Source: Candidatus Saccharimonadota bacterium
Lineage (GTDB): Bacteria > Patescibacteriota > Saccharimonadia > Saccharimonadales > Saccharimonadaceae
Direction: 5' to 3'
Length of the DNA: 42,513 bases
Assembly: GCA_017514045.1 (NCBI GenBank)
Contig: JAFWLS010000017.1
Coordinates: forward strand, 1-42,513
Below, one piece after another: positions 1 through 42,513 of the stretch. The position numbers and the translations under genes are program-made. The number at the start of each line of letters is the position of its first letter. The stretch's first letter is position 1. A model generated the notes under the pieces. That model saw only the letters and a program-made list of their open reading frames with translations. It was not told where the DNA came from and did not search any database.

Positions 1-38
1 CAAATTCTTTCTACTTGCTCTAATAAGGCATTAGACAT
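1..38 (-). CDS. putative start of a gene cut by the window edge
   Basis: On the minus strand an ATG at 36-38 opens a frame that stays open for 12 codons to the window edge and begins MSNALLEQVERI. There is no clear Shine-Dalgarno site. A TATATT-like -10 and a small hairpin (ACCGC with GCGGT, around 50-63) lie upstream. It is codirectional with the DUF616 gene at 116-1291. Too short to assign a function, and it could be chance. Confidence 0.25.
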   Translation of the reverse strand, partial: MSNALLEQVERI

Positions 39-115
39 TAGCGGGGGCAACCGCGCCAGCGGTGCAAATATACAAATCTATTCTAGCAATAAATCAAAAG
101 CGCAACTTTGGAAAT

Positions 116-1291
116 TTACCGCCGAATAAGCCGCCCTAAACGGCTGATGCATTTCCAGGCTCTACTCCTTCGAATCTGCTCGAGCTCTTGTTTGAGCTGG
201 CTATTATCATTCTCGAGATTATGCATCTTTTCCTCTAAATCGCTGTTGTCTACCCAAACATCCTCAAGAAGGCTCAAAAGATCCTCGCCTTCCAGGCAGC
301 TCAAATCCATGCAGAACGACAGCTTATCGCCTTTTCTAAAATTCCTAGCAACGCGCATGACGCTATGAGTAGTACAAACATATTTCTTATCACCATGCTC
401 GTGAACCCCATAAAAAACAGAACGGTCTGGCTTTGGATTAATCACGAGCCTATTTAGAATTGATCCTGCCGCTTGTGCATAGTTAAACTCTATTTCATTA
501 GTGTCACAAAGAACTGTCGTCTCGAAAGAAAAAACATTTCCACTTTTCTTATAATCGCAAACTACCGCTTTTTCAAAATCAAATTCAATATCAGGATTGC
601 CAAAATAAACTAAACAATCCTCAACCCTCCTGTTCAGACGGTGCTTTGCGTTATGGAACCATTCATTATCCCAAACGCTTAATCGAATTGGCTGGACATC
701 TAGCCCTGTTTTCCAGATAGCATATGGGAAGCTCAGTTGGTCTCTCTTGCTATAATTGCATACCATCTCAAACCAAGTTTCCATCGTCTTCTTCACGATC
801 TCATTATTATGTCGCTTCGCAAAGACTGTCATTTCATAAAGCCCAACATTATCCAGAAAACCCTCTGTCTCTAGCCGTCTAAGAGTGCGCACTATTGATT
901 CTTTTGTGTCTTTCCTTAGCCGCCAGCACGAAGCTCCCTCATCTTTTACTGTGTTCCTTCTATGATGCTTGAAAGCCGCAAACAAATTATCGTCCAGATA
1001 TTCTTCTACAAAATTCACGATGCCTTTATCCCAAATCACCGATGCGTCCATCCATACACTGATCTCGTACCTCTTAAAAATATTTGGATCGCCTAACATT
1101 TTTATCTTGCGCGACAAACGCTGATTGTCTAACTTATTATCTTTAATTTGCACTATCTTCCAAGTTTTCGACTTCAGTTTTTTATTATTGGTGAAGCAAT
1201 AATAATCCACCCCCTTTTCAGGACTTTCTATTTCGTGCAAGTCATCGTAATCCCCAGTGATACAAGTATAAACACATATTCGATTTTTCAT
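116..1291 (-). CDS. DUF616 glycosyltransferase-like protein with C-terminal coiled coil
   Basis: This looks like a DUF616 (TOD1/MUCI70-type) glycosyltransferase-like protein of about 391 residues. The N-terminus KNRICVYTCITGDYDDL, a CFTNN segment and a WMDASV segment (a likely nucleotide-sugar or metal-binding acidic site) support this. The last 45 residues form a charged coiled coil ending in a SRAWK..SRLGRLIRR tail of the kind seen on many glycosyltransferases of surface-polysaccharide loci. The frame extends upstream to 1375, but I place the start at 1291: an AAGGAGGGG ribosome binding site sits just before it, and the promoter -10 box (1350-1355) lies inside the longer frame. It is divergent from the membrane protein at 1429. 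The likely role is adding a sugar to the glycan made by this locus; donor and acceptor are unknown. Confidence 0.75.
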   Translation of the reverse strand: MKNRICVYTCITGDYDDLHEIESPEKGVDYYCFTNNKKLKSKTWKIVQIKDNKLDNQRLSRKIKMLGDPNIFKRYEISVWMDASVIWDKGIVNFVEEYLDDNLFAAFKHHRRNTVKDEGASCWRLRKDTKESIVRTLRRLETEGFLDNVGLYEMTVFAKRHNNEIVKKTMETWFEMVCNYSKRDQLSFPYAIWKTGLDVQPIRLSVWDNEWFHNAKHRLNRRVEDCLVYFGNPDIEFDFEKAVVCDYKKSGNVFSFETTVLCDTNEIEFNYAQAAGSILNRLVINPKPDRSVFYGVHEHGDKKYVCTTHSVMRVARNFRKGDKLSFCMDLSCLEGEDLLSLLEDVWVDNSDLEEKMHNLENDNSQLKQELEQIRRSRAWKCISRLGRLIRR

Positions 1292-1349
1292 TCTCCCCTC
1301 CTTGAATAGTTCTCCCCCGAAGAGTAAATATTGTAACTCATATGGATTC

Positions 1350-1355
1350 ATTATA
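1350..1355 (-). promoter_or_regulatory. extended -10 promoter of the DUF616 gene
   Basis: TGATATAAT reads on the minus strand. The predicted transcript starts near 1343, leaving a leader of about 50 bases that carries the AAGGAGGGG site. No good -35 box is visible. Confidence 0.5.
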
Positions 1356-1397
1356 TCATCTCTAGCACTAATCAATCAATGAGCGAGCTGCGTATGT

Positions 1398-1403
1398 TAT
1401 AAT
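1398..1403 (+). promoter_or_regulatory. extended -10 promoter of the GT-C-like gene
   Basis: TATGTTATAAT precedes the ATG at 1429. The leader is short and has a GTGGAG ribosome binding site. The box is divergent from the -10 at 1350-1355. Confidence 0.5.
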
Positions 1404-1428
1404 TAAACAAACACAAGTGGAGTTATAC

Positions 1429-3369
1429 ATGGTAAGATTAAAGGCATTTATTAATTTCTGTATTAAGTGGCGATATCTTGTTGCCCTCATAATATTTGCT
1501 CTTTGCGTCGTTTTCAAACTTCACGGCTCATCAATCGGCATTTATAACGATATGTTTGCGAACGCCCCCCAGTATAACGCCGAACAAAACATTGTCGGTA
1601 AATCACGATATATTCGTAGTGATGAATTTCTTGTCCATACACCATATTACATGTCTCAAAACTACAACAACTATAAGAAAACTAGTAACATGATGAGTCT
1701 AGAAGGGCAGGATATGATTGTGGGCTATAATGCGCCCGTCCTTGACATATCAGTCATCGCAAAACCATTCACTTGGGGATATATCTTATTGGGCAACGAG
1801 TATGGACTGTCTTGGTATTGGTGTATGAAACTAATCTTACTAGTTCTTGTTTGCTTCGAGCTCTGCATGATCATCACGCAAAAAAATAAGAAGATTGCTC
1901 TTCTCGGTGCGCTACTCATTACTTTTTCTCCGCTTGTTCAATGGTGGTTTGTGCCGCATATCGTAGACGTATTCTTTTGGGGAATGACGATTCTGGTTTT
2001 GGCATACCACTTCTTCACCGCCAAAGAATCCAAACATAAAGTTCTCTTCTCGGCGCTTTTGCCGCTTTCGGCCATTACTTTTGTATTAGCGCTTTTTCCG
2101 TCGCTCCAATTATCTGTCGGCCTTTCCGCCATCGCGCTTCTTGTCGCCTTTCTAATACGCGATAAAAAACAGATTACCTTTAGGAAGAAGGACTGGTGGC
2201 AGATTGTATTAATGGGGCTGTTCGCATTTAGTATATTAGGCTACACACTTTACACAAGCAAAGATGCTATTTCTACTCTCATGAATACCGCCTACCCAGG
2301 TAGTCGAGTTTCTCTCGGCGGAGAAAATACGCTTGAAGACCTCTTTACTAATCTCGTGACGTTTACTTTACCATTCAGGCAAATGTCCTATTCAAATAAT
2401 TGTGAAGTTAGCAACTTTATACATTTCGCTCCACTTATACTAATGCTTTTCCCATATCTTCACAAAAAATTAATCAAAGATAAAAACATGATTGTAGGCA
2501 AGACCTTTGTAATATGCATCTCCATTATGGCAATCTTCATGCTAGCAGGCTTTCCAGAGCTACTTGCAAAGCTTACCGGCTTCTCCTATATTAACCGTAT
2601 GGATCAAGCTTATGGTCTAATCGCTACGCTATTTACTGTCTGGGGGATCGATACAATATGGCGCAATCGTGAACTGCTTTCTAGAAAACGCATACTCATT
2701 TCAACAGCTCTCTTCGCGCTTAGTTATATCTTCTTCATTGATGCCAGGAAGCTCACTTATCTTGAAACATGGCACTATGCCATTATTATCAGCGGTCTGG
2801 CCACCCTTGCCTACCTAATGTTAAAGGCTACCCCAAAAACCAAAATAGTATTTCTAGCTGGCATAACTTTATTGATAGGCGTTTCTGGCTTTACGGTTAA
2901 CCCAATCGCACACGGCATAAGCGCGCTAACAAGTCATCCGCTTGAACAAAAAATCTCAGAGATTGCTAAAGCTGACCCGGAAGCCTATTGGTTAGCCGTT
3001 AACGACATCAAGTTGCCAGCCCTTACTATTGCTAATGGCGCCAAAACACTAAACGCAGTTAACTTCTACCCAGACTTTGCAAAATGGGAAATCCTTGATC
3101 CGAAAGGAGAATATAAGGACATTTATAATCGTTATGCACACATTGCTATAAACTTAACGTCCGGCGACACAAAAATCCTAAATGGTGCGACGGCTGACAC
3201 CTTCACTGTGCGGCTTAACTATGAGGATTCATTGAAGTGGCCGGTAAAATACCTAGTTGTAGCCGGAGAACTAGAAAACGAAAATAAGTTTTATGATAGA
3301 ATATATGATGATATTGAAGGTAACTACCATATATATAAGAGGATAACCGAAAATGAGTCGAATCGTTAA
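1429..3369 (+). CDS. large polytopic membrane protein, GT-C glycosyltransferase-like
   Basis: A protein of about 646 residues with roughly a dozen hydrophobic segments spread over its first 490 residues and a soluble C-terminal part. A segment RYIRSDEFLVHTPY follows the first membrane helix. An acidic pair in the first external loop is typical of lipid-linked-sugar GT-C enzymes and of the large YfhO/DUF7657-type membrane proteins, which suggests a membrane glycosyltransferase acting on the outer face. I chose the ATG at 1429 because GGAG lies the usual distance upstream; an in-frame GTG at 1417 is that same site and is unlikely as a start. Its end overlaps the next gene by 17 bases, so the two are probably translated together. 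The family assignment is by general appearance only. Confidence 0.65.
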   Translation: MVRLKAFINFCIKWRYLVALIIFALCVVFKLHGSSIGIYNDMFANAPQYNAEQNIVGKSRYIRSDEFLVHTPYYMSQNYNNYKKTSNMMSLEGQDMIVGYNAPVLDISVIAKPFTWGYILLGNEYGLSWYWCMKLILLVLVCFELCMIITQKNKKIALLGALLITFSPLVQWWFVPHIVDVFFWGMTILVLAYHFFTAKESKHKVLFSALLPLSAITFVLALFPSLQLSVGLSAIALLVAFLIRDKKQITFRKKDWWQIVLMGLFAFSILGYTLYTSKDAISTLMNTAYPGSRVSLGGENTLEDLFTNLVTFTLPFRQMSYSNNCEVSNFIHFAPLILMLFPYLHKKLIKDKNMIVGKTFVICISIMAIFMLAGFPELLAKLTGFSYINRMDQAYGLIATLFTVWGIDTIWRNRELLSRKRILISTALFALSYIFFIDARKLTYLETWHYAIIISGLATLAYLMLKATPKTKIVFLAGITLLIGVSGFTVNPIAHGISALTSHPLEQKISEIAKADPEAYWLAVNDIKLPALTIANGAKTLNAVNFYPDFAKWEILDPKGEYKDIYNRYAHIAINLTSGDTKILNGATADTFTVRLNYEDSLKWPVKYLVVAGELENENKFYDRIYDDIEGNYHIYKRITENESNR

Positions 3370-5188
3370 TTTTGGCAAAAATCTCTATCGTGGCACCAAG
3401 AGCCTGTGGCGCCAATATCATTTTTTGATACCTCCATCAGTTTTGCTTGAAAAGGGGGGCTATCTTTTGGGAACGCTAGTAGGCTTTTCCGCTTTAACCG
3501 ACCCAGCCAACAAGCATAGGTACAACAAGTGGCTTCTAGAAAATGAACACATTTTAGAGCACAAAGATTTCAAATATCAGCCGCTAATTTCCGTTTTGGT
3601 TCCCGTCTACAACGTTAAGGCGAAATATTTAAAGCCGTGTATTGAATCGGTTTTAGCTCAAAACTACGACAATTACGAACTCTGCCTTGTTGATGATGCT
3701 TCAACTCTGCCTGAAACAAAAGAAGTCCTAAAGTTTTATGAGTCTCACCCGAATGTCAGAATAAAGTATCGCAGTAAAAACGGCCATATTTCTCGCGCTA
3801 CCAATGACGCCCTCGATATGGCTAAAGGTGAGTTTATTGCACTTCTTGACAATGACGATACACTAAGAAAAGACGCCCTCCTTAAAGTTGTTGAAGTTCT
3901 AAATAGTGATAAAAAACTTGATTTAATCTATTCCGATGAAGACAAACTTGATCAACACGGAAAAAGATGTAGCCCACACTGCAAGCCGGATTATTCTCCT
4001 GACACACTCCTAAGCCTAAACTATATTTGCCACTTAGTTGTTGCTCGTACTGAATTAGTTCGAGATATCGGTGGCTTTACGGTCGGACTGGAAGGTGCAC
4101 AAGATTACGACTTGCTGCTTCGTCTTGTAGAAAAAACCAACCGGATTTATCATATACCAGAATTTCTATATCATTGGCGCATGATTAAAGGATCCACTGC
4201 CCAAAAAATCGACAACAAAGATTACGCGAGCGACAAGGGAAAGCTTGCCATTGAGGCAGCTATAAAACGTCGTGGTCTTAATGCTACAGTAGACAAAGAC
4301 AAATATTCGACCTATTACCGCGTTATTTATCATTTAAAAAAAGAGCCACTCGTCTCCATTATTATCCCGATTAAAGATCATGCCGACATTACTGAGACCT
4401 GTCTTAAGTCCATTTACGATAAGACTACGTATCACAATTTCGAAATTCTTCTCGTCAACAATCGCAGCGAAGAACCAGAGACCTTCAAACTTCTTGAAGA
4501 ATACAAAAAAGAGCACTCGAATTTTCGCGTTATCGACGCAGACATAGAATTCAATTATTCTAAGATCAACAACTTAGCCGTCAAGCAGGCTAATGGTAAA
4601 GTTATGATGCTCTTGAATAACGATACAGAGATTATCACCCCAGAATGGCTGGAATATATGGTCGGCTATGCCACGCAACCTCATATCGGAGCGGTTGGTG
4701 CAAAACTACTCTATCCTGACAATACTATCCAGCACGCCGGCGTAGTTCTTGGCCTCGGCGGCGTCGCCGGACACACCTATATTGGCGAGAAACGAAGATC
4801 GATCGGTCTCTATGGACGGCTACGTGCCCCATACAACTACGGGGCCGTCACCGCCGCCTGCCTTTGTGTCGAGAAAAAGAAATATCTAGAAGTGAAAGGG
4901 CTGGAAGAAATAGGCCTCAAAGTCGCCTTTAATGATATCGACTTTAATATGAAGCTTCTGGACAAAGGTTATTACAATGTCGAACTGCCCATGGTTGAAC
5001 TTTATCACTATGAATCAAAGTCACGTGGTATGGATACCGAGCCAGGAAAACGTGAACGCTTCGCCAAGGAAGTTCACTTCATGCAAGAAAAATGGGGCGA
5101 CAAGCTGACCAACGACAGATTCTATAGTCCAAATTACTCTTTGATGAAAGCCTTTTCCCTAAATGAGAAGAAAGGGAAAGATGCCTAA
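3353..5188 (+). CDS. double-domain GT2 glycosyltransferase
   Basis: A 611-residue protein with two tandem family 2 (GT-A fold) glycosyltransferase domains. The first starts near residue 80 with ISVLVPVYN and carries VDDAS and LLDNDDT. The second starts near residue 330 with VSIIIPIKDH and carries LLNNDTEI; its C-terminal part has the usual acceptor-side acidic segment (FNDIDFNMKL). This layout is common in rhamnan and O-antigen synthesis enzymes that add two sugars in turn. No membrane segments are obvious, so it is probably cytoplasmic and membrane-associated. It overlaps its upstream neighbour by 17 bases and the downstream glycosyltransferase by 8, forming a four-gene operon (1429-7230). 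Confidence 0.88.
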   Translation: MSRIVNFGKNLYRGTKSLWRQYHFLIPPSVLLEKGGYLLGTLVGFSALTDPANKHRYNKWLLENEHILEHKDFKYQPLISVLVPVYNVKAKYLKPCIESVLAQNYDNYELCLVDDASTLPETKEVLKFYESHPNVRIKYRSKNGHISRATNDALDMAKGEFIALLDNDDTLRKDALLKVVEVLNSDKKLDLIYSDEDKLDQHGKRCSPHCKPDYSPDTLLSLNYICHLVVARTELVRDIGGFTVGLEGAQDYDLLLRLVEKTNRIYHIPEFLYHWRMIKGSTAQKIDNKDYASDKGKLAIEAAIKRRGLNATVDKDKYSTYYRVIYHLKKEPLVSIIIPIKDHADITETCLKSIYDKTTYHNFEILLVNNRSEEPETFKLLEEYKKEHSNFRVIDADIEFNYSKINNLAVKQANGKVMMLLNNDTEIITPEWLEYMVGYATQPHIGAVGAKLLYPDNTIQHAGVVLGLGGVAGHTYIGEKRRSIGLYGRLRAPYNYGAVTAACLCVEKKKYLEVKGLEEIGLKVAFNDIDFNMKLLDKGYYNVELPMVELYHYESKSRGMDTEPGKRERFAKEVHFMQEKWGDKLTNDRFYSPNYSLMKAFSLNEKKGKDA

Positions 5189-6257
5189 GCCATCGAAAAT
5201 TCGTCGCGCCATTTATCTTTACGAGGACAAATGCTCTCCGCAATATTCCTACCGAGTCTTAAACCCATCAGAAGCCTGCAAAAAAAGCAAGAAATGGCAC
5301 ATAGATGCTTTTAGCAAAAAAGAAATAAACGAGCTTCGTAAGAATCTTCCAGAAGCAGAGCTGCTCATCATTGGTAGACAGACTGCTAAGAACAACGTAA
5401 TCCCCAATCTTATTAAAGAAGCGAAGTTATTTGGCCTTAAGGTCGTCTTCGATCTTGATGACTTAGTATTCGACTACAAGTTTCTTCATCTTGTCGCACA
5501 GACAACTAACGAAAAAAACTATCTGTACTGGGCCGGATACATTTGGGGCATTCGCCGTATCGCAAAAAAAGCAGACGCCTTTCTTGCCACTAACGACTTT
5601 CTCGCCCAAAAAATAAAAGAAAGCTTCAATAAACCCGTCGCCACCATTCCTAATTCCTTAAGCAGTGAACAGGTTGGAGTTTCCCAGGGACTATGCAAAA
5701 GCAAACACGCTCGCAGTGGTTTTCTGCTTGGTTATTTTTCTGGATCGCCCACACATACCAAAGACTTTCGCTTAGTCGAATCGAGTATTATTCAATTTCT
5801 AAAAAAGCACGCTGATGCCAAGTTAAAAATCGTGGGTTACATGTCTTTATCTCCGCGTGTGCAAGAGCTTATCGGCAATAATTGTATCGAATTCAAGCCG
5901 CCAGTTAGTCGCAGTGAGCTTCAAAAAGAAATAGCCGAAGTTGATGTCAATCTAGCTCCACTCGTAGTCAACGATTTTACCAACTGTAAATCCGAACTAA
6001 AGTTTTTTGAATCCGCTATTGCAGAGACTACCACCATTGCTTCGCCTACGTTTGCTTTCAAAAATGCTATCAAAGACGGCGAGACTGGTTTCATTGCGAA
6101 TCCCGATGAATGGTTTGAGAAGCTCGAATATCTATACTCTCATCCAGAAAAGAATCGCAAAATAGCTAAGAAAGCGAAAGAGTATTGTCTAAAACAGTAT
6201 TACGGGGCAAAATTTCTAGAAGAACTCGAGGAGGCTTACGATGATATCTCTAAGTAA
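5181..6257 (+). CDS. GT4-like glycosyltransferase
   Basis: A protein of about 358 residues with the GT-B layout of family 1/4 glycosyltransferases. The N-terminal domain contains VVFDLDDLVFDY (a conserved segment of GT4-like proteins of polysaccharide clusters) and an IPNS turn between the domains. The C-terminal domain contains GYFSGSPTHTKDF, a KIVGY strand and NCKSELKFFESA, matching the donor-binding region. The ATG at 5181 is preferred because a purine-rich GAAAGGGAAAG lies just upstream; an in-frame ATG at 5163 is the alternative. It overlaps both neighbours by 8 and 17 bases. It probably transfers one sugar of the exported glycan; specificity cannot be read from the sequence. Confidence 0.8.
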   Translation: MPKPSKIRRAIYLYEDKCSPQYSYRVLNPSEACKKSKKWHIDAFSKKEINELRKNLPEAELLIIGRQTAKNNVIPNLIKEAKLFGLKVVFDLDDLVFDYKFLHLVAQTTNEKNYLYWAGYIWGIRRIAKKADAFLATNDFLAQKIKESFNKPVATIPNSLSSEQVGVSQGLCKSKHARSGFLLGYFSGSPTHTKDFRLVESSIIQFLKKHADAKLKIVGYMSLSPRVQELIGNNCIEFKPPVSRSELQKEIAEVDVNLAPLVVNDFTNCKSELKFFESAIAETTTIASPTFAFKNAIKDGETGFIANPDEWFEKLEYLYSHPEKNRKIAKKAKEYCLKQYYGAKFLEELEEAYDDISK

Positions 6258-7230
6258 GCTAAAGCAAACTATCGCGAATAATAGATTAATTCCTAAAGCA
6301 TACGCAATCGCCACTAGGCCTTTCGAAAAAACACTTCGCCGTTTACCAGTTGCGCCAGTTGTTCCTAAGAACATTCAAAAGGTTTCTGTCGTTGTCCCCA
6401 ATTACAATTATAAAGAGTATCTAGATAACCGCATTAAGACAATTCTGGAACAAACCTACCCGCTTTATGAATTAATTATCCTCGATGATGCCTCGACGGA
6501 CGGTTCGGTAGAATACATCAAACAGGAGCTTTCCCCCAAGATTAGAACTTTCGATCCAAATCTAAAACTCAGGATTATTGAGAGCAAAAAAAATTCGGGC
6601 AAATCTATCCACCAATGGAAAAAAGCTTTTAAAGAAGCTTCGGGTGACTTTCTATGGATTGCCGAAGCCGATGACTCTTCCGACCCAAACTTTCTTAACA
6701 CCGTCATGGCTAAATTCGCACAAGACAAAGATGTCGTTCTGGCATTTTCAAATTCTGTAGCCATTGACTCTCAAGGCTCGGTCCTAACCTATGATTTCCA
6801 AAACCGCTCGGCCGACAAACTCAAAGCAGATCGATTCAAAAACGACTTTATCGTGAAAGGCGAAGTAATACTCAAACAAGAATTTGCTATCAACTGCATC
6901 ATCCCAAATGTTTCTGGGGTGGTTTTTCGTCTTGATCGTAAAACACCTTTCGAATCATTACTCCAAAAAGCCTCCGAATTCACTCAATGCGGCGATTGGT
7001 ATTTTTATTCCAGAGTTTTAGAGCACGGATCAATCGCTTACTCCCGTTCCGCACTCAACTTCTTCCGTATTCACCAAAAATCTGTCACAGCTTCCTCCAA
7101 GAAAACCTCGAGACTTTTAGAAGAAGTTCAATCTATGCATGCTCTTATAAATAAAAACTATTCGCTTTCACCAGCAATTATGTCTGCTCAAAAAGCTGAA
7201 GAACTGCGCATCAAAAGACGTCAGAATTAA
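6241..7230 (+). CDS. GT2 glycosyltransferase
   Basis: A 329-residue family 2 glycosyltransferase. After about 45 residues of basic N-terminal extension come VSVVVPNYNYKEYL, LDDASTDGS and WIAEADDSSD, which are the nucleotide-sugar and metal-binding segments of the GT-A fold. The C-terminal part has CGDWYFYSRVLEHG and an FRIHQKSVT segment seen in this subfamily. It is the last gene of the 1429-7230 operon, overlapping the previous gene by 17 bases. Its stop overlaps the end of the convergent gene at 7227 by 4 bases, with no terminator between them. Confidence 0.85.
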   Translation: MISLSKLKQTIANNRLIPKAYAIATRPFEKTLRRLPVAPVVPKNIQKVSVVVPNYNYKEYLDNRIKTILEQTYPLYELIILDDASTDGSVEYIKQELSPKIRTFDPNLKLRIIESKKNSGKSIHQWKKAFKEASGDFLWIAEADDSSDPNFLNTVMAKFAQDKDVVLAFSNSVAIDSQGSVLTYDFQNRSADKLKADRFKNDFIVKGEVILKQEFAINCIIPNVSGVVFRLDRKTPFESLLQKASEFTQCGDWYFYSRVLEHGSIAYSRSALNFFRIHQKSVTASSKKTSRLLEEVQSMHALINKNYSLSPAIMSAQKAEELRIKRRQN

Positions 7231-8159
7231 CCGCGATTGTTTCTATTATTAATTAATATTAGCTCGAATAGCTGTCGATGTTTTTGCACGATGACCTTAA
7301 GAATAATTCCACAGACGAATGAAAGCACCGAGACGATCAGTAAAAAACCTGCAAAAATCAAAGTTGGGAATCTTTCAACATAACCAGTCTCAAAGTAATC
7401 TCGAAATACCGGTATCCCAAAGGCAAAAGATAACACCAGAAAAACAAAACCAAAAATACCAAAGAACAACATTGGTCTGTATTCTTCGAATAGCTTTGCG
7501 ATTGTTATCAAAACTCTGAAACCATCCGAGATAGTATTAAGTTTAGACGTGCTGCCAGCTTCGCGATCCTTGTAATTAACTGGGATTTCCTCTATATAAA
7601 AATTTTTGTCCAACGCATGTATCGTCATCTCGGTCTCTATCTCAAACCCCTTAGAAAGAACAGGGAACGTTTTTACAAAATCTCGTGAAAAGGCCCTATA
7701 CCCAGTCATAATATCGCGTATATGACTTCTAAAGATTACATTAATGAGCAAGCGAACGAGTCTATTGCCAAAACTATGAAAACGCCTCTTATTCTCCTTA
7801 AAATACGTGGATGATAATCTATCGCCCACCACCATGTCGGCTCGCTCGTTTATAACCAAATCACACATCTTTCTTGCTGCGTCTGCTGGATAGGTACCAT
7901 CTCCATCAATCATTAGATAGCAATCTGCCTCGATATCCTTAAACATACTTCGAACAACATTCCCCTTGCCCTGTCTATGCTCTATTCTTACTATTGCCCC
8001 AGCTTTTTTTGCTACCTCGCCAGTTCCATCAGTAGAATTATTGTCATACACATAGACCTTTGCTTCTGGAAGGGCATTTTTATAGTCCGTCACGACCTTT
8101 TTTATCGTTTTTGCTTCGTTATAACAGGGGATTAATATTGCAATGGTAGGCTTTGTCAT
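7227..8159 (-). CDS. DPM1/GtrB-type polyprenyl-phosphate glycosyltransferase with two membrane helices
   Basis: A 310-residue GT2 enzyme of the dolichol-phosphate mannose synthase/GtrB type. It has IAILIPCYNEAKTI, VYDNNSTDGT, MIDGDGTYPAD and the DIMTGYRAFSRDF segment typical of this group, followed by two C-terminal membrane helices (about 228-250 and 268-292). Enzymes of this type load a sugar onto undecaprenyl phosphate; a GtrA-like protein then presents the lipid-linked sugar on the outside. A GtrA-like gene is present at 18341-18862, so the two may work together. It is transcribed alone, opposite to the operon before it, from an extended -10 box 6 bases before the ATG. Confidence 0.85.
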   Translation of the reverse strand: MTKPTIAILIPCYNEAKTIKKVVTDYKNALPEAKVYVYDNNSTDGTGEVAKKAGAIVRIEHRQGKGNVVRSMFKDIEADCYLMIDGDGTYPADAARKMCDLVINERADMVVGDRLSSTYFKENKRRFHSFGNRLVRLLINVIFRSHIRDIMTGYRAFSRDFVKTFPVLSKGFEIETEMTIHALDKNFYIEEIPVNYKDREAGSTSKLNTISDGFRVLITIAKLFEEYRPMLFFGIFGFVFLVLSFAFGIPVFRDYFETGYVERFPTLIFAGFLLIVSVLSFVCGIILKVIVQKHRQLFELILINNRNNRG

Positions 8160-8165
8160 AGTTTC

Positions 8166-8171
8166 ATTATA
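8166..8171 (-). promoter_or_regulatory. -10 promoter of the DPM1/GtrB-like gene, predicted leaderless
   Basis: TATAAT on the minus strand ends 6 bases before the start codon, so transcription should begin at or next to the A of ATG. This one lacks the TGn extension. Confidence 0.5.
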
Positions 8172-8196
8172 CCCTAAAATGAATAGATATCTATGA

Positions 8197-8202
8197 TATA
8201 AT
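8197..8202 (+). promoter_or_regulatory. extended -10 promoter of the rfb operon
   Basis: TATGATATAAT is followed by an AAAGGAG ribosome binding site (8209-8215) and the rfbA ATG at 8220. The leader is only about 11 bases. It is divergent from the -10 at 8166. Confidence 0.55.
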
Positions 8203-8219
8203 TATTCCAAAGGAGTTTT

Positions 8220-9107
8220 ATGAAAGGAATTATTTTAGCTGGTGGTTCGGGGACCCGTCTTTACCCCCTAACTTTAGCAACGTCAAAACAAATGCTTCCG
8301 GTTTATGACAAGCCGATGGTCTATTACCCACTCTCTACCCTCATGCTTGCTGGCATTCGCGATATACTAATCATTTCCACCCCTACCGATTTGCCCAACT
8401 TTGAACGTCTTTTGGGCGACGGATCCAAGTTTGGCTTAAAACTATCTTACAAGGTGCAACCTTCTCCGGATGGTCTCGCTCAAGCGTTTATTCTTGGAGA
8501 AGAGTTTATTGGCGACGATGCCTGCGCCATGGTTCTTGGTGACAACATCTTCTACGGCGAAGGGTTTACTAACGCTCTTAGAGACGCGGTTAAAGACGCA
8601 GAGGAATCTTCTCGTGCCACCGTATTCGGCTATTACGTAGACGACCCAGAAAGATTTGGTGTCGTAGAGTTCGATAAAGATTGGCATGCCATTTCCATCG
8701 AAGAAAAGCCCAAGGTACCTAAATCAAACTATGCCGTGACCGGTTTATACTTCTATCCATCAGGCGTCTCTGCCAAGGCTAAGACTGTAAAACCGTCCGA
8801 TCGTGGCGAACTAGAAATTACCACCCTCAATGAATTTTATCTCGATGAAGGTAAACTCGATGTCCAGCTTCTTGGTCGCGGTTTCGCTTGGCTTGATACT
8901 GGCACCATGGACTCTCTTGCCGACGCGTCTGACTTCGTCCGTGTTATTCAAAAACGCCAAGGCGTCGAGATTTCTGCACCAGAAGAAATCGCTTACAGGA
9001 ATAATTGGATCAAGAAAGAAGAGCTTCTTGATTCGGCTACCAAATATGGTAAATCCAGCTATGGGCAACATCTCAAGAACGTAGCAGAAGGGAAGCTTAA
9101 AGACTAA
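8220..9107 (+). CDS. rfbA: glucose-1-phosphate thymidylyltransferase
   Basis: RfbA/RmlA makes dTDP-glucose from dTTP and glucose 1-phosphate, the first step of dTDP-L-rhamnose synthesis. The 295-residue length is normal. The signature [13 protein letters not shown] (residues 6-18) with [12 protein letters not shown], then [11 protein letters not shown] near 107 and the EEKP segment are all present. It opens a tight four-gene operon, rfbA-rfbC-rfbB-rfbD, that gives the complete pathway to dTDP-L-rhamnose; one base separates it from rfbC. The protein is cytoplasmic. The rhamnose produced is presumably used by the surrounding glycosyltransferases. Confidence 0.96.
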
Positions 9108-9108
9108 C

Positions 9109-9669
9109 ATGCTTTCATTTGAGAAAACCGCCATCGACGGCGTCTATATTATCACGCCCAAAGTATTCGGTGATGAGCGTGGCTACTTTATGGAGACCTA
9201 CTCCGAGCAAGACTTTAAAAATGCCGGACTAAATTATACCTTTGTCCAAGATAATCAATCTTCTAGCACCAAGGGAGTTCTTCGTGGGCTTCATTTTCAA
9301 AAAACCCATCCTCAAGCCAAGCTTGTTCGTGTGCTCAAGGGAGAGGTCTTCGATGTCGCTATTGATCTTCGCGAAGGGTCAAAGACGTATGGGCAATACG
9401 TCGGCGCTATTCTTTCCGGGGAGAACAAAAAACAGCTTCTCATTCCACGCGGCTTTGCCCATGGTTTTCTTGTTCTTTCTGAAACTGCCGAGTTTGCATA
9501 CAAATGTGACGAATTCTATCATCCAGAAGACGAAGGCGGCTTGCCCTATAATGATCCATCCATCAATATTGAGTGGCCAGACCTTAACGTTGAATATAAA
9601 CTAAGCGAAAAGGACAGGAAGCACCTTCCTTTATCCGAGTCAAAAATCACATTTAAAGGAGAAAACTAG
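9109..9669 (+). CDS. rfbC: dTDP-4-dehydrorhamnose 3,5-epimerase
   Basis: RfbC/RmlC epimerises dTDP-4-keto-6-deoxyglucose at C3 and C5. At 186 residues it has the expected length for this cupin-fold enzyme. GDERGYFMETY, VQDNQSSS, RGLHFQ with its catalytic histidine, the DVAIDLR strand with the partner aspartate, and the IPRGFAHGFLVLS segment are all visible. The ATG follows the rfbA stop after one base, and rfbB starts one base after its own stop with a ribosome binding site AAAGGAGAA inside the rfbC end. Confidence 0.96.
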   Translation: MLSFEKTAIDGVYIITPKVFGDERGYFMETYSEQDFKNAGLNYTFVQDNQSSSTKGVLRGLHFQKTHPQAKLVRVLKGEVFDVAIDLREGSKTYGQYVGAILSGENKKQLLIPRGFAHGFLVLSETAEFAYKCDEFYHPEDEGGLPYNDPSINIEWPDLNVEYKLSEKDRKHLPLSESKITFKGEN

Positions 9670-9670
9670 A

Positions 9671-10696
9671 ATGGGAAAAACTATTATTGTTACTGGTGGC
9701 GCTGGTTTTATTGGCGGCAACTTTGTCTACTACATGCTAAATAAGTATCCAGACTACAAAATCATCTGTGTTGATTGTTTGACATATGCGGGCAACCTAT
9801 CCACGCTAAAAGAAGCTCTAAAGAATCCTAATTTTCGCTTCGAAAAACTAAATATTTGCGACAAGACTGGCGTCAAAAAGCTATTCGAAGAAGTTAAGCC
9901 GGACATCGTTGTTAACTTCGCCGCTGAATCTCATGTCGATCGCTCTATTGAGGGTCCAGAGGTATTTGTCGATACCAACATTAAAGGCACACAGACGCTT
10001 ATGGAAGTATGTCGCGAGCTCAACATCCCGCGCTATCATCAAGTCTCTACCGACGAGGTTTATGGAGATCTCCCACTTGACCGCCCAGATCTTTTCTTCA
10101 CCGAAACCACTCCAATTCACGCGTCTTCCCCATACTCTGCATCCAAAGCTAGCGCCGATCTACTCGTGCTTGCGTATTGCCGCACCTATAAATTCCCAGC
10201 GACTATTTCTCGCTGCTCCAACAACTACGGACCATATCATTTTCCGGAGAAACTTATCCCATTAATGATTATTAACGCCCTCGCTGATAAACCCCTCCCA
10301 GTTTATGGCGACGGATTGAATGTTCGAGATTGGCTTTACGTAGAGGATCACTGCAAAGCCATCGACCTCATCATCCATAACGGCAAAATAGGAGAGGTTT
10401 ACAATATTGGTGGCCACAACGAAATGGCGAATATCGACATCGTCAAACTGATTCTAAAGAAACTAGACAAGCCAGAATCGCTCATTACCTTCGTAGAAGA
10501 TCGTAAAGGACATGATCGACGTTACGCCATCGATCCAACCAAGATTCATGAAGAACTTGGTTGGCTCCCAGAAACCAAGTTTGCTGACGGTATCGAAAAA
10601 ACAATTGACTGGTACTTAAACCACAAAGACTGGTGGCAAGAAATAATTTCCGGAGAATATCAAAACTACTACGAAAAAATGTACGGAGGTAAGTAA
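9671..10696 (+). CDS. rfbB: dTDP-glucose 4,6-dehydratase
   Basis: RfbB/RmlB is an extended short-chain dehydrogenase/reductase that converts dTDP-glucose to dTDP-4-keto-6-deoxyglucose. The NAD-binding GGAGFIGGNFV lies at residues 7-17. Also visible are the AAESHVDRSI segment, STDEVYGDL with the catalytic Asp-Glu pair, the YSASKAS motif (YxxxK) and the NNYGPYHFPEKLIP substrate segment. The 341-residue length is normal. Its TAA overlaps the rfbD ATG by one base, which couples their translation. Confidence 0.96.
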   Translation: MGKTIIVTGGAGFIGGNFVYYMLNKYPDYKIICVDCLTYAGNLSTLKEALKNPNFRFEKLNICDKTGVKKLFEEVKPDIVVNFAAESHVDRSIEGPEVFVDTNIKGTQTLMEVCRELNIPRYHQVSTDEVYGDLPLDRPDLFFTETTPIHASSPYSASKASADLLVLAYCRTYKFPATISRCSNNYGPYHFPEKLIPLMIINALADKPLPVYGDGLNVRDWLYVEDHCKAIDLIIHNGKIGEVYNIGGHNEMANIDIVKLILKKLDKPESLITFVEDRKGHDRRYAIDPTKIHEELGWLPETKFADGIEKTIDWYLNHKDWWQEIISGEYQNYYEKMYGGK

Positions 10697-11583
10697 TGAA
10701 AGTATTTGTCACTGGCGTCTCTGGCCAGCTTGGTCATGACGTAATGCTTGAGTTAGCAAAACGGGGAATCAAAGCCATCGGCTCTGACCGTTCTGGCGAC
10801 GGTAAAGGCGAATTTGAGGTTGTTGCGCTCGACATTACCGATCGCGACGGCGTCGAAAAGACTCTGACCGGCATCCGCCCAGACGCCATTATTCACTGTG
10901 CCGCCTGGACGAATGTCGATGGTGCTGAAGACGAAAAAGCCAAACCAATTGTCAAGAAAGTAAACGTTGATGGCACTCAAAACATTGCCAATGTCGCTAA
11001 AAAGATAAATGCCAAAATGGTCTATATTTCTACAGATTATGTTTTTAATGGTCAAGGCGAACGTCCATGGCAACCGGACGATAAAGATTACGCCCCATTA
11101 AATTATTACGGAGAAACTAAACTCGGTGGAGAGCTCGCCGTTTCTCAAACTTTAGACAAATACTTTATTGTTCGTATTGCTTGGGTTTTTGGTCAAAACG
11201 GCAAGAACTTTGTCGACACTATGCTCCGTGTTGGGAAAGAACATAACGAAGTCCGGGTTGTAGATGACCAAATCGGCACACCGACATATTGCCCCGACCT
11301 AGCCCGTCTTTTAGTCGACATGATTGAGACTGAAAAATATGGTTACTATCATGCAACCAATGAAGGCGGATTTATCTCCTGGGCCGATTTTACCAAAGAG
11401 ATTTTCAAACAAGCTGGCATCGACTCAAAAGTTATCCCAGTCACGACCGAAGAGTATGGCTTATCTGTCGCTGCTCGTCCAAAAAACTCGCGCCTAGACA
11501 AAAGCAAATTGATAGAAAATGGTTTTAAGCTGCTACCAACTTGGCAAGATGCACTTTCCCGTTATTTGGAAATACACGGATAA
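10696..11583 (+). CDS. rfbD: dTDP-4-dehydrorhamnose reductase
   Basis: RfbD/RmlD performs the last step, reducing dTDP-4-keto-L-rhamnose to dTDP-L-rhamnose. The 295-residue protein has GVSGQLGHDV near the N-terminus, CAAWTNVDGAE, STDYVFNG, YYGETKLGGE (YxxxK) and the C-terminal RPKNSRLDKSKL typical of the family. The start overlaps the rfbB stop (TAATG). The operon ends at the bidirectional terminator at 11584-11615. Confidence 0.95.
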   Translation: MKVFVTGVSGQLGHDVMLELAKRGIKAIGSDRSGDGKGEFEVVALDITDRDGVEKTLTGIRPDAIIHCAAWTNVDGAEDEKAKPIVKKVNVDGTQNIANVAKKINAKMVYISTDYVFNGQGERPWQPDDKDYAPLNYYGETKLGGELAVSQTLDKYFIVRIAWVFGQNGKNFVDTMLRVGKEHNEVRVVDDQIGTPTYCPDLARLLVDMIETEKYGYYHATNEGGFISWADFTKEIFKQAGIDSKVIPVTTEEYGLSVAARPKNSRLDKSKLIENGFKLLPTWQDALSRYLEIHG

Positions 11584-11615
11584 AAAAATAACCCCCAAGT
11601 CCGGGGGTTATTTTT
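11584..11615. terminator. bidirectional rho-independent terminator
   Basis: A 13-bp A/T then C/G stem (AAATAACCCCC with GGGGGTTATTT) surrounds the loop AAGTCC and has T-runs on both strands. It closes both the rfb operon and the convergent ABC-transporter operon. The end of the ABC ATPase gene lies within its right arm. Confidence 0.9.
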
Positions 11616-12396
11616 GCTTGAACAGCTCAAGATATTTTTCGGAAACTTCTGCGGGGTCGCCGTCGTGCACGATTTTTCCTCCCTCGATCATAATTGCTCT
11701 AGTACAGAACTTCTTCACGCTATCCATTGAATGTGTGACAAGGATAATGGTCTGACCATTTTCTTTGAGTGTCGCAAAGTATTCATTGCATTTTTGTTGG
11801 AACGCCGCATCTCCTACCGCCAACACTTCATCAAGCACCAGAATATCGCCTTTTGCCCGAATTGCAATTGAAAATGCCAGACGAACCTGCATTCCGCTCG
11901 AATAGTTCTTTAGCTTCTGGTCCTGAAACTCTTTTAACTCTGCAAAGTCCCAGATGTCATCATACATGGCATCCATCTCTTTGTTAGAGAATCCTAGGAG
12001 CGCACCATTTAAATATACGTTTTCTCGTCCAGTTAAATCTGGGTTAAACCCAACTCCGAGCTCAATAAAAGGAACTAAGTTACCATTAATTAAGATCTCG
12101 CCCTTACTTGGATAATAAATCCCAGCTAGAATCTTTAGTAAAGTAGACTTTCCGCTCCCATTTCGCCCAACAATACCGACAAACTCCCCTTTCTTTATCT
12201 GGAAATTTAAACCCCTTAGTACTTTTTGGTCTTTATATCCTTTGATACCGCGAATTCGATTAAAGATCGCTTGTTTCAGGCCCCAACTACGCTCCGTGGG
12301 CAACCGGAAGCTTTTATGTAAATCCTTCACCTCGACAGCATTTTCATAATTAGGCTCGAACACTACTCTGCGTTCGCCAAGCATCCTCGTATCCAT
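11608..12396 (-). CDS. ABC transporter ATP-binding protein, polysaccharide export (Wzt/TagH-like)
   Basis: A 262-residue ATPase of the polysaccharide and teichoic-acid export class. Walker A GRNGSGKST is at residues 77-85, FIELGVGFNPDLTGRENV covers the Q-loop region, the signature SSGMQ is at 166-170, Walker B ILVLDE at 185-190, and LVTHS contains the switch histidine. The N-terminal lead-in VEVKDLHKSFRLPTERSWGLKQ is typical of the Wzt/TagH/RfbE branch. The protein stops right after the nucleotide-binding domain, so it lacks the C-terminal carbohydrate-binding domain of E. coli O8/O9a Wzt. GGAGGAGG precedes the start, which directly follows the permease stop. It should power glycan export across the membrane. 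Confidence 0.92.
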   Translation of the reverse strand: MDTRMLGERRVVFEPNYENAVEVKDLHKSFRLPTERSWGLKQAIFNRIRGIKGYKDQKVLRGLNFQIKKGEFVGIVGRNGSGKSTLLKILAGIYYPSKGEILINGNLVPFIELGVGFNPDLTGRENVYLNGALLGFSNKEMDAMYDDIWDFAELKEFQDQKLKNYSSGMQVRLAFSIAIRAKGDILVLDEVLAVGDAAFQQKCNEYFATLKENGQTIILVTHSMDSVKKFCTRAIMIEGGKIVHDGDPAEVSEKYLELFKQK

Positions 12397-13209
12397 TTAG
12401 ACCTCCTCCGCAAAGAATTTAGATTTTCGACGAAAATAAATTGCTCCAAGTACTATCACTGCAACTACAATCGCTATTGGTACCGCCATCGCTATTGGGT
12501 TGCTGAAGAAATTCCAAGTCGTCACCGTCTCGGTCGTAATCAAATTGTACCTTACGTCTTGGATAATTTGCGCGATTGGATTCAATAAAATTATCTTAGC
12601 CGCCAACTGACTCTCGTTAGCCACCATTGCAATCGGGTAGATAATAGGCACTGCATAAAACAAAGCTTGAATTAATACATCCCAAATCGACGCAACATCT
12701 CGGAATTTTACATTTATTGCGCCAAACAAGAAAGATATTCCGAGCGCTAGTAGATACAGTTCCAATACGAATACTGGCACTAACAACCAACTAAGACTTG
12801 GCGTTACGCCGTTTATCAAAGCAAAAACAACGACCACTACGAGATTGATTGCGAGATTTATCAATGCCGTGAAAGTTGTCGATGCCACTACAATGTATTT
12901 CGGAAAAGAAATCTTGCGAATCAACTCCCCTCTTGCCAACATGGCCTGTATGCCCTGACCTGTACATTCGGTAAAGAAAGACCAAAGCGTTGTACCAGTT
13001 AATAAGTATACTGGATAGTGCGGAATATCACTCCCAAATCTAAGTAACTTTGCAAACACCACATATAGAATCGCAAACATCATAAGAGGGCGGAGTAGTG
13101 CCCAAAGATAACCCAAAACTGAACCCTGGTAACGAAGCTTAAAATCGGTCTTCGTCAATTCCTTTAGTAGGATTCGATTCTTGCGATAAAAAATATTCGG
13201 AATAATCAT
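12397..13209 (-). CDS. ABC-2 type polysaccharide export permease (Wzm/TagG-like)
   Basis: A 270-residue permease with six hydrophobic segments and the conserved N-terminal DFKLRYQGSVLGYLWALLRP of the TagG/Wzm/RfbA permease family. VKFRDVASIWDVLIQALFYAVPIIYP is also conserved in this group. It works with the ATPase gene immediately downstream (their TAA and ATG abut) to move a finished lipid-linked polysaccharide to the outside. An extended -10 box lies 6 bases before its ATG, so the pair can be transcribed separately from galE upstream. Confidence 0.92.
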   Translation of the reverse strand: MIIPNIFYRKNRILLKELTKTDFKLRYQGSVLGYLWALLRPLMMFAILYVVFAKLLRFGSDIPHYPVYLLTGTTLWSFFTECTGQGIQAMLARGELIRKISFPKYIVVASTTFTALINLAINLVVVVVFALINGVTPSLSWLLVPVFVLELYLLALGISFLFGAINVKFRDVASIWDVLIQALFYAVPIIYPIAMVANESQLAAKIILLNPIAQIIQDVRYNLITTETVTTWNFFSNPIAMAVPIAIVVAVIVLGAIYFRRKSKFFAEEV

Positions 13210-13215
13210 AAGACT

Positions 13216-13221
13216 ATTTTA
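13216..13221 (-). promoter_or_regulatory. extended -10 promoter of the ABC exporter operon, predicted leaderless
   Basis: TATGGTAAAAT reads on the minus strand, with 6 bases between the box and the ATG at 13209. It lies between the galE stop and the permease start. Confidence 0.55.
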
Positions 13222-13228
13222 CCATAAT

Positions 13229-14233
13229 CTACTCGAGATTATTTAAATATCTCAACGTGTCCCTTATGGCGTCTTCAGATGTAAGTTCTGTTTTCCAACC
13301 CAGTTCTGTCAAAGCAAGCGCAGGATCAGCGCAGAGGACTGGCAGATCGCCAGGTCTTCGCGCTCCGACCTCCTTCGGTAATGGGCGCCCAGACAATCTT
13401 TCAAAAGCATTCACAATTTCAAAAACAGATGTCGCCTTACCGCTCCCCAAATTATATATAGAAACACCAGGTTTGCTATGTTCAAGAGCGGCTAAATGAC
13501 CCTTTGCTAAATCTGTCACATGAATAAAATCTCGTTCGCAGCTACCATCTCTAGTCGCATAATCATCACCATAGATTATGAGCTTCTCTAGCTTTCCTTG
13601 GTAAACTTTCATCACGATCGGCATTAGATTATTCGGGATTCCGTTCGGGTCTTCACCAATCAACCCAGACTGATCTGCTCCTACTGGATTAAAATACCGC
13701 AGGATCGTCGCTTCCATATTCGGATTTGCTGCGGAAACATCTTTAATGATTTGCTCAATCATTGCTTTAGTCCATCCATATGGATTTGTTATGCCAACTC
13801 CAGTAGTCATTGTTTCCATTAAGTGTGCCGAGTCGACACCCTTATCACCATAGACTGTCGCCGAAGAGGAAAACACTAATCTTATCGTTCCGGTCTCATT
13901 CATCGCTTTAAGTAAGTTTATCGTACCGTAAATATTATTCTCATAATATTCCAGAGGTTTCTCAACGCTTTCACTCACTGCTTTCATTCCAGCCAGGTGG
14001 ATTACTGCATCAAATTTCGAGCTTTGTAACACTTCCAACGTCTTGTCGTAATCAAGCAAATCAGCTTTATGAAATCTCGGTTTTGTTCCCACTATTTTCT
14101 CAATTTTGTCCAGAACTTCTACCTTTGAGTTAAATAGATTATCAAGAATGTCTACTGTATGCCCACGCTTTATGAGCTCTACTACGACATGCGACCCAAT
14201 GTAGCCAGTACCACCAGTTACTAATATATTCAT
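13229..14233 (-). CDS. galE: UDP-glucose 4-epimerase
   Basis: GalE interconverts UDP-glucose and UDP-galactose (or the N-acetyl forms) and supplies precursors to the glycan locus. The 334-residue protein has the NAD-binding GGTGYIGSHV (residues 7-16), HLAGMKAVSES, FSSSATVYG, the YGWTKAM motif (YxxxK), LRYFNPVGAD and GDYATRDGSCERDFIHV, all characteristic of GalE. It has its own leaderless-type promoter and is divergent from the WbaP-like gene. Confidence 0.95.
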   Translation of the reverse strand: MNILVTGGTGYIGSHVVVELIKRGHTVDILDNLFNSKVEVLDKIEKIVGTKPRFHKADLLDYDKTLEVLQSSKFDAVIHLAGMKAVSESVEKPLEYYENNIYGTINLLKAMNETGTIRLVFSSSATVYGDKGVDSAHLMETMTTGVGITNPYGWTKAMIEQIIKDVSAANPNMEATILRYFNPVGADQSGLIGEDPNGIPNNLMPIVMKVYQGKLEKLIIYGDDYATRDGSCERDFIHVTDLAKGHLAALEHSKPGVSIYNLGSGKATSVFEIVNAFERLSGRPLPKEVGARRPGDLPVLCADPALALTELGWKTELTSEDAIRDTLRYLNNLE

Positions 14234-14239
14234 ACCAAC

Positions 14240-14245
14240 ATTATA
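14240..14245 (-). promoter_or_regulatory. extended -10 promoter of galE, predicted leaderless
   Basis: TATGATATAAT on the minus strand ends 6 bases before the galE ATG. No ribosome binding site fits between them. Confidence 0.6.
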
Positions 14246-14289
14246 TCATAAGCAGGCCTATGCTCTGTCCTCATATATAATATATATGG

Positions 14290-14295
14290 TATAAT
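14290..14295 (+). promoter_or_regulatory. extended -10 promoter of the WbaP-like operon, predicted leaderless
   Basis: TATGGTATAAT is followed by 8 bases and then the ATG at 14304. The region between is A/T only, with no Shine-Dalgarno sequence. Confidence 0.6.
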
Positions 14296-14303
14296 AATTA
14301 TAT

Positions 14304-15728
14304 ATGAAAAAGGAGTCAGCGTTCCTCTCCAGGGTGTTGTTGGTATTTGGTGATCTTCTAGCCATCGCTTTTTCATTCGTCTTTGCATATTATTTTCGCA
14401 CCCATCTAGATAGGCGTCCTTATTTCTTCGAATCAGATATTGCTGGCTTCATTTTTGAGGTGAGCTTTCTGATACCCATCTGGATTATTATTCTCGCCAC
14501 CCTTGGTCTTTATTCCAAAAGTATCCTCGCTCGCAGTGCTCGCGGCAAAGAAATCTCTCGCCTCTTTGTAGCCTCACTAGTCGGTATGATGTCGATTATT
14601 ACCATTGATTTCTTCGGGTCTGGCGACCTCTTTCCGGTCCGCACCATCGCCATCTACACCTTTGCTTTCTGCCTCTTCTTCTTAACCCTAAATCGTTCTA
14701 TTTTTCGACTTATTCGCGATATTCGTTTTCGTCGTGGGCATGGCACGCTTCGTGCTGTCGTCATAGGGAACAACAAAAACACCGACTATCTTACGGACTA
14801 TATTTCTGCTACTCCAGAATCTGGGTACCAGCTAGTAGGGATCGTAGCTTCTCGTAAATATTTTCCTAAAGATTTAGTCAGTAAGCAATACGCTTCGCTC
14901 AAAGATGCTATTCGCAAGACCAAACCTGATGTGATCTTCCAAACCGATGAGCGTCAAACAGAATACGTTTACCAACAATCTGTTAATCGCCACATAATTT
15001 ATTATTTTGTCCCAAGCGAGTCAGCTCTTTCGTCACAACTTGGCGAACTAGAGCTAGTAGGGAATACCCCCATTCTTCGTGTTAATGTCACTCCACTGAG
15101 CGGCAACTCTCGTTACGCGAAACGATTCTTCGATATCTTCTTTGGCTCAATCGCGCTAATTCTTGCCATTATCCCCATGGCGGTTATATGGCTAATCGTC
15201 AAGCTCTCCAATATTAAATCCCCGGCTATTTATTCTGAATATCGTTTATCTCAATATAATCGTAAATTTAAGATTTATAAGTTTCGTTCTATGAAGCCAG
15301 AATATTCTGGCATGTCTCCAGAAGAAGCCTTTAAGAAGATGAGACGCCCGGAACTAATAAAAAAATATCGCAAGAATGGTGACTATCTCAAAGATGACCC
15401 GCGCATTACCAAGATAGGCCACTTCATCCGCAAAACTTCACTAGATGAACTACCGCAGCTTTGGAACGTTGTGCGTGGTGACATCTCACTTGTAGGTCCA
15501 CGCGCCCTTGTTCCTGGCGAACTAAAGACCTATGGCGATCGTTCGCTTCTTCTCACAGTTAAATCTGGGCTTACTGGCCTCGCACAAGTCTCTGGCCGTC
15601 GCAATCTCTCTTTCGAAGAGCGACGCTCTTTAGATCTCTATTACATTAAGAACTGGTCTTTAAGCCGAGATTTCCAGATTCTTCTTCGCACCATTAAAGC
15701 TGTCTTTCGTCGCGAAGGAGCCAAATAG
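14304..15728 (+). CDS. polyprenyl-phosphate sugar-phosphate transferase (WbaP/WcaJ-like)
   Basis: A 474-residue initiating sugar-phosphate transferase that loads the first sugar phosphate onto undecaprenyl phosphate. It has four N-terminal membrane helices, a Rossmann-like middle domain (about 145-250) and a C-terminal catalytic domain starting with KRFFDIFFGS near 275. The conserved KIYKFRSM, DPRITKIGHFIRKTSLDELPQ and GDISLVGPRAL motifs of bacterial sugar transferases are intact. It heads an operon with a GT4 glycosyltransferase and an O-antigen ligase-like protein; its TAG overlaps the GTG start of the next gene. It probably starts glycan assembly for this locus. Confidence 0.93.
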   Translation: MKKESAFLSRVLLVFGDLLAIAFSFVFAYYFRTHLDRRPYFFESDIAGFIFEVSFLIPIWIIILATLGLYSKSILARSARGKEISRLFVASLVGMMSIITIDFFGSGDLFPVRTIAIYTFAFCLFFLTLNRSIFRLIRDIRFRRGHGTLRAVVIGNNKNTDYLTDYISATPESGYQLVGIVASRKYFPKDLVSKQYASLKDAIRKTKPDVIFQTDERQTEYVYQQSVNRHIIYYFVPSESALSSQLGELELVGNTPILRVNVTPLSGNSRYAKRFFDIFFGSIALILAIIPMAVIWLIVKLSNIKSPAIYSEYRLSQYNRKFKIYKFRSMKPEYSGMSPEEAFKKMRRPELIKKYRKNGDYLKDDPRITKIGHFIRKTSLDELPQLWNVVRGDISLVGPRALVPGELKTYGDRSLLLTVKSGLTGLAQVSGRRNLSFEERRSLDLYYIKNWSLSRDFQILLRTIKAVFRREGAK

Positions 15729-16921
15729 TGAAAGTAGCCATCGTCTGTGACTGGCTTGTATCTGTAGGAGGCGCCGAACGTGTTCTTCGTTCCATTTGCG
15801 ATTTATTTCCGGATGCCCCTATTTATACGTCTCAATACAATAAAAAGGGAATTGATTGGTTTAATGACCGCGAGGTCCATGTTGGTTGGCTCCAAATATT
15901 CCCGTCTTGCTTCCGACGATTTATTGGCCCATTAAGGCAGAGATACTTTAGCCGTCTCGATCTATCGAATTACGACGTGATTATATCGGTTACTGGCGCA
16001 GAAGCGAAGGCTGTCAAAAAGGGAAAGGCTATTCATTTTTGCTACTGCCACGTCCCCACGCAATACTACTGGGGAATGAAAGACGATTACATTAAGAATC
16101 CTGGCTTTGGTATATTAAATCCGATTGTTCGTTTAGGCCTCAAAGCCTTCCTTCCGCCATTAAGAAAAGCCGACTATGAATCAGCGCAACGCCCAGACGA
16201 ATTCATTACTATCTCTACCTACGCTCAACAACAGATTAAAGACGCCTACGATAGGGAATCGACTATCATCAATCCACCAGTGGCGGTGGAAAAGTTTTCC
16301 ACAAGGGAATTTTCCACAGGCAGGGAAACAATAAAACAGCAAAAAAGTCAATATTACGGAACCGAACACAAAAACCATAAAATGACAAAAAGTCAAGAAA
16401 ACACTTCTCGTCACGGCTTTGTTACGACTTCTCGTCAAGTCACTTGGAAACGGCTCGACCTTGCAGTTAAGGCCTGCTTACGACTTGGTGTTCCACTTAC
16501 TATTATTGGCGAAGGTCCTGAGCATAAAAACCTTGTGAAGCTCGCTAATGGCTCGAAGCTCATCACATTTGTGCCACTCGCCGACCAGCCAACTATCAAG
16601 CGCTATCTAGAGCAGTCCGAAGGCTTCATCTTCCCGTCGCTCGAACCATTTGGAATTGCTCCCGTCGAAGCTCTCGCCTGTGGTTGCCCGGTTATAGCCT
16701 ACGGCAAAGGCGGCGCTCTAGATTACGTAGAAGACGGTAAAAATGGTGTCCTTTTCGATAGACAATCCATTGGATCGTTGTGTAGAGCCATTCAACATTT
16801 TCAGACGTTAAAATTTGACGATGACAAAGTTCGAAAATCCGCACTCCCATTTTCAGAAAAGAATTTTCAAGACAAGCTCAAGAACTTTATTTTAAAAAAA
16901 ATTAAATCCAAGGAGGTTTAA
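15728..16921 (+). CDS. GT4 glycosyltransferase with an unusual linker insertion
   Basis: A 397-residue GT-B enzyme of family 4. The N-terminal domain has MKVAIVCDWLVSVGGAERVL and CYCHVPTQYYWG; the C-terminal domain has GFVTTSRQVTWKRLDLAV, IIGEGPEH, PSLEPFGIAPVEALACGCPV (the donor-binding E..E region) and YVEDGKNGVLF. GTG is the start: it overlaps the previous stop and an AAGGAG site lies upstream. Between INPPVAVEKF and GFVTTSR lies a polar insertion of about 40 residues (191-230) that the family does not normally have. It contains a repeated FST triplet and is rich in Lys, Gln, Thr and His. The insertion is in the interdomain hinge, so the active site should be unaffected. Confidence 0.88.
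   Translation: MKVAIVCDWLVSVGGAERVLRSICDLFPDAPIYTSQYNKKGIDWFNDREVHVGWLQIFPSCFRRFIGPLRQRYFSRLDLSNYDVIISVTGAEAKAVKKGKAIHFCYCHVPTQYYWGMKDDYIKNPGFGILNPIVRLGLKAFLPPLRKADYESAQRPDEFITISTYAQQQIKDAYDRESTIINPPVAVEKFSTREFSTGRETIKQQKSQYYGTEHKNHKMTKSQENTSRHGFVTTSRQVTWKRLDLAVKACLRLGVPLTIIGEGPEHKNLVKLANGSKLITFVPLADQPTIKRYLEQSEGFIFPSLEPFGIAPVEALACGCPVIAYGKGGALDYVEDGKNGVLFDRQSIGSLCRAIQHFQTLKFDDDKVRKSALPFSEKNFQDKLKNFILKKIKSKEV
16298..16417 (+). repeat. repeat-rich insertion inside the GT4 gene
   Basis: TTTTCCACA occurs at 16295-16303 and 16310-16318, in frame (15 bases apart). AAAAAGTCAA occurs twice, near 16344 and 16387. ACTTCTCGTCA occurs at 16403-16413 and 16426-16436. These short repeats mark a segment that encodes the hinge insertion and looks recently expanded. 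Confidence 0.6.
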
Positions 16922-16923
16922 TT

Positions 16924-18396
16924 ATGCCGTCATCCAAGACCCAAGCGATTCCCTCCAAGCCTTCATTTTTATTCAAGATACGTCTTGCTCTTATCTATTC
17001 CTTCCCTGTTGTCCTCTTCTGTTCCTATTATCCAGTTATCCCCATCGTCTCTACCGCATCCACCAATTATGAATTATCTCTACCCCTGATATGGCTCCTT
17101 CTCTTCTCTGTTCTCTCTCTAAAAGATTTCCTAATTGCCATATATAATATATATAAGAAACACCGCCTGTATCTTTCGGGACTCCTTTTTCCTATCTATC
17201 TTTCCGCTTCAGCAATTTGGAGTATTAACCACCTCCGTGCTGTCATGACCGCCGGTATCCTATGGTGCATCATTATCACTAGCGTCACTTTATTTACGGT
17301 CTTTAGGCCAAATAAAGCCTTTAGTAAAACAAGATTTTTCAAAATACTCTTCTATTCTACCGCCATCTTCTGTGGCCTTTGCTGGCTTCAGTCTATTCTC
17401 GATTGTTTTGAGGTCGACCGTAGCATCACACTTCTTTGTAGAGGCTGTGTGTCTTACTCGTTCGGCTTTCCTCATCCATCCGGCTTAGCTATCGAACCGC
17501 AATTTATGGGCAACCTCCTTCTTGCGCCCACGCTCGCTGCAATCTACTTTTGGGCCAGAGCTCACTCTAAGACTAACGACAACGTGCCATTCAGTTCCAG
17601 AAGCCTACTGTTCTTCTCCTTGCTATTATCCTGCACGCTATTCTTTACTTTTTCTCGCGGAGCCATTTATTCATTCTTTGTTGCCTTTATTGTCCTTTTC
17701 TTTGTTTCGATAATTAGGTTACGACAAAAAGAATTCTGGAAGACCCTGCCGCTTATCTTTTTTAGTCTTATTTTCACGCTACTCATGCAAGGTGCGTTCT
17801 CTGCTGCATCCTACACTGATAGTACCTTCCTTGGTGGCATCGAAAAATCGATTTCTCAAATGACTCTCGGAAAAATTAACCTTCATCTGGAAACGAAGAA
17901 CCCATCCAGTAATAGCTCAGAAGACGCGCCCGAAACGAAGCCAGAAGCACCTGTTTTTGATGGCTATGTTGAAGAATCCACCAACACCAGGATGCGGTTC
18001 AACCGCATCGCTTTAGAACTCTCATCTAGGACCCCTAGCTCCGCCGCTTTTGGTTACGGGCTTGGCTCGGCCGGAGAAATCATGTATAAAGAAGGGAAAA
18101 CTGCCTCAGCCTACGAACTAATCCAGAACGAATATCTTTCCCTCCTCCTTGAGACTGGCATTTTTGGCCTTCTTCTTGCCGTGCTTATGATCGCTATTAT
18201 TATCAGAGCCGCAAAAAAGTTTACTCACCCATACCACTATCTTCTAGGCAGCATCATTCTTAGCTTCCTCTTCTCACTCCTGTTCTTCTCTGGCCTCCCC
18301 AACGCCATGCATCTTTATCTATTCCCCGTATTCTTTTTGACTATTCTTCCGCTACCTGCTCAGTCACTTCGGAGTCATTCTTCTTCTCGCGCTTAG
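16924..18396 (+). CDS. O-antigen ligase/polymerase-like membrane protein
   Basis: A 490-residue polytopic membrane protein with about 12 hydrophobic segments and the FTFSRGAIYS motif of the WaaL/Wzy (O-antigen ligase) superfamily. A large, polar external loop lies between about residues 300 and 365, followed by NEYLSLLLETGIFGLLLAVL, also typical. Such proteins polymerise glycan repeats or transfer a lipid-linked glycan onto an acceptor. An AAGGAGG ribosome binding site lies in the 2-base gap after the GT4 gene. As export here is of ABC type, ligation to a lipid or protein is at least as likely as polymerisation. The 3' end overlaps the convergent GtrA-like gene by 56 bases. Confidence 0.82.
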   Translation: MPSSKTQAIPSKPSFLFKIRLALIYSFPVVLFCSYYPVIPIVSTASTNYELSLPLIWLLLFSVLSLKDFLIAIYNIYKKHRLYLSGLLFPIYLSASAIWSINHLRAVMTAGILWCIIITSVTLFTVFRPNKAFSKTRFFKILFYSTAIFCGLCWLQSILDCFEVDRSITLLCRGCVSYSFGFPHPSGLAIEPQFMGNLLLAPTLAAIYFWARAHSKTNDNVPFSSRSLLFFSLLLSCTLFFTFSRGAIYSFFVAFIVLFFVSIIRLRQKEFWKTLPLIFFSLIFTLLMQGAFSAASYTDSTFLGGIEKSISQMTLGKINLHLETKNPSSNSSEDAPETKPEAPVFDGYVEESTNTRMRFNRIALELSSRTPSSAAFGYGLGSAGEIMYKEGKTASAYELIQNEYLSLLLETGIFGLLLAVLMIAIIIRAAKKFTHPYHYLLGSIILSFLFSLLFFSGLPNAMHLYLFPVFFLTILPLPAQSLRSHSSSRA

Positions 18397-18862
18397 TCCC
18401 AAACACAAATCTATCATACACTAAGAAATTAATTATCATTACTACTGCCGTCATCAATACATAGTTCCCCGTGGTCTCTACAAACTCGTAAGAGAATCCT
18501 ATTCCGATACTTTGGCAAATATCGAATGCGAATTTGTAGAGGAATCCGAACAATCCAAAGAACATTGTTAAGAGAGGTCTCACAGCCACATTCATTACCA
18601 CATTCCAGATAAAGAATTTTCCCAACTGCTTCTTGCCGACTTCGCGATCTTTCCATGTATATCTTGAGTGCAAGAAATATCCTACGAAGATTGATATGGC
18701 GCCAGAGATCAATGTCGCTATCCACAACTGGTTTTCTTCGGTAAATACTAAGAGCGCTAACGCCTCATAAATACCATAGTTAATTCCAGTATTTAACAAA
18801 CCGAATATAAAATACTTACCCTTCTGTTTGGTTTTTTCGCTTATTTCTCTCTTTTTTGCCAT
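18341..18862 (-). CDS. GtrA-like membrane protein
   Basis: A 173-residue protein with four hydrophobic segments and the GtrA-family start KGKYFIFGLLNTGINYGIYEAL, then SGAISIFVGYFLHSRYTW and a C-terminal INFLVYDRFVFG. GtrA proteins are thought to flip or present polyprenyl-phosphate-linked sugars, partnering a GtrB-type enzyme such as the one at 7227-8159. The last 20 residues are charged and lie in the 56-base overlap with the end of the O-antigen ligase-like gene. It starts one base after the stop of the cysteine-desulfurase-like gene, so it is cotranscribed with it. Confidence 0.85.
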   Translation of the reverse strand: MAKKREISEKTKQKGKYFIFGLLNTGINYGIYEALALLVFTEENQLWIATLISGAISIFVGYFLHSRYTWKDREVGKKQLGKFFIWNVVMNVAVRPLLTMFFGLFGFLYKFAFDICQSIGIGFSYEFVETTGNYVLMTAVVMIINFLVYDRFVFGTKREKKNDSEVTEQVAEE

Positions 18863-18863
18863 T

Positions 18864-20024
18864 TTAGATTATTTTCTCCATCACATTTTTAACTTTTTCT
18901 ATATCTTCTGGTCGGTTGTGATAACCTAACGAGAATCTTATAAGCGGCGGGAAATGCCTGACCTTATCTAGATAATAATGCGCACAGAAATACCCGGTCC
19001 TAGCCATAATCTTTTCGGCCCCGAGCGCCTCACCAAGCAGATGCGAATCGATATCGTCTATAAAGAAGCTCATGGTTGGATTCGCTTCTCTGTTCACCAT
19101 GGTTACTTTTTTACTGCTGCTAAGAAAATTAAATAGTTCCGTATAATTCTCTTTTAGGTTTTCATGATCTATTTTCGGAAGACCGTCTAGCCAATCAAGC
19201 GCAGCACCCAATGCAATTGCCTCTCCCCAAGCCTGCAATCCGCTCTCAAATTTCGTGTACAAATGATCAGGATTTTTTTCGCTGGATAATAAATATGATT
19301 CCCTCTCTACATCGTCCACCATTCCACCGCCAATAAAGGTCGTCTGAATTCTAGGTAGCAAATCTTTCCTTACTACCATTACCCCCATGCTTGGTGAGTA
19401 TAATTTGTGTGCCGAAAAACAAATCGCATCGGCCTCCGTCTTGTGGAGTATATCTGATGAATGAGCCATTGCTTGGGCGGCATCGATAATAATCACTCCG
19501 CCAGTTTTTCGTACTTTTTTTACGACATCCTTGATATTTTGAAGCTTTCGCCCATCGATATTTGACGCGCAGTTCACAACTACTAAGGCTTTCTCGGGTA
19601 TTTCATTCACTGGCAAGCTGCCATCATCTCCCCTTGTTAGTACCAAGCGAGGAATGTTAGACCTTCGAGAGAACGTCATTGTTGACAAGAACGGGGAATT
19701 ATGTTCGATATCGCTCGTAACTACAACATCAAATTCGTTACCGTCAAGTTGCTGAAGCAAAAGATTTATTCCATACGTTGTATTTAGCGTGAAAGACACA
19801 AAGTAATCATGCTTGGATAGTTTTAGATACTTCAAGACCTTTTCGCGCGTCGCCTCGACACGTCGGTCTGTTTCGATTCCCCATGGGTATTTTACCCTCT
19901 CTCCGCACGAGTTAAATTTTTCATAATACTCGTTTAGTGCTCTTATCACAGGCGTTGGTCTCAGACTCTGACACGCTGCATCAAGGTAGACTTCCCCACC
20001 TCCTAGGTATTCAAAATCATTCAT
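18864..20024 (-). CDS. SufS/CsdA-like cysteine desulfurase (class V aminotransferase)
   Basis: A PLP enzyme of about 386 residues. VYLDAACQSLRPTPV is the usual N-terminal substrate-site segment, IIIDAAQAMAHSS holds the PLP-ring aspartate, FSAHKLYSPSMGV holds the PLP lysine, and RTGYFCAHYY carries the cysteine expected to take up sulfur as a persulfide. This points to the SufS/CsdA group that supplies sulfur for Fe-S clusters or tRNA thiolation. No other suf gene is nearby. The frame allows an ATG at 20033, but that codon overlaps the -10 box; the ATG at 20024 sits 7 bases after the box and is preferred. It is odd that it forms a pair with a GtrA-like gene. Confidence 0.85.
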   Translation of the reverse strand: MNDFEYLGGGEVYLDAACQSLRPTPVIRALNEYYEKFNSCGERVKYPWGIETDRRVEATREKVLKYLKLSKHDYFVSFTLNTTYGINLLLQQLDGNEFDVVVTSDIEHNSPFLSTMTFSRRSNIPRLVLTRGDDGSLPVNEIPEKALVVVNCASNIDGRKLQNIKDVVKKVRKTGGVIIIDAAQAMAHSSDILHKTEADAICFSAHKLYSPSMGVMVVRKDLLPRIQTTFIGGGMVDDVERESYLLSSEKNPDHLYTKFESGLQAWGEAIALGAALDWLDGLPKIDHENLKENYTELFNFLSSSKKVTMVNREANPTMSFFIDDIDSHLLGEALGAEKIMARTGYFCAHYYLDKVRHFPPLIRFSLGYHNRPEDIEKVKNVMEKII

Positions 20025-20031
20025 AACCCCC

Positions 20032-20037
20032 ATTATA
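20032..20037 (-). promoter_or_regulatory. extended -10 promoter of the cysteine-desulfurase-like gene, predicted leaderless
   Basis: TATGATATAAT on the minus strand ends 7 bases before the ATG at 20024. It decides against the in-frame ATG at 20031-20033, which would lie inside the box. Confidence 0.55.
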
Positions 20038-20065
20038 TCATAGACATCGCCCAGACCGTCTGTGC

Positions 20066-20071
20066 TATAAT
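20066..20071 (+). promoter_or_regulatory. extended -10 promoter of the thioredoxin-fold gene, predicted leaderless
   Basis: TGTGCTATAAT is followed by 7 bases and the ATG at 20079. It is divergent from the box at 20032-20037. Confidence 0.6.
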
Positions 20072-20078
20072 AATATAC

Positions 20079-21179
20079 ATGGTTTGTATAGCCGCATTTA
20101 TCATACTGGGTTTAATTGGAATTTTTGTTGCAATCATCTCCATTTTCAAAAAAGATTTTGGCCGAGCCTACTGGAAGTCGCTAAAAAAAGCCTGGGGCTG
20201 CGTAGGCAAAAAGATTCGCCTCCAGAAGTGTGATACTAACTTTAAAGATGACGTCAAAAATACACTTCTCAAAAAAGTCATTCTTAAACATCCAAAATTA
20301 GTCAAACCGCTCTCAGTTATTATTGAAATCCTTTCAGTATTAATTGTTATTATCTTCGTCTGGGCCGTTCTCACTGCCATCAAATCACTTCTCGCGCTTT
20401 GGGTGCTTGGAACCTGCAATGTCACTAAACCCTCTGCGTGTTCACTTGGCTCAGAAGTCTGCTCGCTTGGAGGCGAAGAAGATAATGCAAATATTCTTGA
20501 ACAGACTGGACGTTGGTTTACTGAATGGGGAGAAATTTTCTCTTCCATACCCGATCGCGTTCGCACCTGGAATGCCAACGAATACTTTATTGAGCCTACT
20601 ACTTTCGTTGACGCCTCAATCTTGGACGAGACCAAATCTTCATTTACCGAGGATGAGTCATACGCTATCGACATCCTGGACCCAGGCTGTTCCGCTTGTA
20701 TGATGAGTTTCAGGAATCAGCTCGAATCTGGATTTTTTGAGAACCATCAAACCGCACTTCTTGTTTATCCAATTCAGCTCGAAGATGGTTCGTATAAGTT
20801 TGCCAACTCAGATCTTATTGCTCGCTACTTCTACGCTTCTGCTATTTTAGATCAAGGCGAAATCTTCACCGAAAAACATCACTTTGGCCTTAAATTAATG
20901 CATAAAATTTTCACTGGCAAAACCGAGAGCGGACAAATCATTCAAAGTTATCTTGGAAGCCTAGATTACGATGAAGCGAAAAAAGTTTTGAAATCATATC
21001 TCAAAGAATTCGGAGCTACCGACGAGGAGCTTAAACAAATCTCTGCAATCGAAAAATCTGACGAAGTAAAAAATATCTTAGAGAAAGTTAAAGATATCTC
21101 CAAGAACCAGATCAAAATCACTGGGATACCAACATTAATTTATGACGGAAAGAAACATTTAGGACTCTATGAAATCTAA
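20079..21179 (+). CDS. membrane-anchored thioredoxin-fold protein with a CSAC motif
   Basis: A 366-residue protein with one N-terminal membrane helix (about 2-23), a second long hydrophobic stretch (about 88-118) and a C-terminal domain likely outside the membrane. DPGCSACMMSF (C204, C207) has the CxxC of a thioredoxin fold. ITGIPTLIYDG near residue 351 supplies the cis-proline loop. The helical stretch between them fits a DsbA/DsbG-like arrangement. It may form or shuffle disulfides in exported proteins, and several secreted proteins in this window contain cysteines. The three cysteines after the second helix (GTCNVTKPSACSLGSEVCS) are unusual. It overlaps the next gene by 11 bases. Confidence 0.7.
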   Translation: MVCIAAFIILGLIGIFVAIISIFKKDFGRAYWKSLKKAWGCVGKKIRLQKCDTNFKDDVKNTLLKKVILKHPKLVKPLSVIIEILSVLIVIIFVWAVLTAIKSLLALWVLGTCNVTKPSACSLGSEVCSLGGEEDNANILEQTGRWFTEWGEIFSSIPDRVRTWNANEYFIEPTTFVDASILDETKSSFTEDESYAIDILDPGCSACMMSFRNQLESGFFENHQTALLVYPIQLEDGSYKFANSDLIARYFYASAILDQGEIFTEKHHFGLKLMHKIFTGKTESGQIIQSYLGSLDYDEAKKVLKSYLKEFGATDEELKQISAIEKSDEVKNILEKVKDISKNQIKITGIPTLIYDGKKHLGLYEI

Positions 21180-21690
21180 CCTTTTCTCCTCAATTATCGT
21201 CGCCCTGATTGCCGTAGCACTTTTAGTGGTACCAGTTTCTGCGGCCATTGATATTGAGCTTAGCGATAAGCAATCCGCTGACATTTCTAATTCTTGCAAT
21301 ACCATTCATCAGAACCTCAAGAATCTACAACGCGCAGACGCGCGCGCCCGCACTTACTTTGGTTCTATTTATGAGACAATTTCATCCAAATATCTCAAGC
21401 CACTTAATCTCCGTATAGTCGATAACGACATACCTAACTCGACCCTCCTTAAACTTCAGTCCGAATTCGCCGAAGCTCGTACCAAGTTTTCTGATGATTA
21501 CATTAAGTATTCCAAAGCGCTAGAAGAGCTTATTTCCATTGATTGCCAAATAGAGCCCAAAAATTTTTACCAAAAGTTACTCGACACCAGAAGCAAACGG
21601 ACCACTGTGGCTAAGGATATCGGATCCATTAGCAACCTGCTTACATCCATTGTGAAGAATACCGAGAAACTAAAAGAGACTATCAAATGA
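21169..21690 (+). CDS. secreted helical protein of unknown function
   Basis: I do not recognise this 173-residue protein. It starts with MKSNLFSSIIVALIAVALLVVPVSAAIDIEL, a clear signal peptide with a likely cleavage after VSA-A. The rest is predicted helical and charged, with two cysteines (near residues 43 and 125) that could form a disulfide. That would suit a substrate of the thioredoxin-fold protein encoded just upstream. It overlaps that gene by 11 bases and the next gene by 4 (ATGA), so the three are one operon. Confidence 0.7.
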   Translation: MKSNLFSSIIVALIAVALLVVPVSAAIDIELSDKQSADISNSCNTIHQNLKNLQRADARARTYFGSIYETISSKYLKPLNLRIVDNDIPNSTLLKLQSEFAEARTKFSDDYIKYSKALEELISIDCQIEPKNFYQKLLDTRSKRTTVAKDIGSISNLLTSIVKNTEKLKETIK

Positions 21691-22091
21691 ACCAAGAACC
21701 AATAACAAAATCAGAAGGCATTCAAACCAGTCCACAAGAAGTCCAAAAAGACGAAAAACCACAGATTCCAAAAGGTGGCCGTAATCTTGTCATTCTCGGT
21801 ATAGCTGCTACACTTATTGCTTTTATTACGACATTCGTATCACTTAAAATCTATCACGATTCTGGCGACATTTATCTCGATCGTTCTCGTCCTGGCTTCC
21901 TTCCAGAAAAAGAAGAGGTCGAAACTACCGAGACCCCAGACGACTATGCTTTTCCTGATTCCGGCAAACTCACTTCAGAAGTACTTGATGAATATCTCGA
22001 AAACCTCAAAGCAGAGATAGATCGGGCCGACAATTTCTCAGCCGACCCATTCGGTATTACTCCACTTTCCGATATGACTCTCGGTTTCTAG
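21687..22091 (+). CDS. small single-pass membrane protein of unknown function
   Basis: I do not recognise this 134-residue protein. A polar N-terminal tail of about 32 residues is followed by one membrane helix (about 33-54), then an acidic external part ending in DPFGITPLSDMTLGF. It overlaps the previous gene by 4 bases (ATGA), so its translation is coupled to it. It is the last gene of the 20079-22091 operon and overlaps the end of the convergent Mur ligase gene by 4 bases. Confidence 0.65.
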   Translation: MNQEPITKSEGIQTSPQEVQKDEKPQIPKGGRNLVILGIAATLIAFITTFVSLKIYHDSGDIYLDRSRPGFLPEKEEVETTETPDDYAFPDSGKLTSEVLDEYLENLKAEIDRADNFSADPFGITPLSDMTLGF

Positions 22092-23329
22092 TTGCTTTTG
22101 AAATGCTCGCGCATCCAATCATCGCCCGCCCCACCACTCAAAAAAGCCACAAGATAATTTTGCGCTAAGTAGTCTTTGATTCTCAAGTAGAATTTTTCAT
22201 CGTAATCGGCAACTTCAGCGATTTCGGGATTCGCAAGCCTTTCAATAAATTCTGCTGGCGGTATCACCCGCTGACCTTCGATTTCACGAAGCAAGGTTGT
22301 TGGTAGCCAAAATAGTTTATCCACACCATTAACAAAGAGATTATGATAATCGTCTATCACGTCGTATTGCCTTGCATTCTGTAGTGGCGCATAAGCTACC
22401 ACCAAGCCTTTTCGTCCAGTTAATCTCATTTCTTCACGAGCGATTTCTATAGTGGCAGACACTTCCTCTGGGTGATGCGCATAGTCTGTATATAGCCCCG
22501 GACAAAGTTTTTCCATTCTTCGCTCCACACCAGGGAATTCATTCATGATTCGAATCAATTCGTCTTCGCTAACAGCAAGACCTGCATCTTCAGCCATTTC
22601 CTTTACAGCCTCAACTGCTAATGCCAAATCGAACCTGCGCACTTCCCCGGCTAACGTAATTCTCCCCGCTAGGCTAGTATCATCAATTACCTTTCTGCTC
22701 TGTGCTTTGTATTGCTCGAATGCCTGTTTGTATTCTTCTTCGGTCTTATATATATCTGCGTGATCATAGGTTATAGAAGGAATAACGGCTAGCCATGGAT
22801 GATAAGCCAAAAAATTACGATCATATTCGTCCGCCTCATAAATCAGATATTTAGCCCCAGGTACGAATTTTCCTGCACCCGCAAACCCGAGCGTTGATCC
22901 AACCAGCCAACTCACAGGCAACTCTAATTTTAAGGCTAGCCACAAAATACCTGCGGTAGTTGTAGTCTTACCATGCGTCCCCGCTACGCCTATCATCTTC
23001 AAATCGTAATCTTCGACAATCTTCTCGATGAACTCATCGCGCTTTGAGATCTTTAGCCCAAGTTCATGTGCCTTCTCCAGTTCCTTATTTCCCGGTCTCA
23101 CAGCTGACGTGTGCACGTACCAGTCTACCCCTCCGTCTTCCTCAACTTTTTTCTTTAAATACTCACCGTCTTGTTCGCCGATGGACACTTCAATCCCATT
23201 GTCTCTTAATTCTTTTGTTATCAGTCCTTCATGCAAATCTGAGCCGAATACTGTCATCCCCAGCGACTTAGCGCCGAGCGCTAATGGACCCATTGCAACA
23301 CCTGATATTCCAGATATATATACTCTCAT
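22088..23329 (-). CDS. murC: Mur ligase, MurC type (UDP-N-acetylmuramate-L-alanine ligase)
   Basis: A 413-residue Mur ligase with the N-terminal YISGISGVAMGPLA binding fold, HTSAVRPGNKEL, the ATP site GVAGTHGKTTTT (residues 114-125), YEADEYDRNFL, FPGVERRMEKL and TDYAHHPEEVSATI. The last two are characteristic of MurC and its close relative Mpl. MurC adds L-alanine to UDP-MurNAc, the first amino-acid step of peptidoglycan synthesis. It is shorter than most MurC proteins (about 450-490). Mpl, which recycles murein tripeptide, cannot be excluded but is less expected here. The gene is alone with its own leaderless-type promoter. Confidence 0.8.
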   Translation of the reverse strand: MRVYISGISGVAMGPLALGAKSLGMTVFGSDLHEGLITKELRDNGIEVSIGEQDGEYLKKKVEEDGGVDWYVHTSAVRPGNKELEKAHELGLKISKRDEFIEKIVEDYDLKMIGVAGTHGKTTTTAGILWLALKLELPVSWLVGSTLGFAGAGKFVPGAKYLIYEADEYDRNFLAYHPWLAVIPSITYDHADIYKTEEEYKQAFEQYKAQSRKVIDDTSLAGRITLAGEVRRFDLALAVEAVKEMAEDAGLAVSEDELIRIMNEFPGVERRMEKLCPGLYTDYAHHPEEVSATIEIAREEMRLTGRKGLVVAYAPLQNARQYDVIDDYHNLFVNGVDKLFWLPTTLLREIEGQRVIPPAEFIERLANPEIAEVADYDEKFYLRIKDYLAQNYLVAFLSGGAGDDWMREHFKSN

Positions 23330-23335
23330 TCCTTC

Positions 23336-23341
23336 ATTATA
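23336..23341 (-). promoter_or_regulatory. extended -10 promoter of murC, predicted leaderless
   Basis: GTGATATAAT on the minus strand leaves 6 bases (GAAGGA) before the ATG. Those bases resemble a Shine-Dalgarno site but lie too close to the ATG to act as one. Confidence 0.55.
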
Positions 23342-23355
23342 TCACGCCAGTGTGC

Positions 23356-23361
23356 TATAAT
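23356..23361 (+). promoter_or_regulatory. extended -10 promoter of the 237-residue membrane protein
   Basis: TGTGCTATAAT is followed by 13 bases before the ATG at 23375. It lies 14 bases from the divergent murC box, so the two promoters must share one short region. Confidence 0.5.
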
Positions 23362-23374
23362 AATCATAACTACT

Positions 23375-24088
23375 ATGGGTGGCAAGCGAATTCACAATAT
23401 TAGAGCTAGGCTTAAGAAAATCAAAGCCGTCAAAACCTGGCAATTGTTATTGGTTTTTATTTTGCTATGTTTTGTTTCTGCCACATTTTTACGTCTTGAT
23501 CATATTAAAATGACAAATCTTCGATCCTCTGTTCTTGAAGCCGACAAAGAAGGCAATGAGGTTTTGCTCGCTGAAAGCCTGAATAATCTGAGAGATTTTA
23601 CATTCAAAAATATTATCGTAAATATCGTAGACGATAATGGCGACAAAAAGCTAGAATTTGGTACTGGTGTTTTCTATCTCGAACAAAGCTATCTTAATGC
23701 CGCCTCTGAGGCTCTTCGTATTGCTTCTGAAGCAGAGATTGACGACAGTAATCCTAACGGTAATATCTATGCTCTTGCCTCAGCCGCATGTCGACCACTT
23801 GCCATTGCGAACGGCTGGTCATGGAATTCTCCAGAACACATCGCCTGCTACCAGGCAGAGCTAGCTAAATACCCCGCCGAAGAAGTATCGGGCAGTACTG
23901 TCCAAGCGCAACTTCCTTCTACCGAACTCTATCGTCGTGAATTCGCTTCTCCTCTATGGGCACCTACTATTTCTGGCTTCGCCATACTAATTACGCTAAT
24001 CCTAGGTGTTGTAATTTTTATACGATTTCTAATCTGGCTAATACTAGAAATAGCCTTAAACTTTATGAAAATTCATAAAACCTCTTGA
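23375..24088 (+). CDS. membrane protein of unknown function with two helices
   Basis: I do not recognise this 237-residue protein. A basic N-terminus of about 20 residues is followed by a membrane helix (about 22-41), an external domain of about 150 residues with a conserved-looking GNIYALASAACRPLAIANGW segment and two cysteines, and a second long C-terminal hydrophobic stretch (about 195-232). The architecture places the middle domain outside the cell. It appears to be monocistronic. Confidence 0.65.
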   Translation: MGGKRIHNIRARLKKIKAVKTWQLLLVFILLCFVSATFLRLDHIKMTNLRSSVLEADKEGNEVLLAESLNNLRDFTFKNIIVNIVDDNGDKKLEFGTGVFYLEQSYLNAASEALRIASEAEIDDSNPNGNIYALASAACRPLAIANGWSWNSPEHIACYQAELAKYPAEEVSGSTVQAQLPSTELYRREFASPLWAPTISGFAILITLILGVVIFIRFLIWLILEIALNFMKIHKTS

Positions 24089-24113
24089 CACCTCTATTTA
24101 ATAATAATAAGAT
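24085..24113 (+). promoter_or_regulatory. sigma70-type promoter of the 67-residue protein gene
   Basis: A TTGACA -35 box (24085-24090) and a TAAGAT -10 box (24108-24113) are separated by exactly 17 bases. One of the few full -35/-10 promoters in the window. Confidence 0.75.
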
Positions 24114-24145
24114 AAGAATACAATAACTAAAGGAGGATTAAGCTA

Positions 24146-24349
24146 ATGGCTTATGAACATACTAACAGCAAAGGCGTAAAGTACTATCTTCACAAATCCG
24201 AAGTTACGCTCCGTGGCGGCAAACCTCAGACAATCTACTTCTTCACTAAGAGCGAAAAGGGCGGCAAGGGCACTCCATGTGACCTTCCAGGCGATCGTGA
24301 AGTCAACGAGAATCCTCGCAACGGCTTCCTTACCCTCAAAAAGAAATAA
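24146..24349 (+). CDS. small conserved-looking basic protein
   Basis: A 67-residue, Lys/Gly-rich protein without a signal peptide or membrane helix. It begins MAYEHTNSKGVKYYLHKSEV and ends NPRNGFLTLKKK. I believe similar small proteins occur in other Saccharibacteria, but I cannot name a function; a nucleic-acid-binding role would fit its charge. It is set up for strong expression, with a full sigma70-like promoter, an AAAGGAGG ribosome binding site (about 24129-24136) and a terminator hairpin right after the stop. It therefore forms a one-gene transcription unit. Confidence 0.8.
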   Translation: MAYEHTNSKGVKYYLHKSEVTLRGGKPQTIYFFTKSEKGGKGTPCDLPGDREVNENPRNGFLTLKKK

Positions 24350-24375
24350 GGTATTAGCCATTATTTAGGTACAAG

Positions 24376-24399
24376 AATCCACCCTGACGAGGGTGGATT
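24376..24399 (+). terminator. hairpin terminator after the 67-residue protein gene
   Basis: A 10-bp stem AATCCACCCT/AGGGTGGATT closes on a GACG tetraloop. The T-run after it is weak. Confidence 0.7.
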
Positions 24400-24429
24400 T
24401 CTGTTGCTGCTTTGCAGTTACGCTTATGC

Positions 24430-24435
24430 TATAAT
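24430..24435 (+). promoter_or_regulatory. extended -10 promoter of the AEC transporter, predicted leaderless
   Basis: TATGCTATAAT is followed by 9 A/T-rich bases and the ATG at 24445. No ribosome binding site fits. Confidence 0.6.
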
Positions 24436-24444
24436 ATATAACAT

Positions 24445-25371
24445 ATGGATCTCAATCTTTCTGATTTTTACTCTTCTTTAGGTGTAATCGCGATAATTAT
24501 TCTGCTCGGATTTTTCTTAGGACGACGCAAGCTTGTATCCGTCGAAACTAATAAGGACCTCGTCAACCTCCTTCTCTCCGTCTTTATGCCCGCATCGCTA
24601 TTCTTTGCTTTTCCTGCCACCGCTAGTGAAGACCTATTAAACCTCTTCTTCCTCGGCCTGCTCGCTGGTTTTATTATTATGCTGTCGCTCATCTTTATCT
24701 CAAAGCTCATTTTTAATAAAAAGCTTTGGCGAAAATCTCTTGTCACTGAAGGTCAATTTGCGTTTATCTTCAATAACGCCACCTTCCTAGGGTACCCTAT
24801 TATTAGTACTACATTTGGCGAACAGGGGATTATACCTTATTGCGGATTCATTATTGCATTCAACCTCGCTCTTTTTTCTTATGGCATTTGGTTATTTAAA
24901 CATGTCGAATCCAAACACTTTTTACGCAAGACTCTGTTGAACCCCAACATCATAGCAGTTCTTCTAGGCATGTTAATCTTTCTTTTTCATGTCGAGCTTC
25001 CAGATATCATCACCTCTAGTGTCAAATATGTTGCTGGAGCCACTACACCGCTTTCGCTCATTTGCATAGGGTTCATGCTCTCCTCCGCCAGTCTCAAAAA
25101 AGTCATACACTCTTGGCGCCTACTCCTTATCTCGCTCATTCAACTTATTCTCTGCCCATTTGTCACCTATGGGCTATTGCGCCTTATGGGCTTCCCAGAC
25201 GAAGTGGTCATCGTCTGCACACTCATCCAAGCTCTCCCAACCGCTACTTCCCTCGGGCTTTTTGCTGAGAAATACGGAGGACGTGTCGAAGAATCATCTG
25301 AGCTTGTAGTTATCTCTACGCTTTGTTCTATCCTAACTCTTCCACTTGTCATCGCTATTTTGTTTAGCTAA
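24445..25371 (+). CDS. AEC family (auxin efflux carrier-like) transporter
   Basis: A 308-residue membrane protein with about ten hydrophobic segments in two repeats of five, the layout of the AEC family of organic-anion and small-solute permeases. NNATFLGYPI, IPYCGFIIAFNLALFSYGIWLF, NPNIIAVLLGM and LPTATSLGLFAEKYGG match the family. Substrate is unknown; bacterial relatives carry malate, malonate or similar acids. It forms a single-gene unit. Confidence 0.85.
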   Translation: MDLNLSDFYSSLGVIAIIILLGFFLGRRKLVSVETNKDLVNLLLSVFMPASLFFAFPATASEDLLNLFFLGLLAGFIIMLSLIFISKLIFNKKLWRKSLVTEGQFAFIFNNATFLGYPIISTTFGEQGIIPYCGFIIAFNLALFSYGIWLFKHVESKHFLRKTLLNPNIIAVLLGMLIFLFHVELPDIITSSVKYVAGATTPLSLICIGFMLSSASLKKVIHSWRLLLISLIQLILCPFVTYGLLRLMGFPDEVVIVCTLIQALPTATSLGLFAEKYGGRVEESSELVVISTLCSILTLPLVIAILFS

Positions 25372-25418
25372 TTAATCGTATCCAGCTAGGATAAATCAAG
25401 ATAATATGATATATTATA

Positions 25419-25424
25419 TATAAT
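25419..25424 (+). promoter_or_regulatory. -10 box upstream of the CAT-anticodon tRNA
   Basis: A perfect TATAAT lies 13 bases before the tRNA 5' end. No convincing -35 box is present. Confidence 0.45.
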
Positions 25425-25437
25425 CTGTGGCCATAAC

Positions 25438-25513
25438 GGGGGCGTAGCTCAGGGGTTAGAGCAGTCGGCTCATAACCGATTGGTCGTTGGTTCGAACCCA
25501 ACCGCCCCCACCA
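25438..25513 (+). tRNA. tRNA with CAT anticodon (Ile2/lysidine or elongator Met)
   Basis: A full cloverleaf can be drawn. The acceptor GGGGGCG (25438-25444) pairs with CGCCCCC (25503-25509), with A discriminator and encoded CCA (25511-25513). D-arm GCTC/GAGC, anticodon stem GTCGG/CCGAT around loop CTCATAA, and T-arm GTTGG/CCAAC complete it. The acceptor is fully paired, so it is not the initiator. The GGCTCATAACC loop context and TTGGTCG variable region resemble the lysidine-modified tRNA-Ile2 that reads ATA, but elongator tRNA-Met is also possible. Confidence 0.95.
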
Positions 25514-25528
25514 CAGATTACAGAAACT

Positions 25529-25547
25529 GACCCACCGGGTCTTTTTT
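25529..25547 (+). terminator. terminator after the CAT tRNA
   Basis: A GACCC/GGGTC stem with loop ACC is followed by six T residues. Confidence 0.8.
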
Positions 25548-25574
25548 GTTTCTGATAAGCTATACCGATTATGG

Positions 25575-25580
25575 TATAAT
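25575..25580 (+). promoter_or_regulatory. extended -10 promoter of the FtsB-like gene, predicted leaderless
   Basis: TATGGTATAAT is followed by 7 bases and the ATG at 25588. This sets the start; the longer frame from 25546 begins inside the tRNA terminator. Confidence 0.6.
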
Positions 25581-25587
25581 TAAATCA

Positions 25588-26016
25588 ATGAAGAGTTTTA
25601 AGACTAATCTCCGTCGTTTCTATTTCCGCGTCAAGCACGACTATTTGTCATTCGACAACGTGATTTTCTTCGTCGCTATCATAGTATGCTTCTTCTGGAC
25701 ATACAGCTCCCTCTCTGCAACCGCCAAAAACTGGGAATTATCACAGAAACTCACTGCAAGACAAAGAGAGCAAAAACTCTTAGAATTGCAAAAGGCATCT
25801 ATAGAGCTAGAGAACGAATATTATCGTTCAGCCGAATATCAGGAGCTTTCTGCTCGGGCCAAATCCAACAAGATGCTCGATGGCGAACATCTCGTCTATC
25901 TACCAGAAAATACAGAAGCTGCCCTAAAAAAATATAGCGCAGCCGAGATTGAAGATGCGCCGACAGAAGAACCGTCCAATGTTTCACAGTGGATGTCCTT
26001 CTTGTTCGGTGCCTGA
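25588..26016 (+). CDS. FtsB/DivIC-like septum protein
   Basis: A protein of about 142 residues with a short basic cytoplasmic N-terminus, one membrane helix (about 23-42), then a coiled coil (LSQKLTARQREQKLLELQKASIELEN) and a small C-terminal part with ARAKSNKMLDGEHLVYLPE. This is the layout of FtsB/DivIC proteins, which join FtsL and FtsQ/DivIB to start septal peptidoglycan synthesis. The sequence after the coil resembles their YIEKEARERL..V.PGE..Y motif. The ATG at 25588 is fixed by the extended -10 box just before it. Its A/T-poor neighbours downstream begin a separate unit. Confidence 0.72.
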   Translation: MKSFKTNLRRFYFRVKHDYLSFDNVIFFVAIIVCFFWTYSSLSATAKNWELSQKLTARQREQKLLELQKASIELENEYYRSAEYQELSARAKSNKMLDGEHLVYLPENTEAALKKYSAAEIEDAPTEEPSNVSQWMSFLFGA

Positions 26017-26160
26017 TAACTTGTCAAACCCTCACAAAGTGTTTATACTTAAAATATGGATAAAGGCTAACTCTAAGGAGACAGCCTGCCATCAACAGCC
26101 ATCACGTTGTTATGGATCCAGACCCGCTACTATCGGAAAGATTGATAAAGGAGAATGATA
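26017..26160 (+). promoter_or_regulatory. promoter and folded leader of the pilin-like operon
   Basis: A 144-base gap. A TTAAAAT or TATACT -10 candidate lies at about 26044-26055. It is followed by a possible fold: ATGG (26056-26059) with CCAT (26089-26092) encloses AGGCT/AGCCT (26064-26068 with 26083-26087) and CTC/GAG around a TAAG loop, and a second hairpin CAAC/GTTG follows (26093-26109). An AAAGGAGAA ribosome binding site precedes the ATG at 26161. Confidence 0.4.
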
Positions 26161-27039
26161 ATGGCATATCGTAAGAAAATAGGGTTTACCATGATTGAGG
26201 TTGCGCTGTTCCTGGCGCTATCGGGTTTTCTTATGATCGGCGTAATTGTTGGAGCTAATACTTCTATCTCGCGCCAACGCTACAATGATTCGGTTAACAA
26301 TTTCGCCGAATACATTCGTGGCATATATACAGACGTCATCAATGTTTCGAATGACAAAAACCCGCAGAACGCCGACGAAGAAGCTGGACGCACTCCGACC
26401 GCAGTTTACGGGAAACTAATATCATTTGGTGAATGTGAGGATAGTACCGGTACTGATTGTTCCAAGGATACGATATATATTTACGATATAGTAGGCACGG
26501 CAGTTAGTTCTGCATCTGTCAAAGGGAATCGCGCTATCGACATGTTGAAAGAAACAATCAGCAATGGCGGCGTACAAGCAAATATTTTTGACAAGACGGG
26601 ATGCACTAGCGCAATCGATTGCAATAATAAATACTATCGCATGACTCAATACAATATACCTTGGGATGGCGTCGTTGGCGAAGCAGCGGTGGATGGAAGA
26701 AGGTTCCGGGGCGCTATTTTGGTTGTCCGTTCGCCATCTACCGGTGGCATTCGGACCTATGTGCGAAAATATACACCAGAAGAGGCAGATAAATATAATT
26801 TCCATATACAATCAGGCGCTACAAATGCATACAAAAACTTTGCTGATCTACTACAATTAGTCGACGAAAGAGAGTTGACGATGTGCGTCGACTCAAATGA
26901 TAACACCTATAATAATCGCCGTGGCATCATTATTTCAGTGCGCGCCAGCAATTCGACCGGCATCAAAATAGCCGAAATGGATTTCCCTGAAGAAGGGGAA
27001 TCTGCCCCTCGTTGTGCTGGTCGCAATATGAGCTTCTAA
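26161..27039 (+). CDS. type IV pilin-like/pseudopilin protein
   Basis: A protein of about 292 residues whose N-terminus KKIGFTMIEVALFLALSGF matches a class III prepilin signal: a basic leader, cleavage after Gly, then F/M with Glu at +5 and a 20-residue hydrophobic helix. It is much longer than a major pilin, so it is more likely a minor pilin or pseudopilin. Several cysteines (ECEDSTGTDCSK, GCTSAIDCNN) suggest disulfides outside the cell. The ATG at 26161 is chosen over one at 26155 because AAAGGAG lies 6 bases before it. It is followed by two more genes of the same type. Confidence 0.82.
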   Translation: MAYRKKIGFTMIEVALFLALSGFLMIGVIVGANTSISRQRYNDSVNNFAEYIRGIYTDVINVSNDKNPQNADEEAGRTPTAVYGKLISFGECEDSTGTDCSKDTIYIYDIVGTAVSSASVKGNRAIDMLKETISNGGVQANIFDKTGCTSAIDCNNKYYRMTQYNIPWDGVVGEAAVDGRRFRGAILVVRSPSTGGIRTYVRKYTPEEADKYNFHIQSGATNAYKNFADLLQLVDERELTMCVDSNDNTYNNRRGIIISVRASNSTGIKIAEMDFPEEGESAPRCAGRNMSF

Positions 27040-27067
27040 CTAGCTTCCTAAATCAAAAAGTTTATGC

Positions 27068-27073
27068 TAAAAT
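27068..27073 (+). promoter_or_regulatory. extended -10 promoter of the second pilin-like gene, predicted leaderless
   Basis: TATGCTAAAAT is followed by 8 bases and the ATG at 27082. Confidence 0.5.
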
Positions 27074-27081
27074 AGTACCAT

Positions 27082-28056
27082 ATGAAACTAGGTCATAAAC
27101 GAGCTAGGAAGGCGTTTACTCTTATTGAACTATCTTTTGCCATTGGTTTTATTTCTGTTCTGCTTATTACTATCACGCTCATCACTAACGAAATCATCCA
27201 AATCTATCGCAAAGGCTACAATATCAAATCTATCAACCAAGTTGGGCGTGATGTCATAGATGATTTTCAAAATTCAATTATACAATCGTCGCCAAGCTCT
27301 CTGGCTTCATTCTGCGCAACCAAATATCCTAACGAAAGCGATCAGGATAGAAAGGATTGCGATGCCAATCACGGTCTTTATTCGGTTTACCAGCAATACT
27401 ATACTAGCGTTAAGGTATTGTCCGGAGGCTCTTCTGCTGACTACAAAGAGGTTCCGACAGGTGGAATTTTCTGTTCCGGAAAATATACCTATATATGGAA
27501 CACCGGTTACATTTATAACACCAAAGACTATGCATTCAGAGATGCTGGCGACGATGATAACCGGACGGAACAACAAAATTCACGCAACAAACATAAACTC
27601 ATAGTTAAATATAAATATCGCGATAATAAAGGGGAAGCACAAGAAGGGTCTAATGACCGTATTCGTCTAATCAGAGTTGAAGACGCTACGGGCTCTATCT
27701 GTGCATCGACTCTCGAAAATGGTTATCCATCTGCCGAAGAAGCTGCGCTCGGCCCGGGCGGTACAACCAACTATGAAATAGAAGTTCGTCCGGTCCTTTC
27801 TAACGAACCAGAAGAAATACTTGCTGTTACGGACGCAGACTTAGTGTTTTACGATTTAGTACTATTCGAGCCCGCCCGCGTGACCGGTACGGAAAAACTA
27901 CTTTTCTCAGGATCGTTTATCCTCGGTACAATTGGGACGGGCGTCGATATTATGTCCAGCAGCAATTACTGCCAGACTCCAACTTATTTCACAGCAGATT
28001 TCAGCTATTGCGCTATTAATAAATTTAATTTCATAATTCAATCGTCTAGTAAATAA
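27082..28056 (+). CDS. type IV pilin-like protein, PulJ/GspJ-like
   Basis: A 324-residue protein with the prepilin motif RKAFTLIELSFAIGFISVLL: cleavage after Ala instead of the usual Gly, with Glu at +5. The following 280 residues are extracytoplasmic, with about five cysteines (SFCATKYPNESDQDRKDC, GIFCSGKY, SYC). The Ala at the cleavage site is a known but uncommon variant. The length suggests a minor pseudopilin that sits at the tip of the fibre. It lies between two similar genes; the next starts 9 bases after its stop with AAGGAGGAAT. Confidence 0.8.
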   Translation: MKLGHKRARKAFTLIELSFAIGFISVLLITITLITNEIIQIYRKGYNIKSINQVGRDVIDDFQNSIIQSSPSSLASFCATKYPNESDQDRKDCDANHGLYSVYQQYYTSVKVLSGGSSADYKEVPTGGIFCSGKYTYIWNTGYIYNTKDYAFRDAGDDDNRTEQQNSRNKHKLIVKYKYRDNKGEAQEGSNDRIRLIRVEDATGSICASTLENGYPSAEEAALGPGGTTNYEIEVRPVLSNEPEEILAVTDADLVFYDLVLFEPARVTGTEKLLFSGSFILGTIGTGVDIMSSSNYCQTPTYFTADFSYCAINKFNFIIQSSSK

Positions 28057-28064
28057 GGAGGAAT

Positions 28065-29459
28065 ATGCCAAAAACCAATAAAAAGTTTAAAAAAGGCGCA
28101 ACATCGATTTATGTAGTAGTCTTAGGCACATTACTTTTTAGCGTTATCACTGTAAGTTTTATTCGCATTATCGTAAATGAAGTGACCAAAACCACGAATG
28201 ACGAGCTAGCTCAATCTGCATATGATTCTGCACTGGCCGGTATAGAAGATGCAAAAACCGCCATGAAGCGTTACTATGAGTGCAAAATAATAACCAAAAC
28301 AGAGGACCGCCCTGAGGACTGCGATAATATCGTAAGCAATGTCGAAAACGGTTTTGCCAAGGCAAATCTCGCGCCAAGCGACGCGGACTACGGTTATTGC
28401 GACGCGATAACAAAAGCACTCAGTCGCAATGGGACGGAAGGAGGAGAAGTCCTAGTCCAGGAACAATCATCTAGTAGCAACAACAAAGTTGTCCAGGCAT
28501 ACACCTGCGTTATTATAGACAACGCACTTGAAGATTATCGCGGAGTCCTGTATCCTGACAACCCAGTTTACGTCGTTCCGCTCAAAACTGATCATCCGGA
28601 AACCGTCACAGGTGTTCGTATCCTATGGACCTCCGAGGATGACGGGACTTCATTTGATAGTCTGAGCTATCGCAACAAAGACAGTTTTTATCCAACCGGC
28701 GAAGGAGTCGCAGTCCCACCAACCATCTCTGCTCAAATTATCCAAACCGCAAATTCATTTAGTCTTGATCAATTTAGCTCTTCTGCCGGTAAATCCACCA
28801 ATCGCGGCGGCGTTATTTTAGTCCCGTCTGGCGAAGACCAAACCGTCATCCAGGGAACGAGCCATCCAGCTCCAGCTGATTCCGTTACCCATATCGGACG
28901 TTTATCGGACGGAACCACCATCATTGCAGATTCAAATAACCACTCCTATTCACGTAGTACTTCAAACCAAGTCCAAAAAATCAAATGTCGTACTAGGCTA
29001 TCTGACGAGTTCGCTTGCGTCGCCTCCATGGAAATTCCTGGACCAATTGGCGGTTCAGATGCTGAAGGGCATGCTACAGAGCGAAACAACAATACTTTCT
29101 TCCTGGTCTTAACACTGCCTTATGCCACACCTACCACTTCGTTCTCGGTCCAACTTTGTACAGACAAAGATGCGAGTAGTCGTGGAGACTGTATAGAGAA
29201 CAATAATCTTTCTATTGCTCTATTCAAAGATGCACAGATCGCAGTGGATTCCACGGGTCGCGCTAATGATATGTACACGCGTGTTGAGGCTAGAGTCGAG
29301 CTTAGAGATAATTTTCCTTTCGCTGAATATGCACTCCAGGCTACCGACACTGGTGAAGAAGCTATCAAGAAAAACTTCTACGTCACCAGCGACTGTGTCA
29401 ACACGAACGATCCAAATAACCCTATAAGCTGTAAGGATACCGACGACGTCAAAGACTAG
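28065..29459 (+). CDS. PilX/PulK-like membrane-anchored pilus accessory protein
   Basis: A 464-residue protein with a basic start, one hydrophobic N-terminal helix (about 12-36, ATSIYVVVLGTLLFSVITVSF) and a long extracytoplasmic part. No FTxxE prepilin motif is present, which is also true of the PilX N-terminal family and of GspK-like proteins. The pattern of an N-terminal helix followed by ELAQSAYDSALAGIEDAKTA is typical of PilX-like proteins. It is the third member of a pilin-like trio. Several paired cysteines (YYECKI, RPEDCDN, CTDKDASSRGDC) suggest disulfides. An AAGGAGG site precedes the start. Confidence 0.75.
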   Translation: MPKTNKKFKKGATSIYVVVLGTLLFSVITVSFIRIIVNEVTKTTNDELAQSAYDSALAGIEDAKTAMKRYYECKIITKTEDRPEDCDNIVSNVENGFAKANLAPSDADYGYCDAITKALSRNGTEGGEVLVQEQSSSSNNKVVQAYTCVIIDNALEDYRGVLYPDNPVYVVPLKTDHPETVTGVRILWTSEDDGTSFDSLSYRNKDSFYPTGEGVAVPPTISAQIIQTANSFSLDQFSSSAGKSTNRGGVILVPSGEDQTVIQGTSHPAPADSVTHIGRLSDGTTIIADSNNHSYSRSTSNQVQKIKCRTRLSDEFACVASMEIPGPIGGSDAEGHATERNNNTFFLVLTLPYATPTTSFSVQLCTDKDASSRGDCIENNNLSIALFKDAQIAVDSTGRANDMYTRVEARVELRDNFPFAEYALQATDTGEEAIKKNFYVTSDCVNTNDPNNPISCKDTDDVKD

Positions 29460-29462
29460 CTA

Positions 29463-29491
29463 TTGACAAAAACAGCCCCGTGATATATAAT
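29463..29491 (+). promoter_or_regulatory. consensus promoter of the initiator tRNA
   Basis: A perfect TTGACA (29463-29468) and TATAAT (29486-29491) are separated by exactly 17 bases. The best sigma70-type promoter in the window. Confidence 0.85.
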
Positions 29492-29511
29492 AACTTAGTT
29501 CTTTTACATAT

Positions 29512-29588
29512 CGCGGGGTAGAGCAGCCTGGTAGCTCGTTTGGCTCATAACCAAAAGGTCGTTAGTTCAAATCTAACCCCCGCCACCA
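29512..29588 (+). tRNA. initiator tRNA-fMet (CAT)
   Basis: A 77-base tRNA with encoded CCA. The first base pair is a C1/C72 mismatch (29512 with 29584), the D-stem has A11:T24 (GAGC/GCTC), and the loop is CTCATAA; the first two features mark bacterial initiators. The anticodon stem is TTTGG/CCAAA, so the first of the usual three G:C pairs is replaced by T:A. Confidence 0.95.
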
Positions 29589-29607
29589 TGTTCTATTATG
29601 TTCATTG

Positions 29608-29664
29608 AGCCTTAGGGCGACGGTAAATTGCCCCCCCAATTTACCGTCACCCTAAGGCTTTTTT
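29608..29664. terminator. long bidirectional terminator hairpin
   Basis: A 10-bp outer stem (AGCCTTAGGG/CCCTAAGGCT) and an 11-bp inner stem (GACGGTAAATT/AATTTACCGTC), separated by one C/A mismatch, close on a C-rich loop. A T-run follows on the + strand. It can end both the tRNA-fMet transcript and the convergent lamin-tail protein gene. Confidence 0.85.
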
Positions 29665-31204
29665 ATTGCCGAGCAAACTTTAGTTTGAGTTCATCTTTGT
29701 ACTGAAAAACAATATAACCAAGTCCAGCTACGATTACTGTTGCAATAGCCCATACAGACACAAACTCCTTTTTATCTTCATAAACACCTGTTGCTACTGG
29801 ATAGTCTGTGCCATTGTTTACCCTAATCTTGCGACAACGATTCGTTTCGGGATTACGTTCGTACCCATCTGTGCACGGTTTCAACTGCGTGCTCGCCGTT
29901 GTGGCCGTATAGCTTTTACAGCGACCAGTTAAAGGATTCCGATACTTACCTTCCGGGCACGCTGCTAAAGTTGCCACTATTGGAGTTTCGTTCACGCAGT
30001 TGCCAGTATCTAGGTTAAGTGCTTTGCCAATGGGGCAAGTTTTAAACTGTTGATAAATATTATCTATTCCGGGAGTCGGATTATACGTTTGTTCCCATTT
30101 CTCGCTGCCATCAGATTTATATCCGAGTTTAGCCAAGCTTAGACCACGTTTTTGTCCACTATAATACATTAATTCATCTACGATCTCTCCATCTGTATCG
30201 ATAATGTCCAATCGATTAAACGAAGTAGGATTTTTAGTTAGCGTCATATGCCAGGCGTTAGTTGGATAGAATATAGCAAATCCATGCGCCTCGACTGATC
30301 CAGTTAACGCATAATTATTATTCTTGTATTTTATAAAACAACCGCCTAGATCGGCGGTTTCTTCTCCATGATTATATAATTCAATAAACTGTTCCGTGCT
30401 TGCATTTTCATAATAAGTAAGTATCTCTGAGAATTCTATCTCTCTGCATTTTGGTTCGGCTAACTCTTCCATTGGTTCGTTATATTTTAGGCCAGGAACA
30501 TCAGCGTCAAACGACAAAATATAATCCGTTCGATGCACAAAATCTCCTATCTCCTCTTCGTCTATTTCGCGCACTAGCGTTGTTGGCTTTTTAGAACTGA
30601 ACGCTTCGTAGCAACCGGTCTCCTTTAATCCCCAGCACAGGGAATCAATCACTTCATCGTCGTATTTTAATTTTATTCTTCCTCCACTTTGTGACATATT
30701 ACGCGTATAGGTTGCATCAGCAACCGACATTGCATCCCCGGCATCCGTAACTTCCCTTGAACTTGCTAGCCTCATAAGGAGAGACTCGCCGACCATTTCA
30801 TGACCTTCGGAAAATTCATACACGGTGTACTCACTTCCCGTAGACGTTTCGTAAAGAACCGAAAGACCGGCGAGCAAAATTGAAGATTTGGAGAGTTTAA
30901 TTAGTTCAAAATACTCTCCCACATATGGGTCAGAAAACCCAGGGTTATAACTCTTAATCAGAATCGCGTGGACGCCATCAATATCTTTTTCGCTTTCTTC
31001 AACGGAGGCTTCTTCTGCATCTTCTTGTTCTTCCTTGGCTAATTCGTCTACCTCTTCTATTACACTAGACTTAGCTTGTTCTTCGGCGACGAAATCATCT
31101 GTCGTTTTCGCCATTGGTTCTGCAAATACTTTTGTGGCAGGTGCGAATATCGATACTATCAATAGCGCACAAATCTCTAAACAAGTATACCTCTTTCTCT
31201 TCAT
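29663..31204 (-). CDS. secreted membrane-anchored protein with lamin-tail domains and cysteine repeats
   Basis: A 513-residue protein. A signal peptide (about 1-28, ending KVFA) is followed by a very acidic stretch (about 30-75). Then come two lamin-tail (LTD) domains: a weak one (about 78-215, SYNPGFSDPYVGEYFEL) and a clear one (about 250-385, FSEILTYYENASTEQFIELYNHGEETADLGG). Three repeats of the form CPxGxxxNxxTxxCxx follow, and a C-terminal membrane helix (about 480-500) ends in a basic tail. LTD domains occur in exported bacterial proteins, where they may bind ligands or the surface. The protein is therefore displayed outside and could mediate contact with a host or surface. It is divergent from the 31290 operon and transcribed alone; its weak -10 (TAGAGT) lies 6 bases before the ATG. 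Confidence 0.82.
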   Translation of the reverse strand: MKRKRYTCLEICALLIVSIFAPATKVFAEPMAKTTDDFVAEEQAKSSVIEEVDELAKEEQEDAEEASVEESEKDIDGVHAILIKSYNPGFSDPYVGEYFELIKLSKSSILLAGLSVLYETSTGSEYTVYEFSEGHEMVGESLLMRLASSREVTDAGDAMSVADATYTRNMSQSGGRIKLKYDDEVIDSLCWGLKETGCYEAFSSKKPTTLVREIDEEEIGDFVHRTDYILSFDADVPGLKYNEPMEELAEPKCREIEFSEILTYYENASTEQFIELYNHGEETADLGGCFIKYKNNNYALTGSVEAHGFAIFYPTNAWHMTLTKNPTSFNRLDIIDTDGEIVDELMYYSGQKRGLSLAKLGYKSDGSEKWEQTYNPTPGIDNIYQQFKTCPIGKALNLDTGNCVNETPIVATLAACPEGKYRNPLTGRCKSYTATTASTQLKPCTDGYERNPETNRCRKIRVNNGTDYPVATGVYEDKKEFVSVWAIATVIVAGLGYIVFQYKDELKLKFARQ

Positions 31205-31274
31205 GTCCTCACTCTACCATGCGAAGCTTTTTGAATACAAGCATGTCCATAATACCATTTTTTCCCGCTTGTGC

Positions 31275-31280
31275 TATAAT
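31275..31280 (+). promoter_or_regulatory. extended -10 promoter of the flavoprotein operon, predicted leaderless
   Basis: TGTGCTATAAT is followed by 9 bases and the ATG at 31290. This sets the start; the open frame extends 85 codons further upstream into the divergent gene. Confidence 0.6.
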
Positions 31281-31289
31281 ATATGGTAT

Positions 31290-31994
31290 ATGGAGGTCTA
31301 TATCTCGCTCGGCATTATCATCTTAGGCGGTCTTGTAACCGCATCGCTTCAGCTTCCGCTTGGCACGCTCCTTTTGCTCTATCATGCTTCGCTAGGCAAG
31401 AATATTCGCGCCAAGACTAAGAAGCTAGCCTCTTCTTTTATCTGCGGATCCACCCTTATGAACTTCCTACTTCTCGGCACCACGATTTTCTTAGTCTATG
31501 CTTTGTCACCGATTGGCAAGCTTCCAGATATCGCCTACATTATACTATGTGGTCTACTTGTCGCTCTTGGCCTCATCGCTTGGTTTTTTTATTATCGTCG
31601 CAAAGGCTCAACCGAGCTGTGGCTTCCGCGACACCTCGCTCGGTATATTGACTCTCGTGCTAAATCTACGAACGACGCCTCCGAAGCATTTTCTCTAGGA
31701 TTGCTTGTCCCACTTTCCGAAATTCTCTTCACTCTTCCGCTTCTTGTTTTATCTGCTGATGCCGTTCTTCATCTTGACGCCATTAACCAAGCATTTGGTC
31801 TTGTCATTTTCACTATTTCCGGTACACTTCCGCTTCTTATTCTGCGTATTTTTATCCGCAGAGGGCGCAACGTCGCAGAAGTACAACGCTGGCGCATCAA
31901 GAATAAAGGATTCTTCCGTTTCTTCACCGGCGCAGGTTTCATCATTTTAGCGGTTTTTATTCTCGCATTTATAATTCTGAAAGGAGTAGAATAA
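31290..31994 (+). CDS. six-helix membrane protein of unknown function
   Basis: A 234-residue membrane protein with about six hydrophobic segments and a basic loop between helices 3 and 4. I do not recognise the family; the start LGGLVTASLQLPLGTLLLLYHASLGKN vaguely recalls LysE or GAP-like transporters, but this is not strong. It is the first gene of a three-gene operon with a small ATP-cone-like protein and a cysteine-less flavoprotein; the next ATG directly follows its stop. The operon context suggests a link with a flavin-dependent redox or sensing process at the membrane. Confidence 0.6.
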   Translation: MEVYISLGIIILGGLVTASLQLPLGTLLLLYHASLGKNIRAKTKKLASSFICGSTLMNFLLLGTTIFLVYALSPIGKLPDIAYIILCGLLVALGLIAWFFYYRRKGSTELWLPRHLARYIDSRAKSTNDASEAFSLGLLVPLSEILFTLPLLVLSADAVLHLDAINQAFGLVIFTISGTLPLLILRIFIRRGRNVAEVQRWRIKNKGFFRFFTGAGFIILAVFILAFIILKGVE

Positions 31995-32240
31995 ATGTCA
32001 GACCAACTTTTCTCTCCAGAAGAACTCGTAGCTGAGCTCCAAACAGAATCAAGGGCTTTGGGTCTCCCAGAGGGATCAACGGAGCCTATTATCGAACGTG
32101 TCCTCCATGCCGTATTAGTATGGCTAGAAGAGCGAAACATAATAACAAAGGGCGACTTAGAAAGGGTCGTTAGCTCCGAGCTCGATAAATACTCTCCAGA
32201 CCTTGCTTTAGTTTATCGAAACCGTGACAAGGTAATATAG
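31995..32240 (+). CDS. small ATP-cone-like protein
   Basis: An 81-residue protein that looks like a lone ATP-cone domain. FSPEELVAELQTESRALGL, then VLHAVLVWLEERNIITKGDLERVVSSEL and DLALVYRNRDKVI follow the helix pattern and the final A.YR.R motif of ATP-cone domains, which bind ATP or dATP in ribonucleotide reductases and NrdR. No catalytic domain is attached. It sits in the middle of the 31290-33616 operon with an AAGGAG ribosome binding site in the preceding gene. It might report nucleotide levels to its partners; that is inference. Confidence 0.55.
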   Translation: MSDQLFSPEELVAELQTESRALGLPEGSTEPIIERVLHAVLVWLEERNIITKGDLERVVSSELDKYSPDLALVYRNRDKVI

Positions 32241-32242
32241 AA

Positions 32243-33616
32243 ATGAGTAAAAAGTTTGACTACGATGTAATCGTCATTGGTTCTGGGCCCGCCGGAGCCT
32301 CAGCCGCATTAGCTTCTGCGAACGCCGGACTCAAAACGGCCATTGTCGAAAAGGACAAATGGGGAGGATCTAGCCTCAATCATTCCGACATTCCATCTAA
32401 GGCTCTCTTTGAATTTTCGCACCTTTATCGCAAGGCTCTTGACGGTGCCCGTCTCGGTATTTCTAGTGCCACACTTCGTTACAATTATCCTACCGCTCAG
32501 AGCTGGAAATCTCTCGTCATGCGCCGAGCTGGTGCCGGCTCCAAAAAAATCTTTGAATCTGCCAAAATCGCATGCTTCTCTGGCTTTGCCTCATTTCTTT
32601 CACCATATGAACTCGCCGTCAAGGATCAAGTTATATCAGCACCTAAATTCGTTATTGCAACCGGTGGCAAACTAAACTCCGGCGACATTTCAGGCATCGA
32701 ATCTGTTGTTTGTCTTACTCCATCAGATGCTTTTAGCCTTACCAGGCCTCCCAAATCCGTTTTTGTCGTCGGCGGAGGAAGTACTGGCGTAGAACTTGCT
32801 AATTATTTCGCCGAATTAGGGTCGCAAGTTACTCTAGGGGAATTGGCTAATCGCATTCTTCCAAAAGAGGACAAGGAAGTTAGCGAAATCCTCACGCGTT
32901 ATTTTGAGAACCGCCTTCATATGAAGATTCTGACAAGCTCTCGCGTGGTTGCCGTAGAAAGAAGTTCTAAACCCGGCCTTCAAAAAGTTGTTTTCCGCCG
33001 TGGCGGCCAAGAGAAAACAACTGAAGTAGCCGCCATTATTCTCGCTACTGGAAGCCGCCCAGCCACTAATCTCGGTTTGGAAAATGCAGGTGTCTCTTAT
33101 GATACCGATGGCATACACGTTGATGATAATCTTAGGACTAAGATTAAACACATCTACGCCGCAGGCGATTGTCTAGGTGGAGAATCATCCGCCGAACGAT
33201 CTGCCTACGAGGGTACGCTTGCCGCTATGAACCTGATTGGTAAATCTAAAACACCGAGAAATTACAATGGCTTTATTCGCATTACCGACACGTATCCGTC
33301 TGTTGCCACTGTTGGTCTCACCGAAGAAGAATGTATCGCGAAACGCATCTCATATAAGAGATCCCTCCTTCCGCTTTCCACCGTATCAGCATCCAACACA
33401 AGCGACTTTACTTTAGGACTTGCTAAAGTACTTGTCGATTCTAAGGATAGAATTCTAGGAGGAACCATCGTCTGTCCCGAAGCTGCGTTAGTCGTTCAGG
33501 AATTAGCCATGGCTATTCGTCACAAGCTTACTGCTACCGAGCTTGCCTCTATCCCTCACGTCTCGTCTTCATGGTCTGAAGTTGTCCGTCTCGCCTCTAG
33601 TAAACTGGCGAAGTAG
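32243..33616 (+). CDS. dihydrolipoamide-dehydrogenase-like flavoprotein lacking the redox disulfide
   Basis: A 457-residue protein of the Lpd/glutathione-reductase fold. The FAD site VIVIGSGPAGASAAL (residues 9-23), the NAD site VFVVGGGSTGVELANYF (about 174-190) and the second FAD segment YAAGDCLG are intact. The redox motif GGTCLNVGCIPSK is changed to GGSSLNHSDIPSK, so both cysteines are missing (S44, D49). At the C-terminus the HAHPTLSE dyad reads HVSSSWSE, so the catalytic histidine is lost (S441). It cannot act as a disulfide reductase by the usual route, though it should still bind FAD and NAD(P)H. It is the last gene of the operon starting at 31290. Confidence 0.85.
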   Translation: MSKKFDYDVIVIGSGPAGASAALASANAGLKTAIVEKDKWGGSSLNHSDIPSKALFEFSHLYRKALDGARLGISSATLRYNYPTAQSWKSLVMRRAGAGSKKIFESAKIACFSGFASFLSPYELAVKDQVISAPKFVIATGGKLNSGDISGIESVVCLTPSDAFSLTRPPKSVFVVGGGSTGVELANYFAELGSQVTLGELANRILPKEDKEVSEILTRYFENRLHMKILTSSRVVAVERSSKPGLQKVVFRRGGQEKTTEVAAIILATGSRPATNLGLENAGVSYDTDGIHVDDNLRTKIKHIYAAGDCLGGESSAERSAYEGTLAAMNLIGKSKTPRNYNGFIRITDTYPSVATVGLTEEECIAKRISYKRSLLPLSTVSASNTSDFTLGLAKVLVDSKDRILGGTIVCPEAALVVQELAMAIRHKLTATELASIPHVSSSWSEVVRLASSKLAK

Positions 33617-33641
33617 ATATTGAATTCGCCATTTTTTATGC

Positions 33642-33647
33642 TACAAT
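33642..33647 (+). promoter_or_regulatory. extended -10 promoter of the DUF5684-like gene
   Basis: TATGCTACAAT is followed by a leader of about 30 bases with a weak AAAGGAT ribosome binding site before the ATG at 33681. Confidence 0.45.
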
Positions 33648-33680
33648 TAAGTTAATATTACATTAATCAAAGGATTAAAA

Positions 33681-34100
33681 ATGTATAACTATACTTACAC
33701 TTATGACTATCCAAAAGCGGCTGCCGCTACGGGTGCAGGATTCATTGGAGGATTCTTCCTATTCTTCATGATTCTTATCATCCTTGCTTGCGTCGTATTG
33801 ACTATGGTCGCTCAGTGGAAGATCTTCACAAAAGCTGGTAAAGAAGGTTGGAAGGCTCTTATCCCTATCTACAACACCTACACGCTTCTCCAAATCCTCA
33901 ACATGGAGCCACTACTCTGTCTCCTTACGCTCATTCCAGTTTCCAACTTTATGCTTGGCATTGTTATGGACGTCAAACTAGCTAAATCCTTTGGTAAAGG
34001 TACTGGCTTCGCAATCGGCCTTATCCTTCTCGCCCCAATCTTCGAGATGATTCTCGGCTTCGGCGATGCAAAGTACAAACAGCTTCCATCTTCTAAATAA
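33681..34100 (+). CDS. DUF5684-like small membrane protein
   Basis: A 139-residue protein that starts with a Tyr-rich tail (MYNYTYTYDY) and has three to four hydrophobic segments. AQWKIFTKAGKEGWKALIPIYNTYTLLQI matches the signature of DUF5684 proteins, small membrane proteins often coded next to exported or signal-peptidase proteins. The function of the family is not known. It is a single-gene unit that ends at a strong terminator. Confidence 0.75.
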   Translation: MYNYTYTYDYPKAAAATGAGFIGGFFLFFMILIILACVVLTMVAQWKIFTKAGKEGWKALIPIYNTYTLLQILNMEPLLCLLTLIPVSNFMLGIVMDVKLAKSFGKGTGFAIGLILLAPIFEMILGFGDAKYKQLPSSK

Positions 34101-34116
34101 GGTAGATGATAAAATT

Positions 34117-34142
34117 GAGCCCCGAATTCGGGGCTCTTTTTT
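34117..34142 (+). terminator. terminator of the DUF5684-like gene
   Basis: An 8-bp stem GAGCCCCG/CGGGGCTC closes on the loop AATT and is followed by six T residues. Confidence 0.9.
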
Positions 34143-34167
34143 ATGCTACCTCTGTAAAAATGAGCAT

Positions 34168-34194
34168 TTAGCACTCTTGACAAGCGAGTGCTAG
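34168..34194. promoter_or_regulatory. CIRCE operator 1 (HrcA site)
   Basis: TTAGCACTC (34168-34176), a 9-base spacer and GAGTGCTAG (34186-34194) match the CIRCE consensus with one change in the last base. The spacer itself contains TTGACA, the -35 box of the dnaK promoter, so HrcA binding would block polymerase directly. Confidence 0.9.
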
Positions 34195-34205
34195 TTTGTT
34201 ACTAT
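34177..34205 (+). promoter_or_regulatory. dnaK promoter
   Basis: TTGACA (34177-34182) and TACTAT (34200-34205) are separated by 17 bases. The predicted start near 34212 lies between the two CIRCE elements. Confidence 0.7.
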
Positions 34206-34216
34206 AAGGGTATAAA

Positions 34217-34243
34217 TTAGCACTCCAAATGAATGACTGCTAA
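34217..34243. promoter_or_regulatory. CIRCE operator 2 (HrcA site)
   Basis: TTAGCACTC (34217-34225), a 9-base spacer and GACTGCTAA (34235-34243) match the CIRCE consensus with one mismatch in the right arm. It lies just downstream of the predicted transcript start, with its centre 49 bases from that of operator 1. Confidence 0.85.
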
Positions 34244-34287
34244 GAACATGGAAAAGTACACAAGTAACATAAAGGAGGAATATCTCT

Positions 34288-36180
34288 ATGTCAAAAATTA
34301 TAGGTATTGACCTTGGCACTACCAACAGTGCCTTTGCATACATGGTAGCCGGTCAGCCAGAAGTCATCACAAACGCCGAAGGTGATCGCACCACCCCGTC
34401 CGTAGTCGCCGTTACAAAAAAGGGCGACCGTCTCGTTGGCAAAATTGCCCAACGTCAGCGTGTCACTAACCCAAAGAATACAATCTATGGTATTAAGCGT
34501 CTCATTGGTCGCAAATACAACGATAAAGAAGTTCAAAAAGACCTCGACATTATGCCGTACAAGATTGTCGAAAAAGGCCACGGTGTCGCTGTTGAAATGG
34601 ACGACAAGACCTACACTCCAGAGCAGATTTCTGCTATGGTTCTTTCCAAGATTAAGGCCGATGCTGAGGCTTTCCTTGGCGAAAAAGTAACCGAAGCTAT
34701 TATCACTGTCCCAGCCTACTTTGACGATTCTCAACGTCAGGCTACCAAGGATGCTGGTAAGATTGCCGGTCTTGAAGTTAAGCGCATTATCCCGGAGCCG
34801 ACCGCAGCTGCTCTTGCCTATGGTCTTAACAAGAAGGACAACGAAAAAATTGCTGTCTTCGATCTCGGCGGCGGTACTTTCGATATTTCTATTCTTGAAC
34901 TTGGCGATGGCGTATTCGAAGTAAAAGCCACTAATGGTGATACTCATCTCGGTGGTGAAGACTTCGATAATATTATCGTCAACTTCCTTTGCGACGAATT
35001 CAAGAAAGAGTCTGGTATCGACATCAAGAACGAGCCGTCTGCCATGCAGCGTATCAAAGACGAAGCCGAAAAAGCCAAGAAGGAACTATCTTCAACGACA
35101 TCCGTCGAAATCAACCTACCATTCCTTACTGCCGACGCCGATGGTCCAAAGCACTTCGAATATACTTTGACCCGTGCAAAGCTCGAAGAGCTTGTAGCTG
35201 ACCTCCTCGATCGTCTCGAAGGACCAGTCAAGAATGCTTTGAAGGATGCCAAACTCAAGACTACCGATATTGACGAAATCGTTATGGTCGGTGGTATGAC
35301 CCGCATGCCGGCCGTCGTCGAAAAAGTTAAGAAAATTTTCGGTAAAGATCCGATGCAGGGCGTTAACCCAGATGAGGTTGTTGCTGTGGGCGCTGCCATT
35401 GAAGGCGGTGTTCTCCAGGGCGACGTCAAAGACGTGCTTCTTCTCGATGTCACCCCACTTTCCCTTGGTATCGAAACCATGGGCGGTGTCTGCACTAAAC
35501 TTATTGAACGCAACACTACCATCCCGACTTCTAAGTCTCAAGTCTTCTCCACGGCTTCCGATAACCAGCCACAAGTTGAGATTCACGTCCTCCAAGGCGA
35601 ACGCGAGTTTGCTCAGGACAACAAATCTCTCGGTCGCTTCATTCTCGACGGTATTGCCCCAGCTCCACGCGGCATCCCACAGATCGAAGTCACCTTCAAC
35701 CTTGACGCCAACGGCATTCTAAATGTTACCGCCAAAGACAAGGGAACTGGCAAGGAACAGTCCATTACTATTACCAACTCTGGCAATATGAGCAAAGAAG
35801 ATATTGAGAAGGCCCAAAAAGAGGCTGAGCTCCACGCCGATGAAGACAAGAAGAAACGCGAAGCCACCGACGCTCGCAACATTCTTGAGAACAAAGTCTA
35901 TCAGTTTGAGAAAATGCCTGATGAATACAAAGACAAAATCTCCGACGAAGACAAGGAGACCATCAAAAAGGCTTGCGATGCTGCCAAAGAAGTCTTAAAT
36001 GATGAGACTGCTGACAAAGACAAGCTTGAAGAGGCCACGAAGGATCTCGATAATCGTATTATGCCAATCGGCGCTAAGCTCTATCAATCGGCCAGCTCCG
36101 AAGGCGGCTCTGGATCATCTTCTGACGATAAGAAAGCTGATGATGATGAGCCTGTCGAAGGCGAAGTAGTCGACAAATAA
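34288..36180 (+). CDS. dnaK: molecular chaperone DnaK (Hsp70)
   Basis: A 630-residue DnaK with [13 protein letters not shown] at the N-terminus, [30 protein letters not shown] and [12 protein letters not shown] in the ATPase domain, and the [13 protein letters not shown] linker/substrate-domain segment. The C-terminus is acidic and ends PVEGEVVDK. DnaK binds unfolded proteins in an ATP cycle with DnaJ and GrpE. Neither partner gene is next to it here, unlike the common hrcA-grpE-dnaK-dnaJ order. An AAAGGAGGAAT ribosome binding site and two CIRCE operators precede the gene, so heat-shock control by HrcA is expected. Confidence 0.98.
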
Positions 36181-36190
36181 AAGCTTGACC

Positions 36191-36220
36191 AAAAAATAAC
36201 CCCCCACAGGGCTATTTTTT
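36191..36220 (+). terminator. terminator of dnaK
   Basis: AAAAAATAACCC pairs with GGGCTATTTTTT, with one A/C mismatch. The right arm supplies the T-run. Confidence 0.8.
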
Positions 36221-36254
36221 GAGGCTCCTTTTCAAATTTACATTCCGATAATGT

Positions 36255-36260
36255 TATAAT
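36255..36260 (+). promoter_or_regulatory. extended -10 promoter of the DUF308-like gene, predicted leaderless
   Basis: AATGTTATAAT is followed by exactly 6 bases and the ATG at 36267. Confidence 0.6.
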
Positions 36261-36266
36261 TATGAC

Positions 36267-36917
36267 ATGAATAAAGAAACATCTATCGACAAAACTGTTA
36301 GCTCCATCGCACTCCTTTGCGTTGGTATTTGTCTTGTAGTTTGGGCAGATAAAGTCACCGATTGGATTTCTATTCTATTCGGTACTATTTTGCTCGTCCA
36401 TGCCATAATCAAATTCATTACATTTATTAAAATCACGCCAGAAAAACGCACCACTTTGTCACTTTTCTATATTATTCTCGCCGCTTGCGCTGGTATTTTA
36501 TTAGTTTCTCGTGCAGATTTTATTAAAGAGGCCATCTCATTTATTATTGGCATATATATCATTCTGACCTGCTCCGTTCAGCTTCTTAGTATTTCTACCA
36601 TGCGTCGCAAAACCGGCCTTGCCATTGGCTCATATCTTTGGCCGGCTATCGGGATTATTATCGGTCTTCTCTGTATCTCCGGACAGTTCATCGTTCCTAA
36701 CGAACTTGCTCGTCTCACCGGCATAGCCCTGATAGTATACGCAGTTGTTTATCTTGCAGGCTTTGCTGTTTTTAAGAAGGAAGTCAAGAAATCAACTTCT
36801 CGCCAGGAACATGCCCAGATAAAAGAAGCCAACATAGTTAGAGAGGCTAAAGAAGCTGAAATAGTTAAGCCAAAGAATTCTAGGCCGCACAAACACTCGA
36901 AAAAATCCAAGAAATAG
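36267..36917 (+). CDS. DUF308/HdeD-like membrane protein
   Basis: A 216-residue protein with six membrane helices in a repeating three-pair pattern (each pair with a GI.L....L...I motif), as in HdeD/DUF308 proteins. The last 40 residues are charged and Lys-rich (KPKNSRPHKHSKKSKK) and lie in the cytoplasm. HdeD is linked with acid resistance in E. coli, but the role of most DUF308 proteins is unknown. It is likely its own unit, although acetate kinase follows closely with a separate promoter. Confidence 0.75.
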   Translation: MNKETSIDKTVSSIALLCVGICLVVWADKVTDWISILFGTILLVHAIIKFITFIKITPEKRTTLSLFYIILAACAGILLVSRADFIKEAISFIIGIYIILTCSVQLLSISTMRRKTGLAIGSYLWPAIGIIIGLLCISGQFIVPNELARLTGIALIVYAVVYLAGFAVFKKEVKKSTSRQEHAQIKEANIVREAKEAEIVKPKNSRPHKHSKKSKK

Positions 36918-36919
36918 TA

Positions 36920-36925
36920 TATAAT
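36920..36925 (+). promoter_or_regulatory. -10 promoter of the acetate kinase gene
   Basis: A perfect TATAAT is followed by an AAGGAG ribosome binding site and the ATG at 36949. The leader is about 17 bases. Confidence 0.5.
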
Positions 36926-36948
36926 ATATATAGATTATAAGGAGAAAT

Positions 36949-38211
36949 ATGAAAAATCCACGTCTCATTTTGATTACTAACCCGGGATCCAGCTCTCGCA
37001 AATATGCCCTCTATCGAGAAGACGAGCTACTTTGCTCCCTTCACTTTGAATTTGAAGGCCGCAAAGTTGTCTGCACTTTGAAGAAGGCGGATGGTTCCAA
37101 GAAAAAACTCGACAAGACTTACCAAGATCTTAACTCGACCGTTGGTGCTCTCAACGAGATTCTAACTAGCGAAGGCTATCTTGGTGGAGTTTCCAAAATT
37201 GACGCTATCCTTGCTCGTATCGTTGCGACTGGCGAGTACTTTACCGAAGACCATCTTGTCGACAAAGAATGCTTGAAGATGCTCGAGATTGCCAAGAAGC
37301 GTACTCCGCTCCATGTCCCAGTTGTCGCAAACGAGATCGAGGCTTTCGTTAAAGAATTCAAAGGTACCCCAGTTATCGCTATCTCTGATTCGTCTTTCCA
37401 TGCTGCTCGCCCAGATCTCACTGAATACTATGCTATCGACAAAGATCTTGCCGACAAATACGAGATCAAACGCTATGGCGCCCACGGCCTTTCCGTTGGC
37501 TCCATCGTTGGCTATATGACCAAAGAAAACATTTTGCCAGAAAAACTCATTGTTTGTCACTTAGGCTCCGGCTCTTCCATCACTGCCGTCTATAAAGGCC
37601 AATCTCTCGATACAACCATGGGCTATACTCCGCTAGAAGGGCTCATGATGTCCACCCGCTCTGGCTCTATCGACCCAGCTGCGGCACTTGCCATTAAGCG
37701 CGCCATGAAATTCACCGATGACGAAGATCTTGAACAATATCTCAACAAGAAATGTGGTCTTCTTGGCGTTTCTGGACAGACTGATGACATGCGTGAGATT
37801 ATCCGATTGCGCGACGAAGGTGACGATCGTGCTACCTTTGCCCACGCTATGTTCGTTTACCGCATTCAGTCAGAAATTGGTCGCATGGCAGCTTCGCTCG
37901 GTGGTGTTGACGCTATCGTCTTTACTGCTACTATTGGCGAACGCTCCGATGAGATTCGTCGCTGTGTCTCACAAAAGCTTGGCTATCTCGGCTTCGAGCT
38001 TGATAATGCTAAGAATGAAGGCGACCTTCCAAACCGCCATGAGAATATCGCGACCGACACTTCTAAGCCTATCTATGTCATTCGTACCGATGAGTTCGAA
38101 GAAATGATTCGTCGCGCCAAAGTTGTTCTCGATGGCGACAAATGCGAGTGCGGTTGTGGCTGCACCAAAGATGAATGTAATTGCGATGGTTGCAATTGCA
38201 AAACCAAATAA
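36949..38211 (+). CDS. ackA: acetate kinase-like protein with cysteine-rich C-terminal tail
   Basis: A 420-residue ASKHA-fold kinase of the acetate kinase family (acetate + ATP to acetyl phosphate). ITNPGSSSRKYALY, ISDSSFHAARP, YGAHGLSVGSIV, HLGSGSSITAV, TPLEGLMMSTRSGSIDPA and FTATIGERSDEIR match the motifs. It differs from typical enzymes: HLGNG reads HLGSG (the Asn211 position of the Methanosarcina enzyme is Ser) and the HRVVHGGE segment reads ARIVATGE. After the kinase core comes a 24-residue tail with eight cysteines in CxC and CxxC spacings, resembling a metal-binding tail. It should provide ATP from acetyl phosphate if active. It overlaps the next gene by one base (TAATG). Confidence 0.85.
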   Translation: MKNPRLILITNPGSSSRKYALYREDELLCSLHFEFEGRKVVCTLKKADGSKKKLDKTYQDLNSTVGALNEILTSEGYLGGVSKIDAILARIVATGEYFTEDHLVDKECLKMLEIAKKRTPLHVPVVANEIEAFVKEFKGTPVIAISDSSFHAARPDLTEYYAIDKDLADKYEIKRYGAHGLSVGSIVGYMTKENILPEKLIVCHLGSGSSITAVYKGQSLDTTMGYTPLEGLMMSTRSGSIDPAAALAIKRAMKFTDDEDLEQYLNKKCGLLGVSGQTDDMREIIRLRDEGDDRATFAHAMFVYRIQSEIGRMAASLGGVDAIVFTATIGERSDEIRRCVSQKLGYLGFELDNAKNEGDLPNRHENIATDTSKPIYVIRTDEFEEMIRRAKVVLDGDKCECGCGCTKDECNCDGCNCKTK

Positions 38212-38786
38212 TGGAACAAGTATCTAGCCAAGAAACTACAGAAATCCTTCGTCTCGCCGAGCAAGCGCTCGGCGTCACGGGGGATTTTGTGGAGTTAGGT
38301 TGTTATAAAGGCGATACCTCGCTTCTTCTTGCCAAACTCCTAAAGAATCATGGATCTGAGAAAAAACTCTGGCTCTATGATTCATTCGCTGGTCTTCCGC
38401 CAAAGACCAAAGAAGATGTTTCTGTCGCCGGTGACCAGTTTAAAGCTGGCGAGCTGTTCGTATCCAAACGCGAGGTTGTCGAAAAATTCAAACGTGCTGG
38501 CTTGAGGATCCCTATTATCAAAAAAGCATTCTTTGAAGCACTTAGTCCCGAGGCTGATTTGCCAGAAGCTGTTGCTTTTGCCTTCTGTGATGGCGATCTC
38601 TATGCCTCCATTAAGACTTCACTTCGCTTAGTATTACCTAAACTAGCCAAAGAGGGAATCATCATCATTCACGATTACAATAATCCTGAACTCCCTGGTT
38701 CGTCTCGTGCTGTAGACGAATTCTTGCGTGCTCACCCAGAATTCAAGCTAACACAAAAACACACCCTCGCCATCCTCACGAGATAA
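38211..38786 (+). CDS. TylF/MycF-like SAM-dependent methyltransferase
   Basis: A protein of about 191 residues with GDFVELGCYKGDTSLLLA (SAM-binding motif I, about 24-41), LYDSFAGLPP, FAFCDGDLYASIKTSL and IIIIHDYNNPELPGSSRAVDEF. These match the TylF/macrocin O-methyltransferase family, which methylates sugars and other hydroxyls and often sits in glycan loci. The start is placed at 38211, where ATG overlaps the ackA stop; a longer frame from 38181 lies inside ackA. It ends directly against the convergent Clp gene with no spacer. A role in modifying a surface glycan is possible. Confidence 0.85.
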   Translation: MEQVSSQETTEILRLAEQALGVTGDFVELGCYKGDTSLLLAKLLKNHGSEKKLWLYDSFAGLPPKTKEDVSVAGDQFKAGELFVSKREVVEKFKRAGLRIPIIKKAFFEALSPEADLPEAVAFAFCDGDLYASIKTSLRLVLPKLAKEGIIIIHDYNNPELPGSSRAVDEFLRAHPEFKLTQKHTLAILTR

Positions 38787-41171
38787 CTATCTTGTCAGCA
38801 TTTCTTTCGTAATGAGGATTTCCGCCCCACTCTCGGCTTCGCCTTCTAGTACTTTTCTAGCTACAATATTTTCTACTGTCTTCTGCATTGTGCGCTTGAG
38901 TGGCCTTGCGCCCATTTTCGGATCATATCCTTGCTCGGCCAACTCTTCTGCTGCGCCATCGTCCAGCGTGACCTTTATCTTTCTTGGCTCGAGAGTCTTA
39001 TTTATTGATTTCATATTAAGCTTTACAATCTCTACCAAGTTTTCCTTGGTTAATGGCGTAAATATACAGATTTCATCAAAACGGTTTACGAATTCTGGTT
39101 TGAATTCTCCGCTGTCGATCAACCCTTCGATTATCTCTTCCTTTGCTTGTGCCAGGTCTTTGCCCTCTTCGACATAATCACGTATTTTATCTGCGCCAGC
39201 GTTACTTGTGGCGATTACGATTGCGTCACGGAAACTAACTTCGCGGTTCTTCGCATCGCGTAGCACGCCCTCATCGAGCAGCTGCAATAAAGTCGTCAGT
39301 ACAGCCGGATGTGCCTTTTCGATTTCATCTAGTAGTACTACCGAAAATGGGTGCGTCATCACTTGCGCAGTCAAACTCTCTGCATTATCCTTACCCTCTT
39401 CGATTAACCGTCTTACATCCGCCTCAGTAACAAATTCGTTCATATCTACGCGAATCAGGTTATCTTCTCCGTTAAAATACACTTCGGCTAACGACTTCGA
39501 AAGCTCAGTCTTGCCTACGCCGGTTGGCCCAAGGAACAGGAAAGTTCCGATTGGTTTTTTCTGATTCCGCACACCCGCCGCCGCTCGACGCATTGCATCT
39601 GATACTGTTCTTACCGCATATTCTTGCCCAACCATACGCTTGCGAATTAACTCTTCGAGATTGAGCAACTTGTCGCGATCGTCTTTGTCGTTCGCGCTCG
39701 ATAGCTTTACGCCTTTTGTTTTTTCTATTGCTTCCTGCACCGATTCCGCAGTTACAACTCCACCGTTGGCATAATTAGCCGCGCTTTCTAGAAGGCTCAA
39801 CGCCTTTCCAGGCATTTCGATATCATGTAAGTAGCGCTCGCTCAATCGATAAGCTTCTTTCAGAGCTAGGTATTCATACAGCACATTGTATTTTCGTTCC
39901 AATGTCAGTATCTCGTCTTCCATAATCAGCATCGTACCTTGCTCGCTTGCTGGCTCTACCATGACTTTATTCAGTTTGTTTGCTAATGTGCTATTCTTCG
40001 CCGAGATTTCTAGGTATTTCTGTTCGTCCATTGTTAGAATAATCCTTAGTCGTCCAGCGTCAATAAACGGCATTAACACATTCGCAATGTCTACCGATCC
40101 AACGCCTTCCTCAAAGAACAGCTGAGCATTATTCAAACAAATGATAATATTCTTAGCATGATAGGCTTCAGCCATTACTAACTGTACCAGACCTTCTAGT
40201 TCGCCCCTTTCGCCAGCTGCTGCAATTAGCGAGCTTGCATCGAGTGCCATCACTTGGCGGTATTTAAGACTATTTGGGATTTTTGCATCAGCATCCATCA
40301 ATGTTTCTGCGAACGCATTCACGATAGTCATTCTGCCTGCACCTTCTGGTCCTACCAAAGCTATGTTTTGGCGTCCCCCCTTTGAGAATGCTTCAATCAT
40401 TTTGTCTACAATCTCACGATGACTTGTCAGGTGTATTTGTGTTCGTAACTGGTGTTTGCGAGTTTCGGAAATGTTTGAGCTATATTTAGAAAGCGTTGGC
40501 GTATAACCAAACGAGAAATCTCGTGCTATTCCGCCATCACGACGTCGTTTCTTGATAGTATGGACAAGACCAAATAGGTGATTATACCAGTTCACGCCCT
40601 CCACCAAATCATGTAGCTCCAGCCTTCTCTCATTCAACAATCTTTCATGCTCTGGATGTTGCGCGATAATGGCAACCGCCATCAATCCACCGCCAATTAC
40701 TTCTGCATTTATTTCCTTCCGCATTTTTCTCGCTTCCGCAAAGATTGGTTCCATATTCTCCGGCACTTGTTGAGCTACCATCTCCAAGAAATCTTTAGTA
40801 ATGCCAAATCTCGCCGACAAGAATCTACCACTTCGCGTCGTATAGTAATTATGAATGAACTTCAAAGGCGTTGGATTCCTGCCTAACGCACAAATCACAT
40901 TTGCCGATAAAATATCATTAATGTCGTCTGTTTTACCGATAGGCACTCGATGCAAATCGTTTTTTTCCCATAAAATCAATACGGTGCAAATAATAAATAG
41001 TGTAATGCCAAGCCAGCCGGCAGGGTCTTTAGCGACAAAAACAAGATAGCCAAACCCAGCTATACCGACAATAGCCAGCGCGACAAGCAAGAAATGCACC
41101 GCTGGCGCTTTTAGTATTTTGCCCAGCCTCGATTTCTTAGCGCGTATACTATTATATTTATAGGTGTCCAT
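38787..41171 (-). CDS. membrane-anchored Clp/Hsp100 ATPase with a degenerate first AAA domain
   Basis: A protein of about 794 residues. Two N-terminal membrane helices (about 25-47 and 53-69) anchor it. A helical Clp-like part follows, then AAA-1 and AAA-2. In AAA-1 the Walker A reads GPEGAGRMT (274-282, Lys changed to Arg) and the Walker B reads IIICLNNAQLF (no Asp-Glu), so it should not hydrolyse ATP. AAA-2 is intact: GPTGVGKTE (548-556), VVLLDEIEKAHP (D615, E616), TSNAG, EFVNRFDE and MGARPLKR. No ClpB/ClpC-like M-domain is visible, and the VGF/IGF ClpP-binding loop of ClpC/ClpX is missing, so it may remodel proteins without ClpP. The start at 41171 overlaps the stop of the upstream gene (TAATG). 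Confidence 0.88.
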   Translation of the reverse strand: MDTYKYNSIRAKKSRLGKILKAPAVHFLLVALAIVGIAGFGYLVFVAKDPAGWLGITLFIICTVLILWEKNDLHRVPIGKTDDINDILSANVICALGRNPTPLKFIHNYYTTRSGRFLSARFGITKDFLEMVAQQVPENMEPIFAEARKMRKEINAEVIGGGLMAVAIIAQHPEHERLLNERRLELHDLVEGVNWYNHLFGLVHTIKKRRRDGGIARDFSFGYTPTLSKYSSNISETRKHQLRTQIHLTSHREIVDKMIEAFSKGGRQNIALVGPEGAGRMTIVNAFAETLMDADAKIPNSLKYRQVMALDASSLIAAAGERGELEGLVQLVMAEAYHAKNIIICLNNAQLFFEEGVGSVDIANVLMPFIDAGRLRIILTMDEQKYLEISAKNSTLANKLNKVMVEPASEQGTMLIMEDEILTLERKYNVLYEYLALKEAYRLSERYLHDIEMPGKALSLLESAANYANGGVVTAESVQEAIEKTKGVKLSSANDKDDRDKLLNLEELIRKRMVGQEYAVRTVSDAMRRAAAGVRNQKKPIGTFLFLGPTGVGKTELSKSLAEVYFNGEDNLIRVDMNEFVTEADVRRLIEEGKDNAESLTAQVMTHPFSVVLLDEIEKAHPAVLTTLLQLLDEGVLRDAKNREVSFRDAIVIATSNAGADKIRDYVEEGKDLAQAKEEIIEGLIDSGEFKPEFVNRFDEICIFTPLTKENLVEIVKLNMKSINKTLEPRKIKVTLDDGAAEELAEQGYDPKMGARPLKRTMQKTVENIVARKVLEGEAESGAEILITKEMLTR

Positions 41172-41548
41172 TAGAATACTACCCCTCTCACAAATAGCAT
41201 TATAGAATAGACGATCAGAAGTGGCATAAGAGGCCAAAGAATTGTAATTATTAATCCAATAACTAACCGGACAATCAATGCAATTGTTCCAATAATAAGA
41301 ATTGCGAATCTTACCGTCGCGCCAATCATTCTAGATATTTGCAAGTCTAGCCATTCATGAATGCGCGCATTGAGCGGTATATTAGCACTTCTTTGTGCCA
41401 AGATTTGCCTAAATGGCGCGAATAAGCTTCGTACTAGTAACCGTATAGAGAAAAAATCTAATAAGTCTCTAAGATTATCCACGAACCCAGCTAAGTAATT
41501 CTTGAACCCTCTTCCGTACCACCATCCAAAAAAACTTATAACAAGCAT
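41171..41548 (-). CDS. small membrane protein of unknown function, partner of the Clp ATPase gene
   Basis: A 125-residue protein with a FFGWWYGRGFKNYLAGFVDNLRDLLDFFSI start, an amphipathic middle (SLFAPFRQILAQRSANIPLNARIHEW) and two long hydrophobic helices in the last 50 residues. I do not recognise it. Its TAA overlaps the Clp ATG by one base, so the two proteins are probably made together and may form a membrane complex. It has its own leaderless-type promoter. Confidence 0.7.
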   Translation of the reverse strand: MLVISFFGWWYGRGFKNYLAGFVDNLRDLLDFFSIRLLVRSLFAPFRQILAQRSANIPLNARIHEWLDLQISRMIGATVRFAILIIGTIALIVRLVIGLIITILWPLMPLLIVYSIMLFVRGVVF

Positions 41549-41554
41549 AAGCTT

Positions 41555-41560
41555 ATTATA
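41555..41560 (-). promoter_or_regulatory. extended -10 promoter of the Clp operon, predicted leaderless
   Basis: TATGCTATAAT on the minus strand leaves 6 bases before the ATG at 41548. Confidence 0.6.
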
Positions 41561-41572
41561 GCATATATAATA

Positions 41573-42121
41573 CTATTCACGGGCCAAATGATAAGCCTTA
41601 AATTCACCAACTTCTTTTTCTTCTATTATCTTATAGCCTTGGAAAACTTCCTGGGAGAGATCTAGCTCTTCGTCTTTGTTCGCCATATACCAATAAGAGT
41701 CGTCGCCAGAAGCAAAGTCTACTATGGACTGTACAGGATTAATTTCCGAGACATATACGGAAGCTTGGTAAAACAAATCCTTCGTCGAGGTCACGATAGT
41801 TTCACTATTTTCCGCTGCAACCTTAGACACCTGTGCCACAATATCTTTTGGGTCGGTGCGCATATTGTATAACCCTAGTGCATTCAATCCTACTAATACC
41901 AGCACAGCGATTACTAATATTACTACCACTTTTTTAACTAATCTAAACAAAGCTAGAAGAATCAAAGCCGCCACCAAGATCAGAATTAACTTTACGACTG
42001 GCACTGGTAGTCCCCAGTCATAGGCCCACTTGGCCATAAAAGCCGAAGCGCCCATCGAAAGGTAGGGAAGGGCGAGCAAAACTATTGCAATTGATAATAT
42101 AAAAGGCAAAAACTTTTTCAT
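41573..42121 (-). CDS. membrane protein of unknown function
   Basis: A protein of about 182 residues with a signal-like first helix (MKKFLPFILSIAIVLLALPYLSMG), two closely spaced helices (about 45-63 and 68-86) and a C-terminal extracytoplasmic domain of about 95 residues ending in EKEVGEFKAYHLARE. I do not recognise it. The ATG at 42121 is chosen over an in-frame ATG at 42142 because a TACAAT box ends 6 bases before it. It lies just upstream of the Clp operon on the same strand, with a 24-base gap that contains that operon's promoter. Confidence 0.65.
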   Translation of the reverse strand: MKKFLPFILSIAIVLLALPYLSMGASAFMAKWAYDWGLPVPVVKLILILVAALILLALFRLVKKVVVILVIAVLVLVGLNALGLYNMRTDPKDIVAQVSKVAAENSETIVTSTKDLFYQASVYVSEINPVQSIVDFASGDDSYWYMANKDEELDLSQEVFQGYKIIEEKEVGEFKAYHLARE

Positions 42122-42127
42122 AATGCT

Positions 42128-42133
42128 ATTGTA
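42128..42133 (-). promoter_or_regulatory. -10 promoter of the 182-residue membrane protein, predicted leaderless
   Basis: TACAAT on the minus strand leaves 6 bases before the ATG at 42121. It lacks the TGn extension. Confidence 0.45.
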
Positions 42134-42175
42134 ACGCTTCATGAGCCCCTTGTCGACTTTTACGACAGAATATGT

Positions 42176-42181
42176 TAAAAT
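42176..42181 (+). promoter_or_regulatory. extended -10 promoter of tRNA-Pro
   Basis: TATGTTAAAAT ends 11 bases before the tRNA 5' end. A TTGTCG lies at 42150-42155, but the spacing (20 bases) is long. Confidence 0.5.
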
Positions 42182-42192
42182 CTTAGGAGATT

Positions 42193-42268
42193 CAGGGTGT
42201 GGCGCAGTTGGTAGCGCGCAGCGTTCGGGACGCTGAGGTCGTCGGTTCGAGTCCGATCACCCTGACCA
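42193..42268 (+). tRNA. tRNA-Pro (CGG)
   Basis: The acceptor CAGGGTG (42193-42199) pairs with CACCCTG (42258-42264), with A discriminator and encoded CCA (42266-42268). The D-arm is GCGC/GCGC, the anticodon stem CAGCG/CGCTG surrounds loop TTCGGGA with anticodon CGG, and the T-arm is GTCGG/CCGAT. C1:G72 fits proline tRNA. Confidence 0.95.
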
Positions 42269-42276
42269 TTTACCAG

Positions 42277-42297
42277 CCTCACAGAGTGAGGTATTTT
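42277..42297 (+). terminator. terminator of tRNA-Pro
   Basis: A CCTCAC/GTGAGG stem with a 3-base loop is followed by five T residues. Confidence 0.8.
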
Positions 42298-42302
42298 TGT
42301 AC

Positions 42303-42332
42303 TTGACATTCACATTTTGCTTATGTTATACT
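42303..42332 (+). promoter_or_regulatory. strong promoter at the right edge
   Basis: TTGACA (42303-42308) and an extended -10 TGTTATACT (box 42327-42332) are separated by 18 bases. It reads into the folded region that follows. Confidence 0.75.
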
Positions 42333-42389
42333 AAAAATAGTAGAGTCAGAGTTATAAACAAACATCTATAAAGCTAAAATTGTGTGTAT

Positions 42390-42457
42390 TTGGTATAAAG
42401 CATTTTGTAAGCCAATAGTATTTACCATTATGTCTTTATACCAATGCATACTATTGG
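42390..42457 (+). repeat. interleaved inverted repeats in a transcript leader
   Basis: TTGGTATAAAG (42390-42400) pairs with CTTTATACCAA (42434-42444), 11 bp. CCAATAGTAT (42412-42421) pairs with ATACTATTGG (42448-42457), 10 bp. The arms alternate (A-B-A'-B'), so the transcript could form a pseudoknot, or the DNA could hold two overlapping palindromic sites. Confidence 0.75.
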
Positions 42458-42513
42458 AAGGTCATCAGTTAGTTAAACATGCAATTAGAAATAAGTTCTA
42501 CTGCCAGGCGGAA
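42430..42513 (+). CDS. possible start of a gene cut by the window edge
   Basis: After the promoter at 42303 two ATG codons open frames that run off the window: 42430 (28 codons, MSLYQCILLEGHQLVKHAIR...) and 42479 (MQLEISSTARR...). Neither has a clear ribosome binding site, and the first lies inside the repeat region. I cannot tell which, if either, is real. Confidence 0.25.
   Translation, partial: MSLYQCILLEGHQLVKHAIRNKFYCQAE

Follow-up and report, generated by a model that had tools for sequence, protein, structure and literature searches.

The acetate kinase (AckA) encoded in the 42,513-nucleotide stretch of Saccharibacteria DNA that was analysed in this work (hereafter the window) ends in a cysteine-rich tail and, judging from the sequence comparisons described below, it is a real, selected and lineage-restricted variant of a known enzyme, metallothionein-like by its anatomy, in which metal binding is putative. 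Our best reading of these results is that the extension is a lineage-specific metal-thiolate tail of the Zn/Cu type, retained by selection, which would function in the manner of a metallothionein without sharing homology with these proteins. Very reduced bacterial genomes seldom keep decorative sequence, and here a central energy enzyme has a metallothionein-like tail that appears to be selected in one lineage and an EF-hand-like loop at the same position in a sister lineage. If these tails bind metal, they would provide a minimal cell with a simple route to metal buffering or control without an extra gene. The locations of the main features are listed in Table 1.

Table 1. Features of the window that are discussed in the text, with their positions.
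Feature	Position	Strand	Basis or remark
Disulphide-oxidoreductase-type flavoprotein (pyridine nucleotide-disulphide oxidoreductase)	32243-33616		upstream of ackA
dnaK	34288-36180		upstream of ackA
ackA, acetate kinase with Cys-rich C-terminal tail (420 aa)	36949..38211	+	PF00871, TIGR00016, structure match
RIVATGE segment (canonical RVVHGGE)	37216..37236	+	HGG replaced but catalytic Arg retained, across the lineage
Ser207, equivalent of M. thermophila Asn211 (PHOSPHATE2 motif, HLGNG to HLGSG)	37567..37569	+	family-wide state
Ser235, equivalent of Gly239 (LOOP3)	37651..37653	+	changed along with Asn211 in most Saccharibacteria acetate kinases
Cys-rich, metallothionein-like tail	38140..38208	+	seven Cys invariant in eight species
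TylF-like methyltransferase (191 aa)	38211..38786	+	PF05711, 2.3e-23
Clp-type AAA ATPase		-	beyond the methyltransferase

The ackA product matches the acetate kinase profiles over its whole core and passes the curated cut-offs of both PF00871 (E 4.3e-88; 296 bits against a cut-off of 22) and TIGR00016 (297 bits against 293.4), and it is the single acetate kinase match in this 845-kb genome, which is 98.6% complete. Its AlphaFold model also matches acetate kinase structures (1g99, E=4e-36; TM 0.83-0.88), and it shares with the AckA enzymes of known structure (1g99, 2iir, and 4h0p) the fold, the core length and the equivalents of the catalytic residues and of Gly331. It differs from them in its Cys-rich C-terminus and in three core changes common to most Saccharibacteria, viz. 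Asn211 to Ser, Gly239 to Ser and the loss of HGG. A tail with eight Cys, foreign to normal acetate kinases, had been described in a first-pass annotation of this DNA, and both points were borne out. The translation places the eight Cys within the final 23 residues of the protein (KCECGCGCTKDECNCDGCNCKTK), the previously given length of 24 having included the stop codon (38209-38211), and the tail is missing from the structurally solved acetate kinases to which AckA was aligned. It starts directly after the last helix, 16 residues past the equivalent of Glu384.

The density of Cys in this short region is exceptional. Given the 1.5-2.3% Cys of the core of the window AckA and its relatives, a stretch of 23 residues would contain eight or more Cys with a probability of ~1e-9 to 3e-8. 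Among the other ORFs of the window that encode at least 60 aa, none exceeds five Cys per 23 residues. The genome-wide Cys statistics are based upon pattern and profile searches, and in the whole-genome pattern search the ackA tail alone showed the CxCxxCxC codon pattern in an open frame.

The distribution of the tail was determined by comparing 75 distinct acetate kinases from the genus, by which all 174 genus genomes are covered at high similarity; the named relatives are ruminant-gut MAGs assigned to Candidatus Saccharibacteria. In a maximum-likelihood tree based upon 65 AckA cores, from which the tails had been removed, all of the tailed enzymes fell into a single clade with 100/96 support. 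This clade comprises 11 species, and eight of them, including that of the window, carry the tail. In these species the tail is 23-27 residues long, contains 7-9 Cys and has the conserved array CxCxC...CxCx(2-3)CxC. A further member of the clade (L122) retains a remnant, the stump DKCDCEFEA, and in two others (L120 and L124) the tail is absent. The tail-less orthologues within this clade are 77-94% identical to the window AckA. The tail is also absent from the nearest outgroups (L125 and L126) and from 46 further acetate kinases sampled family-wide. The simplest history for this pattern would be one gain and about three losses.

If the tail had been found in this genome only, with a scattered sequence, the first-pass annotation would have ascribed it to drift; this is not what was observed, as homologues in seven other species retain seven of the cysteines, which are under strong purifying selection. 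An assembly error is rejected because the tailed assemblies are independent of each other, comprising MAGs from water buffalo, sheep, goat and roe deer as well as a separate metaWRAP set. An origin by read-through or gene overlap is also rejected: the ATG of the methyltransferase gene overlaps the ackA stop codon by one base (TAATG), but this overlap occurs with or without the tail and several tailed species are overlap-free. A profile of the tail, when searched against the 174 genus genomes, identified the ackA tails and one doubtful match (E=0.05) whose frame contains a stop; no protein besides AckA was matched significantly. In 380 genomes sampled across the phylum it identified the window's own ackA alone. 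On these results the spread of the tail onto other proteins is rejected, with the proviso that the profile failed to recover two of the eight tails already known and distant tails could escape it.

The Cys residues of the tail have been preserved in a manner that differs from that of their neighbours. Based upon parsimony on the tree, the codons for the seven invariant Cys have undergone 14 synonymous changes between TGC and TGT and no replacements, a pattern with a probability of ~1e-14 to 2e-9 if neutral (transition bias of 1 to 5), whereas the five columns between them show 14 amino acid changes over 21 codon changes. As the Cys columns were chosen for being Cys in all species, this comparison is somewhat biased towards selection, but the contrast with the neighbouring columns is large and the margin is one of many orders of magnitude. 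The codon changes thus indicate that, wherever the tail has been kept, it is the cysteines that selection has maintained. A neutral, slippage-prone and functionless C-terminal extension, resulting from drift or from an expanded CxC repeat, would be consistent with the variable length and non-Cys residues of the tail, with its losses or truncations in L120, L122, and L124, and with the confinement of its homologues to one clade. However, drift would not preserve the Cys alone, and we consider this explanation to be quite improbable. Constraint at the RNA level was judged unlikely, as TGC and TGT are freely interchanged at the Cys positions.

The composition of the tails provides information regarding what these cysteines could be selected for. 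After the first Cys, the tails contain no Phe, Tyr or Trp and they are rich in Asp, Glu, Lys, and Gly. In the AlphaFold model the tail has a pLDDT of ~55, with no predicted fold in the absence of metal; it is predicted to be disordered and makes no evident contacts in the monomer. A disordered, aromatic-free peptide with a fixed Cys array would be best explained as a Zn(II) or Cu(I) thiolate site, and metal binding appears to be the most economical use of invariant CxC/CxxC cysteines that are devoid of aromatic residues. Dense CxC/CxxC Cys, few or no aromatic residues, and acidic and Lys residues between the Cys are likewise seen in metallothioneins such as wheat Ec-1 (2kak), the Pseudomonas MT (6gv6) and a vertebrate MT (1m0j). 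Unlike these small, free-standing proteins, the tail is the in-frame end of an enzyme in all eight species, its metal site is putative and it lacks a significant sequence relationship to them. The tails have no Pfam match, and a search of the tail profile against all PDB sequences yielded three matches, all of which were to the above metallothioneins but none of which was significant (E 1.6-8.7). Homology to any metallothionein family was thus not detected by the Pfam and PDB profile searches, and the resemblance is probably convergent.

Tails of a comparable kind are known from H. pylori GroES (HspA) and from SlyD, which have Cys/His-rich C-terminal tails that bind and sequester metal (PMC7840056). 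Like these, the AckA tail is a short unstructured extension that a housekeeping protein of the cytosol carries in a limited set of organisms; it differs in its host protein, in being thiol-only rather than His-rich, and in that its metal binding is putative. The account for which we would claim an intermediate degree of confidence is of a working-type acetate kinase whose Cys tail folds around a soft metal and mainly buffers it. According to this account, AckA would convert phosphoketolase-derived acetyl phosphate into acetate, with formation of ATP, and in one clade of ruminant-gut Saccharibacteria it would have gained a flexible extension at its C-terminus, 23-27 residues long and with a conserved Cys array. 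This peptide would most likely fold around ions of a soft metal, either Zn(II) or Cu(I), with a few ions per tail held as a thiolate cluster, and would amount to a small metallothionein carried by an enzyme of the cytosol. It would probably serve to bind and buffer metal, any effect on the kinase being secondary. The tail itself, its distribution and losses, the selection on its Cys and its restriction to ackA in the genomes searched are shown by the comparisons above; the binding of metal, the identity of the metal and the physiological role are the parts of this explanation that we infer.

Zinc, iron and copper had all been suggested as possible ligands at the outset. The invariant, aromatic-free CxC/CxxC cysteines lend support to metal binding as such, but iron in the form of an iron-sulphur cluster is disfavoured. 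A Cys-rich spacing could in principle ligate such a cluster; however, arrays of the CxCxC type in which 7-9 Cys are packed into about 25 residues are like those of metallothioneins and unlike ferredoxin motifs. Additionally, in a search confined to the SUF route, the core proteins SufB and SufD were missing from all 12 near-complete genomes (that of the window and 11 relatives), while the same search was positive in 14 of 14 controls. This suggests that there is no SUF iron-sulphur assembly in these 12 genomes and, because the SUF core proteins are absent, an iron-sulphur tail becomes less likely; we regard it as extremely improbable. It is also unlikely that the cysteines serve as a store of thiol or sulphur, or as a sponge for peroxide and electrophiles, instead of as metal ligands. 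Cys-rich peptides do react with oxidants and a pyridine nucleotide-disulphide oxidoreductase is encoded upstream in the same syntenic block, but this gene (its best NCBIfam score, to lipoamide dehydrogenase, is below cut-off) is several genes away and has no link to the tail, and a fixed CxC/CxxC spacing at seven positions would be unnecessary for a sulphur store.

A second kind of AckA C-terminus, which is new beyond the first reading of the sequence, was found in a sister clade. In nine species of this clade (L044, L064, L047, L107, L018, L110, L024, L099, and L059), a canonical EF-hand loop of 12 residues, e.g. AILDTDKDGEVSDSELEAAKR, is present right after the same terminal helix. The loops of all nine conform to the consensus DxDxDGx[IVL]xxxE (also written DxDxDGxVxxxE) and keep D1, D/N3, D5, G6, V8, and E12, with variation at the other positions. 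The Pfam EF-hand_1 profile gives this tail 19.6 bits (E=6e-4), which is below the gathering cut-off of 25.4, and in the AlphaFold model of an EF-tailed AckA the loop is flanked by helices 381-396 and 403-409, with a pLDDT below 50 in this region. Among loci not retrieved for EF-hands, the strict loop pattern was found in AckA only. The AckA terminus thus appears to have acquired two chemically different, putative metal-binding tails at the same position. Literature searches on acetate kinase together with EF-hand found no on-topic paper, and those on acetate kinase together with metallothionein found no paper.

These observations bear upon whether the Cys tail could regulate the kinase in response to metal or redox state, through metal binding or a disulphide that alters the activity or oligomeric state of the enzyme. 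Such control, which would make the ATP gained by fermentation depend on the levels of metal or oxidant, is a tentative proposal that we consider possible but somewhat doubtful. As far as the short profile shows, the tail is present only on AckA; it sits directly on the last helix, near the equivalent of Glu384, a conserved residue of the active site; and the EF-hand loop on the same helix in the sister clade would mean that tails of a metal-binding type were gained at least twice on this enzyme. The restriction to AckA and the sister clade's EF-type tails keep regulation alive, and the occurrence of the Cys tail on AckA alone, together with a different, metal-loop-like tail on the sister AckA, hints at an AckA-specific role rather than generic metal storage. 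However, the enzyme can do without the tail, since the tail-less orthologues L120 and L124 and the remnant in L122 are found inside the same clade, and with tail-less enzymes at 77-94% identity to the window AckA any regulation would also have to be dispensable. The predicted disorder of the tail and its lack of evident contacts in the monomer model likewise argue against regulation, and our literature search found no acetate kinase regulation of this kind. Because close orthologues do without the tail, metal buffering is modestly favoured over kinase control. A more speculative possibility, to which we attach little confidence, is that acetate kinase, which may yield much of the fermentative ATP of these minimal-genome symbionts, is fitted with interchangeable tails that sense metal: a thiolate cluster for soft metals in one clade and an EF-type loop for calcium or magnesium in the sister clade. 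Such tails would tune the enzyme to the metal state of the host niche. The existence of both tailed and naturally tail-less orthologues makes these readings easily testable.

Two alterations of the core noted in the first-pass annotation are real: Ser207 aligns with Asn211 of the M. thermophila enzyme, and RVVHGG reads RIVATG. The impression that they make the core unusually divergent does not hold, as both changes are lineage-wide and the catalytic residues are kept. The window AckA retains the equivalents of Asn7, Arg91, His123, Asp148, His180, Arg241, Gly331, and Glu384 (M. thermophila numbering), all of which other than Gly331 were also recorded in almost all of its relatives. Ser occupies the Asn211 site in almost all sampled Saccharibacteria acetate kinases, including those with a normal HGG. 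Of the 46 family loci, 43 have Ser, the others having Gly in two cases and Asn in one, and HGG is lost in nearly all of the Saccharibacteria acetate kinases examined, whether tailed or tail-less. Hence, the lack of the PHOSPHATE2 Asn, which is not strictly defining, does not exclude the window enzyme from the acetate kinases.

In the M. thermophila enzyme Asn211 forms a hydrogen bond with Gly239 and is in contact with the beta-phosphate of ATP, and the N211S change lowers the activity of the enzyme about 200-fold; this position is naturally Ser in Cryptococcus and Thr in Entamoeba, and a change of Gly239 is reported for the latter (PMC4390882). In most Saccharibacteria acetate kinases Gly239 is replaced by Ser or Ala, in a pair with the change of Asn211 to Ser, which suggests a co-adapted loop and not a broken enzyme. 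The view of the Asn-to-Ser change as the mark of a damaged enzyme is therefore corrected, and a defect specific to this gene is rejected, because Ser is standard across Saccharibacteria, as it is in the phosphoketolase-linked fungal enzyme.

The acetate kinase of Cryptococcus, which partners phosphoketolase, prefers the acetate-forming direction (PMC4390882). The Saccharibacteria enzyme appears to resemble that of Cryptococcus neoformans in having a natural Ser at the Asn211 position and a phosphoketolase partner, and it differs in that the fungal enzyme is eukaryotic and in that Gly239 is also changed in Saccharibacteria. We know of no Cys tail on the C. neoformans enzyme. In the genome of the window phosphotransacetylase (PF01515) was not found and phosphoketolase is present; because of the former, acetyl phosphate probably comes from phosphoketolase only, and AckA probably makes ATP from it. 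In another Saccharibacterium, a phosphoketolase gene adjoins that for acetate kinase (PMC6031116). The phosphoketolase of the window's genome is encoded by two overlapping genes in different frames (L160:1471-3617, G000 contig C15), one with XFP_N and the other with XFP and XFP_C. In all genus genomes with a match (22 of 25), the XFP_N ORF is only about 310-400 aa long; hence the split looks genus-wide, the second gene having been seen in the window's genome alone.

The gene order in the window is flavoprotein, DUF5684 protein, dnaK, DUF308 membrane protein, ackA, TylF-like methyltransferase and Clp-type AAA ATPase. At most of the loci of the genus that were checked, ackA is followed by the methyltransferase gene whether or not a tail is present, and their pairing is unrelated to the tail because the pair is kept even at the locus of an AckA type that is only 40% identical.
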